This document shows positions 1-64,000 of a stretch of DNA of 64,000 nt, one piece after another. Position numbers and translations under genes: made by a program. The notes under the pieces were generated by a model. That model worked only from the letters and a program-made list of their open reading frames with translations. It was not told the DNA's origin and ran no database searches. This stretch comes from Mesorhizobium huakuii (GTDB lineage: Bacteria > Pseudomonadota > Alphaproteobacteria > Rhizobiales > Rhizobiaceae): contig NZ_CP050296.1 of assembly GCF_014189455.1 (NCBI RefSeq), positions 3,344,001 through 3,408,000 of the forward strand, read 5' to 3'. Every line of letters begins with the position of its first letter. Positions within the stretch are counted from its first letter, which is position 1.

Positions 1-87
1 GATCTGCTGGCCATAGAGGTCGACGGAAGCGCGACCGATGGTAATGACGTCGAGCGGCGCCTGTTTGGCGTCCACGGCTTCGCTCAT
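1..87 (-). CDS. iolC: 5-dehydro-2-deoxygluconokinase, N-terminal fragment
   Basis: Only the first 29 codons are inside the window; the gene runs off the left edge. Residues 13-26 (DVITIGRASVDLYG) match the opening strand of PfkB/ribokinase-family sugar kinases and are typical of IolC, which phosphorylates 2-deoxy-5-keto-gluconate in myo-inositol breakdown in the cytoplasm. A GGGAGG ribosome site lies just before the ATG. Context supports the call: an RpiR-type regulator upstream and inositol transport and dehydrogenase genes within 10 kb. Other iol genes probably follow outside the window (inference). The fragment is short, so another PfkB kinase cannot be fully excluded. Confidence 0.8.
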   Translation of the reverse strand, partial: MSEAVDAKQAPLDVITIGRASVDLYGQQI

Positions 88-166
88 TGGAACCTCCCGT
101 CAGTCTTGTTGTCAGGAACAACATTGTTTGGGTAACACGCGCGAGCGGCAGCGTGGTGCCGGCAAT

Positions 167-212
167 ATGAAATAATAATTCCAATCCATAGTCAATATGG
201 AATGAGCGTTCC
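167..212 (-). promoter_or_regulatory. iolC promoter with two IolR-type operator sites
   Basis: Read on the minus strand, a TTGACT -35 box (195-190) is followed 17 bases later by an AT-rich -10 region (about 172-167). A perfect GGAA-N6-TTCC site (199-212) lies just upstream of the -35, and a GAAA-N6-TTCC site (169-182) overlaps the -10, about 30 bp centre to centre. As I recall, GGAA-N6-TTCC is the reported operator of the RpiR-type IolR of Sinorhizobium meliloti. The placement suits repression of iolC. The same motif recurs upstream of the transporter operon near 10.5 kb. Confidence 0.65.
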
Positions 213-243
213 CGAGCCGATTTTGCTTTTTGCGGGCGCTTGC

Positions 244-1110
244 TCAGGCCTTACGTTTGCGGCCTGCGTCGCGCCGTTTCTCACCGACGCCGACGGTCAA
301 TGCCATGGCCAGCGCCATCGTCGCCGACAGCGAACGGAAGCCGGCGAAATCCGCCTCGGCAACCTCGAACCAGACCCTGGCGAACTGGGCAAGCGGCGAG
401 AACGAGCTGTCGGTGATGGCGACGATCGGCACGCCCTGCTCGGAGATGTTGCGGGCCTCCTCGATGGTGGCCGGTGCATAGGGCGAGAAGGAGATGGCGA
501 TGACGGCGTCCGCCGGTGTGGCGAAGGCGATCATCTCGGCGTTCAGGCCGGCGGCCGATTCGATCAGCTGGTTGCGGATCTTCAGCTTGCCCAGCGCATA
601 GGCGATATAGCTCGCTACCGGGTAGGAGCGTCGCTTGGCTAAGACATAGATGGTCTGCGCCTTCGCCAGCAGCGAAATCGCATCTTCCAGATGCGCATCG
701 TCCAGCGTGCGGGAAATGTCGTTGAGCGAGGTGCTGGCGGCGGCGACGAAGCCGTCGAAGATGGCGCGGTGGCCGGCGCCGCCCTCGGCTTTGACGCGCA
801 GCGCCTGCAGCCGCTCGTCATAGGACGAGTTGCGCTCGCGCAGCCGCTCGCGAAACACCTGCTGCAGGCTGGTGAAGCCGTCGAAGCCGAGCTGCTGGGC
901 AAAGCGGATCAGAGTGGAGGGCTGCACGCCGGCCGAGGCGGCGATGCTGGCGGCGGTGCCGAAGGCGATGTCGTCGGGATTGTCCAGCGCGTAGGCGGCG
1001 ATCTGGGCGATGCGCTTCGGCAGGCTTTCACGCCGGTCCAGGATGGTGGCGCGCAGCGTCTCGAAGTCGCGAGGTACCCGTTCGTCCATCGTCGGCCCGT
1101 CCAAGCTCAT
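244..1110 (-). CDS. iolR: MurR/RpiR-family transcriptional regulator, probable inositol regulator
   Basis: Residues 1-90 form the RpiR N-terminal HTH, with the recognition region around residues 52-75 (AASIAASAGVQPSTLIRFAQ). Residues of about 125-265 form a SIS sugar-phosphate isomerase-like domain that binds a phosphosugar effector. Length (288 aa) is normal for the family. It lies directly upstream of iolC in the same direction, the usual place of the RpiR-type iol repressor in rhizobia, and GGAA-N6-TTCC sites occur between the two genes. An internal ATG at codon 8 is an equally possible start. The family call is firm; the inositol role is inferred from context. Confidence 0.85.
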   Translation of the reverse strand: MSLDGPTMDERVPRDFETLRATILDRRESLPKRIAQIAAYALDNPDDIAFGTAASIAASAGVQPSTLIRFAQQLGFDGFTSLQQVFRERLRERNSSYDERLQALRVKAEGGAGHRAIFDGFVAAASTSLNDISRTLDDAHLEDAISLLAKAQTIYVLAKRRSYPVASYIAYALGKLKIRNQLIESAAGLNAEMIAFATPADAVIAISFSPYAPATIEEARNISEQGVPIVAITDSSFSPLAQFARVWFEVAEADFAGFRSLSATMALAMALTVGVGEKRRDAGRKRKA

Positions 1111-1180
1111 CCGTGAAACGCCCTCTCTGCCCCATCATAGCGAGCCTGCGCAAGAACGCCATAAAAAATGAGGCAGACAT

Positions 1181-1201
1181 TCCATTTCAGGAAGAAATGG
1201 A
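1181..1201. promoter_or_regulatory. Perfect inverted repeat between the divergent regulator and oxidoreductase genes
   Basis: Arms TCCATTTC and GAAATGGA are separated by 5 bases. The site lies about 40 bp before the oxidoreductase ATG and 70 bp before the regulator start. An 8-bp perfect palindrome in a divergent intergenic region is a plausible operator for the RpiR-type protein or another regulator. It contains TTCC-N6-GGAA, the opposite arrangement to the iolC sites, so it may bind a different protein. Confidence 0.45.
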
Positions 1202-1244
1202 CTAATTCATCCACGCAGCGCTTCATGTGGTGGAGAAACGGAAA

Positions 1245-2354
1245 ATGGTCGGCGTCGGTCTTATCGGCACGGGTTTCATGGGCAAATGTCACGCCATCGC
1301 GTGGAGTGCCGTCGGCGCCGTCTTTCCCGATGTCGCCAAGCCAAGGCTCGTCCATCTCGGCGAGGTCAATGAGGAGCTTGCGCGGCGCAAGGCGGGCGAG
1401 TTCGGCTTCGCCAAGGCGTCCGGCGACTGGCGCGCCGTGGTCAATGATCCCGAGGTCGATATCGTCTCGCTGACCACGCCCAACCAGTTCCATCCCGAGA
1501 TGGCCATCGCCATCCTAGAGGCCGGCAAGCATCTGTGGTGCGAAAAGCCGATGGCGCCGAGCTTTGCCGAAGCCGAGGCGATGGCGGCCGCGGCGAAGAC
1601 ATCAGGCAAGATCGCCGCGCTGGGCTATAACTACATCCAGAGCCCGGCCATCCGTCACATCGGCGCGCTGCTCGACGAGAAGATCATCGGCGAGGTCAAC
1701 CATCTGCGCATCGAGATGGATGAGGATTTCATGGCCGATCCCGAGGCATTGTTCTTCTGGAAGCACGAGGCCGCTTCCGGCTACGGCGCGCTCGACGATT
1801 TTGCCGTCCATCCGCTGTCGCTGGTCTCGGCCCTGTTCGGGCGCGTCGCCAGCGTCATCTGCGACATGGCCAAGCCCTATGCCGACCGCAAGCTGGCAAC
1901 AGGCGGACGCCGCGCGGTCGAGACCTATGATATCGCCAGCGTCTTGATGCATCTGGAAAACGGCATTGCCGGCACGCTTCAGGTCAACCGCTCGGCCTGG
2001 GGCCGCAAGGGCCGCATCGCCATCCAGATCTTCGGCTCGAAAGGGTCGATCCTGTTCGACCAGGAGCGGATGAACGAGTTGCAGCTTTATCTCACATCCG
2101 ATCGCCCGACCGAGCAGGGCTACCGCACCATCCTGATCGCGCCGCACCATAAGCCCTACGACGCCTTCCTGCCGGCGCCCGGCCACAATCTCGGCTTCAA
2201 CGACCTCAAGATCATCGAGTGCCACGAATTGCTGACGCGGCTCGCCGGCAGACCGGCACGGCTGATCGAATTCGCGCAAGGTCTAGAGATCGAGCGCACC
2301 GTGCACGCAATGGCACGCTCCTTCCAGGAAAAGCGCTGGGTCGATGTGCGGTAA
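1245..2354 (+). CDS. Gfo/Idh/MocA-family NAD(P)-dependent oxidoreductase
   Basis: The N-terminal Rossmann fold has GLIGTGFMGKCHA, and the conserved EKP (family lysine) occurs in WCEKPMAPSF at about residues 98-107. The C-terminal half is the alpha/beta dimerisation and substrate domain. Family members oxidise sugars, inositols or their derivatives. I chose the internal ATG because a GGAG box precedes it by 9 bases; a GTG 18 bases upstream would add six residues. It is divergent from the RpiR-type regulator, and an inverted repeat lies between them, so it may belong to the inositol regulon. The substrate cannot be read from the sequence. Confidence 0.85.
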   Translation: MVGVGLIGTGFMGKCHAIAWSAVGAVFPDVAKPRLVHLGEVNEELARRKAGEFGFAKASGDWRAVVNDPEVDIVSLTTPNQFHPEMAIAILEAGKHLWCEKPMAPSFAEAEAMAAAAKTSGKIAALGYNYIQSPAIRHIGALLDEKIIGEVNHLRIEMDEDFMADPEALFFWKHEAASGYGALDDFAVHPLSLVSALFGRVASVICDMAKPYADRKLATGGRRAVETYDIASVLMHLENGIAGTLQVNRSAWGRKGRIAIQIFGSKGSILFDQERMNELQLYLTSDRPTEQGYRTILIAPHHKPYDAFLPAPGHNLGFNDLKIIECHELLTRLAGRPARLIEFAQGLEIERTVHAMARSFQEKRWVDVR

Positions 2355-2360
2355 TATCCC

Positions 2361-3056
2361 TCAGCCACCGACGGCCGGGGTCTCCCAGCCGTCGACCCAG
2401 ATTTGCCGCAAACGGTCGCCTTCGCCCTTGAACCGTAGTCCCGTCGGCTGGCAATCCTCTGTGCGGTCGCTGCGGAAATTGCGGATCGCCTGGCGCAGCT
2501 CGCACCAGGCGACGATGTTGGCGGTTTCGGCATAGTAGATGAGCGCGATCGGGCGGATGAGCCGCTCGGAGGCGCGGCCCATTTCGTCGCGATAGGAAAG
2601 ATCGAGCTTCTCCTCGTCGCGGATGGCGCGGCGCACCAGCGCCAGGTCGATCGTGCCGGCCGAGGGTGCGGCGAAGCCCCAGGCATGCAGCGCATTGGCT
2701 TCGAATGTCTGGCGCAGCGGCGGCGGCACGGCGCCGGCGATCTTGCTGCTGACGCGCTTGGCCGCCTGCTTGAGCTCGTCGTCCCCCGTGCGCTCCAGCA
2801 GCGCCAGCGACAGCACAATCGCCTCCATCTCCTCGATCGAAAACATCAGTGGCGGCAGGTCGAAACCGGGGCGCAGGATGTAGCCGATGCCGCGCCCGCC
2901 CTCTATCGGCACGCGCATCGCCTGCAGCGCTGCGATGTCGCGATAGATCGAGCGGATTGTCACCTCCAGCTGCTCGGCAATCATGGCCGCCGTCACCGGC
3001 TGCCGCGCCAGCCGCAGGATCTGGATGATCTCGAACAGGCGTGACGCCTTGCGCAT
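2361..3056 (-). CDS. YafY-type transcriptional regulator (HTH plus WYL domain)
   Basis: An N-terminal DeoR-like winged helix (residues 1-60: RLFEIIQILRLARQPVTAAMIAEQL, then SIYRDIAALQAM) is followed by a WYL ligand-sensing domain around residues 140-215 (KLDLSYRDEMGRASERLIRP). This architecture is a cytosolic DNA-binding regulator, often sensing small molecules or nucleic acid ends. It converges on the oxidoreductase gene with 6 bases between stops, and is divergent from the LysE-type exporter gene, which is therefore its most likely target (inference). Confidence 0.88.
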   Translation of the reverse strand: MRKASRLFEIIQILRLARQPVTAAMIAEQLEVTIRSIYRDIAALQAMRVPIEGGRGIGYILRPGFDLPPLMFSIEEMEAIVLSLALLERTGDDELKQAAKRVSSKIAGAVPPPLRQTFEANALHAWGFAAPSAGTIDLALVRRAIRDEEKLDLSYRDEMGRASERLIRPIALIYYAETANIVAWCELRQAIRNFRSDRTEDCQPTGLRFKGEGDRLRQIWVDGWETPAVGG

Positions 3057-3249
3057 TTCCTCACCCGGCTCTCATCGCAACTGACACATCATTGTCAGTT
3101 GGGTCGACCTATAGGACTGCCTATCGAATTGAAAATCAACAGGTTCCGCTGCGGCTTGGTGGAACGAGGCGATGGGCAACTGACATGGGTTATGCGGAAA
3201 ATCTCTGGCTTTTCTTATCCTGCTGTTCGGCATCATCGCCGTTCCGGGT

Positions 3250-3819
3250 ATGGACATGCTGTTCGTGCTGGCCAATGCGCTGACCGGCGGCCGCGACAGG
3301 GGCCTGGCCGCGACCGGTGGCATCATGGTTGGCGGCATGGTGCACACGCTGAACGGCGCCATCGGCGTCGGCCTGCTCATGCATTTCGTGCCGATCCTGT
3401 TCACGCCGCTGCTGCTGGCCGGCGCCGCCTACATGGCCTTCATCGGCATCACGCTGATGCGCAGCTCCATCACCGTCGGTCATGACGGGCCTGTCGGCAG
3501 CCGTTCCGCATGGAAGGCGTTTCGCCAGGGGCTGGTGACCTGCCTGATCAATCCGAAGGCTTATCTGTTCGTGCTCGCCGTCTATCCGCAGTTCCTGAAA
3601 CCGGACTACGGCCCGATCTGGATGCAAGCGACCGTCATGGGCCTAATGACGGTCATCACGCAGGCCGCGATCTATGGCGGGTTGGCGATATCAGCCGGCC
3701 GCAGCCGCAACCTTCTGATCGCCAATCCGCGGGCGACCGTTCTTGCCGGCCGGGCGGCCGGGCTGCTGCTCTTTGCGGTTTCGGTGTTCACCGCCTGGGA
3801 AGGGCTGAGGGCGGCGTAA
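3250..3819 (+). CDS. LysE/RhtB-family exporter, 5' end frame-disrupted
   Basis: A polytopic inner-membrane exporter of amino acids or similar solutes. LysE features are visible: GGIMVGGMVHTLNGAIG and the conserved LINPKAYLFVLAV segment. As an open frame it starts at MDMLFVLAN, lacking the first membrane helix. An ATG at 3185 begins MGYAENLWLF, the usual LysE start, but in another frame; one added T near 3213-3217 would join them as MGYAENLWLFFILLFG...VPGMDMLF, about 210 aa. So the gene is either damaged, truncated, or carries a one-base error. It is divergent from the YafY-type regulator. Confidence 0.85.
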   Translation: MDMLFVLANALTGGRDRGLAATGGIMVGGMVHTLNGAIGVGLLMHFVPILFTPLLLAGAAYMAFIGITLMRSSITVGHDGPVGSRSAWKAFRQGLVTCLINPKAYLFVLAVYPQFLKPDYGPIWMQATVMGLMTVITQAAIYGGLAISAGRSRNLLIANPRATVLAGRAAGLLLFAVSVFTAWEGLRAA

Positions 3820-3824
3820 TCGTC

Positions 3825-3949
3825 GTTAGATCAGGATGACGTTTGGTTGAATCGTCGTCCTGATCTAACTCTTTGTTGGAGCATGATCTCTGGACAAACG
3901 AAAACCGTTTGTCCGAGAAAACCGGTTTCCACTTTTCGGGATCATGCTC
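3825..3949. repeat. Composite palindromic intergenic element
   Basis: Two hairpin units lie side by side between the convergent LysE and aroG genes. The first has 12-bp perfect arms GTTAGATCAGGA (3825-3836) and TCCTGATCTAAC (3858-3869), and the complementarity continues inward with mismatches. The second has outer arms GAGCATGATC (3879-3888) and GATCATGCTC (3940-3949) around an inner hairpin GGACAAACG/CGTTTGTCC. The GAGCATGAT outer arm recurs near 43.3 kb. This is the structure of rhizobial mosaic palindromes (RIME-like). It may also end transcription from both sides. Confidence 0.75.
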
Positions 3950-3979
3950 TAGCGCCGCCCTTCCCACATCGCCATCCAA

Positions 3980-5071
3980 TCAGGCGGCGCCCTGCCGGTT
4001 TTCAAGCATGGCGCGGCGTGCCGAACGGCGCCATTCGACAGCACCGGCAAGGCCGTGCAGCACGGTCTCGGTGGTCGCCCAGTCGATGCAGCCATCGGTG
4101 ATGCTCTGGCCGTAGACGAGCGGCTTGCCGGGCACCACGTCCTGCCGGCCGGCGACGAGATTGCTTTCGATCATCAGGCCGATGATGCGCTCGTCGCCCG
4201 CCGCCACCTGGCCCGCCACGTCGGCCGCGACTTTGGGTTGGTTCTCGGGCTTCTTGCTCGAGTTGGCGTGGCTGACATCGATCATCAGCCGGGGCGCGAC
4301 ACCGATGCGGGCGAGTTCGACCGAGGCCGCCTCGACGCTTGCCGCGTCGTAGTTCGGCTGGACGCCGCCGCGCAGGATGACATGGCAGTCCTCATTGCCG
4401 GTGGTCGTCGCGATGCCGCTGCGTCCGCCCTTGGTCACCGCCATGAAATGATGCGGCTGGGCGGCGGATTTCACCGCCTCGCCGGCGATCCTGAGATTGC
4501 CGTCGGTGCCGTTCTTGAAGCCGACCGGGCAGGACAGGCCCGAGGCCAGCTCGCGGTGGATCTGGCTCTCGGTCGTGCGCGCGCCGATCGCGCCCCAGGC
4601 GACGAGGTCGGCAATGTATTGCGGGGTGGTCATGTCGAGGAATTCGGTCGCCGCCGGCAGGCCGAGATTGTTGACGGCCGACAGCACATTGCGCGCCATC
4701 CTGAGCCCCTTGTCGATGTTGAAGCTGCCGTCGAGGTCCGGATCGTTGATCAGACCCTTCCAGCCGACCGTGGTGCGCGGCTTCTCAAAATAGACCCGCA
4801 TCACGATCTCGAGCCGGTCGGACAGGGTCTCGCGCAGCGCCGCCAGACGGCTGGCATAGTCAACGGCCGCGACCGGATCGTGGATCGAACAGGGGCCGAC
4901 GACGACAAGCAACCGGTCATCGGTACCGCTCAGGATGGCGTGGATGGCATTGCGTGACGCGCTCACGGTGCGCGTTGCCGTCAGCGTGCGCGGGATCTCC
5001 CGCATCACCTGGTCCGGCGTGCTCAGTTCTCGGATTTCCTTGACCCGAAGGTCATCTGTGGTGGTCAACAC
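3980..5071 (-). CDS. aroG: 3-deoxy-7-phosphoheptulonate synthase (DAHP synthase, class I)
   Basis: Catalyses condensation of phosphoenolpyruvate and erythrose-4-phosphate, the first step of the shikimate pathway. Type I signatures are clear: VVVGPCSIHDP (Cys61 is the metal ligand), MRVYFEKPRTTVGWKG (residues 91-106), LNNLG-like segments and the IDVSHANSSKKP metal/substrate motif. The length of 363 aa is close to E. coli AroG/F/H (about 350). The gene has its own leader with an aromatic-rich peptide and a terminator immediately upstream, so expression is probably set by aromatic aminoacyl-tRNA supply. Which amino acid feeds back on the enzyme cannot be read here. Confidence 0.95.
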   Translation of the reverse strand: MLTTTDDLRVKEIRELSTPDQVMREIPRTLTATRTVSASRNAIHAILSGTDDRLLVVVGPCSIHDPVAAVDYASRLAALRETLSDRLEIVMRVYFEKPRTTVGWKGLINDPDLDGSFNIDKGLRMARNVLSAVNNLGLPAATEFLDMTTPQYIADLVAWGAIGARTTESQIHRELASGLSCPVGFKNGTDGNLRIAGEAVKSAAQPHHFMAVTKGGRSGIATTTGNEDCHVILRGGVQPNYDAASVEAASVELARIGVAPRLMIDVSHANSSKKPENQPKVAADVAGQVAAGDERIIGLMIESNLVAGRQDVVPGKPLVYGQSITDGCIDWATTETVLHGLAGAVEWRRSARRAMLENRQGAA

Positions 5072-5111
5072 GGCTTTCTGCTCCTGATTTTAGGAGACCT
5101 GCCGGCTGAAA

Positions 5112-5137
5112 CAAAAAAGCCGCCAGGTCTGGCGGCT
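5112..5137 (-). terminator. aroG attenuator (Rho-independent terminator)
   Basis: On the minus strand GCCGCCAG, a 2-base loop and CTGGCGGC form an 8-bp perfect stem, followed at once by six T. It ends 41 bases before the aroG ATG, after the leader peptide stop. Its 5' arm can instead pair with an identical upstream copy of CTGGCGGC inside the leader ORF (5191-5184), giving the mutually exclusive antiterminator expected of ribosome-controlled attenuation. Confidence 0.88.
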
Positions 5138-5161
5138 GTTCGGATGTTGTTGCTGCAATCT

Positions 5162-5233
5162 TCAGATCGAGCGCAATCCTCCCGCCGCCAGCGAGCTGCT
5201 AAAGTACCAATAGGTGGCGAACAGGTGGATCAT
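5162..5233 (-). CDS. aroG leader peptide (23 aa, Thr-Tyr-Trp-Tyr-Phe)
   Basis: A 23-codon ORF begins MIHLFATYWYF; codons 8-11 are Tyr-Trp-Tyr-Phe, all three aromatic amino acids in a row. The following codons contain CTGGCGGC, the antiterminator arm. A ribosome stalled at the aromatic codons would leave that arm free to sequester the terminator's 5' arm; a ribosome reaching the stop would cover it and allow termination. The predicted transcription start falls on or next to this ATG, so the mRNA may be leaderless. An ATG three codons earlier (5242) overlaps the -10 box and is less likely. Confidence 0.85.
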   Translation of the reverse strand: MIHLFATYWYFSSSLAAGGLRSI

Positions 5234-5240
5234 GCGGCTC

Positions 5241-5269
5241 ATATAGTCGAAGCGGAGGCGTTTGTCACG
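5241..5269 (-). promoter_or_regulatory. aroG leader promoter
   Basis: On the minus strand CGTGAC (5269-5264), 17 bases, then CTATAT (5246-5241). This differs by one base from the rhizobial housekeeping consensus CTTGAC-N17-CTATAT. Initiation about 7-8 bases downstream would coincide with the leader peptide ATG at 5233. Confidence 0.72.
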
Positions 5270-5279
5270 CCCCCGCGTC

Positions 5280-5522
5280 TCAGTTTGAAATGTGCTCGTG
5301 GCCCTGCGGAAACCAGATGCCGCGCCGGAGCCAGTTGGCTCCACCCAAATTGGGCACAACGTGATTCTGGTCGAGATCGTTCATGTCCTTGATGATCTCG
5401 ATGCGGATGATTTTCTCCGCGGATCCGAAGGCAAGTTCGAAGAGTTGCAAGGCGTCGGCTTCCGACCGCGCGGTGATGCCGACACCAAGATGGCCGCTCA
5501 GCGTGATCCAGTATGGGTGCAT
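5280..5522 (-). CDS. Small hypothetical protein (80 aa)
   Basis: An 80-residue ORF lies 12 bases after the SDR stop and ends 46 bases before the aroG leader. The sequence is soluble-looking, with a central segment LQLFELAFGSAEKIIRIEIIKDMNDLDQNHVVPNLG split here as a mixed alpha/beta pattern rather than low complexity. No signal peptide, membrane segment or known motif was recognised, and no strong ribosome site is visible, so it may be translated by coupling to the SDR gene. Its 3' part overlaps nothing else, but the aroG -35 box lies close behind. I do not recognise the family. Confidence 0.5.
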   Translation of the reverse strand: MHPYWITLSGHLGVGITARSEADALQLFELAFGSAEKIIRIEIIKDMNDLDQNHVVPNLGGANWLRRGIWFPQGHEHISN

Positions 5523-5534
5523 CGAACCGAGATT

Positions 5535-6329
5535 CTACTCGCCAATCACTCCGGCAATGTTCTGGTCGTAGTCGACCAGCGACCCGGTCATGACGCCGGC
5601 CTGCGGGCTGATCATGTAGGTGATCAGCCGCGCGAGCTGTGCCGGCTTCACCAGCTGGCCCATCGGTTGCGCGGCTTCGGCCTTTTCCAGCCAGTCGTCC
5701 GGCGCGTTGTGCCACTTCTTCTGCACGATCGCCTCGCCCTCCGTGTCCATCCAGCCGGGCAGCACGGCGTTGCAGCGGATGCGGTTCTTTCGGTACGAGC
5801 TGGCGACATTCTTGGTCAGCGTCATCAGCGCGCCCTTGCTGGTCGAATAGGGCGTCAGGAAAGACTGGCCGGCATGCGCCGACATCGACAGCACGTTGAC
5901 GATCGAGCCCGGTGCCTTGCGCTCCAGGAGATGGGCGACCAGGCCCTGCATCAGGAAGAACGGGCCACGCACATTGGTGTCGAAGATCTGGTCGAAAAGC
6001 TCTTCCGAGGTTTCGACCAGCGAGCCGCGTGCCGAGGTGGCGGCGGCGTTGACTAGCGCGTTCAGCGTGCCGAAATGCGAGATCGCGGTTGCGACGGCGC
6101 GCTTGCAGTCGGCCACCTTCGAAACGTCGGCGCTGATGAAGATCGCGTCGACGCCTGACTTCTTGAAGTGGGCGACGGCCTTGTCGCCCTTCTCCTGCGA
6201 GCGGCCGATGAGCGCCAGCGCCCGGCAGCCCTCGTCGGCCAACGCCTCGGCGACGGCAAAGCCTATGCCTTGCGCGCCGCCGGTGACGATCGCGCGTGTT
6301 GTCGAATTGCGATCGGCTGATGCGCTCAT
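5535..6329 (-). CDS. SDR-family NAD(P)-dependent oxidoreductase
   Basis: A classical short-chain dehydrogenase: TGGAQGIG cofactor loop (residues 16-23), NAAA replacing NNAG (94-97), Ser148/Ser150 and the YSTSK catalytic pair (Tyr161, Lys165). The 264-aa length is typical. It follows the inositol 2-dehydrogenase gene by 36 bases in the same direction, in a unit with a sugar/inositol ABC transporter, so it probably oxidises a polyol, inositol or keto-inositol intermediate. That substrate assignment is inference from context. Confidence 0.88.
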   Translation of the reverse strand: MSASADRNSTTRAIVTGGAQGIGFAVAEALADEGCRALALIGRSQEKGDKAVAHFKKSGVDAIFISADVSKVADCKRAVATAISHFGTLNALVNAAATSARGSLVETSEELFDQIFDTNVRGPFFLMQGLVAHLLERKAPGSIVNVLSMSAHAGQSFLTPYSTSKGALMTLTKNVASSYRKNRIRCNAVLPGWMDTEGEAIVQKKWHNAPDDWLEKAEAAQPMGQLVKPAQLARLITYMISPQAGVMTGSLVDYDQNIAGVIGE

Positions 6330-6365
6330 CGCTTGCTCCTGTGGCTTGGGTCCGGATTCCGGTTC

Positions 6366-7361
6366 TTACTTGTCGAGACGGACGGTCTTGCCAGTCGTCG
6401 CCGACTTCAGCGCCGCATCCGCCAGCTTCAGCGCCACGAGGCCGTCGGCGCCGCTCGGAGCCGCCTTCTTTCCGGACGTCGCGGCGGCGATGAACGAGGC
6501 GATCTCGATGGCATAGGCGTCGAGATAGCGCGTCATGAAGAAATCGTGCAGCGGCGGGCGCGTATAGCCCTTCTCATTGGCCAGCTCGATCGACACCGGC
6601 CGCTGGTTTTCGGCAGCGACCATGCCTTTCGAGCCGTGCACCTCGATGCGCTGGTCGTAGCCATAGGTGGCGCGGCGCGAATTGGAAATGACGGCCTGCT
6701 TGCCCGAAGCGGTTTCCAGGATGACGCTGACCGAGTCGAAATCGCCGGCCTCGCCGATCTTCTTGTCGACCAGCACCGAAGCGTGCGCGGAGACCGCCAC
6801 CGGCTCCTCGCCGAGCAGGAAGCGCGCCATGTCGAAGTCATGGATGGTCATGTCGCGGAAAATGCCGCCCGAGCGCTTGATGTAGTCGATCGGCGGCGCG
6901 CCGGGATCGCGCGAGGTGATGGTGACCATCTCGACCGTGCCGATGGCACCATCGTCGATGGCCTTGCGCACCGCGGCGAAGTGGGGGTCGAAGCGTCTGT
7001 TGAAGCCGACCATCAGCGTCGCCTTGGCCTTCTCGACCACGGCCAGGCACTTCTCCACCCGCTTGACGTTCAGGTCGATCGGCTTCTCGCAGAAGATCGC
7101 CTTGCCTGCCTTGGCGAAACGCTCGATCAGATCGGCATGGGTGTCGGTCGGCGTGCAGATGACGACGGCGTCGATGTCTTTGGATTTTTCGATGGCGTCG
7201 ATGGTGCGCACCTCAGCACCATAGGCTGTCGCCAGTTCCTTTGCCGCCTTCTCGAAGGCATCGGCTACGGCAACCAGTTTGGCCTGCGGGTTGGAGCCGA
7301 CGGCGCGGGCGTGGACCTTGCCAATACGGCCGGCACCGAGGAGGGCGAAGCGAACAGTCAT
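6366..7361 (-). CDS. iolG: Inositol 2-dehydrogenase
   Basis: A Gfo/Idh/MocA enzyme that oxidises myo-inositol to scyllo-inosose with NAD. The Rossmann motif is GAGRIG (residues 9-14); the catalytic lysine lies in CEKPID (Lys93), and GGIFRDMTIHDFDMARF supplies Asp170 and His174, matching the Lys/Asp/His triad of characterised inositol dehydrogenases. The length of 331 aa is typical. It lies downstream of the ABC transporter genes and upstream of an SDR gene on the same strand, consistent with coupled inositol uptake and oxidation. Rhizobial literature also calls it idhA. Confidence 0.93.
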   Translation of the reverse strand: MTVRFALLGAGRIGKVHARAVGSNPQAKLVAVADAFEKAAKELATAYGAEVRTIDAIEKSKDIDAVVICTPTDTHADLIERFAKAGKAIFCEKPIDLNVKRVEKCLAVVEKAKATLMVGFNRRFDPHFAAVRKAIDDGAIGTVEMVTITSRDPGAPPIDYIKRSGGIFRDMTIHDFDMARFLLGEEPVAVSAHASVLVDKKIGEAGDFDSVSVILETASGKQAVISNSRRATYGYDQRIEVHGSKGMVAAENQRPVSIELANEKGYTRPPLHDFFMTRYLDAYAIEIASFIAAATSGKKAAPSGADGLVALKLADAALKSATTGKTVRLDK

Positions 7362-7480
7362 GGATATTTCCTCTAGGGATGGGTTCGAGAGCGTTGTGTC
7401 CGCACCTTCCTGTCAGGGAAAGGTGGCTGGGGTATTTTCTTGGCGCGGCAGATCGTCCCGGAACCGGGCAACCACGCGCC

Positions 7481-8248
7481 TCAAGCCGCGAGTTCCGCCT
7501 CTCCGGTCTTGGCGCCGGTGATGTAGGAGACGATGTCCTGGCCGTCGGTGTTCTCCTTGCGCAGATTGGCGACGATGCGGCCGCGCCGGAACACGACGAT
7601 GCGATCGCAAAGGTCGAACACCTGGCGCATATTGTGGCTGATCAGGATCAGCGGCTCGCCATTGTCCTTCAGCGTGCGGATGATGTTTTCGACCTGCGCC
7701 GTCTCCTGCACGCCGAGTGCGGCCGTCGGTTCGTCCATGATGATCAGCTTGGAAGCGAAGGTCGCCGTCCTGGCGATCGCCACGCACTGCCGCTGGCCGC
7801 CCGACATGTGGCGGATGGTGTTCGACAGATTGGGGATTTTCACCGCGGTGCGCACCAGTGCTGCTTCGGTCGCCTTGCGCATGTATTTGCGGTCGAGGAT
7901 CGAGAAGGGTCCCAGATTGAACAGCACCTTTTCGCGGCCGAGGAACAGGTTCGACGGCACGTCGAGATCGTCGGCCAACGCCAGATTCTGGAACACCGTC
8001 TCGATGCCCGCCGTACGGGCCTCGATCGGTCCGGCAAAATTCACTTCCTTGCCGTCGAACCAGACCTTGCCGCTGGTGCGTTGCTCGACAGCCGTGATCT
8101 GGCGCACGAAGGTCGATTTGCCGGCGCCGTTGTCGCCCATGATGGCGACATGCTCGCCCTTGCGCAGCTCGAAATTGGCGCCTTCCAGCGCATGCACGCC
8201 GCCATAGCGCTTGGTCAGGTTTTCGGTCTTCAGGACGATGTCTGACAT
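7481..8248 (-). CDS. Sugar/inositol ABC transporter, ATP-binding protein
   Basis: A single nucleotide-binding domain of 255 aa: Walker A GDNGAGKST (residues 38-46), signature MSGGQRQ in place of LSGGQ, Walker B LIIMDEPTAAL and a switch His in LISHN. One-domain ATPases of this type (FrcA-like) serve CUT2 importers, unlike two-domain RbsA. The start is the ATG two bases before the permease stop, so the two genes are tightly linked. It energises uptake by the adjacent permease and binding protein, probably for myo-inositol or a derivative. Confidence 0.92.
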   Translation of the reverse strand: MSDIVLKTENLTKRYGGVHALEGANFELRKGEHVAIMGDNGAGKSTFVRQITAVEQRTSGKVWFDGKEVNFAGPIEARTAGIETVFQNLALADDLDVPSNLFLGREKVLFNLGPFSILDRKYMRKATEAALVRTAVKIPNLSNTIRHMSGGQRQCVAIARTATFASKLIIMDEPTAALGVQETAQVENIIRTLKDNGEPLILISHNMRQVFDLCDRIVVFRRGRIVANLRKENTDGQDIVSYITGAKTGEAELAA

Positions 8249-8250
8249 GG

Positions 8251-9327
8251 TCAAGCCCTCAATGCCCGCAGGCGTTGGCGCCACTGGTCGAGAACGACCG
8301 CGCCGACGATGATCACGCCCTTGACCATCTCCTGGTAGTAGGCGTCGAGGCGCAGGAAGGTGAAGCCGGAGATGATGACGCCGAAGATCAGCGAGCCGAT
8401 CACCGTGCCGATGATCGAGCCGCGGCCGCCCGACAGCGAGACGCCGCCGATGACCGCCATGGCGATGGCGTCGAGTTCGTACATAACGCCCATGCCGGCC
8501 TGGGCGGTGAGGTTCTTGGACGAGAGCACCACCGCGGCGAGCGAGGCGAGAATCCCGGCGATGACGTAGACCAGGATCTTGTGGTTGGCGATCTTGATGC
8601 CGGACATGCGCGCGGCGTCCTCGTTGGAGCCGATCGCATAACAATGCTTGCCGTAGCGAGTGTAGCTCATGATGAGCTGGAACAGCACGGCCAGCGACAG
8701 GAAGATGATGACGGGCATCAGGCCCTTGCCGATCGCCGCGAAACTGTCGGTTGGAAACGAGATCGGCTGCCCCTTGGACCACCATTTGGCGATGCCGCGC
8801 GCGGTGACCATCATGCCGAGCGTGGCGATAAAGGGTGGAATGCGCGTGTAGGCGATCAATGAGCCATTGACGAGGCCGGCGAGCAGCCCACAGCCGATCG
8901 CCACCAGCAACGGCACGATGACGGGCAGGTCGGTCCAGCCTTGCGCCAGGAACATCGCCTTCGGGTTGGGATTGCCGTTGACGGTTGCCACCTGGGCGAA
9001 ACTCATGGCGATCATGGCGGTCGCGCCGACGATCGAACCGGAAGACAGGTCGATGCCGCCGCAAATGATGACTTGCGTCACGCCGATGGCGATGATGCCG
9101 ACGATCGACACCTGCAGGATGATGATCTGCAGGCGGGCCTCATTGAAGATCCCCGAGACGTCGCTGCGGGTGTTGAACAGGAAACTGTCGCCGAGAAAGA
9201 TGCGGCCGATCGCTTCGAAGATGACGACGAGAATGACGAGCGCCAGGAAGACATTGAATTCGGCCGGCCATGCGCGCTTCTTCGCATCGTAGGTGAGCCC
9301 TCCGACGCCATGAGATGTCTGTGCCAA
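8251..9327 (-). CDS. Sugar/inositol ABC transporter, permease
   Basis: A 358-aa polytopic inner-membrane protein of the RbsC/FrcC (BPD_transp_2) family. Hydrophobic segments begin at about residue 25 (NVFLALVILVVIFEAIG) and continue to the C-terminus; the conserved GGIDLSSGSIVGATAM and GGVSLSGGRGSIIGTVIG motifs of CUT2 permeases are present. It forms the membrane channel for the linked ATPase and periplasmic protein. The context of inositol dehydrogenase downstream suggests a cyclitol substrate. Confidence 0.92.
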   Translation of the reverse strand: MAQTSHGVGGLTYDAKKRAWPAEFNVFLALVILVVIFEAIGRIFLGDSFLFNTRSDVSGIFNEARLQIIILQVSIVGIIAIGVTQVIICGGIDLSSGSIVGATAMIAMSFAQVATVNGNPNPKAMFLAQGWTDLPVIVPLLVAIGCGLLAGLVNGSLIAYTRIPPFIATLGMMVTARGIAKWWSKGQPISFPTDSFAAIGKGLMPVIIFLSLAVLFQLIMSYTRYGKHCYAIGSNEDAARMSGIKIANHKILVYVIAGILASLAAVVLSSKNLTAQAGMGVMYELDAIAMAVIGGVSLSGGRGSIIGTVIGSLIFGVIISGFTFLRLDAYYQEMVKGVIIVGAVVLDQWRQRLRALRA

Positions 9328-9384
9328 TCTTCATCCTCCGTCAGCCGCGGTCGTTCCTCGCGCGTTCAGGCGCTGAGGGAAAGG

Positions 9385-9414
9385 GGAGCGGCGCTGTCTT
9401 TTGCGCGCCGCTCC
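9385..9414. other. Stem-loop between binding-protein and permease genes
   Basis: Perfect 10-bp arms GGAGCGGCGC and GCGCCGCTCC enclose a 10-base loop, in the 100-base gap after the binding-protein stop. No T tract follows on the minus strand. Such hairpins commonly protect the 3' end of the binding-protein message and lower downstream expression, giving excess periplasmic protein; that role is inferred. Confidence 0.6.
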
Positions 9415-9427
9415 GTATGTCCGTGGC

Positions 9428-10369
9428 TCAGTTCTTCTTCATGAACTTGTCGATGTTCGCCGGCGTGACAAGCTGGAACGGGATATAGACCTTGTGTTCG
9501 ACCTTCTCGCCCTTGGCCAGCTTCAGCGCCGCGTCCAGGGCGCCGGCGCCCTGGCCAGCCGCATCCTGGAACACGGTCGCATCAAGGTCGCCCGCCTTCA
9601 TCGCCACAAGCGCGTCCTGGGTGGCGTCCACACCACCGACGACAACGGTCTTCATGTCGATGTTGGCGGCCTTCATCGCCTGGATGGCGCCGATGGCGCT
9701 TTCGTCGTTGTTGGCGATCACGCCATCGAACTTCTTGCCGGTCGACAGCCAGTTTGTCATCAGGTTCTGGGCTTCGTCGCGGTTCCAGTTCGAGGTCTGC
9801 TTATCGATGATCTTGATGAAGCTGCAATCCGGCGTGGCGATCACGTTGTCGATGTCCTTGGTTCGCTGCACGGCGGCCTGGTTGGAGAGCTCGCCCATGA
9901 TCACATAGACATTGGCTTCCTTCTTGCCGGCTTCCTTGAACAGGCGGCAGACTTCCTTGGTCTCGAGCGTGCCGGAATCGGCCTCGTTCGAGGCGACGAA
10001 GGCTTGGTTGTCGGGCAGCGTGTTCACATTGACCGGCTCGCGGTTGACATAGACGAGCGGGATTTTCGCCGCCGCGGCGGCATCGGACATCGCCTGCGTC
10101 GCCGAGGTGTCGACCGGGTTGACGATGATCGCGTCGACGCCCGAAGCGGCGAAGTTCTTGATCTGGTCGAGTTGCTTGGCAACGTCGTTCTGTGCGTCTT
10201 CGACCTGCAGTTCGACGCCGCTCATGCCCTTGGCCTGCGCGATCATGCCGTTGCGCAGCACGGTGAGGAAGTTGTCGTCGAACTTGGCCATCGATACGCC
10301 GATCTTGGCGGCAAAAGCCGATGAACTCATCAGCGCCGCGAAGGCGACGCCCAAAAGCAGTTTCTTCAT
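9428..10369 (-). CDS. Periplasmic sugar/inositol-binding protein of ABC transporter
   Basis: A Sec signal peptide (MKKLLLGVAFAALMSSSAFA, cut before AKIGVSM) precedes a Peripla_BP_4 domain like ribose- and inositol-binding proteins. Typical features are ASGVDAIIVNPVDT, NDESAIGA and VVGGVDATQDAL. With permease and ATPase genes downstream it forms a CUT2 importer. Linkage to inositol dehydrogenase and IolR-type sites favours myo-inositol (IbpA/IntA-like) or a related compound such as a rhizopine (MocB-like). Substrate is inferred. Confidence 0.92.
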   Translation of the reverse strand: MKKLLLGVAFAALMSSSAFAAKIGVSMAKFDDNFLTVLRNGMIAQAKGMSGVELQVEDAQNDVAKQLDQIKNFAASGVDAIIVNPVDTSATQAMSDAAAAAKIPLVYVNREPVNVNTLPDNQAFVASNEADSGTLETKEVCRLFKEAGKKEANVYVIMGELSNQAAVQRTKDIDNVIATPDCSFIKIIDKQTSNWNRDEAQNLMTNWLSTGKKFDGVIANNDESAIGAIQAMKAANIDMKTVVVGGVDATQDALVAMKAGDLDATVFQDAAGQGAGALDAALKLAKGEKVEHKVYIPFQLVTPANIDKFMKKN

Positions 10370-10505
10370 TGTATCTCTCCTCCACTTTTGGTGTCCGGTT
10401 GCACCGATCTATCCGGAATCCCCGATCTCCCCGGGGAATCTCTCCTGATATCGCTTCGCTCCGTGTGGCATCCCCGCTTGGGCTGGAATGCCGAACCCTC
10501 CGTTT

Positions 10506-10563
10506 GAAACAGACGTTCCGGAACGAAAGAACCAAAATGTACAGTTGGTGAAATATTTATTCC
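10506..10563 (-). promoter_or_regulatory. Two IolR-type operator sites upstream of the transporter operon
   Basis: GAAA-N6-TTCC occurs at 10506-10519 and 10550-10563, 44 bp apart, in the roughly 300-base gap between the binding-protein gene and the LacI-type gene. The second lies in TGAAATATTTATTCCATTCC, which matches the iolC-upstream block TGAAATAATAATTCCAATCC at 168-187 in all but three positions. A perfect palindrome GTTCCGGAAC (10515-10524) overlaps the first site. No other feature was recognised in this gap. Confidence 0.6.
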
Positions 10564-10666
10564 ATTCCGGCGGAACGTCAAGGGCGATTCCGCAGCCTGC
10601 CGCCGGATTTTCGGATCGGTCTGATGGATTCTATCATTTCCGGCCGCTGCTCTCGCGCGGGAAAGG

Positions 10667-11698
10667 CTAGATATTTTCCGGCAGGTAGATGTCGAAGGGC
10701 AGGAAGGTCTGGCCAGGCGCGTTGGCCGCGCCGGCTTCGATGGCATGCACCATCCGGTCGACCAGTTCGCGGCAGAGCGCGGCCAGCGGCGTGGAGATCA
10801 CCATGGTGAGGATGTTGTCGGCGAGTGCGGCGCGCGACTCGGCGTTGATCTCGTTGCAGACGACCACCGGCATATTCACGGGCTTTGCCGCCCGCAGCGC
10901 CGAGACCGCGCCTTCCATGCCGCCGCCCGCGACGTAGCAGCCGGCAAGATCCGGATAGCGCGCCAGAAGATCGATCATCGCATCATGGGTCACCTGGTTT
11001 GCCTCCAGATTGACCAGCGTTTCCAGCACGCTGAAGTCGGGTGCATGCTCGCGAAAGAAAGAGCGGAAGCCGATCTCGCGCAACTCGTGGCCGTGAAAGC
11101 GATGGCTGCCGACGAAGAGGGCGACTTTGCCGGGCTGCCGGGCCGCCCTGGCGATCATCCAGGCCGCGGTACGGCCGACTTTGCGGTTATCGAGGCCGAC
11201 ATAGCCCTCGCGGATGCCGGCGGCAAAATCGGACAGCAGCGAGAAGACCGGTTGCCCTCTCGCCTTCAACGCTTCGACCGCCGCCGTCAGGGTCGGATGA
11301 TCCGGACCGACAACGGCAATGGCCCTCGATTTTGCTGCCAGCCTGCGCATCTGGGCGGCGATCTCGTCTGGGACAAGGGAGCTGGCGAAGTCGATGGTTG
11401 CGGCGCCACGAAACCGCTGCGATTGCGAGACCGCCAGTTCGAGCTCCGCTGCGAAATCGCCGTAGAAGACATCGTTGCCTCGCAAAAGCAGGAAGCCGAG
11501 CCGGTACTCCGGCAGTTCATGGCGCATCCGCTGCTTGATCAGGCCGGCCGCGTGATAGCCGATCTCGGTCGCGGTCACGTAGACGCGCCGCGCGGTGTCC
11601 TCGCGCACGGGCAGGCGATTGTTGAGCACGCGGTCCACCGTCGCAACGCTGACGCCGGAGATGCGCGCCAGATCGGATATGGTCGGCCGTTTCGCCAT
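10667..11698 (-). CDS. LacI-family transcriptional regulator
   Basis: The N-terminal HTH is canonical (PTISDLARISGVSVATVDRVLNNR), followed by a ribose-binding-protein-like effector domain. The start is the ATG of MAKRPTISDL; an in-frame upstream start would add twelve unlikely residues. It lies between the inositol-type ABC transporter (same strand, downstream) and the divergent mocD-like gene, so it could control either. Inverted repeats lie in the mocD-side intergenic region. The effector is probably a sugar, cyclitol or aminocyclitol (inference). Confidence 0.9.
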   Translation of the reverse strand: MAKRPTISDLARISGVSVATVDRVLNNRLPVREDTARRVYVTATEIGYHAAGLIKQRMRHELPEYRLGFLLLRGNDVFYGDFAAELELAVSQSQRFRGAATIDFASSLVPDEIAAQMRRLAAKSRAIAVVGPDHPTLTAAVEALKARGQPVFSLLSDFAAGIREGYVGLDNRKVGRTAAWMIARAARQPGKVALFVGSHRFHGHELREIGFRSFFREHAPDFSVLETLVNLEANQVTHDAMIDLLARYPDLAGCYVAGGGMEGAVSALRAAKPVNMPVVVCNEINAESRAALADNILTMVISTPLAALCRELVDRMVHAIEAGAANAPGQTFLPFDIYLPENI

Positions 11699-11750
11699 GA
11701 TCGCCCTCGTTCGATTGCTGAACACAGGATACATCGTTCTGATAGGAAAT

Positions 11751-11787
11751 GATAGAAACTATCTTTATGATGTTGAGTCTATCATAA
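11751..11787. promoter_or_regulatory. Inverted repeats between LacI-type and mocD-like genes
   Basis: GATAG-AAA-CTATC (11751-11763) is followed by TTATGAT (11765-11771) and ATCATAA (11781-11787), a second palindrome with a 9-base spacer. They lie in the AT-rich divergent promoter region. They are candidate sites for the adjacent LacI-type regulator, although the usual central CG of LacI operators is absent. Confidence 0.4.
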
Positions 11788-11854
11788 GCAAGCAGTACTT
11801 TCAGGCTGGGTAACCGGCATTCGCCTGGGCGAATGCCCCGCCGAGGAGGCAATC

Positions 11855-12946
11855 ATGACCGCTGCGCCGTCCCGGCGTGACTACAGCCTGATCGGCCGCG
11901 ACGCCAAGCTCGCCGTGGAAAACGGCCTGTCGGCGGCCGAGTGGTATCACACCGATATTCCCCGCAAGCAGATGAAGGAGCTGATGCAGCGCTCCGACGG
12001 GCCGGCGATCCGCGACACCGCGATCTGGCTCGCCGCCCTCCTCGCCAGCGGCGCCGGCGGCGCCTGGTTCTGGGGCAGCTGGTGGTGCGTGCCGTTCTTC
12101 TTCGTCTATGGCGTCCTCTACGGCTCATCTACAGATTCGCGCTGGCACGAATGCGGCCATGGCACGGCGTTCCGGACGCAGTGGATGAATGATGCGGTCT
12201 ATCAGATCGCCTGCTTCATGATCATGCGCAATCCGGTGACCTGGCGCTGGAGCCACACGCGCCATCACACCGACACCATCATCGTCGGCCGCGACCCGGA
12301 AATCTCGGTCATGCGGCCGCCGGATCTGGTGCGCGCGCTGCTTGGCTTTGTCGGCATCCTCGATGCCTGGCACGCGATGTCGGACATGCTGCGCAACGCC
12401 GCCGGCAACATCAGCGCGGCCGAAAAGACCTTCATTCCCGAGCAGGAGCAGGGCAAGGCGATCCGCATCGCCCGCATCTGGACCGCGATCTATGCCGCAA
12501 CCATCGCGCTTGCGCTGTATTCCGGCTCGTTGCTGCCCTTGATGCTGGTCGGCCTGCCCAGGCTCTACGGCGCCTGGCATCACGTCATGGTCGGCCTGCT
12601 GCAGCATGGTGGTCTGGCCGACAATGTCATCGACCACCGGCTGAACAGCCGCACCGTCTACATGAACCCGGTCAGCCGCTTCATCTACTGGAACATGAAT
12701 TACCACGTCGAGCACCACATGTTCCCGATGGTGCCCTACCATGCGCTGCCGAAGCTGCACGCGCTGATCAAGCACGATCTGCCGGCGCCGACCCCATCGA
12801 TCCTGGCCGGCTACCGAGAGATGATCCCGGTCTTCCTGCGCCAGCTGCGCAACGAGGACTATTTCCTCAGGCGCGAACTGCCGCCGACCGCCAGGCCGTA
12901 TCGCGAAGAATTCCACAGCGATGCCGTCGCCGCCGCAGCGGAATGA
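11855..12946 (+). CDS. mocD: MocD-like membrane desaturase/oxygenase
   Basis: A 363-aa membrane-bound fatty-acid-desaturase superfamily protein. The diiron histidine boxes are HECGH (98-102), HTRHH (134-138) and HVEHH (284-288), with extra His at 242-243. Hydrophobic stretches lie at about 56-92 and 210-235. In rhizobia the set desaturase-like MocD, Rieske ferredoxin MocE and reductase MocF is known from rhizopine catabolism, proposed to demethylate 3-O-methyl-scyllo-inosamine. The three genes occur here in that order. Substrate is unproven; mocDEF homologues may also serve other oxidations. Confidence 0.82.
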   Translation: MTAAPSRRDYSLIGRDAKLAVENGLSAAEWYHTDIPRKQMKELMQRSDGPAIRDTAIWLAALLASGAGGAWFWGSWWCVPFFFVYGVLYGSSTDSRWHECGHGTAFRTQWMNDAVYQIACFMIMRNPVTWRWSHTRHHTDTIIVGRDPEISVMRPPDLVRALLGFVGILDAWHAMSDMLRNAAGNISAAEKTFIPEQEQGKAIRIARIWTAIYAATIALALYSGSLLPLMLVGLPRLYGAWHHVMVGLLQHGGLADNVIDHRLNSRTVYMNPVSRFIYWNMNYHVEHHMFPMVPYHALPKLHALIKHDLPAPTPSILAGYREMIPVFLRQLRNEDYFLRRELPPTARPYREEFHSDAVAAAAE

Positions 12947-12981
12947 TCGCGGCGAATCCATTTTAGGCTCTTTATTTTAAC

Positions 12982-13025
12982 GCAATTCCGGACGGAAAAC
13001 CGCTGCGCACTTTTCCTGAAATTGC
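12982..13025. repeat. Palindromic repeat, GCAATT...AATTGC family, copy 1
   Basis: Outer arms GCAATTCCGG and its imperfect complement ending AATTGC flank inner motifs ACGGAAAACCG and CTTTTCCTG. It lies between mocD and mocE and includes the start of the mocE leader. Three related copies occur near 29.4, 54.3 and 58.8 kb. Rhizobial RIME-type elements have this character. Confidence 0.75.
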
Positions 13026-13039
13026 TTTGGGAGGACCGA

Positions 13040-13354
13040 ATGAGCGACTGGGTCGAGGCCTGTGCTGCCGACGACATCGATGAAGAGGATGTGATGCGCT
13101 TCGATCATGGCGGGCGCACCTTCGCGATCTATCGCAGCCCCGACGACGAATATTTCGCCACGGACGGGCTTTGCACGCATGAGAAGGTGCATCTCGCCGA
13201 CGGGCTGGTGATGGACGACATCATCGAATGCCCCAAGCACAATGGCCGCTTCAACTACAAGACGGGCGCGGCCCGGGGCGCGCCGGTCTGCGTCAACCTG
13301 AAAACCTATCCGGTCAAGGTCGACGCCGGCAAAGTCCTCGTTCAGATCGGGTGA
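13040..13354 (+). CDS. mocE: MocE-like Rieske [2Fe-2S] ferredoxin
   Basis: A 104-aa Rieske protein with ligands Cys45-Thr-His47 and Cys64-Pro-Lys-His67 (CTHEKVHLADG and CPKHNGRF). It carries electrons from the reductase to the oxygenase. I chose the ATG of MSDWVEAC because GGGAGGA precedes it; an upstream in-frame start would add six residues. Its stop overlaps the reductase ATG (TGATG), so the two are translationally coupled. The mocD gene lies just upstream. Confidence 0.9.
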   Translation: MSDWVEACAADDIDEEDVMRFDHGGRTFAIYRSPDDEYFATDGLCTHEKVHLADGLVMDDIIECPKHNGRFNYKTGAARGAPVCVNLKTYPVKVDAGKVLVQIG

Positions 13355-14589
13355 TGGATATGGCGCGTGGAATGGTCATCATTGGGGCCGGCGAGTGCGG
13401 CGGGCGGGCAGCGCTCACGCTGCGCGATCTTGGCTATGACGGGCCGGTGACCCTGATCGGCGACGAGCCGCATCTGCCCTACGAACGGCCGCCTCTGTCC
13501 AAGGAGGCGATGGCCAGCGACGCGCCGGAAATCAAGGCGATCACCAGCGACGCGGTCCTGGTGGAGAAATCGATCCGGCATATCCATTCCGTCCAGGCCG
13601 TTGCGATCGATCGTGCGGCGCATACGGTGCGCCTGTCGGACGGTTCGATGCTGCCCTACGACAAGCTCCTGCTGGCGACCGGCTCGACCCCGCGCAAACT
13701 GCCGATGCCTGGCCTTGGCGCGCGCTGCGTCTATCTCAGGACTTTCGCTGATGCGCTGGCCATTCGCGCCCATCTCAGCGCCGGCAACCGCATTGCCGTC
13801 ATCGGCGGCGGCTTCATTGGCCTCGAACTCGCAGCCTCTGCCCGCAAGCTCGGCGCCGCGGTCACCGTCATCGAAGCACAGCCGCGCATCCTGATGCGCG
13901 GTGTCCCGGCAGAGATCGCCGAGATCATCCATGAGGCGCATGTCGCCGAAGGCGTCGACATCCTGTGCGGCGACGGCATCGCGTCCATCGCTGACGATGG
14001 CAACGAGGTACGCGTGACGCTTGCCGGCGGGCGCGAAATCACAGCCGATCTAGCCATCATCGGCATCGGCGCCGTGCCGGTGACCGGGCTCGCGGCCGAA
14101 GCCGGCCTGGCTATCGACAACGGCATTGCGGTCGATGCCGAGCTGCGCAGCAGCGATCCCGACATCTTTGCCGCCGGCGACTGTTGCTCATTCCCGCTTG
14201 CCGTCTATGGCGGCCGCCGTGTGCGGCTGGAGGCCTGGCGCAATGCCCAGGAACAGGGCGCGCTCGCGGCTAAAAACATGCTTGGTGCCGGCGAGGCGCA
14301 TGCGGCGGTGCCGTGGTTCTGGTCGGATCAGTATGGCTTGTCGCTGCAGATCGCGGGCCTTTCGGACGAAGGCAAAAGCACGGTGCGCCGAGATCTCGGC
14401 GACGGCGCCTTCATCCTCTTCCATCTGGCCGGGGATGGCAGGCTGGTCGCAGCGAGCGGCATAGGTCCCGGCAATGCGGTCGCCCGCGACATCCGGCTGG
14501 CCGAAATGCTGATCGGCAAGCAGGCCAGGCCGGCGGCAGAAGCGCTGGGATCGCAGGCCGTCAAGCTGAAGTCGTTGCTGGCGGCCTGA
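13354..14589 (+). CDS. mocF: MocF-like FAD/NAD ferredoxin reductase
   Basis: A 411-aa flavoprotein reductase of the oxygenase-coupled type. The FAD-binding motif is GAGECGGRAA (11-20), the NAD-binding motif GGGFIGLELAASARKLG lies mid-protein, and the FAD-binding FAAGDC segment and a C-terminal reductase domain follow. It passes electrons from NAD(P)H to the adjacent Rieske ferredoxin. The start overlaps the mocE stop by one base. Together with mocD and mocE it makes a complete three-component oxygenase. Confidence 0.88.
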   Translation: MDMARGMVIIGAGECGGRAALTLRDLGYDGPVTLIGDEPHLPYERPPLSKEAMASDAPEIKAITSDAVLVEKSIRHIHSVQAVAIDRAAHTVRLSDGSMLPYDKLLLATGSTPRKLPMPGLGARCVYLRTFADALAIRAHLSAGNRIAVIGGGFIGLELAASARKLGAAVTVIEAQPRILMRGVPAEIAEIIHEAHVAEGVDILCGDGIASIADDGNEVRVTLAGGREITADLAIIGIGAVPVTGLAAEAGLAIDNGIAVDAELRSSDPDIFAAGDCCSFPLAVYGGRRVRLEAWRNAQEQGALAAKNMLGAGEAHAAVPWFWSDQYGLSLQIAGLSDEGKSTVRRDLGDGAFILFHLAGDGRLVAASGIGPGNAVARDIRLAEMLIGKQARPAAEALGSQAVKLKSLLAA

Positions 14590-14595
14590 GGCGCC

Positions 14596-15522
14596 CTAGA
14601 ACAGCGCCTTCAGCTCCGGCAGCTTGTCGTTGACCAGCCAGCCGTAATAATTCTCTTCCGGCAATTTTTCCGGCTCGCCGGCGGCGCGGCGCTTGTCGTT
14701 TTCCGCCTTCAGCGCATAGGCGCGCTGCTCCGGATTGCCGACATTGTAGAGCGTGGCGGTCAGCCCCGGATTGCCCGAAATGTCGAAACCGGCAATGCTC
14801 TTATAGGCATCGATCGATTTCCTGATCGTTGCCGCGACATAAGGCAAGGTCAGATCCGGATCCATGATGGTCTTGTAAACCGAATTGGGGTCGCCGACGT
14901 CGAGCTTCGGCAGGCCCGACACCTTGTGCACGAGATCGCTCATCTGCAGTGCCGTCAAAGGGTTGAGCTGGCCGAGCCCAAAAGTCTGGCCGGCATAGTA
15001 GGGTTGGAAGAAGGTGGCGCCGAAACGGTCGTCGGGAAAGTCCTCGCCGCCAACATTCTTGCCGCGAAATGAATGGTTCCACACCTGCTCGCGGCATTCC
15101 CACAGATCATAGCTGTCGGACATAGCGCATTTCTTGAACTCCGGCCGCTGCACGAAATCGGTGATGTCCTCGCCATCATAGGCGAAGGACAGCTTGCTGG
15201 AGAGGTAGGAGATCGCCTTTACGTAATAGGTCTGCAGCCGGTCATAGGCGTCGACATTGTAGGTGTGCTCGCCGACAATGGCGCCGACGATATGCATCGG
15301 ATCGATGCCATAGGCGGAAGCGGCCTTCTTGATCTTGCCGCGCAGATCGGGGTCGTTCTGCAGCAAGGCATAGACCTTGCGGTATTTTGCCTGGAAGGTG
15401 GTGTTGGTCGCCTGCGTGCGCCGGCTCGAGGCGCCGGGAATATCGGGCTGCTCGGCATTGCGGTTTCCCGCCGGCACCAATGTCGCCGCCTCAGCCGCGA
15501 ACAGCGTCGCCGCCAGCGTCAA
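14596..15522 (-). CDS. DUF1402-family secreted protein, 5' end frame-disrupted
   Basis: A conserved rhizobial protein of unknown function (DUF1402), about 310-320 aa. The middle contains AYGIDPMHIVGAIVGEHTYNVDAY and GQTFGLGQLNPLTALQMSDL, which look like a lysozyme/transglycosylase-type fold, although I would not assign that activity. As an open frame it begins at a TTG. In frame before it lies the coding for KKLIPVLLG, completing a Sec signal peptide, but the ATG at 15553 is separated from it by a run of seven A; six A would restore MKKLIPVLLGLTLAATLFA. It converges on mocF. Confidence 0.8.
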   Translation of the reverse strand: MTLAATLFAAEAATLVPAGNRNAEQPDIPGASSRRTQATNTTFQAKYRKVYALLQNDPDLRGKIKKAASAYGIDPMHIVGAIVGEHTYNVDAYDRLQTYYVKAISYLSSKLSFAYDGEDITDFVQRPEFKKCAMSDSYDLWECREQVWNHSFRGKNVGGEDFPDDRFGATFFQPYYAGQTFGLGQLNPLTALQMSDLVHKVSGLPKLDVGDPNSVYKTIMDPDLTLPYVAATIRKSIDAYKSIAGFDISGNPGLTATLYNVGNPEQRAYALKAENDKRRAAGEPEKLPEENYYGWLVNDKLPELKALF

Positions 15523-15726
15523 GCCGAGAAGGACTGGGATCAGTTTTTTTCATGCGCCGCCGCCTGCAAATCTTGCGGGCAAACTACGGTAGTGCTCTGG
15601 GTTGAGTCGAGAGCGCCCCTTCACTCGGCAAGACGAAAGGTGGCCAGATGGTACCATCTGGCCACACATGGTTCTATTCGCCGGAATATTGCCTAGGCCG
15701 GCGCCGGAATGACCCGCTACCGTCGT

Positions 15727-17037
15727 TTAAAGGATGAAACGCGACAAATCTGTGTTTCGCGAGAGATCGCCGACATGCTTTTCCACATAGGCGGCGTCGA
15801 TGGTGACTGATGTGCCGTTGCGGTCGGGCGCATCATACGAAATCTCGTCCAGCACGCGTTCCATCACCGTCTGCAGCCGTCTGGCGCCGATATTCTCGAC
15901 GCTGGCATTGAGATCGACGGCTATGCCGGCCAGCGAATCGATGGCGTCGTCGGTGAAGGTCAGGTCGACGCCCTCGGTTTTCATCAGCGCGATATACTGC
16001 TTGATGAGGCTGGCTTCCGTCTCGGTCAGGATGCGGACGAAATCGTCCTTTTCCAGCGCGCGCAACTCGACGCGGATCGGCAGGCGGCCCTGCAATTCGG
16101 GCAAAAGGTCGGACGGCTTCGAGACGTGGAACGCGCCCGAAGCGATGAACAATATGTGATCCGTCTTCAACGGCCCGTATTTGGTCGCCACCGTCGTGCC
16201 TTCGACCAGTGGCAGCAGGTCGCGCTGCACGCCTTCGCGCGAAGGCCCGCCGGAAATGTCGGATCTCGCCGCGATCTTGTCGATCTCGTCGAGGAAGACG
16301 ATGCCGTCATTTTCCGTCGCGTCGAGCGCCCGGCGCACCACCTCGTCCTGGTCGAGCAGCTTGTCGGACTCGTCGCTGACCAGCAGGTCGTAGGACTCTT
16401 TCACCGTGGTCTTGCGCGACTTGGTCTTCTTGCCGCCCATCGCCTTCGACAGCATGTCGTTGATGTTGAGCACGCCGATATTGGCGCCCGGCATGCCGGG
16501 AATCTCGAAGCCGGGCATACCGCCATTGCCGGTGTCGGCCACTTCGATCTCGATTTCCTTGTCGTCGAGTTCGCCGTCGCGCAGCTTCTTGCGGAAGCTG
16601 TCGCGCGTCGCCGGGCTGGCGGTCTTGCCGACCAGCGCTTCCAGCACGCGTTCCTCGGCATTGATGTGGGCACGCGCCTTGACGTCTTCGCGCATCTTTT
16701 CGCGCACCAGGCCGATGGCGATCTCGACGAGGTCGCGGATGATCTGCTCGACATCGCGGCCGACATAGCCGACTTCGGTGAACTTGGTCGCCTCGACCTT
16801 GACGAAAGGCGCACCGGCGAGCCGCGCCAGGCGGCGTGAGATCTCGGTTTTGCCGACGCCGGTCGGGCCGATCATCAGGATGTTCTTCGGCATCACCTCT
16901 TCGCGCATCTGGCCTACCAGCTGTTGGCGGCGCCAGCGGTTGCGCAAGGCGATGGCCACGGCGCGCTTGGCGTCCTTCTGGCCGATGATGAAGCGGTCGA
17001 GTTCCGAAACGATTTCGCGGGGAGAAAATGTCGTCAT
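15727..17037 (-). CDS. hslU: ATP-dependent protease ATPase subunit HslU
   Basis: A ClpX-like AAA+ unfoldase that pairs with HslV. Walker A GPTGVGKT (57-64), the pore motif GYVGRD, Walker [13 protein letters not shown], and a C-terminus ending DLSRFIL that docks into HslV are all present. The 436-aa length is normal. The start is [14 protein letters not shown]2585 gene ends 2 bases before it, and hslV lies two genes upstream, so the unit is transcribed as hslV-GNAT-DUF2585-hslU. Confidence 0.97.
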
Positions 17038-17039
17038 AG

Positions 17040-17639
17040 CTAAATTCCACTTTGCCACTGCTTGATGGCCTCGAACGGATGCAGCAGCATGATCACGTTG
17101 AGTGTCAGATTGTCCCGGATGAGATAGCCGGTACCCAGTTCGAAAAGGATGGCGAGGCTAACGATCACCCATATAGGTAGCCTTCGCGCCATCACAAATC
17201 CCAGCACCATGGCCAGTGTGTCGGACACCGAATTGATGATGCTGTCGCCGTAATAGTCGAGCGAAATGGTGCCGGCGCGGTAACGCTCGATGATGAACGG
17301 GCTGTTCTCCAGCAGCTCCCAGCCGCCCTCGATCAGGACCGCGAATGCCAGCCGCAAGCCGATCGGCGAACGCGGAAACAGGAACCGTGCCAAGGCATAG
17401 AACAGGAAGCCGTGGATGATGTGCGAGAAGGTGTACCAGTCGGCAATGTGCTGGGAATTCTCCGAACTGTTCACCACGCCATGCCAGAGTTTGACGTAGC
17501 CGCAGGTGCAGATCGGTGTCCGGCCCATGCCATAGAGCGCCCCGGCCTGGAAGATGAGCAGGCCAAGGACGAGCAGAAGACCCATGCGCCAGCTGTCTTC
17601 ATAGGCCGAATAGCCATCGTCCGCCCCTGGTTTACTCAT
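17040..17639 (-). CDS. DUF2585/UPF0314 membrane protein
   Basis: A polytopic inner-membrane protein of about 199 aa with hydrophobic segments at [21 protein letters not shown] and further ones toward the C-terminus, plus the conserved motif [16 protein letters not shown] and [13 protein letters not shown], characteristic of this family. Function is unknown. I start at MSKPGADDG; a longer start would add eleven residues overlapping the GNAT gene. It lies between the acetyltransferase gene and hslU with almost no spacing. Confidence 0.88.
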
Positions 17640-17643
17640 CTGG

Positions 17644-18165
17644 TTATTCCCCCTCGTCATCATCATCGGCATCTATCGCCATCAGCACGACGTCGCCATA
17701 GACCGATTGCCTGCGGTCTATGGCCTGGAATCCGGCTTTTTCATAGGCGCGGATGGCCCTGAGATTGGCCGGATCGGGGTCGATGATGACGCGGGGCACA
17801 CCTTCCTCGAACAGATCCTCGACGAACTGGCGCACAATCGCCGAGCCATGGCCGATGCCGACCAGCTCCGGCCGGCCGATCGACAAATCGATGCCGAGCG
17901 TGCCGAACGGCTGGTCGGCATAGGGATGGTCGTCTTCCAGATGCGGGTCGTAGCTCTGCAGATAGGCGATCGGCTTGCCGTCGAGTTCGACGATCAGCGG
18001 CTCGACCGAAATCGAGTCGATATGATCGCGAATCTCGGCGGTCTCCGTCTCCGGATCGTTCCACCACTCGGCGACATGCGGCTCGGCGAGCCAGCCGGCG
18101 ATCATCGGCAGGTCTTTTTCTGTGACCGGCCGAAAATCATAGAGCGCCACCTTCTCAGGCGGCAT
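17644..18165 (-). CDS. GNAT-family N-acetyltransferase
   Basis: A 173-aa acetyltransferase of the aminoglycoside 6'-acetyltransferase-like subgroup (Acetyltransf_8): [16 protein letters not shown] at the N-terminus and the acetyl-CoA loop [12 protein letters not shown], followed by [14 protein letters not shown]. The C-terminus is acidic (DADDDDEGE). The start overlaps the hslV stop by about 11 bases. The natural substrate is not readable; resistance activity should not be assumed. Confidence 0.88.
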
Positions 18166-18706
18166 CGAGCGTTTCGACAATAAAATTGTTGTTGGTGTAG
18201 ACGCAGATGTCGGAGGCGATCTGCATCGCCTTGCGGGCGATCTCCTCGGCATCCTTGTCGGTGTCCATCAGCGCCCGCGCCGCGGCCAGCGCGTAATTGC
18301 CGCCCGAACCGATGGCCATGACGCCATGTTCGGGTTCGAGCACGTCGCCGGTGCCTGTCAGCGCCAGCGAGACCGATTTGTCGGCCACCAGCATCATCGC
18401 CTCCAGCCGTCGCAGGTAGCGGTCGGTGCGCCAGTCCTTGGCGAGTTCGACGCAGGCGCGCGTCAGCTGGTCGGGATATTGTTCGAGCTTGGCTTCCAGC
18501 CGTTCCAGCAGCGTGAAGGCGTCGGCGGTGGCGCCGGCGAAACCGGCGATCACATTGCCGCCCTTGCCGATGCGGCGGACCTTGCGGGCATTGCCCTTCA
18601 TGATGGTCTGGCCAAGGCTGACCTGGCCGTCGCCGGCGATCACCACCTTGTTGCCCTTGCGCACCGTCACGATGGTCGTGGCGTGCATGGTCAGATTATC
18701 AGACAT
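18155..18706 (-). CDS. hslV: ATP-dependent protease peptidase subunit HslV
   Basis: A proteasome-beta-like threonine protease. The predicted mature N-terminus is the TTIVTVRKG motif; Thr10 or Thr11 of the precursor (after MSDNLTMHA) acts as nucleophile after processing. Family blocks GDGQVSLG and [14 protein letters not shown] are present. The 183-aa length is typical. It heads the hslV-GNAT-DUF2585-hslU unit. Confidence 0.97.
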
Positions 18707-18946
18707 TTATTGGCTCCGATTCGCGCGATCCCAAAAGGCGATTGGCGCGGTACGAGTGATTTATCGGCCATATGTATGCATGGGACCCATGATTGCAAAC
18801 CGCCTTTCCGGCAGGGCCGATACCTCTGTGCGAGGCAACTGGCAATCGCCGGATCATGCTGATAGAAGGCATTCGTTTTCAAGCCCGCGAGCGCTTGAAG
18901 CCTGTGAACCGGTCACCATGTGAACCGCTGGGACAAGGATAGAGTG
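18707..18946. other. Divergent intergenic region hslV/hisB
   Basis: About 240 bases with no convincing ORF. It contains one inverted repeat, TTCAAGC (18878-18884) and GCTTGAA (18893-18899), 47 bases before hisB. No leader peptide with a run of His codons was found, so histidine attenuation is not supported here. A heat-shock promoter for hslV was looked for and not convincingly seen. Confidence 0.5.
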
Positions 18947-19546
18947 ATGGCGCCCCGTTCCGCCGAAGCCAGCCGCAAGACCAAGGAAACCGACATCTCG
19001 GTGTCGATCCATGTCGACGGCTCGGGCAAATCCGATATCGCCACGGGCGTTGGCTTCTTCGACCATATGCTGGACCAGCTTTCGCGCCATTCGCTGATCG
19101 ACATGACGGTCAGGGCCAAGGGCGACCTGCACATAGACGATCACCACACGGTCGAGGACACCGGCATCGCGCTTGGCCAGGCGCTGACCAAGGCGCTGGG
19201 TGAGCGGCGCGGCATCATGCGCTATGCCTCGATCGACCTTGCCATGGACGAGACGCTGACACGCGCGGCGATCGACGTGTCTGGCCGGCCGTTCCTTGTC
19301 TGGAACGTATCCTTCTCGTCGCCCAAGATCGGCACCTTCGACACCGAACTGGTGCGGGAATTCTTCCAGGCGCTGGCGCAGAATGCCGGCATCACGCTGC
19401 ATGTCACCAACCATTATGGCGCCAACAACCACCACATCGCCGAAACCTGCTTCAAGGCGGTGGCTCGCGCGCTGCGCGCCGCACTTGAGCACGACCCGCG
19501 CCAGCCGGACGCGGTTCCTTCCACCAAGGGATCGTTGAAGGGATAG
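18947..19546 (+). CDS. hisB: Imidazoleglycerol-phosphate dehydratase
   Basis: Sixth step of histidine biosynthesis (IGP to imidazole acetol-phosphate). The paired metal-binding motifs DDHHTVED and NNHHIAET typical of IGPD are present, with [11 protein letters not shown] and RRGIMRYA. About 199 aa, monofunctional as in other alphaproteobacteria. I chose the ATG of MAPRSAEA, preceded by AAGGA; a GTG 27 bases upstream is less likely. It is the first gene of the his cluster in the window. Confidence 0.96.
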
Positions 19547-19550
19547 CGCC

Positions 19551-20027
19551 ATGGCCGCCTATGTCGTGATGGAACCGCCCGGCCGCAGCGAAAAGGTCGA
19601 CACAACGACCTTTGTCCGCGACGGCTTCACCTGGATCGGCCTCTTGGTGCCGCCGCTATGGCTTGCTTGGCATCGGCTATGGATCGAAGCAGGACTTGCC
19701 TTCGTCGTCATGGCCCTGCTTTCGACGCTTGGCGAAACGCTCGGCCTCGGCTTGGCCAGTTCATTGCTGTCGCTGCTCGTTTCGTTCTATGTCGGCCTGG
19801 AAGGGCAGGGGTTGCGCATCGCGGCGCTTCGCCGGCGCCGCTGGCATGAATGGGGCGTGGTTCAGGCCGGCCGGCTCGACGACGCCGACATACGCTATGC
19901 CCACGAGGTCGAGGAGCAGGCGGAAGAAACCACGCCCGCGCCGCGCATCGTCCCCGATGCCGCCCTGGCCCGCCCGGCGCAGCCCGGCATCGCGCTGGGC
20001 TTGACCCACATCCCGGGAAGACCCTGA
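19551..20027 (+). CDS. DUF2628 membrane protein
   Basis: A 158-aa protein with two or three hydrophobic segments ([51 protein letters not shown]) and a polar C-terminal tail. DUF2628 proteins occur at this place in rhizobial his operons; the function is unknown. Gaps to hisB and hisH are only a few bases, so it is cotranscribed. Confidence 0.88.
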
Positions 20028-20028
20028 C

Positions 20029-20679
20029 ATGCGGGTAGCAATCATCGACTATGGCTCGGGCAATCTGCGCTCGGCCACCAAGGCCTTCGAGCGCGCCGCG
20101 CGCGAAGCCGGCATAGCGGCCGACATCGACCTGACGGCGGATGCCGACCGGGTGCGCACGGCCGACCGTATCGTCCTGCCCGGCGTCGGCGCCTATGCCG
20201 ACTGCGCGGCAGGCTTGCGCGCCGTCGACGGCATGTGGGAAGCGGTCGAGGAGGTCGCTATTGCTAGGGGCCGGCCTTTCCTCGGCATCTGCGTCGGCAT
20301 GCAGCTGATGTCCGAGCGCGGCCTGGAAAAGACCATCACCCATGGCTTTGGCTGGATATCGGGCGACGTCAAGGAGATCACGCCCACCGATCCGGCGCTG
20401 AAAATTCCGCAGATCGGCTGGAACACGATCGAGCTCAGGCGCCAGCACCCGCTGTTTGCCGGCATTCCGACCGGCGCAGCGGGGCTGCACGCCTATTTCG
20501 TCCATTCCTACCATCTCGACGCAAGGAAGCCGGACGAGATTCTGGCTGAAGCCGACTATGGCGGCCCGGTGACGGCGACAGTCGCCCGCGACAATCTCGT
20601 CGGCACGCAGTTCCATCCGGAGAAGAGCCAGGCGCTGGGCCTGGCGCTCATCACCAATTTCCTCCGTTGGAGGCCCTAG
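20029..20679 (+). CDS. hisH: Imidazole glycerol phosphate synthase, glutaminase subunit
   Basis: Class I glutamine amidotransferase that supplies ammonia to HisF. The triad is Cys88 in GICVGMQLM, His196 and Glu198 in TQFHPEKS. The oxyanion strand PGVGAY is at 51-56. The 216-aa length is normal. It lies one base after the DUF2628 stop and before hisA. Confidence 0.97.
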
Positions 20680-20706
20680 AGCATGAGCAAGAAGGGCGCC
20701 TGAATC

Positions 20707-21456
20707 GTGATCCTGTTTCCCGCCATCGACCTGAAGGACGGCAAATGCGTGCGCCTGAAGCACGGCGACATGGCCACCGCGACCATCTACAACGATGATC
20801 CCGCCGCGCAGGCAAAAGCCTTCGAGGACCAGGGCTTCGAATGGCTGCATGTCGTCGACCTCAACGGCGCCTTCAAGGGCCAGAGCGTCAACAGCGCGGC
20901 GGTCGGCGCCATCCTCAAGGCGACGAAGAACCCGGTGCAACTCGGTGGCGGCATCCGCACGATTGAGCAGATCGAAGACTGGCTCGACCGCGGCCTCGCC
21001 CGCGTCATCCTCGGCACGGTGGCGGTGCGTGATCCCGACCTGGTCAGGCAGGCCTGCAAGGCTTTCCCAGGCAAGGTGGCCGTCGGCATCGACGCCAAGG
21101 GCGGCAAGGTGGCGGTCGAGGGCTGGGCCGAGGCATCGAGCCTCGGCGTCATCGAACTGGCCAGGAAATTCGAGGGCGCGGGCGTCGCCGCCATCATCTA
21201 CACCGACATCGATCGCGACGGCGTGCTGACCGGCATCAACTGGGACTCAACCATCGACCTCGCCGACGCCGTCTCGATCCCGGTCATCGCGTCGGGCGGC
21301 CTTGCCTCGATCGCCGACATCGTGCGCATGACCATGCCCGACGCGCAGAAGCTCGAAGGCGCCATCTCGGGCCGCGCGCTCTATGACGGCCGCATCGACC
21401 CGGCCGAGGCATTGGCGATCCTGCGGGGCCGGCCGGTGGCGGAGGCGAAATCGTGA
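20707..21456 (+). CDS. hisA: Phosphoribosylformimino-AICAR-P isomerase
   Basis: TIM-barrel isomerase of histidine synthesis. Catalytic Asp8 lies in [13 protein letters not shown] and the second Asp in YTDIDRDG; phosphate-binding glycines are in LGGGIRTI. The start is GTG. Its stop overlaps the next gene's GTG start by 4 bases. Confidence 0.97.
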
Positions 21457-22289
21457 AAATCACCCTCATCCTCGCCTCTTATGACAGCGGCCACTATCAT
21501 GGCGGCATGGGCCAGGGCCCGGATGCGCTGATCGCAGGCGGTCTCGTCGATGCCCTGACCATGGCCGGCCACGATGTCGCGGTTGAGGATATCGGCAGGG
21601 TCGGTGCCGAGCAGGAGCGCGAGATCGCCACCGGCTTTGCCGTCTGCAACGCGGTCTCCGGCGAGGTCCGCATTGCCATCGACAGGGGGCGGTTCCCCAT
21701 CGTGCTGGCCGGAAACTGCCTGACATCAGCCGGCGCGGTCGCCGGCGAGGGCGCCGATGCGATCATCTGGGCCGATCAGCACGGCGACCTCAACACGCCC
21801 GAGACCTCCACATACGGCTTTCTCGACGGCATGGCGCTGGCGACCGTGCTTGGCCTGTGCTGGCGCCCGATGGCAGGAGCCATTCCCGGCTTCAAGCCGA
21901 TCGATCCGTCACGCTGCGTGCTCGTCAACGCCCGTGATCTCGATCCGGCCGAGGAGCAGCTCCTCAAGACCTTGCCCGTGATCCGCACCGAATGTACCGG
22001 GGTGGTGCAAGCGACGCAAAGGCTGCAGGCCGCAGGCGCCAAAAGCGTGCACATGCACCTCGATCTCGACGTGCATGACCCCAAGGATCTGCAGGCCAAC
22101 CGCTATGTCACGTCTGGCGGGCCGAGCCCCGAACAGTTGCGCGACGCCGCCTGTGCCATGGCACTGGCGGTGCCGGTCGTCGGCATCACCGTTTCCGCCT
22201 ACGATCCGGCTTTCGATGCCCAGGCTGACGTGCCGCCGCTGGTTGGCAAGCTGCTCAACGATCTCATCGCCACGATAGAGGGCCGCTGA
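21453..22289 (+). CDS. Arginase/ureohydrolase-like protein in the his operon
   Basis: A 278-aa protein with the arginase-fold order of motifs. Two metal blocks are kept: DQHGD (Asp108, His110, Asp112) and DLDVHDP (Asp204, Asp206). The first block, normally GGDHS, reads GNCLTS, so the usual His ligand is Cys89, and the catalytic Glu near the C-terminus appears to be replaced in SAYDPAFD. It starts at GTG, overlapping hisA by 4 bases, and overlaps the hisF ATG by one base, so it is translated within the his operon. No ureohydrolase step is known in histidine synthesis; substrate unknown. Confidence 0.85.
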
Positions 22290-23080
22290 TGCTGAAAGCC
22301 CGCGTCATCCCGTGCCTCGACGTCAAGGACGGCCGTGTCGTCAAGGGCGTCAACTTCGTCGACCTCATCGACGCCGGCGACCCGGTCGAGGCGGCCAAGG
22401 CCTATGACGCCGCAGGTGCCGACGAGCTTTGCTTCCTCGACATAACGGCTTCATCGGACAACCGTGAAACCATCTTCGATGTCATCGCCCGCACCGCCGA
22501 ACAGTGCTTCATGCCGCTGACTGTCGGCGGCGGCGTGCGCCAGGTCGCCGACATCAGGAAGCTACTTTTGGCCGGCGCCGACAAGGTGTCGATCAACACG
22601 GCTGCGGTGAAGAACCCGGATTTCGTCGCCGAAGCCGCCGACAAGTTCGGCAACCAGTGCATCGTCGTCGCCATCGACGCCAAGAAGGTCTCCGGCGCCG
22701 GCGAGGCCGACCGCTGGGAGATCTTCACCCATGGCGGGCGCGAGAAGACCGGCATAGACGCGGTCGAATTCGCCCGCAAAATGGTCGATCGCGGCGCCGG
22801 CGAGATCCTGTTGACCTCGATGGACCGCGACGGCACCAAGGCCGGCTACGACATCGCGCTGACACGTGCGATCGCCGATGCGGTGCGTGCGCCGGTCATC
22901 GCGTCGGGCGGCGTCGGCACGCTGGATCACCTGGTCGAAGGCATTCGCGACGGCCATGCCGGCGCGGTGCTGGCGGCCTCGATCTTCCATTTCGGCACCT
23001 ACACCATAGCACAGGCCAAGGCGCATATGGCCGAGGCCGGGCTGCCGATGCGGCTGGACTCCTCGGGCGTTCGGCCCTAG
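22289..23080 (+). CDS. hisF: Imidazole glycerol phosphate synthase, cyclase subunit
   Basis: TIM-barrel cyclase that joins PRFAR with ammonia from HisH to give IGP and AICAR. Catalytic Asp11 is in [13 protein letters not shown] and the second Asp is in [16 protein letters not shown] binds phosphate. The 263-aa length is normal. Its ATG overlaps the previous stop (TGATG). Confidence 0.97.
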
Positions 23081-23114
23081 AGCCTGTCCGGCTAAGAAAA
23101 GGGCCCTAGGCGCC

Positions 23115-23438
23115 ATGGCTGAATTTTCGTTCTCCGACCTGGAGACAATCATCAGGGACCGCGCCCAATCCGGCGATCCGGACTCCTGGACAGCGAAACT
23201 GTTCGCCCGCGGCATCGACAAGGCGGCCCAGAAGCTCGGCGAGGAGGCGGTCGAGACCGTGATTGCCGCCGTCAAGGGCGACAAACAGGGCCTCGTTTCC
23301 GAAAGTGCCGATCTTATATATCATTGGCTCGTCGTTCTCGGGCTCTCGGGTGTTCCGTTGAGCGACGTGCTCAAGGAACTCGAAGGCCGCACCGGCCGTT
23401 CAGGCATCGCCGAGAAGGCGTCACGGCCCAAGGGCTGA
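23115..23438 (+). CDS. hisE: Phosphoribosyl-ATP pyrophosphohydrolase
   Basis: A 107-aa MazG-like pyrophosphohydrolase. Metal-binding helices are visible in [17 protein letters not shown] and [13 protein letters not shown]. It is monofunctional, not fused to HisI. It lies 34 bases after hisF, the last his gene in this cluster, with coaA next. Confidence 0.95.
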
Positions 23439-23462
23439 CCGCGAGGGAGGGCAGGTATCTCG

Positions 23463-24422
23463 ATGGATCAGCTCGCGCCAACCGAGAAATATTCCCCCTT
23501 TCGTTTCTTTTCGGCCGAGCAATGGTCGCGCTTCCGCGCCGACACGCCGCTGACGCTGAGCGAGGACGAATTCCGCCGCCTGCGTTCGCTCAACGATCCG
23601 GTCGACCTCGAGGAGGTCAAGCGCATCTATCTGTCGCTGTCGCGGCTCTTGTCCGCCCATGTCGAGGCGAGCCAGCTTCTGTTCCGGCAGCGCCAGGCCT
23701 TCTTCAACGCCGTCGACATCGTCAAGACGCCGTTCATCATCGGCATTGCCGGCTCCGTCGCGGTCGGCAAATCGACCACCGCACGCGTGCTGAAGGAGCT
23801 TCTGGCGCGCTGGCCATCGAGCCCCAAGGTCGATCTCATCACCACCGACGGTTTTCTGCTGCCCAATGAGGTTCTGCGCCGCGAAAACCTGATGGAACGC
23901 AAGGGTTTTCCTGACAGCTATGATGTCGGGGCGCTGCTGCGCTTCCTTTCGGGCATCAAGTCGGCGCTGCCCGATGTCCGCGCGCCGGTCTATTCGCATC
24001 TCACCTATGACGTCATTCCCGGCGAGTTCGTCACCATCGACCGGCCTGATATTCTGATCTTCGAAGGCATTAATGTCCTGCAGCCGGGCAAGCTGCCACA
24101 GGACGGCAAGATCGTGCCCTTCCTGTCCGACTTTTTCGACTTCGCCATCTATATCGATGCCGACGAGAAGCTGATCCACGAATGGTACATCTCGCGCTTC
24201 ATGCGGTTGCGCGAGACCGCTTTCCGCAATCCGGACTCCTTCTTCCACCGCTATTCGCAGCTTTCGGAGGATTCGGCGCGCGCCATCGCCGAAGGCCTGT
24301 GGACCAACATCAATCTGAAGAATTTGCGCGAAAACATCCTGCCGACGCGGGCCCGCGCCGATCTCATTCTGCGAAAGGGCGCCGACCACCTGATCGAGGA
24401 AGTAGCGCTGCGCAAGCTCTAG
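23463..24422 (+). CDS. coaA: Pantothenate kinase type I
   Basis: First step of coenzyme A synthesis. The P-loop is GSVAVGKST (about residues 97-105); DGFLLPN and RKGFPDSYD are type I blocks, and the family motif FEGINVLQ follows. The 319-aa length matches E. coli CoaA. It is 24 bases downstream of hisE in the same direction; his-coaA linkage is common in rhizobia. Confidence 0.96.
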
Positions 24423-24433
24423 ATGGCACTGAG

Positions 24434-24461
24434 TGGCGGGCTCGTCGCGACGAGCCTGCCA
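24434..24461. terminator. Hairpin between convergent coaA and degP
   Basis: A stem of about 14 bp: TGGCGGGCTCGTCG folds back on CGACGAGCCTGCCA with one G.T pair and almost no loop. It lies between two convergent stops, as expected for a bidirectional terminator, but no T tract follows in either direction. Confidence 0.55.
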
Positions 24462-24483
24462 CCGTCAAATCCGGCAGAGCGCC

Positions 24484-26025
24484 TCAGCCATTGGCGAACG
24501 GCACGGCGACATAGATCTGGCCACCGTCGCGTTCGACCAGCAGCAGCACCGACTTGCGGCCGGATCTGCTGGCCTGCGCGATCGCCTGCGTGACCTGCTT
24601 GGCGCTCTTCACTGGGGCCTGGTTGACGGCAACGATGATATCGCCGGGCTGGATGCCGGCAGCGGCCGCCGCCTTGTCGGGATTGACGCGCGCAACCACC
24701 GCGCCACGCTCGTTGTCGGCGAGGTTCATCTGCTGGCGAATGTCTGATGTGAGGTCCATCAGGCCAAGGCCGATCGCCGGCGCGCGGGAGCCCTGTTCGG
24801 TGCTCGGCGTATCGGAACTATCAGTCGATGCCGTCTTCACATCGTCGCTGTTTTGCCCGACATCGACGGAAATCTGCATGGCCTTGCCCTTGCGCCAGAC
24901 ATCCAGCGTCTCCTTGGCGCCGGGCGCGACATCGGCGACGGCGCGCGACAGATCCTTGGGATCCTTCACGTCCTGTCCGGCGAAGCCGGTGATGACATCG
25001 CCAGTTTCGACGCCGGCACTCGCCGCGGGCGAACTGTCATTGACCTTGGAAACCAGCGCGCCGCCGGCATGATCGAGCCCGATGGCGCTCGCCACGTCAG
25101 GCGTCACCGACTGAATCTCGACCCCGAGATAACCGTACTGGATCGAACCGTCCTTCATCAGCTTGGCGACGACCTTCTGCGCCTGGTCGGATGGGATGGC
25201 GAAGCCGACGCCGACACTGCCGCCATTGGGCGAATAGATCGCCGTGTTGATGCCGACGACATTGCCGTTCACATCCACCAGCGGGCCACCGGAATTGCCA
25301 TGGTTGATCGGCGCGTCGATCTGGATGAAATCGTCGAACGGCCCGCTATGCAGGTCGCGGCCGCGTGCAGACACGATGCCTGCCGTCACAGTGGTGCCGA
25401 TGCCGAACGGATTGCCGATCGCCAGCACCTGGTCGCCAGTCATCAGCCGGTCGGAATCGCCCCATTTGACCGTCGGCAAGGGCTTGTCGGCTTTGATCTT
25501 GAGCACGGCAAGGTCGTTCTTGGCGTCGCGGCCGACGAGCTTGGCGGGAAGTTCGGTGCCATCGTCGAGCGTAACCTTGATCGAGGAGGCGCCGTCGACG
25601 ACGTGATTGTTGGTGACGATGGTGCCGTCGGCACTGACGATGAAGCCGGAACCGAGCGCTTCGGCCCGTTGCGCCTGTTGCGGCGGTGTCTGCGGAGCGG
25701 GCATTCCCTGGTCACCGAAGAATTGACGGAAATACTGGTCGAACGGCGAGTTGCCGAGAGGCGTTCCGTCGTCGTCATTTGCCGGCTGCGCTTTCATGAT
25801 CGTTGTGACCGTCACCACCGCCGGCTTGTCGGCCGCTACGATCGGCGCAAAGGAGCCGTTGGGGGCGGTGATACCGGCGACAGGGGTCTGGGTCGTCGCG
25901 ACAACATTGCTCACGCCTGTGTTGCCGGCACTTTGAGCAAATGAAACGACGAAGGGGGAGATGATGAGGGCGGCGCCCAACAATGCGGCGACGCGATGTC
26001 TGCGAAGAATGTTTGGGGATGACAT
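24484..26025 (-). CDS. degP: Do-family periplasmic serine protease (DegP/HtrA)
   Basis: Envelope quality-control protease/chaperone. The N-terminal hydrophobic signal is at about residues 11-30; the catalytic triad is His141 (TNNHVVDG), Asp171 (KNDLAVL) and Ser245 (GNSGGP). Two PDZ domains follow, around 275-365 and 410-505. The 513-aa length is typical of rhizobial Do proteases. A poly-Gln/Pro linker occurs in the LA loop near 108-120. Several paralogues are usual in rhizobia, so the precise name is uncertain. Confidence 0.92.
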   Translation of the reverse strand: MSSPNILRRHRVAALLGAALIISPFVVSFAQSAGNTGVSNVVATTQTPVAGITAPNGSFAPIVAADKPAVVTVTTIMKAQPANDDDGTPLGNSPFDQYFRQFFGDQGMPAPQTPPQQAQRAEALGSGFIVSADGTIVTNNHVVDGASSIKVTLDDGTELPAKLVGRDAKNDLAVLKIKADKPLPTVKWGDSDRLMTGDQVLAIGNPFGIGTTVTAGIVSARGRDLHSGPFDDFIQIDAPINHGNSGGPLVDVNGNVVGINTAIYSPNGGSVGVGFAIPSDQAQKVVAKLMKDGSIQYGYLGVEIQSVTPDVASAIGLDHAGGALVSKVNDSSPAASAGVETGDVITGFAGQDVKDPKDLSRAVADVAPGAKETLDVWRKGKAMQISVDVGQNSDDVKTASTDSSDTPSTEQGSRAPAIGLGLMDLTSDIRQQMNLADNERGAVVARVNPDKAAAAAGIQPGDIIVAVNQAPVKSAKQVTQAIAQASRSGRKSVLLLVERDGGQIYVAVPFANG

Positions 26026-26279
26026 GGTCGTTGTCCGTGCGAGACATTGGGTTCGGCGCCGTGGCCTGTATGGGAGCAGCCCATTCGGCGTACCGGCCGT
26101 CGCGGCCGCCTGTCTCGCTTCATGCGGCGGCCGTTCGGGTCGATGAAACCGGAATCTAGGACGCGGATGCGGGCAAATTAGGTTTTTTCGGTTATATTAC
26201 AAAGATTTAATTCTTTTTGAGCGGATGGACGTCCCACATTCGCGTGACCGCTTCCGGCAGCGTGAAGGCCCCGCTAAGC
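26026..26279. other. Intergenic region between degP and the metallo-hydrolase gene
   Basis: About 250 bases. The stretch around 26185-26220 is unusually AT-rich and includes TTATATTACAAAG; it is the likely degP promoter area read on the minus strand, but I could not fit convincing -35/-10 boxes. No ORF of note was found. Confidence 0.35.
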
Positions 26280-27017
26280 TCAGATGCTGCCGGTCTGGTC
26301 GATGTAAGCCTTTGCAATCTCACGCATACGCTTGCCGTCGAAGCTCGGTCCGTGACCGCCATGGCCGATGCGGATCGGCAGGTCGAGCAGGCGTCGCATG
26401 GTGCTGACATAGGCGGCACGGTCGGAATCCGGCAGCGAGTCGATCAGCGTGTCGTCGTAGATGGCGTCGCCGCTGAAAAACAGCCCGTCGGCCTCGTCGA
26501 ACAGTGCGATCGAATCCGGCGAATGCCCGGGCAGATGCAGGACGCGGAATTGCCGGTCGCCGAGATCGATCACGTCGCCCTCGTCAAGCGCCCGTGTCAG
26601 CGGTGCCGATGGGATCTTGTAGTCGGCTGCCTTCCAGCCCGGCACCGGCAGTTTCGAAACGGCGCCTTCGAGATCATGGAACATGTAGGCGTAGGTCGCC
26701 GCCTTATCCATGCTTTCGAACTGCGCGGCGCTCATCTTTGGGCCCGCCCGCCACGGAAATTCGTGCAGCGAGCCGACATGGTCGAGATGGATGTGGGTGG
26801 CGACGACCAGCAGCGGCTTGCCCTGCGGCGTCTCGATCTCCGGCGCCAGCGGACAGATCCCCATGCCGGTGTCGACCAGGAGGTCCGCGTCGCGGCCGCG
26901 CAGATGCCAGATGTTGGCGCGCACATACTCATGCACGAACGGCTCGGTCAGCATCGTCGTCCAGTCGTCGACGATGCTCTTGCTGAACCATTCCGGCATC
27001 AGGTGTGAGCCTGACAT
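26280..27017 (-). CDS. MBL-fold metallo-hydrolase
   Basis: A 245-aa metallo-beta-lactamase-fold protein. The zinc motif HIHLDH gives His75, His77, Asp79 and His80; later ligands are likely His in LPGHSPDS, Asp in SGDAIYDD and His in GHGGHG. The subgroup resembles glyoxalase II-like hydrolases. Its ATG overlaps the stop of the phosphofructokinase-like gene, so the two are coupled. The substrate is unknown. Confidence 0.88.
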   Translation of the reverse strand: MSGSHLMPEWFSKSIVDDWTTMLTEPFVHEYVRANIWHLRGRDADLLVDTGMGICPLAPEIETPQGKPLLVVATHIHLDHVGSLHEFPWRAGPKMSAAQFESMDKAATYAYMFHDLEGAVSKLPVPGWKAADYKIPSAPLTRALDEGDVIDLGDRQFRVLHLPGHSPDSIALFDEADGLFFSGDAIYDDTLIDSLPDSDRAAYVSTMRRLLDLPIRIGHGGHGPSFDGKRMREIAKAYIDQTGSI

Positions 27018-28183
27018 TAGACGAAAGGCTTCCCGACCTTGTACTTTTCCGGCACCAGCCGCTTGAGATAGGCCATGCCGGCTTCCGACAGCTGGTTGAC
27101 GTCGGGCTTCATGAAATCGTCAGGCATGTGGCGGGTCTTGCCGGCCACATTTTTCAGCGGCACCTTCTTCAGCACGGTCTTTGTGCCATCATATTGCAGC
27201 GCAACCGAGCCGCCGCCCTGTTCGGCGACAGAGACCGCGAAGGCGCCGGCATCGAAGGCCTCCTGCGCGTCGACGGCGTTGATGGCGCCGACATAGCCGC
27301 GCGGCATGTAGCCGAGCGCGTCGACGCGGGCCCGCTTGCCCGGCAGGCCTTCGGCCAGCGCGCGTTCGAGTGCGGCCGGCAGGTCGCTGCCCGACAGCTT
27401 GACGTTGCCATGCGCGTCGCGCTCGAGCTTTTCCGGCGGCACCAGGCTTTCGACCAGCGCCTTGCCGTCGGCGGTGCTCACCCCTTCCGACACGGCGACG
27501 ATGCAGCGCTTGTGGCGGTCGAGCGTGGCGCGCACGTCGTCGATGAAGCCGGCGGCGGAGAACGGCCGCTCCGGCACGTAGACAAGATGCGGGCCGCTGT
27601 CGGGGTCGAGCTGCCAGGCGGCGGCCGCCGCCGTGAGAAAACCGGCATGCCGGCCCATGACGATGCCGACATAGATGCCGGGCAAAGCGCGGAAATCGAG
27701 GTCGACGGAGAGGAAGGCGCCGGCGACGAACTCGGCCGCCGAGATGAAGCCCGGCGTGTGGTCGTTTTCCTCAAGATCATTGTCGATCGTCTTCGGCGCA
27801 TGGACGAAAGCGATGGAGCCGCCGGCGGCATCGGTCAGGATCTGCTGCGTGCCCGACGTGTCGTTGCCGCCGATATAGATGAAGGCGTCGGCGCCGGCCT
27901 TCTTCAGCCCGTTGAGGATCACGTCGCAATAGGCGGCATCCGGTTTGTCGCGCGTCGAGCCGAGTGCTGCACTCGGCGTTCCGGCAATCAGCCGCAGCCG
28001 GTCTTCCGGAATGGCGGAGAGGTCGACATAGTTGCCGTCACGGATACCGCGCACGCCATGGATGGAGCCTAGCACCTTGGCGCCGGGATGCCGTTTGCGG
28101 ATCTCCAGCGTGGCGCCGACCACAGTCTGGTTGATGACGGCGGTCGGGCCGCCACCTTGCGCGATAACAAAAGTTCCGGCCAT
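27017..28183 (-). CDS. PfkA-family phosphofructokinase-like protein, PPi-type signature
   Basis: A 388-aa PfkA-superfamily phosphotransferase. The phosphoryl-donor motif reads GGNDTSGT (105-112) instead of the GGDGS of ATP enzymes, and PKTIDND (130-136) carries the Lys that marks pyrophosphate-dependent enzymes. GIVMGRHAGF matches the MGR fructose-6-P block. I use the internal ATG (MAGTFVIAQGG); a start ten codons earlier is possible. It probably phosphorylates fructose-6-P or another sugar phosphate with PPi; the Asn at the normal Asp position is unusual. Confidence 0.87.
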   Translation of the reverse strand: MAGTFVIAQGGGPTAVINQTVVGATLEIRKRHPGAKVLGSIHGVRGIRDGNYVDLSAIPEDRLRLIAGTPSAALGSTRDKPDAAYCDVILNGLKKAGADAFIYIGGNDTSGTQQILTDAAGGSIAFVHAPKTIDNDLEENDHTPGFISAAEFVAGAFLSVDLDFRALPGIYVGIVMGRHAGFLTAAAAAWQLDPDSGPHLVYVPERPFSAAGFIDDVRATLDRHKRCIVAVSEGVSTADGKALVESLVPPEKLERDAHGNVKLSGSDLPAALERALAEGLPGKRARVDALGYMPRGYVGAINAVDAQEAFDAGAFAVSVAEQGGGSVALQYDGTKTVLKKVPLKNVAGKTRHMPDDFMKPDVNQLSEAGMAYLKRLVPEKYKVGKPFV

Positions 28184-28280
28184 TCCTGACGTCTCCCGAG
28201 CGATGGTTTTCAAGGCACCTTGGCCTGTCTTTCGCTATCGCGCAACGGGAGAGTCTGGCGGCCGCGAACTGCGGCCGCCA

Positions 28281-29051
28281 TCACATGACGACGACCGGGT
28301 TTTTCTTCGAAACGCGGCTGTAGAGGTCGATGATGTCCTGGTTGATCAGGCGCACGCAGCCCGACGACATCGCCTGTCCGATGCTCCACCATTCGGGCGA
28401 GCCATGGATGCGGTAGCCGGTGTCCTTGCCGTCCTGGTAGATGTAGAGCGCACGCGCCCCGAGCGGGTTGGTGAGGCCGCCTGGCTGGCCGCCCTGCCAC
28501 TTCACCAGTTCGGGCTTGCGCTGGATCATCTCCGGCGGCGGCGTCCAGGTCGGCCATTCCCGTCCATACTGGATGTTGGCGCGGCCGGACCAGCGGAAGC
28601 CGTCCTTGCCGATACCGACGCCGTAGCGGATGGCGTCGCCGCCCGGCTGGACGAGATAGAGCATGCGCTCCTTGAGATGGACGACGATGGTGCCGGGCGC
28701 CTCGCCGGTCGTGTCGACGACGATCTGGCGGCGGAATTCCGGCTTGACCTTGAGGTATGGCACCTCAGGCACGTTGAAGCCGTTGTCGGTCAAAGCGGCA
28801 TACATCACATCGGCGCCGGTGATGTTCTTGTCGACGCTGATCGCCGGCCGCATCGGCGGCACGGAGCCGGTGACCGTATTGTCGAGCTCCAGCGCCGGCA
28901 TGCCGCCATCACCCGAGGTCGAGCAGCCGGCGGCGCTGAGCAGCGCCAGCGCGCCTGCCCCGGACAGGACGGCGCGGCGGGAAACATGATGATCGGTATC
29001 GATTGCGTCGCCGTTTCGTGGCGGCGTCAGACCTTGCGGCAACTCACGCAT
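28281..29051 (-). CDS. L,D-transpeptidase (YkuD domain) lipoprotein
   Basis: A cell-wall cross-linking enzyme or relative. The catalytic motif HGSPEWW...MSSGCVRL contains the essential His and Cys of YkuD domains near the C-terminus. The N-terminus shows SRRAVLSGAGALALLSAAGC: a twin-Arg-like pair and a lipobox Cys43, so export as a lipoprotein is likely. I start at MRELPQGL; an ATG 11 codons upstream is also open. Rhizobia carry many paralogues, possibly linking Lpp-like proteins or 3-3 peptides. Confidence 0.9.
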   Translation of the reverse strand: MRELPQGLTPPRNGDAIDTDHHVSRRAVLSGAGALALLSAAGCSTSGDGGMPALELDNTVTGSVPPMRPAISVDKNITGADVMYAALTDNGFNVPEVPYLKVKPEFRRQIVVDTTGEAPGTIVVHLKERMLYLVQPGGDAIRYGVGIGKDGFRWSGRANIQYGREWPTWTPPPEMIQRKPELVKWQGGQPGGLTNPLGARALYIYQDGKDTGYRIHGSPEWWSIGQAMSSGCVRLINQDIIDLYSRVSKKNPVVVM

Positions 29052-29288
29052 ATACCCAAACCCTACGCTGTCGGCGGGAAGCACGGTCCGGCCGGATAGC
29101 GGGCATTTTCATCATTCATGGTTGATAAAGCGTGAACGCCTTGCGCCGCCTGCATTTGCATGCTGCCTGGCGGCATCAGGCCGTGCTGGCGATCGCCAAC
29201 CGAGCGCTCCTGCACAAAAAGACCCAGCTCGGGTCATAATCCCGGCACCGGCCTCTCCTACCCATCGGGCGATCAGCGAGGGGCCTGC

Positions 29289-29411
29289 ATGTGCAAGACG
29301 TTAAAAACCGACATCACGCTTTTTGCCGCTGCCATTGTCGCGGCCGCCTTGGTTCTCGGTGCCGATGTCAGCCTCGCCGATATCATGAGCACGCTGGGCG
29401 GCGCGAACTGA
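29289..29411 (+). CDS. Small hydrophobic protein (40 aa)
   Basis: A short ORF beginning MCKTLKTDITLFAAAIVAAALVL, with one hydrophobic segment (residues 10-27) then SLADIMSTLGGAN. GAGGGG precedes the ATG by about 5 bases. It could be a secreted peptide (cleavage near ADVSLA) or a one-pass membrane protein. No family recognised; coding evidence is only the ribosome site and the peptide's character. A larger reading frame from 29160 is less likely. Confidence 0.4.
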   Translation: MCKTLKTDITLFAAAIVAAALVLGADVSLADIMSTLGGAN

Positions 29412-29444
29412 CGCCGACCGGCCGTTGGCGCAACTGATAGCGCG

Positions 29445-29487
29445 GCAATTCAGGAAAAAGTGCGCGGCGGTTTCCGTCCGAAATTGC
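29445..29487. repeat. Palindromic repeat, GCAATT...AATTGC family, copy 2
   Basis: Outer arms GCAATT and AATTGC surround CAGGAAAAAGTGCGCGGCGG and TTCCGTCCGA. It closely matches the copy near 54.3 kb in the same order and lies just upstream of a LysE-type gene. Confidence 0.72.
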
Positions 29488-29566
29488 GTAAAAACTAAAA
29501 TCACGCCCCTTTACATTCTCCCAGGGCTCAGGATTTATCCTTTTCCTTAACCCAAGGGAGACAGAC

Positions 29567-30190
29567 ATGTCCTTCGAAAACTGGGCCGCTTTCGCCGCCG
29601 CGTCGACCATCCTCCTCATCATTCCGGGGCCGACCATCCTGCTGGTCGTGTCCTATGCGCTTGGCCAGGGCTGGCGCACCGCTTTGCCGATGGCGGTTGG
29701 CGTGGCGCTTGGCGACTTCACCGCCATGACCTTGTCGATGCTCGGCATCGGCGCGCTGCTCGCCGCTTCGGCGACCGTTTTCACCGTCCTGAAGCTGATT
29801 GGCGCCGGCTATCTGATCTATCTCGGCGTAAAGCTGTTCCGCGCCGGCGGCGCGCTGAAGGCAGAACCCCGCACCGATGCGGTGTCTTCCGCCAAGATGA
29901 TGGCGCATGCCTGGCTGGTCACCGCGCTCAATCCCAAAAGCATCACCTTCTTCGTCGCCTTCCTGCCGCAGTTCCTCGACCGGCATGCCGATTTCTGGAC
30001 GCAGATGCTCATCTTCGAGACAACTTTCCTGGCGCTCGCCTTTGCCAATGCCTTCGGCTATGCGCTGATCGCGGCGCGCGCCCGCAATGTCGTGCGCAAT
30101 CCCAAGGCGATCCGCATCTTCAACCGCACCGGCGGCACGCTGCTGGTCGGCGCCGGCATCGCGACGGTGGCGATGCGTTCGGGTAATTAG
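29567..30190 (+). CDS. LysE/RhtB-family translocator
   Basis: A 207-aa polytopic exporter. IPGPTILLVVSYALGQG at residues 19-35 is the LysE signature, and LVTALNPKSITFFVAFLPQF is the conserved mid-protein block; six hydrophobic segments are visible. GGGAGA precedes the ATG. It probably exports amino acids or homoserine-lactone-like compounds. No regulator is adjacent. Confidence 0.92.
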   Translation: MSFENWAAFAAASTILLIIPGPTILLVVSYALGQGWRTALPMAVGVALGDFTAMTLSMLGIGALLAASATVFTVLKLIGAGYLIYLGVKLFRAGGALKAEPRTDAVSSAKMMAHAWLVTALNPKSITFFVAFLPQFLDRHADFWTQMLIFETTFLALAFANAFGYALIAARARNVVRNPKAIRIFNRTGGTLLVGAGIATVAMRSGN

Positions 30191-30202
30191 CCGGCCTGTC
30201 TT

Positions 30203-30233
30203 CCATCAGAAACCGGTTTCCGGTTTCGGATGG
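30203..30233. terminator. Bidirectional terminator hairpin
   Basis: CCATCAGAAACCGG pairs with CCGGTTTCGGATGG across a 3-base loop with one mismatch. It lies between the convergent LysE gene and autotransporter gene. No strong T tract, so termination efficiency is uncertain; it also resembles fragments of the intergenic repeats. Confidence 0.55.
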
Positions 30234-30237
30234 TGGT

Positions 30238-33084
30238 TCACCACTTCACGCTGATACCCAGATTGCCCTCCAGGATGCGGCGTTTGTCGCCGCCGAGATT
30301 GGTGGTGTAGTCGCCGGTGGCGAAGATGCTGACCTTGTCGGTCACCTCAGCGACGAGGCCACCGCCAAACTCGAACGAGGTCGATCGGCCCTCGGTCGAG
30401 ATGTCGGTGGTGTCGAAGCTGACACGGTCGGTGCCGCCGAAATCATGCCAGATGTTGGCCTTCAGGTAGGGCTGCAGCGTGATGCCGTTGAAAGTGGTCT
30501 CGCCTTGCAGCCGCGCACCCAGCCGGCCGCTGACGCTGTCGTCGGTGCCGAAGGAAACGGACGAGAAGCGGTCGTTGGTGTCGTTGAGCGACAGATGCTG
30601 CCAGACCAGTTGCGCCTGCGGTTCGAGCGTCCAGCCCTGCGCCAGCGCTATGGGATAGCCGCCTTCCAGCGATGCGGTGACGCCGGTTCCACCGACATCG
30701 ATGCCGATGTCGCGCGACGATGTCGCGTCGCCGCCGAAGAAGGTGGCCATCAGCACACCGTCAAGGTACCAGCCGCCCTGGCCGATCCGCGTCCAGTAAC
30801 CGCCGATGCTGGCGCCGCTGACGTCGAGGCTGCCGACTGACAGATCGTTCCATCCCAGCGCCTGGCCGCGCACATCGCCCTTCATACTGGCATAGGCGAT
30901 GAACAGGCCGGCGCGATCGATTCCGCCTGAGGCGGTCTCGCGTCCGAACACGTCGAAGCCCGCCTGGAGGCCGAACAGCGTGCCGTCGAAGGAGGGCGAC
31001 ACCTTCCCCGACCAGCCCATTTTGGCGTCCTGGCCATAAATGCGGCCCCAGACCGGCGACAGTTCCGGGTCGGACAGCAGGCTCTGCTCGCCACGCCGTT
31101 CGTGGAAGGTGCCGAGCGTCGTCATCGCCAGATGCTCGGCCACAGGCGGCAAGGCCGAATAGACCGGCACCTCGATGCGGTAGAGCGGGATCACGGCTGC
31201 CTGCACCGCGGTCGCTCCGGGCGTCGGCGGCGTCGGCTGGACCGGTGGCGGGCCCGGCAGCGTCGGCACCGGCAATACCGGCGCTGCGGTCGGCACCACC
31301 GGCGGAGGTGGCGGCGGATCTGCGGGTGGCGCCGGTGGTGGTGGCGGTGGCGGCTCGGGTTCCGGGTCGCTGGCCTGCACCGGTGGTGTCGGATCGACCG
31401 GCGGGGTGTTGATGTCGCCCTCGGTCGGCGGCGGAGTCGGCGGCAGTTCGGAGGGCGGCGGTGGCGGCGGCTCGGCCGCCGGCGGCTCAGGTTCCGGCGG
31501 TGGCGTGGGTTCGAGCGCCGGCGGGGCTGGTGCGGGTGTCGCCGGTGTGGTCAGCGTCGAGCGCAGGTACCAGTTCTCGTCGCTGCCGGCGCTGACGCCG
31601 CCCTTGAACAGATAATATTCGAAGGCGCCGGCGGCGACCGGGGCGTCGAGTGCGAAGGTGGTGGCGCCTGAAGTGGCGCCGTTGACCGCCTGGACGACCA
31701 TGATGCCGTCCTGCGTGGTCGAGGCACCCGCGCCGCCGACATTGACCACGGAAATGCCGGTCGAGCCGGACGCCGTCCCGCCCGACAGCACCAGCCGGTC
31801 CGAGGCGGAGGAATCGTCACCGAGCACGGTCTGGACAAGCAGCAGGCCGCCGGCGCCGACATAATTGCCCGAGATCGTCAGCCTGTCGGTCGCGCCCGTG
31901 CTGCCGTTGGTCAGGTCGATCCGCCCGGCATTGGTGACCTGCGCCAGTTGGCCTGCCGTGAAGGCCTGGATCGTGGCGTTGAAGCCCCCACCAAAGAGCG
32001 TGCTGGATGCATCGACGCTGAGCGAGCCCGTGCCGGTGCCGCTGTCGCCGAGCTTGAGAATGCCGTCGAGCATTAGTTCTGTATCGTTGGTGGCGTCGAT
32101 CGTCTCCCAGTTCTGCACCCGGCTGATTCCGTCCAGCTTGACGTTGTCGAAGGTCAGCGCATCGGCACCGAGACCGCCATTCAGGGCATCCGTGCCGCCG
32201 AGATTGGCGTTGGTGAGGTTGCTGAGTTTGGCGGTGTCGTTGTCGGCGCCGAGATCGACCGCGCCATAGATGATGCCGCCGCCATTCCAGACGAAACTGT
32301 CGGAACCAAAGCTCATCAGCACATCGCCGCCGATCGTGCCGCCTGATATCGTCACGCTGTCATTGCCGCCGCTGACGCTGATGTTGCCGCCGATCGTGCC
32401 GCCCGACAGGATGATGGCGTCCTGGTCGAAGCCGGTGACGAGGTTGCGGTCGATGGTGCCGCCGGACATGTTGAAATAGTTCTTGTCGAGCTTCATGTTG
32501 ACCCGGCCGATGCGACCGCCGGTCATCACGGCGTTATCGCCATCGTCGAAGAAATCGACGATGCGCCCGCCCGTCATGGTGAACGTGTCCAGCCCGTCGC
32601 CCTGGTTGAGCGATCCGACCTGGCCGCCGCTCATGTTGAAGTCGTCGATGCCGGCGCCCTGCTGGACATTGCCGGCGACAGTGCCGCCACCGATGGTGAA
32701 GAAATCCGTGCCGCCGCCCTGGTCGACCGTGCCGGCGATGGTGCCGGACTGCATGTTGATGCGGTCCGTGCCGACGCCAAAGGTGACGTTGCCGCTCACC
32801 TGCCCGGTGCCGCCGGCGGGAAAGGTCAGCGTGTTGTCGCCGCTGGTATCGGTAAGGCTGCCGCCCGAATCGCCGCTATCGCAGGTGAAGGTGGTATCCC
32901 CCGCCGACGGAACCAGCACGCAGGCCGCCAAGGCTGCGGAATTCGGCAGCAACGCCAGCGCTGTAGTTGCAAGTAAGCTAATAAACCATGGATGGATTTG
33001 CCATGGTTTTCGCCGCAAAAAAGAAATCGACTCACCAACGTATTTCGAACAGCCATTCGGACGCTGTATTTCAAAATGCCGCAT
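30238..33084 (-). CDS. Autotransporter with beta-helix repeats and Pro-rich linker
   Basis: A 948-aa type Va secreted protein. The signal peptide is extended (positively charged at 23-27, hydrophobic 33-53, ending ALAAC). The passenger (about 90-320) has about ten copies of a roughly 22-residue beta-helix repeat with GGxI/V and GxGxDxF. A linker at about 510-628 is extremely Pro-rich (EPTPPPEPEPP-type). The C-terminal barrel (about 665-948) ends in SVKW, the aromatic end expected for BAM insertion. Role is probably surface adhesion or interaction; not readable further. Confidence 0.92.
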   Translation of the reverse strand: MRHFEIQRPNGCSKYVGESISFLRRKPWQIHPWFISLLATTALALLPNSAALAACVLVPSAGDTTFTCDSGDSGGSLTDTSGDNTLTFPAGGTGQVSGNVTFGVGTDRINMQSGTIAGTVDQGGGTDFFTIGGGTVAGNVQQGAGIDDFNMSGGQVGSLNQGDGLDTFTMTGGRIVDFFDDGDNAVMTGGRIGRVNMKLDKNYFNMSGGTIDRNLVTGFDQDAIILSGGTIGGNISVSGGNDSVTISGGTIGGDVLMSFGSDSFVWNGGGIIYGAVDLGADNDTAKLSNLTNANLGGTDALNGGLGADALTFDNVKLDGISRVQNWETIDATNDTELMLDGILKLGDSGTGTGSLSVDASSTLFGGGFNATIQAFTAGQLAQVTNAGRIDLTNGSTGATDRLTISGNYVGAGGLLLVQTVLGDDSSASDRLVLSGGTASGSTGISVVNVGGAGASTTQDGIMVVQAVNGATSGATTFALDAPVAAGAFEYYLFKGGVSAGSDENWYLRSTLTTPATPAPAPPALEPTPPPEPEPPAAEPPPPPPSELPPTPPPTEGDINTPPVDPTPPVQASDPEPEPPPPPPPAPPADPPPPPPVVPTAAPVLPVPTLPGPPPVQPTPPTPGATAVQAAVIPLYRIEVPVYSALPPVAEHLAMTTLGTFHERRGEQSLLSDPELSPVWGRIYGQDAKMGWSGKVSPSFDGTLFGLQAGFDVFGRETASGGIDRAGLFIAYASMKGDVRGQALGWNDLSVGSLDVSGASIGGYWTRIGQGGWYLDGVLMATFFGGDATSSRDIGIDVGGTGVTASLEGGYPIALAQGWTLEPQAQLVWQHLSLNDTNDRFSSVSFGTDDSVSGRLGARLQGETTFNGITLQPYLKANIWHDFGGTDRVSFDTTDISTEGRSTSFEFGGGLVAEVTDKVSIFATGDYTTNLGGDKRRILEGNLGISVKW

Positions 33085-33313
33085 CGCGTCCCCTCTCAGA
33101 TCGCGATTACAAGCCCTTCGCCGCGCCGCAATGAAGCCACAATTTGTTCGATTTTACAAAGCCTAATCTACGCCAAATGGTTGATGAACTGCAAAGGCTA
33201 CTGGGACAGACCTTGTATAGCGCGTGATTGGCACGTCCGTGGCCCATGCTTTAAGATCGCTTTGGCCCGAAGGGCTCTGGGGGGCTTATCCCGGGTCGAT
33301 CAGAGGATGTTGC
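33085..33313. other. Divergent intergenic region autotransporter/TPR gene
   Basis: About 230 bases, AT-richer than its surroundings near 33130-33190. It should contain the promoters of both genes. I saw no strong -35/-10 pair, palindrome or ORF. Confidence 0.35.
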
Positions 33314-34636
33314 ATGGGATTCAGGGACGCGTTCGGCCTGACATTTTCGGGCGCCACCGAAGCAGGGTTCACGCCCTACAACCAGGCGGTGAGCCAATTG
33401 CAGTGCTTCATCGGCGATCCCGTCGGCTCCGTCGACCGCGCCATCGCGGAAAATCCCGGTTTCGTCATGGCGCATGCCTTCAAGGGCTACCTCTTCGGCC
33501 TTGCCACCGAGCGGGAGGCGACGGCCGTGGCCAGGGCCTGCCACGAGGCGGCATTGCCGCTTGCCGCGACGACGCGCGAAGCGGCGCATGTCTTAGCCCT
33601 CGGCCACCTCGCCAACGGGCGCTGGCATGACGCCGCTGGGATTCTTGAGGATATCGCGATCGAGAACCCGCTCGACGCGGTGGCGCTGCAGGTCGGACAC
33701 CAGATCGATTTCTTCACCGGCAATGCCCGCATGTTGCGCGACCGCATCGCCCGCGCCTTGCCGTCATGGCAGAACGGGATGCCCGGCTACCACGCCATCC
33801 TCGGCATGCAGGCCTTCGGGCTGGAGGAAATGGGCGACTATAACAGGGCTGAAAAGCTTGGCCGCATGGCCGTCGAGATCGAACCGCGCGACGGCTGGGC
33901 GCAGCATGCCGTGGCGCATGTCATGGAAATGCAAAGCCGGCAAAGGGATGGCATCGCCTGGATGCGCGCCGATCCCGAAGCCTGGACAAGGGAGAGCTTC
34001 CTGCAGGTGCATAATTGGTGGCACCTGGCGCTGTTTCACTATGATCTCGGCGAGACCGACCAGGTGCTGGCGCTCTATGACGGACCGATCTATGGCACGC
34101 CATCGACGATGGCGCTCAACATGGTCGATGCGTCGGCAATCCTGTGGCGGCTCTATCTCGGCGGCATCGATGTCGGCGACCGCTGGACAGCGCTCGCCGG
34201 CAATTGGCCCAAGGCCGGCGCCGGCGACTACGCCTTCAACGATGCGCACGCGATGATGGCCTTCGTCGGCGCCGGCCTCGACGGACCCGCACGGACCTTG
34301 CTTGAAGCACAGCGCGAGGCGATGCGTGGCAGTGACGACAATGCAGCTTTCACCAGGGATGTCGGCCATCCCTTGACGCTGGCAATCAAGGCTTTCGGCG
34401 AAGGCAACTACACCGAGGCCGTGCGGCTGATCCGGCCGATCCGGGCGATCGCGCACCGCTTTGGTGGCAGCCATGCACAGCGCGATGTCATCGACCTGAC
34501 GCTGATCGAAGCGGCTCTGCGGGCCGGCGACGGCGCTCTCGCCAGGGCGCTGACGGCCGAGCGTTCGATGGCGCGGCCGGACAGTCCGCTGTCGGCGCTG
34601 TTTTCGCGACGCGCGGCCGATTTGTCAGAGAATTGA
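33314..34636 (+). CDS. Tetratricopeptide-repeat protein (TTC38-like)
   Basis: A 440-aa helical-repeat protein with no signal peptide. TPR-like units occur at AHAFKGYLFGLATEREATAV, GDYNRAEKLGRMAVEIEP and WWHLALFHYDLGETDQVLALYD. The layout resembles the TTC38 family found from bacteria to animals; function unknown. AGAGG precedes the ATG of MGFRDAFG; a longer frame upstream would add 30 unlikely residues. It lies directly before xylB in the same direction with an 80-base gap. Confidence 0.85.
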   Translation: MGFRDAFGLTFSGATEAGFTPYNQAVSQLQCFIGDPVGSVDRAIAENPGFVMAHAFKGYLFGLATEREATAVARACHEAALPLAATTREAAHVLALGHLANGRWHDAAGILEDIAIENPLDAVALQVGHQIDFFTGNARMLRDRIARALPSWQNGMPGYHAILGMQAFGLEEMGDYNRAEKLGRMAVEIEPRDGWAQHAVAHVMEMQSRQRDGIAWMRADPEAWTRESFLQVHNWWHLALFHYDLGETDQVLALYDGPIYGTPSTMALNMVDASAILWRLYLGGIDVGDRWTALAGNWPKAGAGDYAFNDAHAMMAFVGAGLDGPARTLLEAQREAMRGSDDNAAFTRDVGHPLTLAIKAFGEGNYTEAVRLIRPIRAIAHRFGGSHAQRDVIDLTLIEAALRAGDGALARALTAERSMARPDSPLSALFSRRAADLSEN

Positions 34637-34717
34637 CCCGGAGCGGATCTTGCCTTAAAAACTGGCTCGGCCAGATTTTTTCGGGATCCGAAAAAAATAA
34701 GGACGTGGGAGGAAAAC

Positions 34718-36172
34718 ATGTATCTCGGCCTCGACCTGGGCACGTCGGGCGTCAAGGCGCTGCTGATCGATGCCGGACAAACCGTCGTCGGCTCCGGCCA
34801 TGGCTCACTTGATGTTTCGCGGCCGCATCCCGGCTGGTCCGAACAGGATCCGTCCCACTGGATACGCGCCTGCGAAGACGCGATCGCGGAATTGAAGGCC
34901 TCCCATCCCAGGGAGTTCGCGGCGGTGAAAGGCATTGGCCTGTCCGGCCAGATGCATGGCGCCACCTTGCTAGATTCGGCTGACGCAGTGCTGCGCCCCT
35001 GCATTCTGTGGAACGACACGCGCAGCCATGTCGAGGCGGCGGCGCTCGACGCCGATCCGCGCTTCCGCGCGCTGACCGGCAACATCGTTTTTCCCGGCTT
35101 CACCGCGCCCAAGCTCGCCTGGGTGAAGAACAACGAGCCCGCTGTCTTCGCGAAAGTGGCCAGGGTGTTGCTGCCGAAGGACTTTCTGCGGCTTTGGCTG
35201 ACCGGCGAGCACATTTCGGAAATGTCCGACTCGGCCGGAACGTCCTGGCTCGATGTTGGCAAGCGCCGCTGGTCGCCCGAATTGCTGGCGGCTACGTCGC
35301 TCGACGAGAAGCAGATGCCGTCCTTGGTGGAGGGCACTGAGAAGGCTGGCGGTTTGCGCAGCGAATTGGCGTCGAAATGGGGTGTCGAGGCCGGCATCCC
35401 GATTGCCGGCGGTGCCGGCGACAATGCGGCCTCGGCCTGCGGCATGGGCACGGTCGGCGCCGGCCACGCCTTCGTCTCGCTCGGCACGTCGGGCGTGCTG
35501 TTTGCCGCCAACGCGTCCTATCTGCCCAACCCGGCAAGCGCGGTCCACACCTTCTGTCATGCGCTGCCCGACACCTGGCACCAGATGGGCGTCATCCTGT
35601 CGGCGACCGATTCGCTCAACTGGCTGTCGGAGATCACAGGCAAAGGCGCGGGCGAGCTGACGTCGGAACTCGGCGATACGCTGAAGGCGCCGACCGGCGT
35701 CTCCTTCCTGCCCTATCTCTCGGGCGAGCGCACGCCGCACAATGATTCCGCCATCCGTGGCTCCTTCACCGGGCTGGCGCATGAATCGAGCCGCGCGGTG
35801 CTGACGCAGGCTGTGCTCGAAGGCGTCGCCTTCGCCTTCCGCGACAGTCTCGAAGCCCTGAAGACAGCCGGCACCACATTGACCCGCGTGACGGCGATCG
35901 GCGGCGGTTCGCGCTCACGCTATTGGCTGAAATCGATCGCCACCGCGCTGCAGGTGCCGGTGGATATTCCCGCCGACGGCGATTTCGGCGCCGCCTTCGG
36001 CGCGGCCCGGCTCGGCCTCATCGCGGCGACCGGTGCCGATCCGCTGGCCGTGTGCACAGCGCCGCGGACGGATGCGACGATTGAACCGGATGCCGGGCTC
36101 GGTGGCGCCTATGCGGACGCCTATCACCGCTACCAGGCACTGTATCCGGCGATCCGGGGCGCCACGGCGTGA
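34718..36172 (+). CDS. xylB: Xylulokinase
   Basis: FGGY-family kinase phosphorylating D-xylulose. The N-terminal ATPase motif is LGLDLGTSGVKALLID, GLSGQMHGATLLD is the xylulokinase substrate loop, GGAGDNAASACGMG holds the catalytic Asp, and GGGSRSRYWL is the C-terminal adenosine loop. The 484-aa length is standard. GTGGGAGGA precedes the ATG. xylA lies 0.5 kb downstream on the same strand. Confidence 0.96.
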   Translation: MYLGLDLGTSGVKALLIDAGQTVVGSGHGSLDVSRPHPGWSEQDPSHWIRACEDAIAELKASHPREFAAVKGIGLSGQMHGATLLDSADAVLRPCILWNDTRSHVEAAALDADPRFRALTGNIVFPGFTAPKLAWVKNNEPAVFAKVARVLLPKDFLRLWLTGEHISEMSDSAGTSWLDVGKRRWSPELLAATSLDEKQMPSLVEGTEKAGGLRSELASKWGVEAGIPIAGGAGDNAASACGMGTVGAGHAFVSLGTSGVLFAANASYLPNPASAVHTFCHALPDTWHQMGVILSATDSLNWLSEITGKGAGELTSELGDTLKAPTGVSFLPYLSGERTPHNDSAIRGSFTGLAHESSRAVLTQAVLEGVAFAFRDSLEALKTAGTTLTRVTAIGGGSRSRYWLKSIATALQVPVDIPADGDFGAAFGAARLGLIAATGADPLAVCTAPRTDATIEPDAGLGGAYADAYHRYQALYPAIRGATA

Positions 36173-36204
36173 GCGGGTTCTCGCCCACGCCGCGGCACGG
36201 CAAC

Positions 36205-36567
36205 TCACTGCGCCGGCACCTTGTCGAGAAACCCGGTGACGTTCTTCAGGCGGCCGTTTTCGATGACGCCGATGTCGGTGCCTTCGATGACCGAAGGGAC
36301 GCCTTCAGGTCCGAGATTCCAGGAGAAGCGGATCTTGTCGGCGAACCCGTCCGGCGTGCCTTTCAGCGAGAACCGGAAGCCGGCAAAGCGCCGCTGCACG
36401 CCGTCGATCAGCGCCGCGACGCCGTCATGGCCGTCGCCCTGCATCAGCGGATCGCGATAGCTGACGTCTTCGGTGAAGGTAGCCTTCAGCAATTCGGCGC
36501 GGCGGCTGGCGTCGCTTTCGTTCCAGGCGGTGATGTAGCCCTCGGCGATCTTGTTGAGGTCGGTCAT
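36205..36567 (-). CDS. NTF2-like (SnoaL-type) small protein
   Basis: A 120-aa cone-fold protein of the nuclear transport factor 2 superfamily: IAEGYITAWNESDASRRAELL at the N-terminus and YRDPLMQGDGHDGVAALIDGV in the core are typical. These proteins act as small isomerases or binding domains; here the function is unknown. It is on the opposite strand between xylB and xylA. Confidence 0.85.
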   Translation of the reverse strand: MTDLNKIAEGYITAWNESDASRRAELLKATFTEDVSYRDPLMQGDGHDGVAALIDGVQRRFAGFRFSLKGTPDGFADKIRFSWNLGPEGVPSVIEGTDIGVIENGRLKNVTGFLDKVPAQ

Positions 36568-36680
36568 GGTCTGTCTCCTTCGTTGAGTGGCTTTGACACG
36601 ACCCTTTTCACCCCACGGCAGACCGAAACCAATTACGCCTGAGGTAATCAGGGCGAACTATTCGAGAGAGGACAGAAATC

Positions 36681-38006
36681 ATGAGCAGCGGATTTTTCGG
36701 CGACATCCAGAGGATCAAATATGAAGGGCCGGATTCGACCAATCCGCTGGCCTACCGCTTCTACAATCCGGATGAGGTGGTGGCCGGCAAGCGGCTGGAG
36801 GACCATCTGCGCTTCGCCGTTGCCTACTGGCACTCCTTCGCCTGGCCGGGCGGCGATCCCTTCGGCGGCCAGACCTTCGACCGTCCCTGGTTCCCCAAGG
36901 CCGGCGGCATCGACACGATGGAACTGGCCAAACTGAAGGCCGATGTCGCCTTCGAGATGTTCTCGCTGCTCGGCGCCCCCTATTTTTGCTTCCACGACGC
37001 CGATGTGCGGCCCGAGGGCAAGGATTTCTCCGAGAGCGCCGCCCGTCTCGACGAGATCGCGGACTACTTTGCCGGCAAGATGAAACAGACCGGCGTCAAG
37101 CTGCTCTGGGGCACAGCGAACCTGTTCTCCAATCGCCGCTTCATGTCGGGTGCCGCCACCAATCCCGATCCGGATGTGTTCGCCTATGCCGCGGCGACGG
37201 TGAAAAGCTGCATCGACGTCACCAAGCGGCTGAAGGGCGAGAATTATGTGCTGTGGGGCGGGCGCGAGGGCTATGAGACGCTGCTCAACACCGACCTTGC
37301 CCGCGAGCAGGAACAGGCCGGCCGCTTCCTCAGCCTCGTCGTCGACTACAAGCACAAGATCGGCTTCAAGGGCGCGATCCTGATCGAGCCGAAGCCGCAG
37401 GAGCCGACCAAGCACCAGTATGATTACGACGTTGCCACGGTCTATGGTTTCCTCAAGCGCTTCGGCCTGGAGAAGGAAGTAAAACTCAACATCGAGCAGG
37501 GCCACGCGATTCTGGCCGGCCATTCCTTCGAGCACGAACTGGCGCTGGCCAATGCGCTCGGCGTCTTCGGCTCGATCGACATGAACCGCAACGACTACCA
37601 GTCCGGCTGGGACACCGACCAGTTTCCCAACAACGTGCCGGAAATGGCGCTGGCCTATTACCAGGTCCTGCAGGCCGGTGGCTTCAAGACCGGTGGCACC
37701 AATTTCGACGCCAAGCTGCGTCGCCAGTCGCTCGATCCGCAGGACCTGCTGATCGGCCATATCGGCGGCATGGATTCTTGTGCGCGCGGGCTCAAGGCAG
37801 CCGCCCGCATGGTCGAGGACAAGGCGCTGTCGGCGCCGCTGGCCGAGCGCTATGCCGGCTGGAACACGGCAGAGGGCAAGGCAATGCTGTCGGGCAAGCG
37901 CACGCTGGAGGACATCGCCGAGCGCGTGGTGAAGAAGAAGATCGAGCCGCAGCCGCGCTCCGGCCGCCAGGAATTGCTGGAAAACATCGTCAACCGTTAC
38001 GTCTGA
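36681..38006 (+). CDS. xylA: Xylose isomerase
   Basis: Class II (long) xylose isomerase, 441 aa, converting D-xylose to D-xylulose. The metal and substrate motifs are clear: [50 protein letters not shown] and [29 protein letters not shown] precedes the ATG. With XylB it makes the isomerase route of xylose use. No xylose transporter or regulator is adjacent. Confidence 0.97.
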
Positions 38007-38035
38007 GGGCGGAAGCCGATTCGTATTGCTCGAGG

Positions 38036-38061
38036 GGCGGCGGGATAACACTCCTGCCGCC
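38036..38061. terminator. Possible xylA terminator hairpin
   Basis: GGCGGCGGG and CCTGCCGCC (one G.T pair) enclose 8 bases, 30 bases after the xylA stop. Only a weak TT follows, so Rho-independent activity is uncertain. Confidence 0.35.
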
Positions 38062-38211
38062 TTGGAACGGCCTTGCGCCAAGGGGCGCATCCGGCGACAA
38101 GGTTTTGCCCCTTCACGCCCCTCAATCACCTCGCTCTTGCCTTCAAACTGCCGTCACGTATCTCGTATAAGAGAGACCTGTGGCGGGTGAAAAGGAAGGA
38201 GGCGAACCGAT

Positions 38212-38415
38212 ATGCAGCACGAACGCGAAATCGACGCCCTACTGTCATCCGGTGAGACCGGATCGATCATCGACCGGCTGATGGCGCTGCCGCGGCCGAC
38301 CGACAATGTGAAAAACGAATGGGATCGTGCTGTCAGCAGCCGATTCGAAATCCGTCTTGTCAGACAGATGCGCTCGCAGATCGACGCCGGCAGCGATAGG
38401 CAAAACGCCGCTTGA
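38212..38415 (+). CDS. Small hypothetical protein (67 aa)
   Basis: A soluble, charged 67-residue protein, predicted mostly helical, without signal or membrane segment. A strong AAGGAGG ribosome site lies 9 bases before the ATG, the best evidence that it is translated. It sits between xylA and the convergent GlxA-type regulator gene. No family recognised. Confidence 0.55.
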   Translation: MQHEREIDALLSSGETGSIIDRLMALPRPTDNVKNEWDRAVSSRFEIRLVRQMRSQIDAGSDRQNAA

Positions 38416-38430
38416 TTCCCCTGAACTGAC

Positions 38431-39411
38431 CTAGCCCCGGCGCAACCTGACCGGGGCTTCGCCGAACGCTCTTGAAAACGCTCTGGAAAATGCCGCGGCG
38501 GACGAGAATCCTGTCCGCCCGGCAATATCCGCCATGGCCACGCGCGTGTCGACCACCAGGCGGCGCGCCGCGCCCAGCCGTAGCCTGAGATAGTAGGCGC
38601 CCGGCGTCTCGCCGATCGACTTGCGAAAAATGCTTTCCAGCGTCCGCGCCGTCACCCCGGCGCGCTTTGCGATGGCCTCGATAGTGAGCGGCTGGTCGAC
38701 ATGCGCTTCCATCAGCCGGATGGCCTGCGCCAGGCGTGGATCGTAGCCGTCGAGCCGGCCAAGCGAGACCAGCGGCTGCGCATCGGTCGCCACGCGCGCC
38801 TGATCGTAGATGAACGCGCTTGCCACATCGAGCGCCACGGCCATGCCGAGCCGGGTGCGGATCAGATGCAGCATCAGGTCCAGGGTCGGCGACGCGCCGC
38901 CCGTGGTGAACACCGGTCCGTCGATGATGTAGCGATCGGGGCGCACGTCAACGCCGGGAAAGGCCGACGAAAAATCCTCCATGTCTTCCCAGTGGGTTGT
39001 GGCGCTGCGGCCTTCAAGCAAACCGGCGCGCGCCACCAGCCATGTGCCCGCCTCGACGCCGCCGCAGGCGCGGGCCGACCGCGCCGCCCGGCGCAGGCCG
39101 GCGAGCAAGGTCGACGTGGCATAGTTCTGCGTCCCGAAGCCCGCGACCACGACCAGGACATCGGTTGGTTCCGTCGCATCGAACCGGCCGCTGACCGCCA
39201 CGGGCAGGCCGCATGTCGTGACCGGCGCCTCCCCGGTCACCGAAACCAGTTTGAAGTCAAACAGGGTTTCGCCGGCGATGCGGTTGGCGGCGCGCAGCGG
39301 ATCGACGGTGCATGCCACGCACATGATGGATGCCCCGGAAAACACCAGCAGCGTCACCTTCAGCGGTGACTGCTCCGGGCGAAAGATTGTCGGTTTTTCG
39401 TTTTTTATCAT
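38431..39411 (-). CDS. GlxA-family (DJ-1/PfpI plus AraC) regulator, probable carnitine regulator
   Basis: A 326-aa regulator with an N-terminal amidase-like (DJ-1/PfpI) domain (about 17-190) and a C-terminal AraC-type double HTH (225-320: LTIEAIAKRAGVTARTLESIFRK and MADIAGRTGFSSAAAFSRAFSRAFG). This is the architecture of Pseudomonas CdhR, which activates carnitine dehydrogenase genes. It is divergent from the BKACE-carnitine operon across about 80 bases, which makes that operon its likely target (inference). Confidence 0.88.
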   Translation of the reverse strand: MIKNEKPTIFRPEQSPLKVTLLVFSGASIMCVACTVDPLRAANRIAGETLFDFKLVSVTGEAPVTTCGLPVAVSGRFDATEPTDVLVVVAGFGTQNYATSTLLAGLRRAARSARACGGVEAGTWLVARAGLLEGRSATTHWEDMEDFSSAFPGVDVRPDRYIIDGPVFTTGGASPTLDLMLHLIRTRLGMAVALDVASAFIYDQARVATDAQPLVSLGRLDGYDPRLAQAIRLMEAHVDQPLTIEAIAKRAGVTARTLESIFRKSIGETPGAYYLRLRLGAARRLVVDTRVAMADIAGRTGFSSAAAFSRAFSRAFGEAPVRLRRG

Positions 39412-39490
39412 GTGTCATTCGTAAAAGGTAAAACAGTTCCCGGCAAGTCGCGCAATGTTGTGCCTCTGTTCGAACTGGGAGGAGAATTCC

Positions 39491-40414
39491 ATGCCGCTTG
39501 CGATGAACCGTGAGGTTTTCATTACCTGTGCCGTGACCGGATCCGGCGGTTCGCAGGATCGCAGCCCGCATGTGCCGCGTTCGCCCAAGCAGATCGCCGA
39601 TTCAGCCATCGATGCGGCCAAGGCCGGCGCGGCGATCGTTCACTGCCATGTCCGCGACCCCGAGACCGGCAAACCGCGCCGCGATGTGCATCTCTACCGC
39701 GAAGTCACCGAGCGCATCCGCGAGGCGAACGTCGATGTCGTGCTGAACCTCACCGCCGGCATGGGCGGCGACATGGTGTTCGGCTCGCCGGAAGCGCCGC
39801 TGCCGCTCAACGAAAAGGGCACCGACATGGGCGGCGCCTCCAACCGCATGGAACATGTGCGCCAGTGCCTGCCGGAAATCTGCACGCTCGACTGCGGCAC
39901 CATGAACTTCGCCGAAGCCGACTATGTCATGACCAACACGCCCGGCATGCTGCGCGCCATGGGCGGCATGATGACGGCGCTCGGCGTCAAGCCGGAGATC
40001 GAGGCCTTCGACACCGGCCATCTCTGGTTCGCCAAGCAATTGGTCGAGGAGAAGGTACTCAACCCCGATGCGCTGGTGCAGCTCTGCATGGGCGTGCCGT
40101 GGGGCGCGCCAGATGACCTCAACACCTTCATGGCCATGGTCAACAATGTGCCGTCGACCTGGAACTGGTCGGCCTTTGCCATCGGCCGCAACCAGATGGC
40201 CTATGCGGCGGCGGCGGTGCTCGCCGGCGGCAATGTCCGCGTTGGTCTCGAGGACAATCTCTGGCTCGACAAGGGCGTGCTGGCCACCAACGCGCAACTG
40301 GTCGAGCGTGCCGCCAGCATCGTCACCAATCTCGGCGCCCGGATCCTGGGGCCGGAGGAAGTGCGCAAGAAGCTCAATTTGACCAAGCGGGCGCCGATCG
40401 CAGCCGCGGCGTAA
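39491..40414 (+). CDS. BKACE-family (DUF849) enzyme, probable dehydrocarnitine cleavage
   Basis: A 307-aa beta-keto acid cleavage enzyme: a TIM-barrel that uses acetyl-CoA to split beta-keto acids. The zinc-binding HCHVRDPETGKPRRD gives His51 and His53, and NVRVGLEDNLWLDKG is the C-terminal block. GGGAGGAG precedes the ATG. Next to carnitine dehydrogenase, the likely reaction is 3-dehydrocarnitine plus acetyl-CoA giving betainyl-CoA and acetoacetate, as in Pseudomonas and Sinorhizobium carnitine pathways. Substrate is from context. Confidence 0.9.
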   Translation: MPLAMNREVFITCAVTGSGGSQDRSPHVPRSPKQIADSAIDAAKAGAAIVHCHVRDPETGKPRRDVHLYREVTERIREANVDVVLNLTAGMGGDMVFGSPEAPLPLNEKGTDMGGASNRMEHVRQCLPEICTLDCGTMNFAEADYVMTNTPGMLRAMGGMMTALGVKPEIEAFDTGHLWFAKQLVEEKVLNPDALVQLCMGVPWGAPDDLNTFMAMVNNVPSTWNWSAFAIGRNQMAYAAAAVLAGGNVRVGLEDNLWLDKGVLATNAQLVERAASIVTNLGARILGPEEVRKKLNLTKRAPIAAAA

Positions 40415-40428
40415 GGCGGGAGCAGATC

Positions 40429-41058
40429 ATGGCTACCGTCAAATTCACCGCGATGAAGGATGGCGACAAGGACGATTACGAGTTCCTGACCGCCCATGAA
40501 ATCGACTACTCCGCCAAAACCGGCGAGCGGCTGCTCGACGCGCTGGTGCAGCTCGACGAGGGCCTGTCCGGCTATAAGATCACCCGGCTTGGCCATTCGC
40601 TGCAGGCGGCGACGCGCGCCTGGCGCGACGGCGCCGATACCGACTGGATCGCCTGCGCACTGCTGCATGATATCGGCGACATCTACGCGCCCTACAATCA
40701 CGACGAATACGCCGCTTCGATCCTGAAACCCTTCGTGCGCGAGCAATGCACCTGGGTGGTGGAAAAGCATGGCGACTTCCAGCGCCTCTATTACGCCCAC
40801 CATCTCGGCGGCAACCGCCATGCCCGCGACCGCTTCGCAGGCCATGCCTTTTTCGACGATTGCGACCAGTTCTGCGAACGCTGGGACCAGTCGAGCTTCG
40901 ATCCCGACTACGAGACGCTGCCGATCGACTTCTTCCGGCCCTTCGTGCTCGAAGTCTTTGCCCGCAAGGCTTACGACCCGGCGGTGATCCGCGCCGGCGA
41001 GCGCGTGCCTCTCATCGATCCACAAACAGCCAGGACAAGAACCGGAGCTTCCCCATGA
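40429..41058 (+). CDS. HD-domain protein resembling PhnZ/TmpB diiron oxygenases
   Basis: A 209-aa HD-fold protein. Candidate metal ligands occur in the order and spacing of PhnZ: His56 (RLGHSLQAA), His80-Asp81 (ALLHDIGD), His91, His114 (VEKHGDF) and Asp153 (ERWDQ). PhnZ and TmpB are mixed-valent diiron oxygenases; TmpB makes glycine betaine from a trimethylammonium hydroxyphosphonate. Here it sits between BKACE and carnitine dehydrogenase genes, overlapping the latter by 4 bases, so it probably acts on a carnitine-pathway compound. A plain phosphohydrolase remains possible. Confidence 0.85.
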   Translation: MATVKFTAMKDGDKDDYEFLTAHEIDYSAKTGERLLDALVQLDEGLSGYKITRLGHSLQAATRAWRDGADTDWIACALLHDIGDIYAPYNHDEYAASILKPFVREQCTWVVEKHGDFQRLYYAHHLGGNRHARDRFAGHAFFDDCDQFCERWDQSSFDPDYETLPIDFFRPFVLEVFARKAYDPAVIRAGERVPLIDPQTARTRTGASP

Positions 41059-42167
41059 GCATCATCAACAAGGCGGCCGCCATTGGCGGCGGTGTCATCG
41101 GCGCCGGCTGGGTGGCGCGCCTGCTGCTCAACGGCATCGACGTGTCGATCTTCGATCCGGACCCGGAAGCCTCGCGCAAGGTCTCGGAAGTGATGAAGGG
41201 TGCGCGCCGCGCCTATAAGCAGATGGTGCCCGGCGGTCTGCCGAAAGAGGGCAAGCTGACCTTCGCCAAGACCATTGCCGAGGCGGTTGCGGACGCGGAC
41301 TTCATCCAGGAAAGCGTGCCGGAACGGCTCGACCTCAAGCACAAGGTGCTGGCCGAGATCGACGCCCATGCGCCGGCCAACGCCATTGTCGGCTCGTCGA
41401 CCTCCGGCATCAAGCCGACGGATATGCAGGTGGCGATGAAGAAGCATCCAGAGCGGCTGGTCGTCGGCCATCCGTTCAACCCGGTCTACCTCTTGCCGCT
41501 GGTCGAAATCGTCGGCGGCGATCAGACCTTTCCCGAGGCGATCGAGGTCGCCAAGGAGATCTACGCCTCGATCGGTATGAAGCCGGTGGTCATCCGCAAG
41601 GAGATCGAAGCCTTCGTCGGTGACCGCCTGCTCGAAGCCGCCTGGCGCGAGGCGCTGTGGCTGATCAAGGACGGCATCTGCACCGTCGAGGAGCTCGACG
41701 ACATCATGCGCTACGGCTTCGGCCTGCGCTGGGCGCAGATGGGCATGTTCCAGGTCTATCGCGTCGCCGGCGGCGAGGCGGGCATGCGCCACTTCATGGC
41801 GCAGTTCGGGCCGTGCCTGAAATGGCCTTGGACCAAGCTGATGGACGTTCCGGAATTCAATGACGAACTGGTCGACCTGATCGCCACTCAGTCGGACGAC
41901 CAGGCGCATGGCCTGTCGATCCGCGAGCTGGAAAAGATCCGCGACGATAATCTGGTCGCGATCATGGACGCGCTGTCGAAGCAGAATAAAGGCAAGGGCT
42001 GGGGTGCCGGCGCGCTGCACAAGGACTACACCAAGCAGCTGGCCAAGCTGGCGGCGAAGAAGCCGACGGCCTCCAAGGCGGCTGAAAAGGCCAAGGCCTC
42101 CAAGCCGGTGAAGAAGGCTGAAAAGCCGGCAAAGGGCGGCAAGGCGAAGAAGAGCAAGAAAGGCTGA
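41055..42167 (+). CDS. lcdH: L-carnitine 3-dehydrogenase-like protein with Lys-rich tail
   Basis: A 370-aa 3-hydroxyacyl-CoA-dehydrogenase-fold enzyme. The NAD motif is GGGVIGAGW (11-19), and the substrate signature VGHPFNPVYLLPLVEIVGG follows near residue 140. Carnitine dehydrogenases are usually about 320 aa; this one ends in about 40 residues of Lys/Ala/Pro (KPVKKAEKPAKGGKAKKSKK-type). In some rhizobia the same enzyme instead carries a thioesterase extension. It would oxidise L-carnitine to 3-dehydrocarnitine, the BKACE substrate. Start overlaps the HD gene stop. Confidence 0.87.
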   Translation: MSIINKAAAIGGGVIGAGWVARLLLNGIDVSIFDPDPEASRKVSEVMKGARRAYKQMVPGGLPKEGKLTFAKTIAEAVADADFIQESVPERLDLKHKVLAEIDAHAPANAIVGSSTSGIKPTDMQVAMKKHPERLVVGHPFNPVYLLPLVEIVGGDQTFPEAIEVAKEIYASIGMKPVVIRKEIEAFVGDRLLEAAWREALWLIKDGICTVEELDDIMRYGFGLRWAQMGMFQVYRVAGGEAGMRHFMAQFGPCLKWPWTKLMDVPEFNDELVDLIATQSDDQAHGLSIRELEKIRDDNLVAIMDALSKQNKGKGWGAGALHKDYTKQLAKLAAKKPTASKAAEKAKASKPVKKAEKPAKGGKAKKSKKG

Positions 42168-42170
42168 GCC

Positions 42171-43334
42171 ATGGATTTCGGTCTTTCGGAGGAACAAAAA
42201 CTCATCGTCGAGACGACGCGCGCCTTCGTCGAGAATGAGCTCTACCCGCATGAGCGCGAGGTCGAACGCACCGGCGTGCTGCGCCGCGAGCTGATCGAGG
42301 AGATCAAGGCCAAGGCAATCGAGGCCGGGCTCTATGCCGCCAACATGCCGGCCGACGTCGGCGGTGCCGGCCTCGATACGGTGACCTGGCTGCTCTACGA
42401 GAAGGAACTCGGCCGCGCCAATTATGCGCTGCACTGGACCTGCGTGGCGCGTCCCTCCAACATCCTGCTCGCCGGCACGCCGGAGCAGCGTGAAAAATAT
42501 CTGTTTCCCTGCATCCGTGGCGAGAAGTGGGACTGCCTGGCGATGACCGAGCCGGGCGCCGGCTCCGACCTGCGCGGCATGAAGGCGTCGGCCGTGCAGG
42601 ACGGCGATGACTGGGTGCTCAACGGCACCAAGCATTTCATCAGCCACGCGGATCTCGCCGATTTCGCCATCGTGTTCATGGCTTCCGGCGAAGAGGATTC
42701 GCCGCGCGGCAAGCGCAAGAAGATCACCGCCTTCTTCGTCGACAAGGGCACCAAGGGATTCACTGTCCGCGACGGCTACCGCAACGTCTCGCATCGCGGC
42801 TACACCAACGCCATCCTCGAATTCGACGATTGCCGGCTCCCGGCAAGCCAGGTTCTCGGCGAAGTCCACAAAGGCTTCGACGTCGCCAATTCCTGGCTGG
42901 GGGCCACCCGCCTGCAGGTTGGCGCCACCTGTCTCGGCCGCGCCGAGCGGGCGCTTGGCCACGCCGTCGAATACGCCGCGCAGCGCCAGCAGTTCGGCCA
43001 GCAGATCGGCAAATTCCAGGGCGTATCGTTCAAGCTCGCCGACATGGCGACGGAATTGAAGGCCGCCGACCTGATGGTGTTCGAAGCCGGCTGGAAGTAC
43101 GATCAGGGCACCGTCACCGACCAGGACATGGCTATGGCCAAGCTGAAGGCCACCGAAATGCTTGCCTTTGTTGCCGACGAAGCCATCCAGATCCATGGCG
43201 GCATGGGGCTGATGGACGACTTGCCGCTGGAGCGCATCTGGCGCGACGCCCGCGTCGAGCGCATCTGGGAAGGCACGTCGGAGATTCAGCGACATATTAT
43301 TTCGCGGGCGCTGCTGCGTCCGTTCGGAGCTTAG
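42171..43334 (+). CDS. Acyl-CoA dehydrogenase (CaiA-like role)
   Basis: A 387-aa FAD acyl-CoA dehydrogenase. Family signatures: LAMTEPGAGSDLRGMKA (FAD/substrate) and QIHGGMGLMDDLPLERIWRDARVERIWEGTSEIQ split across the C-terminus; Glu367 in WEGT is the likely catalytic base. In the context of CaiD and an acyl-CoA ligase it probably interconverts gamma-butyrobetainyl-CoA and crotonobetainyl-CoA. It lies 3 bases after the carnitine dehydrogenase stop. Confidence 0.92.
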   Translation: MDFGLSEEQKLIVETTRAFVENELYPHEREVERTGVLRRELIEEIKAKAIEAGLYAANMPADVGGAGLDTVTWLLYEKELGRANYALHWTCVARPSNILLAGTPEQREKYLFPCIRGEKWDCLAMTEPGAGSDLRGMKASAVQDGDDWVLNGTKHFISHADLADFAIVFMASGEEDSPRGKRKKITAFFVDKGTKGFTVRDGYRNVSHRGYTNAILEFDDCRLPASQVLGEVHKGFDVANSWLGATRLQVGATCLGRAERALGHAVEYAAQRQQFGQQIGKFQGVSFKLADMATELKAADLMVFEAGWKYDQGTVTDQDMAMAKLKATEMLAFVADEAIQIHGGMGLMDDLPLERIWRDARVERIWEGTSEIQRHIISRALLRPFGA

Positions 43335-43404
43335 AGCATGATGCGCCAAAGCCGGGATTCGGTTTTGTCGGAGAAACGGGATCGTTTGTCCTGAGATCAC
43401 GCTC
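43334..43404. repeat. Palindromic repeat, GAGCATGAT family
   Basis: Outer arms GAGCATGAT (43334-43342) and ATCACGCTC (43396-43404) enclose GTTTTGTCGGAGAAACGGGA and GTTTGTCC motifs shared with the element near 3.9 kb. It lies inside the operon between the acyl-CoA dehydrogenase and ligase genes, so its RNA hairpin may modulate the downstream genes. Confidence 0.65.
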
Positions 43405-43414
43405 AAACGAAAAG

Positions 43415-45499
43415 ATGACCATGCATAAACTCGAACGTCTCCTGCGCCCGAAATCGATCGCCGTCTTCGGTGGCGTACAGGCCGCCGCCGTCGTCGCGCA
43501 GTCGATCAAGATGGGCTTTGCCGGCGAAATCTGGCCGGTGCATCCGACCAAGGATGAGGTTGCCGGCCGCAAGGCTTACCGTTCCGTGGCGGACCTGCCC
43601 GGCGCGCCGGATGCCGCCTTTGTCGGCGTCAACCGGCATCTGACCATCGAGGTCGTCCAGGCGCTGGCCGAACGCGGCGCCGGCGGCGCCGTCTGCTTTG
43701 CCGCCGGCTTCCTCGAGACCGAGGCCTATGACGATGACGGCGAACGGCTGCAGGCCGAACTCGTCGCGGCTGCCGGCCAGATGCCGATCATCGGCCCGAA
43801 CTGCTACGGCCTGATCAACTATGCCGACGGCGCGCTTTTGTGGCCCGACCAGCATGGCGGCATCAGGCTGGACGAGGGCGGCAAGGGTGTCGCCATCATC
43901 ACCCAGTCTTCCAACATCGCCATCAACATGACGATGCAGAAGCGCGGCCTGCCGATCGCTTTCCTGATGACCGCCGGCAACCAGGCGCAGACCGGTCTTT
44001 CCGAAATGGCGCTCGGCCTGGTCGAGGACGAGCGCGTCACCTCGCTCGGCCTGCACATCGAGGCCTTCGATTCGGTAGCCGGCTTCGAGAGGCTGGCGGC
44101 GCGGGCACGCGAGCTGAAAAAGCCGATCATCGCCATGAAGGTCGGCCGTTCCGAACAGGCGCGGCAGGCCACCGTCTCGCACACCGCCTCACTCGCCGGC
44201 TCGGATGCGGCCTCGGGCGCTTTCCTGAGGCGGCTTGGCATTGCGCGCGTCGATTCCATTCCTGCCTTCATCGAAGCGCTGAAGCTGCTGCACATCACCG
44301 GTCCACTGCCAGGTTATAGGCTGTCGTCGATGAGCTGTTCGGGCGGCGAAGCCTCCGTCATGGCCGACAGCGCCGAAGGCCGCTGGGTCAACTTCCCGGT
44401 TCTGACCGAGACCCATCGCGCCCATGTCAAATCGACGCTTGGGCCGCTGGTCGCGGTCGCCAATCCGCTCGACTACCACACCTTCATCTGGAACAACGAG
44501 CCGGCGATGACCGCCACCTTCACCGCCATGGTGTCGGGTGGGTTCGACCTCAATATGCTCGTGCTCGACTTTCCGCGCCCCGATCGCTGCTCGGTCACCG
44601 ACTGGTGGGCAACGCTGCGCGCCTTCGAATCGGCGCTGAAGACCAACAAGGCGCATGGCGCCATCGTCTCCTCGCTGCCGGAGAACCTGCCCGAGGAATA
44701 CACCGCCGAGCTGATGGCGCGCGGCATGGTGCCGCTGTTCGGCATTTCCGAGGCCATGGATGCCGCAGGCGCAGCGGCCTTCATCGGCTGGGCGTGGGCC
44801 GAACCGCAGGCGCAGCCGGTCGACACCTCCGCTGCCGGCGCCGCCGGCGGCGATCATGTCACGCCTGACGAGGCCGAGGCCAAGGCGCGGCTGATCAAGG
44901 CCGGGCTTCCCGTGCCAAAGGGCGAGCGCGCCGACAATGCGGTCGAGGCGGTGATCTCGTCGATGGCGCTCGGCTTTCCCGTCGCCCTGAAGGCGCTGGG
45001 CGTCACCCACAAATCCGAGGTCGGCGCCGTCAGGCTCAATCTCAAGGACGCCGAATCCGTCAGCACGGCGGCGCACGACCTGCTGCCGCTCGGCACCGGC
45101 CTCTACGTCGAGCGCATGGTGCGCGACGGCGTCGCCGAACTGATCGTCGGCTTCACCAGGGATCCGATGTTCGGCGCGGTGATGACACTGGGCACCGGCG
45201 GCGTGCTGGTCGAATTGCTGCGCGACAGCGTCACCTTGATGCTCCCGGCGACGCGCGACGATATCGAGGCCGCACTGCGCGGCCTGAAGCTGTTCCCGTT
45301 GCTCGAAGGCTATCGCGGCCGGCCGAAGGCCGACGTCGCGGCCGCCATCGACGCCATCGCGGGCATTGCTGCCTTCGTGCAGAAGAATGCCGGCGAGATC
45401 GAGGAACTCGACATCAACCCGCTGATCGTCTGCGTCGAAGGCAAGGGTGCCTGGATCGCCGACGCGCTGCTGGTGCTGGGAGAGAACAAGAATGTCTGA
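43415..45499 (+). CDS. ADP-forming acyl-CoA synthetase (acetate-CoA ligase type)
   Basis: A 694-aa fused NDP-forming ligase: CoA-binding domain (IAVFGGVQAAAVVAQSIK onward), succinyl-CoA-ligase-like domain with the phospho-His candidate His256 in VSHTASLAGSDA, then a C-terminal ATP-grasp domain (EVGAVRLNLKDAES; LELDINPL-like EELDINPLIV). It probably activates gamma-butyrobetaine, crotonobetaine or carnitine to the CoA ester, the job that AMP-forming CaiC does in E. coli. ATG at 43415 chosen; ATG at 43421 is possible. It overlaps caiD by 8 bases. Confidence 0.9.
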   Translation: MTMHKLERLLRPKSIAVFGGVQAAAVVAQSIKMGFAGEIWPVHPTKDEVAGRKAYRSVADLPGAPDAAFVGVNRHLTIEVVQALAERGAGGAVCFAAGFLETEAYDDDGERLQAELVAAAGQMPIIGPNCYGLINYADGALLWPDQHGGIRLDEGGKGVAIITQSSNIAINMTMQKRGLPIAFLMTAGNQAQTGLSEMALGLVEDERVTSLGLHIEAFDSVAGFERLAARARELKKPIIAMKVGRSEQARQATVSHTASLAGSDAASGAFLRRLGIARVDSIPAFIEALKLLHITGPLPGYRLSSMSCSGGEASVMADSAEGRWVNFPVLTETHRAHVKSTLGPLVAVANPLDYHTFIWNNEPAMTATFTAMVSGGFDLNMLVLDFPRPDRCSVTDWWATLRAFESALKTNKAHGAIVSSLPENLPEEYTAELMARGMVPLFGISEAMDAAGAAAFIGWAWAEPQAQPVDTSAAGAAGGDHVTPDEAEAKARLIKAGLPVPKGERADNAVEAVISSMALGFPVALKALGVTHKSEVGAVRLNLKDAESVSTAAHDLLPLGTGLYVERMVRDGVAELIVGFTRDPMFGAVMTLGTGGVLVELLRDSVTLMLPATRDDIEAALRGLKLFPLLEGYRGRPKADVAAAIDAIAGIAAFVQKNAGEIEELDINPLIVCVEGKGAWIADALLVLGENKNV

Positions 45500-46274
45500 C
45501 GTCATTTCGACCCGCCGCGAAGGCTCGATCCTCGAGGTCACGCTCGACCGGCCCAAGGCCAACGCCATTGACCTCAAGACCTCGCGGCTGATGGGCGAGA
45601 CCTTCAAGGCGTTCCGCGACGATCCGGAATTGCGCGTCGCCATCGTCAAGACATCAGGCGACAAGTTCTTCTGCGCCGGCTGGGACCTCAAGGCGGCCGC
45701 CGGCGGCGACGCAGTCGACGGCGACTATGGTGTCGGCGGCTTTGCAGGCTTGCAGGAATTGCGCGATCTCAACAAGCCGGTCATCGCTTGCGTCAACGGC
45801 ATGGCGGTCGGCGGCGGCTTCGAGCTGGCGCTGTCCTGCGACCTCATCTACGCCTCCGATCATTCCTCCTTCGCGCTGCCCGAAATCCGCGCCGGCACGC
45901 TGGCCGATGCGGCGACGATCAAGCTGCCGAAGCGCATTCCCTATCATGTCGCGATGGACCTTCTGCTCACCGGCCGCTGGATGGATGTCGCCGAGGCGCA
46001 TCGCTGGGGCCTGGTCAACGAGGTGCTGCCCAAGGAAAAGCTCGAGGACCGCGTCTGGGAGATCGCCCGCCTGCTCGCCAGCGGCCCGCCGCTGGTCTTT
46101 GCCGCCATCAAGGAGACCGCGCGGGTGGCCGAAGCTCTGACCTTCCAGGATGCGATGAACCGGGTGACGCGCCGCCAGCTGGCTACGGTCGATGCGCTGT
46201 ATGGGTCGGAAGACAATATGGAAGGTTTCCGCGCCTTCGCCGAAAAGCGCGACCCGGTGTGGAAGGGGAAATGA
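45492..46274 (+). CDS. caiD: Carnitinyl-CoA dehydratase (CaiD-like enoyl-CoA hydratase)
   Basis: A 260-aa crotonase-fold enzyme unusually close to E. coli CaiD as I remember it: LEVTLDRPKANAID, FFCAGWDLKAAAGG, GGFAGLQELRDLNKPVIACV and the C-terminus AEKRDPVWKGK. It should hydrate crotonobetainyl-CoA to L-carnitinyl-CoA. The start overlaps the ligase gene end, indicating cotranscription. This gene anchors the carnitine assignment of the whole operon. Confidence 0.9.
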   Translation: MSDVISTRREGSILEVTLDRPKANAIDLKTSRLMGETFKAFRDDPELRVAIVKTSGDKFFCAGWDLKAAAGGDAVDGDYGVGGFAGLQELRDLNKPVIACVNGMAVGGGFELALSCDLIYASDHSSFALPEIRAGTLADAATIKLPKRIPYHVAMDLLLTGRWMDVAEAHRWGLVNEVLPKEKLEDRVWEIARLLASGPPLVFAAIKETARVAEALTFQDAMNRVTRRQLATVDALYGSEDNMEGFRAFAEKRDPVWKGK

Positions 46275-46279
46275 GCCAC

Positions 46280-46383
46280 TTTACCCTCCCCTTGATGGGG
46301 AGGGTCGGACCGCAGGCCCGGGTGGGGTGAAGCGCCGCCACCCGCCGCTTCGCGGCGACCTCCCTCATTAAGGGGAAGGTAAA
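46280..46383. repeat. Intergenic inverted repeat
   Basis: Outer imperfect arms TTTACCCTCCCCTT and AAGGGGAAGGTAAA flank inner hairpins (CCTCCCC..GGGGAGG; CGCCGC/GCGGCG). It fills the gap between caiD and the esterase gene. CCCTCCCC/GGGGAGG-type elements recur at 51.4 and, in a related form, 53.5 kb. Confidence 0.65.
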
Positions 46384-46391
46384 GGAGTTCC

Positions 46392-47330
46392 ATGACCGAC
46401 TACACAAAGCTCATCGACGCCGAGACCTGGGCCTTCATCGAGCGGACCAATTCCTACTATCCGCCCGATACGATCGACTACACGATCGCGCAGCAGCGCG
46501 AAATCTACGACCGCATGTGTCGGGAATTCTTTGCCGGCTATCCCGAGGGAGTAACGGTCGAAACCTCAACCATTGCAACGCCCACGCACGATATCCCGAT
46601 CCGCATCTACCGAAGCGCCCCGCAACCGGCGGCGACGGTGCTCTACATCCATGGCGGCGGCTTCATCCTTGGTGGGCTGGACAGCCATGACGATGTTTGT
46701 GCCGAGCTCTGCGCCCGCACCGGCTACGAGGTTGTTTCGGTCGATTACCGGCTGGCGCCGGAGCACCTGCACCCGGCCGCTTTCGATGATGCCATGAGCG
46801 CCTTCGCATGGGCTGCGTCCACCCGCGACCGACCCATCCTGCTCTGCGGCGACAGTGCTGGCGGCAATCTCTGCGCCGCCGTCGCTCACGCCACGCGCGG
46901 CCAGGCGAAGCGGCCGGTCGGCCAGGTGCTGATCTATCCCGGCCTCGGCGGCGACCGCTCAAAGGGCTCCTATGTCACGCATGCCGAAGCGCCGATGCTG
47001 ACCATGCGCGATCTCGAATTCTACAAGCATATCCGCACCGGTGGCGCGGACCGGACCGGCGACGTAACACTTTCGCCACTGGCAAACACCGACTTCACCA
47101 ACCTGCCGCCGACGGTGCTGATCACCGCGCAGTGTGACCCGCTGTCGTCCGACGGCGAGACCTATCGCGACCGCATCATCGCGGCGGGCGGGCGTGCCAC
47201 CTGGTTCGAGGAGCCAGGTCTGGTGCACGGCTACCTCAGGGCCCGGCACACGGTCGGGCGCGCCCGCGAAAGTTTCACGCGGATCGTCGACGCGGTGGGA
47301 GCGCTTGGACAGGGCACCTGGCTCTGGTGA
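46392..47330 (+). CDS. Alpha/beta hydrolase, hormone-sensitive lipase family
   Basis: A 312-aa esterase. The oxyanion motif is HGGGF, the nucleophile Ser lies in GDSAGGN, and the acid and His are in CDPLSSDG and LVHGYLRAR. GGAG precedes the ATG. It follows caiD on the same strand after a repeat. An acylcarnitine or betaine-ester hydrolase role is plausible from position but not shown by sequence. Confidence 0.9.
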   Translation: MTDYTKLIDAETWAFIERTNSYYPPDTIDYTIAQQREIYDRMCREFFAGYPEGVTVETSTIATPTHDIPIRIYRSAPQPAATVLYIHGGGFILGGLDSHDDVCAELCARTGYEVVSVDYRLAPEHLHPAAFDDAMSAFAWAASTRDRPILLCGDSAGGNLCAAVAHATRGQAKRPVGQVLIYPGLGGDRSKGSYVTHAEAPMLTMRDLEFYKHIRTGGADRTGDVTLSPLANTDFTNLPPTVLITAQCDPLSSDGETYRDRIIAAGGRATWFEEPGLVHGYLRARHTVGRARESFTRIVDAVGALGQGTWLW

Positions 47331-47369
47331 GCGGGTTCACGTCTCACTACGAGCCACGGTAACGCCGTT

Positions 47370-49028
47370 TCACGCCACCGAACGTGCCGCCGCTCGACCC
47401 GCGCTGCGGCCTGAAAAGATGCAACCGCCGAGGAACGTGCCTTCCAGCGCCGCATAGCCATGCACGCCGCCGCCACCGAATCCGGCCGCTTCGCCGGCGG
47501 CATAGAGCCCCGGCACCGGCTGGCCATCGGCGCCCAGCACGCGGCTGTCGAGATCGGTCTCCAGGCCGCCCAGCGTCTTGCGCGTCAGGATGTTGAGGCG
47601 CACCGCGATCAGCGGGCCGTTTGCCGGGTCGAGCATCTTGTGCGGCTTGGCCGTGCGTATCAGCCTGTCACCGAGATAGGCCCGCGCGCCGCGCAACGCG
47701 GTGATCTGCATGTCCTTGGAGAACGGATTGTCGAGCTGCCTGTCGCGGGCGCGGATTTCTCGCTCGACCTCAGCGACATCGAGCAGCGGCTCGCCGCCCG
47801 CGAGCGCATTCATGCGGGCCACCAAGGTCGAAAGATCGGCCTCGACAATGAAATCCTCGCCCTTCTCCATGAAGGCTTTCACCGGACCGGGAATGCCTGA
47901 TGTCGCGCGGCCCAGCACCTGCCACCAGCTCTTGTTCGTCAGGTCGGGATTCTGTTCGGAGCCCGACAGGGCGAACTCCTTCTGGATGATTTTCCTGGTC
48001 AGGATGAACCAGGAATAGTCGAAGCCGGTGCTCATGATGTGGCTGAGCGTGCCCAGCGTATCGAAGCCGGGATAGAGCGGCACCGGCAGGCGTTTTCCCC
48101 TGGCATCGAGCCAGAGTGAGGACGGGCCGGGCAGGATGCGGATCGCATGGTCGGTCCAGATCGGCGCCCAGTTCTTGATGCCTTCGACATAGTGCCACAT
48201 GCGGTCGCGATTGATGATCGAGCCGCCAGCGGCCTCGGTGATCGCCAGCATGCGGCCGTCGACATGGTCGGGCACGCCGGTGATCATGCGCTTCGGCGGG
48301 GCACCCAGCCGCTTCGGCCAGTTCTCCTGCACCAGCTGGTGGTTGGCGCCGATGCCGCCTGAAGCGACGATGACCGCTTGCGCGTGCAGTTCGAAATCGC
48401 CTGAGATGTCGCGCGAACTCTTGTGGCCGCGTTCGACCGTGCTCGACTCAAGGATGTCGCCGCGCACGCCGGCTATGACAGCGCCCGTCCGCGTCAGTTC
48501 ATTGACCCTGTGGCGGAACTTGAAGTCGATCAGTCCGCGCTTTTGCGCCTCGCGCACGCGCAAGACAAAAGGTTCAACCACGCCGGGTCCGGTACCCCAG
48601 GTGATGTGGAATCTGGGCACCGAATTGCCGTGGCCGATGGCGTTGCCGCCGCCACGCTCGGCCCAGCCGACGACAGGAAAGAATTTCAGGCCGCGCTCGA
48701 TCAGCCAGGAACGTTTCTCGCCGGCGGCGAAGCCGACATAGGCCTCAGCCCATTTGCGCGGCCAGAAATCCTCCGGCCGGTCGAAAGCGGCGGTGCCCAT
48801 CCAGTCCTCGAGCGCCAGATCATGCGAATCGCGGATGCACAAGCGCCGCTGCTCGGGCGAATCGACGAGGAAAAGCCCGCCGAACGACCAGAACGCCTGG
48901 CCGCCCAGCGATTGTTCCGGTTCCTGGTCGACGATGATGATTTTCTTGCCGGCCTCGGCAAGCTCGGCGGCGGCAACCAGCCCTGCCAGGCCGGCGCCGA
49001 CAATGATCACGTCCGCATTGTCAGCCAT
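47370..49028 (-). CDS. FAD-binding dehydrogenase (KsdD/fumarate-reductase-like)
   Basis: A 552-aa flavoprotein. The N-terminus has VIIVGAGLAGLVAAAELAEAGKKIIIVDQE; the C-terminus has PGLYAAGEAAGFGGGGVHGYAALEGTFLGG, typical of FAD_binding_2 proteins annotated as predicted oxidoreductases. Related enzymes include 3-ketosteroid dehydrogenases, but the substrate is unknown. GGGAGGAAAG precedes the ATG. The longer open frame that extends to 50.0 kb is a shadow of the neighbouring gene. Confidence 0.9.
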   Translation of the reverse strand: MADNADVIIVGAGLAGLVAAAELAEAGKKIIIVDQEPEQSLGGQAFWSFGGLFLVDSPEQRRLCIRDSHDLALEDWMGTAAFDRPEDFWPRKWAEAYVGFAAGEKRSWLIERGLKFFPVVGWAERGGGNAIGHGNSVPRFHITWGTGPGVVEPFVLRVREAQKRGLIDFKFRHRVNELTRTGAVIAGVRGDILESSTVERGHKSSRDISGDFELHAQAVIVASGGIGANHQLVQENWPKRLGAPPKRMITGVPDHVDGRMLAITEAAGGSIINRDRMWHYVEGIKNWAPIWTDHAIRILPGPSSLWLDARGKRLPVPLYPGFDTLGTLSHIMSTGFDYSWFILTRKIIQKEFALSGSEQNPDLTNKSWWQVLGRATSGIPGPVKAFMEKGEDFIVEADLSTLVARMNALAGGEPLLDVAEVEREIRARDRQLDNPFSKDMQITALRGARAYLGDRLIRTAKPHKMLDPANGPLIAVRLNILTRKTLGGLETDLDSRVLGADGQPVPGLYAAGEAAGFGGGGVHGYAALEGTFLGGCIFSGRSAGRAAARSVA

Positions 49029-49066
49029 CTTTCCTCCCAGAATTAGCCGGCTATTAATGCAAAGAC

Positions 49067-50052
49067 TTAGACGGCCTCCCAGCCGTCCTTGCCGCCGGCG
49101 CGGAAGATGGCGTCGATGACCTTCTGGTTGAGCACGGATTCCTCCAGCGTGAAGACGCGCTCCTTGCCGCCCTGCGCCGCGCGCGCGAAGGTTTCGACCT
49201 CCAGCCGGTACTGCTGCGTGCCGGGAAAGCGGAACACCTGCGCTTCGGTGTGGTTCTGGTTGTGCAGTTCGACGCGGTGATGATCGTAGAGCCCGGCGTT
49301 GAACGGGGAAAAGACCTCGATGAAGCCCTTCTCGCCGTGGAACACCATCACCTGGCGCGCCGCCATCTGCGTCGACAAATAGAAGGACAGTTCGAAATCG
49401 CCGAAATCGGCGCGGATCGAGGAGTAGATGTCGGTGCCGAATGTCTTGTCGCGCTCGATCGTCGCCTGCACGCGCAGCGGCTCCTTGCCGGTCGAAAATC
49501 GCGTCGATACCGTCGGATAGACGCCGATGTCGGGCAGCGCGCCGCCGCCGAGGTCGAGCTGGTTGCGCATATTGTTGGGGTCGACATTGTAGTAGGAGAA
49601 CGCGCCCTGCACATGGCGCAGCCGGCCGATGGCGCCGCTGGCGATGAGGTCGCGCACCTTGATCCATTGCGGGTGGTAGATGACCATGAAGGCTTCGCAG
49701 ACCAGCACCTTTTTGGCGTCGCGCAGCTTGATCAGGGGGCAATATCCTTGGCGTCGAGCGCGAGAGGCTTCTCGACCAGCACATGTTTTCCCGCTTCAAT
49801 GGCTTTCGCCGTCCACTCGACATGCTGCGAGGTCGGCAGCGGGATATAGACGCCGTCGACTTCTTTGGAAGCGAGCAGTTCCTCGTAGGAGCCAAAGGCA
49901 TGGCGGGCGCCGAAACGGTCGGCCAAGGCCTTGGCCTTCGACAGGTCGCGGCTGGCGATCGCCGACAGCACGCCGTTCTCCGCCTCGACGATTGCCGGCA
50001 ACAACTGCTCGCGACCGATCTTGGCCGTCGACAACACACCCCATCGGAACAT
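49067..50052 (-). pseudogene. Gfo/Idh/MocA-family oxidoreductase, frameshifted
   Basis: Two adjacent frames together make one normal oxidoreductase. The first (50052-49732) starts [20 protein letters not shown] and reaches the conserved [14 protein letters not shown]; the second (to 49067) continues [15 protein letters not shown] and ends KDGWEAV. A run of five C (49735-49739 on the minus strand) separates them; one more C would restore [18 protein letters not shown]. Either a recent inactivation or a sequence error. The intact form would be about 330 aa, an NAD(P) sugar dehydrogenase-like enzyme. Confidence 0.85.
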
Positions 50053-50131
50053 TACGTATCTCCATCAACGATTGCAGGCGACGAGGTTTGCCCGAAATCG
50101 ATAGAAAAGCCAATGCGGAGTGCCGTAGCAA

Positions 50132-50707
50132 CTAGCCCCGCTTGCCCGTCAGCGTCATGTCGAAGTCGACGACGTTGGAATAAAGCGGCGTGCCGACATC
50201 CATGCCGTAGCGTGACCGCAGCACCTTGCCGGTGACATGGAATTTGATCGTGCCGCCCTTCAACCCGTCGAGTTCGGCGGTGAATTTTTCCGGAAACGTC
50301 TTGCCGCGCGCCGTCAGCCTGCCGGTGACGAGAGCTGATGTGTCGCCGGTGCGGGTCACGCTGGTCGAGCGGAACTGGATCTCCGGGCTGTTGGCCGCAT
50401 CGAACACCGCGTCGGAGCGCAGGAAGGCGTCGATGCGGCTCTGGCCGGTGCCGACGCTTTCCGGATAGATGGTAAGGTCGACCTTCGAGCGCCCGACATC
50501 ACCATTGTCGATGCGGATCGTGCCCTTGAAGCGGGCAAAGGCGCCATCGAAGCCGCCACCGCCGGCCTTGCCTATGGTGAAACGGATGCTGGAGCCTGCC
50601 GGGCTGACCGTGTAGCTGCCGGCGGCGTCGCTCAACGCCACGGCCGCGGCTGCGGGCACGGCAAGGCATGCGGCAAAAGCCGCGAATCCAAGGATGCGCG
50701 CATGCAT
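50132..50707 (-). CDS. YceI-family periplasmic protein
   Basis: A 191-aa lipocalin-like protein with a Sec signal (ILGFAAFAACLAVPAAAAVA). YceI blocks are visible: YTVSPAGSSIRFTIGKAGGGGFDGAF, and VTGRLTARGKTFP. Family members bind isoprenoids such as ubiquinone-like lipids. It lies downstream of a cytochrome b561 gene on the same strand, a frequent pairing (CybB-YceI), suggesting a periplasmic redox or quinone role. Confidence 0.92.
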   Translation of the reverse strand: MHARILGFAAFAACLAVPAAAAVALSDAAGSYTVSPAGSSIRFTIGKAGGGGFDGAFARFKGTIRIDNGDVGRSKVDLTIYPESVGTGQSRIDAFLRSDAVFDAANSPEIQFRSTSVTRTGDTSALVTGRLTARGKTFPEKFTAELDGLKGGTIKFHVTGKVLRSRYGMDVGTPLYSNVVDFDMTLTGKRG

Positions 50708-50777
50708 GGGATTGTTCCTTTCCTGGAGGCAACGCTTGTTCGCGTCCTCACCCCCACAAACGCGCAGGGCCTCCGCT

Positions 50778-51347
50778 CTATTCCCCGCCTGACGAAGGTG
50801 TGATTATACGCCTGAGCACGCTGTCGCGCAGCAGGAAGTGGTGGCGCAGCGCGGCTGCCACATGCAGCGCGACGAGCGCGATGCCGGCATAGGCAAGATA
50901 CCAGTGCGCCGCTGCCCAGAAGCTTTCGGCGGCATCGGATTCGGCGAGCGGCAGGTTCGGCATCACGAACAGGTTGAACGGCATGGTCGGGATTTCCAGT
51001 GTCGAGACCGAAACCAGCGCCCAGCCCGACAGGGGCAAGGCGATCTGGAAGGCATACAGCGCCAGATGCGCGAGCGGCGCCGTACGCCGCTCCAGAACGC
51101 CGACCGAAGGCGGCAAGGGCGGCGCCGCATTGCCGAGCCGCCAGGCAATGCGCAGGATGATGAGGCCAAGCAGCAGAAAGCCCAGGGATTTGTGCAGCTG
51201 GATCAGCTCGAAAGCGGTGCGCTGACTGGTTAGCCTCACCATAATGAAGCCGAGGGCGAACTGGCCGATGAAGATGATGCCGATCAGCCAGTGGAGGAGG
51301 ATGGTTGCCCAGCCGTAGCGGGTTGGCGTGTTGGTGATTGACTGCAT
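50778..51347 (-). CDS. Cytochrome b561
   Basis: A 189-aa, four-helix inner-membrane dihaem cytochrome b. Haem ligands are likely His in TILLHWLIG, LHKSLGF and ALHVAAALRHHF. The start is MQSITNTPTRYGWA; upstream codons in the same frame read through a GC-rich repeat and are unlikely. It is linked to YceI, typical of superoxide/quinone-related CybB pairs. Confidence 0.9.
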   Translation of the reverse strand: MQSITNTPTRYGWATILLHWLIGIIFIGQFALGFIMVRLTSQRTAFELIQLHKSLGFLLLGLIILRIAWRLGNAAPPLPPSVGVLERRTAPLAHLALYAFQIALPLSGWALVSVSTLEIPTMPFNLFVMPNLPLAESDAAESFWAAAHWYLAYAGIALVALHVAAALRHHFLLRDSVLRRIITPSSGGE

Positions 51348-51379
51348 GGGAGACAAACGTTGCTGGGCCTCGCTTTCTT

Positions 51380-51414
51380 CCACCCTCCCCAAGGCCCACA
51401 AGGGGGGAGGGTGG
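51380..51414. repeat. Short inverted repeat (CCACCCTCCCC...GGGGAGGGTGG)
   Basis: Arms CCACCCTCCCC and GGGGAGGGTGG form a hairpin between the LysR-type and cytochrome genes. It resembles the CCCTCCCC elements near 46.3 kb. Confidence 0.6.
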
Positions 51415-51421
51415 TCGCGCC

Positions 51422-52312
51422 TCAGCCGCTTACCTTGAAGAAATCCACGAACGCCCTCAGCGCCGGGCGCATCTGCCGGCGGCTGGGATAGTAGACGAAG
51501 AAGCCCTCGAAGGCCGGGCACCAGTCCTCCAGCACGCGGATCAGCCTGCCATCGGCCAGCGGCGCGCGGACATAAGGCTCGAAGACGAAGGCAAGACCGG
51601 CGCCGTCGACCGCCGCTTGCACGATCAGATGGTCCTCGTCGAGGATCAGCGGCCCTTGCGCGGCGATCTCTATCTCCTCTCCGTCTTTCTCGAACTCCCA
51701 GCGGTAGAGGATGCCACTGGAGAAGCGGAAGCGGATGCAGCGATGATCGGCAAGGTCGCGCGGATGATGCGGTCTCGGCATGGCCGCGAAATAGGATGGC
51801 GCGCCGACAACCGCGCCGCGCATGTCCGGCCCGATACGCACCGCGATCATGTCGCGCTGCAGGCTCTCGCCAAGCCGCACGCCGGCATCGAAACCGCCTG
51901 CCACCACATCGGTGAAGCGATCCTCGATGACGATCTCCAGCACGATGTCGGGATAGGCCGATGCAAAGGCGCCGAGCCGCGGCGTCAGCACCAGATGCGC
52001 TGCCGTGCGCGGTACGCTGAGCCGCAGATTCCCGGCCGGCCGTTCACGCGACTCGACCGCCGTCTCCAACGCCAGATCGATCTCCGATAGCGCCGGCCGT
52101 AGCCGTTCGAGCAGTTGCGCGCCCTCTTCGGTTGGCGCGACGCTGCGGGTACTGCGCGCCAAGAGCCGCACGCCGAGCCGCGCTTCCAGGCTGGACACAG
52201 CGTGGCTGACCGCCGATGGCGCGATGGCCAATTCCCTGGCCGCGCCGCGAAAACTGCCGCATTGGGCGACGGTCGCCAACACGGCCAGTTGGGAGAGATG
52301 CGCTCGATTCAT
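51422..52312 (-). CDS. LysR-family transcriptional regulator
   Basis: A 296-aa LysR regulator. The HTH is LAVLATVAQCGSFRGAARELAIAPSAVSHAVSSLEARLG, then a type 2 periplasmic-binding effector domain. The start is MNRAHLSQLA; the longer frame adds 34 residues across the promoter. It is divergent from an aldo/keto reductase gene with about 95 bases between, the usual arrangement for a regulator and its target. Confidence 0.92.
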   Translation of the reverse strand: MNRAHLSQLAVLATVAQCGSFRGAARELAIAPSAVSHAVSSLEARLGVRLLARSTRSVAPTEEGAQLLERLRPALSEIDLALETAVESRERPAGNLRLSVPRTAAHLVLTPRLGAFASAYPDIVLEIVIEDRFTDVVAGGFDAGVRLGESLQRDMIAVRIGPDMRGAVVGAPSYFAAMPRPHHPRDLADHRCIRFRFSSGILYRWEFEKDGEEIEIAAQGPLILDEDHLIVQAAVDGAGLAFVFEPYVRAPLADGRLIRVLEDWCPAFEGFFVYYPSRRQMRPALRAFVDFFKVSG

Positions 52313-52408
52313 TGATCTATTTCTTAGAACGACCCGTGCGCAGATGAGCCGATTATCGAGCATAGCGCAAGGCACTACATCAGCGGCATCACAACAAGGA
52401 GACGCGTG

Positions 52409-53404
<996 letters not shown>

Positions 53405-53421
53405 GCAGCATTCAGGATACA

Positions 53422-53450
53422 GAAAGGGGCGCTTCGGCGCCCCATTTTGT
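53422..53450 (+). terminator. Rho-independent terminator of the aldo/keto reductase gene
   Basis: GGGGCGC, TTCG tetraloop, GCGCCCC, then ATTTTGTT: a 7-bp perfect GC stem with the very stable UUCG loop and a T-rich tail, 20 bases after the stop. Confidence 0.88.
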
Positions 53451-53461
53451 TGAGACGCCAA

Positions 53462-53634
53462 CGCGAGGCGCCCCCCCTCTGTCCTGCCGGACATCTCCCC
53501 CACAAGGGGGGAGATTGAATGTCGTCGCGGCCTTCGCCAATCACCAGCGCTTGAAGGAAGGGCGGCACGGCCAAGCTGCCAATCTCCCTCCTTGTGGGGG
53601 AGATGGCCGGCAGGCCAGAGGGGGGCGCCTCGCG
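53462..53634. repeat. Large inverted repeat with about 55-base arms
   Basis: The left arm starts GCGAGGCGCCCCCCCTCTG and continues through CATCTCCCCCACAAGG; the right arm is its near complement ending GGGGGCGCCTCGCG, separated by about 60 bases. It lies between two convergent genes. CCCCTTGTGGGGGAGAT-type elements are abundant in rhizobial intergenic DNA; this looks like two opposed copies or one long palindrome. Confidence 0.75.
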
Positions 53635-53643
53635 CCTACTTCT

Positions 53644-54246
53644 CTACCACGGCACCACCTCAATCTCAGACCAGCTCTCCTTTGCCCGCTTCCCCTTCGC
53701 CTCATGGGTCTGCCGGTTGTCCATCACCCGGTTCGGCGTGATGCGAAACGAAAAAATGTCGTCCAGCCCGAACGGCGCCACCAGCATCAACCGCCCATCA
53801 GCATCGTATCGCACCCCAACCGCATGCGTCTTCGAGGCGAAATGGCTGACGGATTGGCTGGCACTCGTATAGCGCGGGCACGGCTGCCCGAATTTCTGCG
53901 GATACCACAGATGCACCCGCGCCTGGTTGCGCACCTCGACCGGCAGCGCCAGCCCCTCGAAATGCCGTGCTGCCCGGCGAATGACAGCGTCCTCGGCCTC
54001 ATAGGACAGGTCGCTGTCGTCAAAATAGAACAGGTCGACATCCTTGATGCCGTAACCTGACGGCTTGCCGGTCAGATGGTTCCAGACGCTGTTGTAAAGC
54101 GCGCCGGAAACCACCAGCCAGTCCGGCAGAGCCAGCGTGCGGGCACGCGCCAGCGCGTCGCGCACCAGCGGGTCCATCAACACGATGTCGAGAAACGCCG
54201 CGCGTTGTGCTTCGAACGGCAGCCCGGAATAGCGCAGATGCTCCAT
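53644..54246 (-). CDS. Nucleotidyltransferase-family protein (COG3575-like)
   Basis: A roughly 200-aa protein with a nucleotidyltransferase-like core: LVVSGALYNSVWNHLTGKPSGYGIKDVDLFYFDDSDLS shows a GxxxN and DxD-type pattern, followed by VEVRNQARVHLWYPQKFG. The open frame continues 47 codons upstream, but that part encodes an intergenic palindromic repeat, so I start at MEHLRYSGLP. Function unknown; often annotated only as a nitrate-reductase-like or nucleotidyltransferase protein. Confidence 0.82.
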   Translation of the reverse strand: MEHLRYSGLPFEAQRAAFLDIVLMDPLVRDALARARTLALPDWLVVSGALYNSVWNHLTGKPSGYGIKDVDLFYFDDSDLSYEAEDAVIRRAARHFEGLALPVEVRNQARVHLWYPQKFGQPCPRYTSASQSVSHFASKTHAVGVRYDADGRLMLVAPFGLDDIFSFRITPNRVMDNRQTHEAKGKRAKESWSEIEVVPW

Positions 54247-54289
54247 CGCCCTTTGGAGGACGATTCGCCATCTGCCCGCAAGTTTCGGA

Positions 54290-54333
54290 GCAATTCCAGG
54301 AAAAGTGTAAGACGGTTTTCCGTCCGGAATTGC
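54290..54333. repeat. Palindromic repeat, GCAATT...AATTGC family, copy 3
   Basis: GCAATTCCAGGAAAAGTG, then AAGACGGTTTTCCGTCC, then GGAATTGC: perfect 8-bp outer arms. It lies between pheT and the nucleotidyltransferase gene and is open-frame in the latter's direction. Confidence 0.78.
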
Positions 54334-54349
54334 GTCAAAACAGAAAGTT

Positions 54350-56758
54350 CTACCCGCGCAGCACGCCACCCGTCTGCTTGCCGACATTCTCGACGATGCG
54401 CTTGGCCAGCGTCTCGAAATCCTCGTCGGTCAGCGTCTTCTCGACCGGCTGGATAGACACCTCGATGGCGATCGATTTTTTGTCAGCGCCGAGCGACGCA
54501 CCTTCGAAAATGTCGAACACCGAAACCGCGGTGATCAGCTTCTTGTCGGCGGCCAATGCCGCGCGCACCAGCGTGCCGGCCTCGATCGCTTTGTCGACGA
54601 CGAAGGCGAAGTCGCGCTTCACCGCCTGGAAGGCGGAGAGCTCCAGCTTCGGCTTGGTTTTCGTCGGCTTGGCCTTCGGCTCGGGCACGGCATCGACGAA
54701 CACTTCGAAACCGCAGAGCGGACCGGAAACATCGAGCCCTTCCATCGTCTTCGGATGGAATTCGCCGAACGTGCCGAGCACGGTCTTCGGCCCGAGCTTG
54801 ATCGTGCCGGAACGGCCGGGATGATACCAGGCCGGTCCGCCCGCCTCGATCTGCAGCCGGTCGACCGGCGCGCCGCAGGCTTCGAGGGCGGCAATCGCGT
54901 CGGCCTTGGCGTCGAACACGCCGACCGGGCCCGAATTGCCGGCCCAGTTGCGGCCGGAGCCGTCGAGCTTGGCGGTGCCGCGCCGCACGCCGGCGGCCAC
55001 GCGCCGCTGCTGGTCGGCGCCGTCGCCTTCATAGGTGCCCGAGACCTCGAACAGCGCGACGTCGCCAATGCCCTTGTCGGCATTGCGCTGCGCGGCGGCG
55101 ATCAGCCCCGGCAGTAGCGACGGCCGCATGTCGGACATGTCGGCGGCGATCGGGTTGGCAAGCTTCAGCGCCGTCTGGCCGCCGCCGAACAGTTCGGCGT
55201 GCTTGGCCGGGATGAAAGACCAGGTGACGGCCTCCATCATGCCACGTACGGCAAGCGCCCGCTTGGCCGTGCGGGTGCGGACCTGCAGCGTGGTCAGGAT
55301 CTTGGAATTGACCGCGTCATGCGCGCCGAGTGGCTGCGGGGCGATGTTGTCGACACCATGGATGCGCATCACTTCCTCGACGAGGTCGGCTTTGCCGTCG
55401 ACGTCCGGTCGCCAGGAAGGCACCTTCACCTTGACGATGTCGCCCGAGCCCTGCGGCTCGAAGCCGAGGCGGGTGAGGATGTCGAGGCTTACCGCCTTCG
55501 GCACCTCGACCCCCGTCAGCCGCTTCACTTCCGACAGCGGGAAGGACACGATCTTCGGCTTGTGCCCGGCATAGCCGGCCACTTCCATTTCCGTCGGCGT
55601 TCCGCCGCAGAAATCGAGCACCAATTTGGTCGCGAGTTCGACGCCCGGCACCATGAATTCGGGGTCGACGCCGCGCTCGAAGCGGTAGCGGGCGTCGGTG
55701 ATGATGCCGAGCGCACGGCCGGTGCGGGCGGTTGCGATCGGGTCCCACAGCGCCGATTCGATCAGCACGTCGGTGGTGCTCTCATCGCAGCCCGAATGTT
55801 CGCCGCCCATGATGCCGGCGATCGATTCGACGCCATTGTCGTCGGCAATCACGCACATCTCCGGCGTCAGCGTGTATTCACGGCCGTCCAGCGCCAGCAC
55901 TTTTTCGCCGTCCCTGGCACGGCGCACCACGAGGTTGCCGGCCACCTTCGCGGCGTCGAACACATGCAACGGCCGGCCGCGGTCGAAAGTGACATAGTTG
56001 GTGATGTCGACCAGGGCGCTGATCGGCCGCAAACCAATGGCGATCAGGCGCTGCTGCAACCATTTCGGTGACGGGCCGTTCTTGACGCCACTCACCATCG
56101 TCAGCGCGAAGCCCGGGCAGAGTTCCGGCGCCTCGATCGTGACCTTCACGGGGCACAGCCCCTCGCCGACATGCGGCATGATCGCGCCACCCACAAGCCG
56201 TCCGAGCCCGCTCGCCGCCAGATCCCTGGCAATGCCGTAGACGCTGGTGGCATCGGGCCGGTTCGGCGTCAGATTGATCTCGATGACCGGATCATCGAGA
56301 TGCGCATAGGACGCAAAGCTGGTGCCGACCGGAGCGTCGGCCGGCAGGTCGATGATGCCGTTGTGCTCGTCGGACAGTTCCAGTTCGCGCTCGGAACACA
56401 TCATGCCATGGCTCTCGACGCCCCTGATCTTGCCGACCGTCAGCGTCACGTCGATGCCGGGCACATAGGTGCCGGGCGCGGCAAAGGCGCCGATCAGCCC
56501 GGCGCGGGCATTGGGAGCGCCACAGACCACCTGAACTGGTGGCTTGCCGTCGCCTGTATCGACGGTCAGCACGCGCAGCCGGTCGGCATCCGGGTGCTGC
56601 ACCGCCGTCAGCACTTTGGCGATGACGAAGGGTTTCAGGCTCGACTTGTCGTCGACATGCTCGACTTCGAGGCCGATCGACGTCAGCCGCTCGACGATCT
56701 CGTTGAGCGAGGCGTCGGTCTCGAGATGATCCTTGAGCCAGGAGAGGGTGAATTTCAT
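54350..56758 (-). CDS. pheT: Phenylalanine-tRNA ligase beta subunit
   Basis: 802 aa, starting [17 protein letters not shown]. Domains in order: tRNA-binding EMAP-like domain (about 40-150), B3/B4 editing domain (about 210-390), B5 (about 405-480), catalytic-like core, and the C-terminal FDX-ACB anticodon domain (about 708-800). It pairs with PheS to charge tRNA-Phe. Its ATG overlaps the GFA gene stop by 4 bases, so pheS-GFA-pheT is translationally coupled. The longer open frame upstream is a shadow of the GFA gene. Confidence 0.96.
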
Positions 56759-57177
56759 TGGGCTGTTCCGTCTGGTCTTTTGACGCTTGTTTTCAGATGT
56801 CTCGGCAAGTCGTCGGACATATGCAGGAAGGGAAGCTGCTCGCTGACATAGGCATGGTGCGTCGGCCTGAAATCGGCCGGCATGTCCATGGCGCCGAGCA
56901 TGAAGTAGATGTCGTCCTCCAGCCGCTCGTCGACATAGGCGATGGGCGAGCCGCAGACGCCGCAGAAGGAGCGCGTCACCGGCCCGTTCTCGTACATCTT
57001 CAGCGCCTTGCCGGTGAAAGCCACCTGGTCGACCAGAAAGCCGACAAAGGCCGATACCGGCGCGCCGCTCGCCCGCCGGCAATCGCCGCAATGGCAATAG
57101 CTGACGTGATGCGGCTCAGCCGAAGCTTCGAACCGCACGGCGCCGCAGCGGCAGCCGCCAATGTGGGGCGCTGTCAT
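56755..57177 (-). CDS. GFA-family (CENP-V/GFA) zinc protein
   Basis: A 140-aa protein with the cysteine pattern of glutathione-dependent formaldehyde-activating-enzyme-like proteins: [21 protein letters not shown] and [10 protein letters not shown] bind zinc. True formaldehyde activity is not established for most members. It overlaps both pheS (4 bases) and pheT (4 bases), an unusual insertion into a highly conserved gene pair. Confidence 0.92.
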
Positions 57178-58271
57178 GCGCTCAACCCGCCGAACAACGT
57201 CGGCATGTCGAGTGGCCTGAAACCGTAATGCGACAGCCAGCGCACATCCGCGTCGAAGAAGGCGCGCAGGTCCGGCATGCCGTATTTCAGCATGGCGATG
57301 CGGTCGATGCCCATGCCCCAGGCAAAGCCCTGATACTCGTCGGGATCGAGGCCGCCGGCGCGCAGCACGTTGGGATGCACCATGCCGCAGCCGAGGATCT
57401 CCATCCAGTCGGAGCCTTCGCCGAAGCGCACTTCGCCGGGCCGCGAGCGGTCGCATTGGATGTCGACCTCGAGGCTTGGCTCGGTGAACGGGAAGAAGGA
57501 CGGACGGAAGCGCATCTTGACCGAGGGCACCTCGAAGAAGGCCTTGCAGAACTCCTCCAGCACCCACTTCATGTTGGCGACGTTCGCTGTCTTGTCGATC
57601 ACCAGCCCCTCGACCTGATGGAACATCGGCGAGTGGGTGGCGTCCGAATCCTGCCGATAAGTCTTGCCCGGAATGACGATGCGGATCGGCGGCTTCTGCT
57701 TCTCCATGGTGCGGATCTGCACCGGTGAGGTGTGGGTGCGCAAAAGCTTGCGCTCGCCCTTCTCGTCCGGCTGGAAGAAGAAGGTGTCGTGCATCTCGCG
57801 CGCCGGATGGCCTTCGGGGAAATTCAGCGCGGTGAAATTGTAATAGTCGGTCTCGATGTCCGGACCTTCGGCGATGGCGAAGCCGAGATCGCCGAAGATC
57901 GCCGCGATCTCGTCAATGACCTGGCTGATCGGATGGATGCGGCCGCGCTCGGCCGGCGACTGCCGCACCGGCAGCGTCACGTCGACTTTTTCCGCGGCCA
58001 GCCGCGCGGCGATCGCCACATCCCTGAGTTCGGCCTTACGGGCCGTCAGCGCCTCGGTCACGCGGTTCTTGAGGCCGTTGATGGCCGGGCCCTTGAGTTG
58101 GCGCTCCTCGGCGGTCATGGCGCCAAGCGTCTTCAGCATCTCGGACACGGTGCCCTTCTTGCCGAATGCGGCGATGCGCACGGCCTCGATGGCCGGCTCG
58201 TCGGCGGCCGATGCGATGTCGGCCAGAAGGGAGCTTTCAAGCGTATCCAGGCCAGTGGTTGCGTCGTTCAC
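57174..58271 (-). CDS. pheS: Phenylalanine-tRNA ligase alpha subunit
   Basis: About 365 aa, class II synthetase. N-terminal coiled coil ([30 protein letters not shown]), motif 2 region ([38 protein letters not shown]), motif 3 ([17 protein letters not shown]). I start at GTG ([10 protein letters not shown]); TTG two codons earlier is possible. The ATG at 58337 is rejected because it lies in the tail of a terminator and has no ribosome site. It lies downstream of rplT. Confidence 0.94.
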
Positions 58272-58302
58272 GGTCAAACTCGCTACGTTGGAAATCTGCG
58301 CT

Positions 58303-58319
58303 AACGTGAAAGTCACGTT
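58303..58319. promoter_or_regulatory. Perfect inverted repeat upstream of pheS
   Basis: AACGTGA-AAG-TCACGTT, 7-bp arms with a 3-base centre, between the rplT terminator and pheS. It could be an operator or a small RNA hairpin near the pheS start; no regulator is known to me for this site. Confidence 0.45.
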
Positions 58320-58339
58320 CAAGTTGATGTCAGGCATAA

Positions 58340-58373
58340 GAAAAACCCGCGCCAGCCGTGCCAGCGCGGGTTC
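58340..58373 (-). terminator. Rho-independent terminator after rplT
   Basis: Minus-strand AACCCGCGC and GCGCGGGTT form a 9-bp stem around an 11-base loop, directly followed by a T run. It ends transcription of rpmI-rplT, or attenuates read-through into pheS. Confidence 0.8.
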
Positions 58374-58412
58374 CCCATAATCAGAATTGCGAATGCTTGG
58401 GAAGCGCTGGTC

Positions 58413-58814
58413 TTAGGCGACAGCGCTTTCAAAAGCGTTCGGCGTGGTGTTCTTCAGATATTCGAGCGCGACCTTGGCCTTGGCCACGAGCGCGGCGAAA
58501 GCCTGCGGCTCATGGATGGCCATGTCGGACAGGATCTTGCGATCGATCTCGATGCCGGCCTTGTTGAGACCATCGATGAAGCGGCCATAGGTCAGGCCGT
58601 GCTCGTGGGTCGCGGCGTTGATGCGCTGGATCCACAGCGCGCGGAACGAGCGCTTGCGGTTCTTGCGGTCGCGATAAGCGTACTGCAGCGACTTTTCCAC
58701 CGCCTGCTTTGCGATGCGGATGGTGTTCTTGCGACGGCCGTAGAAGCCCTTGGCGGCTTTCAGGACCTTCTTGTGCTTGGCGTGCGAGGTGACGCCTCTC
58801 TTTACGCGTGCCAT
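58413..58814 (-). CDS. rplT: Large-subunit ribosomal protein L20
   Basis: 133 aa, highly basic; opens [21 protein letters not shown] and contains [18 protein letters not shown] and [16 protein letters not shown], unmistakable bL20. It binds 23S rRNA early in 50S assembly. An AAGGAGAT ribosome site precedes it. It follows rpmI after a palindromic repeat. Confidence 0.98.
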
Positions 58815-58832
58815 GTCATGATCTCCTTAAAA

Positions 58833-58870
58833 GCAATTCCAGGTGCCTGCGGCTTTCCGTTCGGAATTGC
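58833..58870. repeat. Palindromic repeat, GCAATT...AATTGC family, copy 4
   Basis: Outer arms GCAATTCC and GGAATTGC flank AGGTGCCTGCGGC and TTTCCGTTC. A shorter variant located between rpmI and rplT inside the ribosomal-protein transcript. Confidence 0.7.
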
Positions 58871-58901
58871 GTAAAACTACTGCGTGTCCAGACCGAATGC
58901 C

Positions 58902-59105
58902 TTAGAGGCCGTTCGGCAGAAAATTCTTGATGACCTTCTTGCCATCCGGTTCAGCCAGAACCATCGTGCCGCGGGCATTTCGAATGAACTTGTTGGAACG
59001 CTTGATCATGCCGTGACGCTTGCCGGCCGCAGCCGACAGGACTTTACCCGTACCTGTGATCTTGAACCGCTTCTTGGCGGCCGATTTGGTCTTCATCTTG
59101 GGCAT
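58902..59105 (-). CDS. rpmI: Large-subunit ribosomal protein L35
   Basis: 67 aa, basic: [20 protein letters not shown] opening and [18 protein letters not shown], typical bL35. GACGGAG precedes the ATG. It is usually next to infC, but here the infC gene lies 3.3 kb away with an IS and two other genes between. Confidence 0.98.
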
Positions 59106-59181
59106 TTTGCTACTCCGTCTAGTTGGCGCACTATCGCGCTTCTTGTTCGCTCCGGGCCGACCAAAGCCCGAAAAGCAAATG

Positions 59182-59213
59182 AAACCGCCACGGCATGCCC
59201 TGCCGGGCGGTTT
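59182..59213. other. Strong hairpin in the rpmI 5' region
   Basis: AAACCGCC pairs with GGCGGTTT and, after a one-base bulge, CGGCA with TGCCG, leaving a 5-base loop: 13 bp in all. On the plus strand it is followed by TCTTG. On the minus strand it lies about 80 bases before rpmI, either as the end of an upstream transcript or as a leader structure. Confidence 0.5.
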
Positions 59214-59256
59214 TCTTGAACGGCGGTCCTATACGTCAAAGACGGCGACTGTGCAA

Positions 59257-60629
59257 CACCTCAAGGTCGTGCGTGTCGTAAGCAGATGAGTTGTCCGGAT
59301 TAGGTAGCACATGAGTTGTCCGGTTTTATCGTCAGCCCGCTGGAGGCTGAGGATGAGACGGACGGCATGGCTACAGGGCCGGAGAATGCAGAAGTTTCGG
59401 GACGTTTTGAGCCGTTGGAATGGCGGCGATCTTTCGATGCTGGAGGCTGGTGAGTTGTTGGGGATGTCGGAGCGGCAATTCCGGCGTTACCGCGACCGCT
59501 ATGAAGAGGCTGGGGAAGCTGGGTTGCTCGATCGACGGTTAGGCAAGCTTTCGACCCGTCGGGTGCCTGCGGAAGCGATCGAGGAGATGCTGGAGCTTTA
59601 TCGTCATCGCTACCTTGGCTGGAATGTGAAGCATTTCCACGAGCACCTGCTGCGCGATCACAACTTCAGCTGGGGCTATACCTTCATCAAGACGCAGCTT
59701 CACGCGGCAGGCTTGGTTGAACGGGCCAAGCGGCGCGGTGCTCACCGGCGCAAGCGCGAAAGGAAGCCGTGCGAGGGGATGATGCTGCATCAGGATGGCA
59801 GCCGGCATGCCTGGTTGGACAGCCAGCCTATGCTCGACCTGATCGTGACGATGGACGACGCGACGAGCACGATCTATTCGGCCTTCCTGATTGGGGAGGA
59901 AGGCACGGCGTCGAGCTTTCAGGGACTTCTGGAGACCTTTGTCGCCAAGGGATTGCCGTCAAGCCTCTACACCGATCGTGGCAGCCATTATTTCGTCACG
60001 CTCAAGGCCGGCGAGGCGGTCGACAAGAGCCGGCTGACCCAAGTCGGACGGGCGCTGCGGCATCTGGGCATCGAGCATATCCCGGCCTATTCGCCCGAAG
60101 CCAGGGGGCGCTCCGAGCGGATGTTCGCGACCTTGCAGGATCGGTTGCCCAAGGAACTGGCCCTGGCCGGCATTGCGGATATCCAGGCCGCCAACCGCTT
60201 CATCGCACAGACCTATCTGCCGGCTCACAATGCCCGCTTCGCCAGGCCGGCCGCGGTTGAAGACAGCGCCTTTGTTGCCGTCGACCCGCAGCAACTGTCC
60301 CAGATCCTGTGCATCGAGGAGGAGCGCGTCGTTGCCCGCGACAACACGGTCGCCTTCGCGCGACTGCGATTGCAGCTGCCGCACAGCCCGATCCGACATC
60401 ACTTCGTCAAAGCCACGGTCAAGATCAGGCACTATCCGGATGGGACGCTTGCGGTCTTCCATGGGCCGCGCCGCATTGCACGATACATGCCCGATGGCAC
60501 CGTAATCGAAGAAACTTGCCGCATCAGGCAAGCCGCGTGAACCGCTTCGACGCAAAACAGAAGCGGACAAACAATGTGCTACCAAACCGGACAACTTGAT
60601 TAGCTACCGACACACCTCAAGGTCGTGCG
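59257..60629 (+). mobile_element. IS1202/ISNCY-like insertion sequence with 17-bp target duplication
   Basis: The element proper spans about 59274-60612 (1.34 kb). Both flanks carry CACCTCAAGGTCGTGCG (59257-59273 and 60613-60629), a 17-bp direct repeat. Its ends are imperfect inverted repeats of about 50 bp: both begin TGTCG and share GTTGTCCGG and GGTAGCACAT, with a second TTGTCCG block. One transposase gene fills it. Long target duplications are known for IS1202-group elements, which fits. The insertion interrupts a hairpin behind the lipoprotein gene. Confidence 0.88.
59353..60540 (+). CDS. Transposase, DDE type (ISNCY/IS1202 group)
   Basis: 395 aa. N-terminal HTH (LSMLEAGELLGMSERQFRRYRDRY), then an rve-type integrase core: candidate catalytic residues are Asp in LHQDGSRHAW, Asp in LYTDRGSHYF and Glu in EARGRSERMF. 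The C-terminus is the family-specific beta domain. GGAGG lies 7 bases before this ATG; an upstream ATG at 59311 inside the terminal repeat would add 14 residues. The frame is intact, so the element may be active. Confidence 0.93.
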   Translation: MRRTAWLQGRRMQKFRDVLSRWNGGDLSMLEAGELLGMSERQFRRYRDRYEEAGEAGLLDRRLGKLSTRRVPAEAIEEMLELYRHRYLGWNVKHFHEHLLRDHNFSWGYTFIKTQLHAAGLVERAKRRGAHRRKRERKPCEGMMLHQDGSRHAWLDSQPMLDLIVTMDDATSTIYSAFLIGEEGTASSFQGLLETFVAKGLPSSLYTDRGSHYFVTLKAGEAVDKSRLTQVGRALRHLGIEHIPAYSPEARGRSERMFATLQDRLPKELALAGIADIQAANRFIAQTYLPAHNARFARPAAVEDSAFVAVDPQQLSQILCIEEERVVARDNTVAFARLRLQLPHSPIRHHFVKATVKIRHYPDGTLAVFHGPRRIARYMPDGTVIEETCRIRQAA

Positions 60630-60643
60630 AAGCGCTGAGGTGC

Positions 60644-61342
60644 TCATGACCCTTTCCGTACAAAATTGGTTCTGCCTATCGACTCGCCGGGAATCTTCAA
60701 GGGAGTTATACCGCCCCCGGCCGCAAGGAACCTCTCGCGCGGCCAACTGAGCCAGGGCAGGATCGGTTCAACTTTCCCGAATGCCGTTTTTTCATCGGTA
60801 ATTTCGAGCACGACACGCACCAGAGAAATGCCAGGACCAAATGTCGCCGAAAGATTGTGCGGATCCACCTTGCGTATCGTCTTCGGATTGCTGGTATCTG
60901 TGAAGGTGACGAGCACCGGATAACGATCGCGAGGCACGTCCTTTGCGCCCCGAAAGCGCATGATAGCGGGTAAAAGCCCCTCGTAGTCGCCGCGGCTGTA
61001 TCCCAGTTTGTCATCGAGAGTGTATTGGGCAATGTATGTGGTCTCTTCGCCGATCAGCGCGAAGAGCTTGCCTCTCTGTCCGAGGTCAACCACCGTCGCC
61101 TCTCCTTTGTAGCCTGACGGATAGACGTCAAACGCATTGGCTTCCTGCCACCAGATGTGAGATACGGCCGAGCCGGAAACCACCTTGCCGTCGACAAGAA
61201 CCTCGACGGTCAGCTTCTGGTTCCACTGCCACACGTCGGCGAAGAGGCCGCAAGAGGTGAGGAACAGTGCAGAGACCAAGGCTAGGACAAGCGAAGGTCT
61301 GGCCGCAGATACGGAAGTAACCACCCAATTGCTCGACGTCAT
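60644..61342 (-). CDS. Putative lipoprotein of unknown function (232 aa)
   Basis: A signal peptide with lipobox LVSALFLTSC (Cys31) predicts an outer- or inner-membrane lipoprotein. The body is beta-rich: KLTVEVLVDGKVVSGSAVSH and a C-terminal PILPWLSWPRERFL. I do not recognise the family; similar proteins occur in Mesorhizobium. GAGG precedes the ATG. The hairpin immediately after its stop is split by the insertion sequence. Confidence 0.78.
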   Translation of the reverse strand: MTSSNWVVTSVSAARPSLVLALVSALFLTSCGLFADVWQWNQKLTVEVLVDGKVVSGSAVSHIWWQEANAFDVYPSGYKGEATVVDLGQRGKLFALIGEETTYIAQYTLDDKLGYSRGDYEGLLPAIMRFRGAKDVPRDRYPVLVTFTDTSNPKTIRKVDPHNLSATFGPGISLVRVVLEITDEKTAFGKVEPILPWLSWPRERFLAAGGGITPLKIPGESIGRTNFVRKGS

Positions 61343-61447
61343 GCATTCCTCGCGGCCTTGCTCGCCGCGATTATTGCTACACTAGCACTGTGGCCAGACC
61401 GTTAAGCCGTCGAAGCTGTGGGTTGCGGTTGTTCTGCCTATCAACGT

Positions 61448-62074
61448 CTAAGGCAGCGTGAACCAGACCGGCAGCATGCCCGACTGCTGCGCACCGTCGA
61501 TGAGTTCGAAGGCCGGCAGCGCGACCAGGAACACCAGCCCGTCGAGCAGCGTGGTCAATAACAGGCGCGGCTTGAAGCTGCCTGTATCGCCCTCCTGGTA
61601 GAGGGAAAGCTTCGGGAAGAAGCGCGGCACCTTGTCCAAATAGGCCTGATAGGGCGCGCCGAGCGCTTCCTTGAGAAATTTCTCTTCGCGCAGGATGACA
61701 ATATGGAAGGCCCCCGCGCACAGCAGCGCGAACAGGATGATGCCCGAGAACGAGCCGATCTGCGCGCCGACGCCGGCCGCGGCCACCGTCGAGAACACAT
61801 AGAGCGGGTTGCGGGTGATCGAATAGGGTCCGCCCGTCACCACCTCGGAGGATTTGCGCCCGCCTATATAGAGCGTCGCCCAAAGCCGCCCGACGATGCC
61901 GAGGAAGATCAGCAGCACGCCGAACATCTCGATCGTCTCATGCACCGGCGTTTCGGGTGGGAAGGTCGATTGGCCGAACAGCAGCGCCAGAAACAGCAGC
62001 ACCACGAGCACGGCAAGCACCAGCCGACGCATCTGCTGGTAATTGCCCAGCCCGTATTTGAGTTCTTTGTCCAA
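61448..62074 (-). CDS. Isoprenylcysteine carboxyl methyltransferase-family membrane protein
   Basis: A polytopic membrane methyltransferase of the ICMT/PEMT type, about 208 aa. Hydrophobic helices at LVLAVLVVLLFLALLFG and GVLLIFLGIVGRLWATL precede the SAM-binding block GGPYSITRNPLYVFS...VILREEKFLKEALGAPYQAYLDKVPRF, typical of the family. In bacteria substrates are mostly unknown (lipids). The start is uncertain: TTG used here; ATG at 62032 is the alternative. The frame extends further upstream only through a repeat. Confidence 0.82.
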   Translation of the reverse strand: MDKELKYGLGNYQQMRRLVLAVLVVLLFLALLFGQSTFPPETPVHETIEMFGVLLIFLGIVGRLWATLYIGGRKSSEVVTGGPYSITRNPLYVFSTVAAAGVGAQIGSFSGIILFALLCAGAFHIVILREEKFLKEALGAPYQAYLDKVPRFFPKLSLYQEGDTGSFKPRLLLTTLLDGLVFLVALPAFELIDGAQQSGMLPVWFTLP

Positions 62075-62102
62075 GGGGAATCCGATCGTCGAGGAGCCTA
62101 TT

Positions 62103-62146
62103 GCATGTCGCCCAAAAGTGGCCCCGGTTTTGGGAAGACGACGTGC
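62103..62146. repeat. Palindromic repeat, GCATGTCG...CGACGTGC type
   Basis: Arms GCATGTCGCCCAAAA and TTTTGGGAAGACGACGTGC are near complements around GTGGCCCCGG. This resembles a common rhizobial intergenic palindrome. Only one copy was seen in the window. Confidence 0.6.
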
Positions 62147-62281
62147 ATAAAAACAAAGCCGGCGATCGCAGCTGTGGCCGAGAAACAGGCGTCCCGCCGA
62201 TCGTCGGGACGCCCTGTAGCACAATTCAGGCGAAATTGGAGCGCGACGGCGGCGCCTAACCTTAACGTGATCCAGGCTCTG

Positions 62282-62310
62282 AAAAAGTGTCCCACGGTTC
62301 TGCCGTGGGA
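62282..62310 (-). terminator. infC Rho-independent terminator
   Basis: Minus strand: TCCCACGG, CAGAA loop, CCGTGGGA, then CACTTTTTC. A perfect 8-bp stem with a T tract, 58 bases after the infC stop. It separates infC from the downstream membrane methyltransferase gene. Confidence 0.85.
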
Positions 62311-62367
62311 ACCTGCGACAATCGGGAAGCTGAGCAGACGACGCCCGGCGAAGCGAGCGGAGTCTGC

Positions 62368-62904
62368 TTAGCGCGGCGCCAGCACCATCATCATCTGGCG
62401 GCCTTCGAGCTTCGGCTCCGCTTCGACTTTGGCGATGGTCGCCACTTCTTCGCGCACCTTGTTCAGAAGCTGCATGCCGAGTTCCATATGCGCCATCTCG
62501 CGGCCACGGAAGCGCAGCGTCAGCTTGACCTTGTCGCCTTCCTCGAAGAAGCGCCTGACGGCCTTCATCTTGGTCTCGTAGTCATGGCTGTCGATGTTCG
62601 GGCGCATCTTGATCTCCTTGATCTCGATGACCTTCTGATTCTTGCGCGCCTCGGCCGCCTTCTTCTGGTTGGCGTATTTCAACTTGCCGAGATCGAGGAT
62701 CTTTACGACGGGGGGCACCGCATTGGGCGATATCTCAACGAGATCGAGCCCCGCCTCTTCGGCGAGCAGCAATGCGTCGTTGATGGAAACATCGCCGCGG
62801 TTCTGGCCTTCGGCGTCGATAAGCTGGACCCGGGGAACCCGGATGTCACGGTTGGAGCGCGGCCCATCCTTGGTCGGCGCCGCTGCTTTGAAAGGTCTGC
62901 GAAT
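62368..62904 (-). CDS. infC: Translation initiation factor IF-3
   Basis: 178 aa. The N-domain reads [38 protein letters not shown] and the C-domain [24 protein letters not shown], typical IF-3. The only start giving the full N-domain is ATT (62904), reading (M)[19 protein letters not shown], with AAGGAG 9 bases upstream. AUU is the classic infC start codon used for autoregulation, since IF-3 rejects non-standard starts. The first ATG/GTG/TTG-type start (62772) would remove a third of the N-domain. Confidence 0.95.
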
Positions 62905-63079
62905 GGTCGTGGTCTCCTTGGCCGTTTCGTTCAGGATTTGTCAGTCTTGATGCGTGGACGCGCCAATGTGGTGAGCGCGCGGGCGGAGTCAATAGCACAG
63001 CATTGATAGAAAATCACCCTGATCACCGCCTGCACCAAACAAAGAAGCAGCGCGAGCACTTTTCGCCACGCCTCTGGCT

Positions 63080-63910
63080 GTGCCACAAGAACGCCGTGCC
63101 AGAAGAGGGGCCCGAGGAAAAAGCCATGACCGCCACGCCCCCGACCTTTCTCCCCCAACCTTTCTCAATGTCGATGGATCGCGCATCGCGCTGCGCCATA
63201 GCGCCGGTTTGACGCCGGGCATTGTCTGGCTCGGCGGCTACAAGTCGGACATGCTGGGCACGAAAGCGCAGACGCTGTCGGACTGGGCGGCAAAAGAGGG
63301 CCGCGCCTTCCTGCGCCATGACTATTCCGGCCATGGCGAATCCGGCGGCGCCTTTGCCGACGGCACGATTTCGACATGGCTTTCGCAAAGCCTTGCCGTG
63401 TTCCGGAAGTTTGCCAAGGGCCATCAGATCCTGGTCGGCTCCTCAATGGGCGCCTGGATCGCGCTGCGCATGGTGCAGGAATTGCGCAAGGCGGGCGACA
63501 CCAATGTCGTCGGCCTGGTGCTGCTGGCGCCGGCGCCGGATTTTACCTCTGAGCTGGTCGAACCGGCGCTGACCGCCGCGCAGAAGCGCGCCCTCGCCGA
63601 AAAGGGGTTCTTCGCCGAGCCGTCGGACTATTCCGCGGAACCTTACATCTACACGCGCGCGCTGATCGAGGACGGGCGAGCCAACCGGGTGATGACCGGG
63701 CCGATCGACACCCATTGCCCGGTCCACATCGTGCAGGGCCTGGCCGATCCGGACGTGCCGTCGAGCCACGCTCTGAAACTGGTCAGCCTGCTGCCGGCCG
63801 ACGATGTCACGCTGTCGCTCATTCCCGACGGCGATCACCGCCTGTCGCGGCCGCAGGATCTCGACATGCTGGTGCGGGCGGTCGGCGACATGGCCGGGCG
63901 GGGCAGGTGA
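63080..63910 (+). CDS. Alpha/beta hydrolase, 5' end uncertain
   Basis: A serine hydrolase. The nucleophile is in VGSSMGAWIALR, the oxyanion/His-Gly region is IVWLGGYKSDMLG, the acid in LADPDVPSSHA and the His in IPDGDHRLSRPQDL. It resembles rhizobial esterase/palmitoyl-thioesterase-like (ABHD10-type) proteins. The open frame allows only a weak GTG start. The ATG at 63126 has a good GAGGAAA site but lies in another frame; one extra C in the C runs at 63138-63142 or 63152-63156 would join it. Confidence 0.78.
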   Translation: MPQERRARRGARGKSHDRHAPDLSPPTFLNVDGSRIALRHSAGLTPGIVWLGGYKSDMLGTKAQTLSDWAAKEGRAFLRHDYSGHGESGGAFADGTISTWLSQSLAVFRKFAKGHQILVGSSMGAWIALRMVQELRKAGDTNVVGLVLLAPAPDFTSELVEPALTAAQKRALAEKGFFAEPSDYSAEPYIYTRALIEDGRANRVMTGPIDTHCPVHIVQGLADPDVPSSHALKLVSLLPADDVTLSLIPDGDHRLSRPQDLDMLVRAVGDMAGRGR

Positions 63911-63912
63911 CG

Positions 63913-64000
63913 ATGCGCCTTTCCATTCCGATCTCGGCCTTCGTCGCGGCCATCGTCGGCTTCGGCGGTACGCTGGCCATCGTCATTGCCGCCGCCCACG
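63913..64000 (+). CDS. BenE-family transporter, N-terminal fragment
   Basis: Only 29 codons are inside the window. MRLSIPISAFVAAIVGFGGTLAIVIAAAH matches the opening helix of the benzoate/H+ symporter (BenE) family, with the SAFVAAxVGFGGT block. It starts 2 bases after the hydrolase stop, so the two are probably cotranscribed. The substrate cannot be inferred from this part. Confidence 0.7.
   Translation, partial: MRLSIPISAFVAAIVGFGGTLAIVIAAAH

Follow-up and report, generated by a model that had tools for sequence, protein, structure and literature searches.

How is the first step towards the aromatic amino acids controlled in Mesorhizobium huakuii? AroG catalyses the first reaction on the way to phenylalanine, tyrosine and tryptophan, and in enterobacteria aroF, aroG and aroH are under the protein repressors TyrR and TrpR, according to the same end products. 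In the 64,000-nt stretch of M. huakuii DNA analysed here (contig NZ_CP050296.1, positions 3,344,001 to 3,408,000; hereafter the window), a short ORF with clustered aromatic codons and a terminator precede an aroG gene, an arrangement that the initial annotation had read as an aromatic amino acid attenuator with a probably leaderless leader. Here, we report that the codon block, the terminator, an antiterminator strand inside the ORF and, in alphaproteobacteria, a promoter adjacent to the leader AUG are all conserved, which upholds that reading. Very probably, the leader acts by ribosome-mediated transcription attenuation and adjusts aroG expression to the joint supply of charged tRNAs for Tyr, Trp and Phe; in line with this, the enzyme opens the route to just those amino acids that the codon block contains.

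The aroG locus and its leader

The product of the window gene scored 522.5 bits against TIGR00034 (aroFGH; cut-off 173.2) and 308.9 bits against Pfam PF00793, and its closest named relative, among the best 80 of 589, is that of Mesorhizobium ciceri (97% identical). The letter G is a matter of convention, because the NCBI AroG-specific model stays below its cut-off (538.5 versus 568) and the NCBI AroH model passes its own (495.8 versus 463). The same genome encodes a class II DAHP synthase (C1:6772825-6774135; PF01474, 698.7 bits), upstream of which the scan for an ORF plus terminator described below found no aromatic leader. Therefore, the window aroG is probably a second, regulated isoenzyme beside the leader-free class II enzyme. 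A further PF00793 match lies at C1:6113777-6114538.

The 23-codon leader ORF with Tyr-Trp-Tyr-Phe at codons 8-11 that had been annotated upstream of aroG is present on the minus strand (Table 1). This YWYF block before a DAHP synthase gene is a cluster of end-product codons of the attenuator kind; in addition, the terminator lies between ORF and gene, and an antiterminator that excludes it pairs with its 5′ arm. The terminator is there with its six T, but with the arms as first given, GCCGCCAG/CTGGCGGC, just 2 nt would remain for the loop; the hairpin is rather AGCCGCCA-GACC-TGGCGGCT, with eight pairs and a 4-nt loop, at 5137-5118 (5137-5113 with the T run). Upstream of the leader, an 80-aa ORF (5280-5522, minus strand), without a match in an NCBIfam search, ends 11 nt before the -35 box.

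Table 1. Features of the aroG leader region (window positions)
Feature	Position	Strand	Basis
aroG, class I DAHP synthase, 363 aa, GTG start	3980..5071	-	TIGR00034, PF00793
Shine-Dalgarno AGGAG of aroG	5081..5085	-	sequence
Segment 4: terminator 3′ arm TGGCGGCT 5125-5118, T run 5118-5113	5113..5125	-	predicted 3′ end
Segment 3, common to antiterminator and terminator; terminator 5′ arm AGCCGCCA 5137-5130	5129..5137	-	
Leader ORF MIHLFATYWYFSSSLAAGGLRSI, 23 codons + TGA	5162..5233	-	ORF translation; comparable ORFs in 106/126 loci
Segment 2, in frame inside the ORF; antiterminator core CTGGCGGC 5191-5184	5175..5192	-	
Regulatory codons 8-11, Tyr-Trp-Tyr-Phe (TAT TGG TAC TTT)	5201..5212	-	aromatic block across relatives
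Segment 1, pairs with segment 2 if the aromatic codons are ribosome-free	5213..5231	-	minimum-free-energy fold
Predicted transcription start, A of leader ATG (leaderless)	5233	-	promoter geometry; no Shine-Dalgarno
-10 element TATATG (initial register CTATAT, 5246-5241)	5240..5245	-	ends 6 nt before leader ATG
-35 element GTGACA (initial register CGTGAC, 5269-5264)	5263..5268	-	conserved in most alphaproteobacterial loci

The leader unit is conserved upstream of aroG

We assembled 126 loci, comprising aroG of the best 80 of 589 named relatives and aroG of 46 genomes of the order (M. huakuii included), and scanned them jointly for an ORF with at least three aromatic residues in six and a terminator shortly 3′ of it. 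Leader and terminator were found upstream of aroG in 106 of the 126 loci and in none of 1,240 dinucleotide shuffles (ten each of 124 loci). Within the order, aroG was found in 46 of 297 genomes, all 46 of which carry the unit; beyond it, the unit was seen across alpha-, beta- and some gammaproteobacteria. Loss of the aromatic codons or of the pairing arms in related genomes had been named at the outset as one observation that would refute an attenuator; we looked for such loss, and the comparison of relatives did not refute it. The scan found no leader at 20 loci, among them those of Citrobacter, Serratia, Pectobacterium, Erwinia, Enterovibrio, Thauera, Azoarcus, Dechloromonas, Methylotenera, Chitinimonas, some metagenome bins, one truncated locus and Candidatus Burkholderia humilis. 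In this last genome, the leader is seemingly frameshifted in its T-rich aromatic block and the terminator is kept.

This distribution bears on the simplest alternative, namely that the hairpin is a plain terminator of the upstream transcription unit, or that ORF and hairpin stand together by chance. A same-strand ORF does end close by and intergenic terminators are common, but neither explains an aromatic ORF that recurs with a terminator in so many loci and in no shuffle, a promoter of the leader's own, located after the upstream ORF, or compensatory changes in the antiterminator (see below). We give this explanation practically no likelihood, and it is refuted as far as sequence can refute it.

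We built a covariance model from 47 alphaproteobacterial leaders; of 387 genomes of the class, at least 122 contained matches to it with E ≤0.01. Among the matches listed, 18 were strong (45-118 bits), one per genome and all of full length, including those of M. huakuii and of two more order genomes already sampled above (G021 and G032); 17 of these 18 lie before aroG and one is at a contig end. The ORF-plus-terminator scan succeeds at 16 of the 17 strong aroG loci, aroG starting further away in the other (L148). Weaker matches among those listed, of up to 33 bits, are mostly partial and cover the terminator side, and at 12 such loci that were fetched aroG was found at none. The M. huakuii genome holds a single strong copy (112.9 bits). 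Its next match (29.3 bits) was rejected as a second leader, since it lies beside putative ATP synthase subunit ORFs with no AroG within about 1.5 kb, and we treat it as a likely terminator resemblance.

Leader presence required six changes on an AroG tree of 140 sequences, which was a quick FastTree reconstruction with midpoint rooting. A single clade takes in all 78 alphaproteobacterial rows and has eight Xanthomonadales as its sister group, and 25 of 33 betaproteobacterial leaders lie within one Burkholderiales part. Sixteen of the 78 alphaproteobacterial rows came from the leader model; the AroG search had reached the genomes of two of these as well, and the other 14 are no independent evidence because they were found via the leader model alone.

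Aromatic codons and the reading frame of segment 2

Three or more aromatic residues in six, the scan criterion itself, are present in 106/106 leaders, and at least four in six in 103/106. Phe and Tyr codons occur in every one of the 106 and Trp codons in 88 (63/64 in alpha-, 9/9 in gamma- and 16/33 in betaproteobacteria). It seems, then, that a single leader monitors the three end products together, except that about half of the betaproteobacterial leaders lack Trp. The Phe codons of the 64 alphaproteobacterial leaders are mostly TTT (115 TTT and 23 TTC; 115/138), as is that of the window leader at 5201-5203, and those of ten window genes mostly TTC (18 TTT and 109 TTC; 18/127). It is possible that TTT is preferred in the leaders for low structure in the stall region or for slower decoding.

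Outside the aromatic block and segment 2, the peptide sequence varies widely among relatives. The C-terminal part, on the other hand, is conserved and mostly in frame, as LAAGGLRSI in Mesorhizobium and PLAEVGARSI-like sequences in many others. The last codon of the aromatic block is separated from the GGCGG-like motif of segment 2 by 8-26 nt (17 nt in 53/103 loci), yet 94 of the 103 motif-bearing loci agree in its codon frame, a count of related and hence non-independent sequences. That the frame is kept despite variable spacing suggests that ribosomes may be meant to pass through segment 2.

A conserved C-terminal part is also what would be expected if the ORF encoded a small functional peptide, or belonged to a dual-function RNA, acting in trans, with attenuation of aroG being secondary; passages of the work on Sinorhizobium meliloti (PMC7298713, PMC10117765) offer a precedent in peTrpL and rnTrpL. 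The conserved part coincides with segment 2, however, so that RNA pairing can explain its conservation, the remainder of the peptide outside the aromatic block is free to vary, and the strong model matches listed all stand before aroG, bar the one at a contig end. The peptide reading has therefore only a slim chance, and we retain cis attenuation of aroG as the main role of the leader. An additional action of the RNA or peptide in trans, suggested at first by analogy with trpL, is conceivable, and the association seen in the strong matches is one in cis.

A promoter adjacent to the leader AUG

The initial annotation had placed the transcription start on or beside the leader ATG, by virtue of a CGTGAC-N17-CTATAT promoter, and this promoter was recovered at 5269-5241. 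The sigma-70 consensus of S. meliloti is CTTGAC-N17-CTATAT. In most alphaproteobacterial loci, the -35 element is kept as GTGACA, ATGACA or TCGACA, mostly with 17-nt spacing. We applied a fixed-position test that required a hexamer starting with TA 6-8 nt before the ATG and, at 16-18 nt, a -35 match of at least 4/6. It was passed by 61/64 alpha-, 5/9 gamma- and 2/32 betaproteobacterial loci, compared with 0.66%, 0.67% and 1.7% of the respective shuffles, which supports the predicted start for the alphaproteobacteria. Three of the four gammaproteobacterial loci that miss the test have a TGTG-TATCA-like extended -10 box at the same position. A generic sigma-70 promoter scan listed nothing at the leader, because its rule requires T at position 6 of the -10 element and TATATG ends in G. 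A further ATG in the same frame, at 5242, coincides with part of the -10 box and therefore should not be transcribed.

Ribosome binding sites distinguish leader and gene: the longest Shine-Dalgarno match before the leaders is at most 3 nt in 97/103, whereas a match of at least 4 nt precedes aroG in 51 of the 60 loci measured. Most loci of Burkholderiaceae and Oxalobacteraceae have their better promoter further upstream, 25-39 nt from the leader ATG, and there the leaders seem, from their sequence, to have a short 5′ UTR, yet without a Shine-Dalgarno sequence. A C stands directly 5′ of the leader ATG in 95/104 loci, including the betaproteobacterial ones with the promoter 25-39 nt upstream. A CA start site explains this C only partly, and we rejected it as sole proof of a start at the AUG.

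Might attenuation be real but the leader carry an ordinary 5′ UTR, with transcription starting upstream, for instance by read-through from the 80-aa ORF, and the AUG-adjacent promoter being fortuitous? The start at the AUG is a prediction, and the Burkholderiaceae and Oxalobacteraceae, with their upstream promoters and their C before the ATG that a start site alone does not account for, would fit such a scheme. A fortuitous promoter is nevertheless hard to reconcile with its presence in nearly all alphaproteobacterial loci at so low a frequency in shuffles and with its rarity in betaproteobacteria, and no Shine-Dalgarno sequence precedes the window leader. We regard an ordinary 5′ UTR at the window locus as clearly improbable, and a leaderless start as the better reading of the alphaproteobacterial leaders.

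Terminator and antiterminator are mutually exclusive

The antiterminator strand CTGGCGGC was located where it had been annotated, but its constant core in relatives is GGCGG and not all eight bases. In 105 usable loci, two positions of this core show the consensus letter in 105 and the other three in 101, 102 and 103; a GGCGG-like motif served as search key for the core alignment, so that this constancy is partly built in. Taken alone, the exact 8-nt complementarity of the window locus is modest (p about 0.02 with 100 shuffles), and 45/103 loci reach p ≤0.05 against shuffles. It is conservation that provides the strong evidence.

Both pairings were followed in two alignments, A1 with 47 alphaproteobacterial rows and A2 with 34 beta- and gammaproteobacterial rows, each against 500 column shuffles. 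The antiterminator pairs in 84.3% of cells in A1 (column shuffles 81.6%) and in 87.8% in A2 (85.0%), and with slid partners in 16.9-57.4%; the terminator pairs in 94.5% and 95.1%, respectively. For both helices, the share of paired cells lies above all 500 column shuffles in A1 as well as in A2. In the antiterminator, cells changed on both sides number 5 in A1 (reached by 27/500 shuffles; covariation score 2/500) and 6 in A2 (1/500; covariation score 0/500). In the terminator there are 8 such cells in A1 and 14 in A2, with 0/500 shuffles reaching either these counts or the covariation scores. Neither the number of pairs altered in both partners nor that of additional pair types was above shuffles in A1 or A2, and the consensus fold of A1 recovered the terminator and not the antiterminator, whose edge pairs fail in many species (26/47 at the outermost pair).

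Individual changes show how the two helices are kept together. Three Rhizobium-type loci have the 5′ arm GCCGCTAG and AGCGG in the leader, giving an A-U pair in place of G-C in the antiterminator with a G-U pair kept in the terminator, and in betaproteobacteria U-A is changed to C-G or A-U in both helices. The covariation is real but thin, because the antiterminator core is nearly invariant. Compensatory changes, although few, thus accompany both pairings, in agreement with the mutual exclusivity that had been proposed from the window alone.

Synonymous recoding of segment 2 provides a separate comparison. In alphaproteobacteria, the 2:3 pairing has a mean energy of -17.1 kcal/mol, versus -13.6 kcal/mol for the recodings, and at most 10% of recodings pair segments 2 and 3 as well as the natural sequence in 26/64 alpha-, 22/33 beta- and 6/9 gammaproteobacterial loci. 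The 1:2 pairing across relatives is weakly better than its synonymous recodings.

Folding in silico and the proposed switch

The window RNA folds with a z-score of -2.49 relative to shuffles (6/200 as good), and segments 1 and 2 pair with a probability of about 0.995 in the leader RNA alone. In the full-length window RNA, the terminator forms with a probability of 1.00, whether the RNA is free or carries a ribosome at the stop codon, and the antiterminator with 0.96 or 1.00 when the ribosome sits on the last or the first aromatic codon. In relatives at equilibrium with a stalled ribosome, the mean probability of 2:3 pairing is 0.19-0.38 in alpha- and 0.07-0.14 in beta- and gammaproteobacteria, and the terminator still wins on average. 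When transcripts are cut before segment 4, the same mean is at least 0.94 stalled versus 0.55-0.65 free in all groups. The window RNA gave no clean switch in such partial-transcript folding, its 2:3 probability without segment 4 being 1.00 for the stalled and the free RNA and also when the ribosome had reached the stop codon. Since 2:3 forms here even without a stalled ribosome, these models suggest that the decision between termination and antitermination is probably kinetic, timed by the moving ribosome and a 1:2 pause hairpin.

From the sequence, its conservation and its pairings, we infer the start site, stalling, termination and regulation as follows. RNA polymerase would start on the A of the leader AUG, and a 70S ribosome would start on the 5′ end of the RNA without a Shine-Dalgarno sequence. 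When aromatic tRNAs are plentiful, the ribosome would traverse the aromatic codons and segment 2; once it is past segment 2, segments 1 and 2 would pair, the 3:4 terminator would form and the RNA would end at 5113. The predicted transcript, from 5233 to 5113, measures 121 nt, matching the terminated RNA of about 120 nt initially envisaged. A shortage of even one aromatic tRNA would make the ribosome stall on codons 8-11 and cover segment 1, so that segment 2, being free, would pair with segment 3 as soon as this is made. The 2:3 pairing would block the terminator and aroG would be transcribed. This would be classical attenuation with two twists, namely leaderless initiation and an antiterminator strand that lies in frame inside the ORF.

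Discussion

Which known systems does this leader resemble? In the passages of PMC7298713 and PMC10117765 that deal with it, S. meliloti trpL (rnTrpL) is a ribosome-dependent attenuator on an mRNA that is leaderless from the AUG, gives rise to a short terminated RNA, and has a leader of 14 codons with consecutive Trp codons preceding trpE(G). The aroG leader shares with trpL, as described there, its rhizobial setting, the dependence on a ribosome, the leaderless leader and the short terminated RNA, these traits being predicted here; it differs in its 23 codons, in combining Tyr, Trp and Phe, in its target aroG and in having segment 2 inside the ORF. The resemblance to trpL that had been pointed out for the window holds for the predicted leaderlessness and does not extend to the sequence or to the amino acids sensed. 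Rfam scans gave no family linking the aroG leader and trpL, a link judged here by families alone.

Before a DAHP synthase gene, a uORF with a terminator has been described in the uORFC-13-1 motif, a candidate with Phe codon(s) upstream of Acholeplasma aroF (PMC8632094). According to the section of that article on the motif, it differs in occurring in Acholeplasma and environmental sequences, in having an RBS and in containing at least one Phe codon, and none of the 24 representatives given there is proteobacterial (PMC8632094). An older hypothesis of attenuation at E. coli aroF is mentioned in the same source (PMC8632094). By our scan, the enteric and Vibrio-related loci (Citrobacter, Serratia, Pectobacterium, Erwinia and two of Enterovibrio) lack the leader. 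Control by TyrR and TrpR concerns the same enzyme and end products, but works through repressor proteins and not through RNA.

The pheL leader of enterobacterial pheA (RF01859, Phe_leader) is likewise an attenuator with aromatic codons. It carries Phe only, is led by a Shine-Dalgarno sequence and stands before pheA. Against the window, RF01859 reached 20 bits, compared with a gathering score of 55, and matched 5110-5178, the downstream part with the terminator. At the gathering threshold, Rfam showed no family in the window and none at the leader in 13 relatives; permissive scans returned RNAI, Phe_leader, BjrC1505 and others, all far below their cut-offs. Our literature search met no title or abstract on a proteobacterial aroG attenuator, although the survey by Vitreschak et al. 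of 2004, reportedly a comparative treatment of proteobacterial attenuators, may list one. Within the attenuator kind, the distinguishing traits are the predicted leaderless initiation and the antiterminator inside the ORF.

Several consequences follow if the leader works as proposed. The attenuator most likely switches aroG on when aromatic amino acids are scarce, and would be a candidate for control of the first aromatic step free of TyrR and TrpR in Mesorhizobium, Bradyrhizobium, Devosia, Xanthomonadales and Burkholderiales. After trpL, it is the second rhizobial candidate for attenuation on a leaderless RNA and so allows one to examine how RNA polymerase is coupled to a 70S ribosome that starts without a leader. 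In this respect, the leaderless versions of alphaproteobacteria and Xanthomonadales and the UTR-bearing versions without Shine-Dalgarno sequence of many Burkholderiales form a natural comparison. One could go further and imagine an undescribed and ancient family, in which one leader senses three aromatics, accompanies a class I DAHP synthase in alpha-, beta- and gammaproteobacteria, is leaderless in alphaproteobacteria and Xanthomonadales, and constantly yields a 120-nt RNA and an aromatic peptide with other mRNAs as targets, in the manner of rnTrpL and peTrpL; as a whole, this extension would seem rather unlikely.

The AroG proteins of Mesorhizobium and Bradyrhizobium share about 80% identity, whereas Mesorhizobium AroG and that of a different genus in its family share only 66%. 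Given these identities and the number of order genomes in which aroG was found, it is possible that aroG has spread horizontally together with its leader. The aroG locus of one relative of the same family (L126) also carries a cobalamin riboswitch, at 446-631 on the minus strand (116.2 bits).
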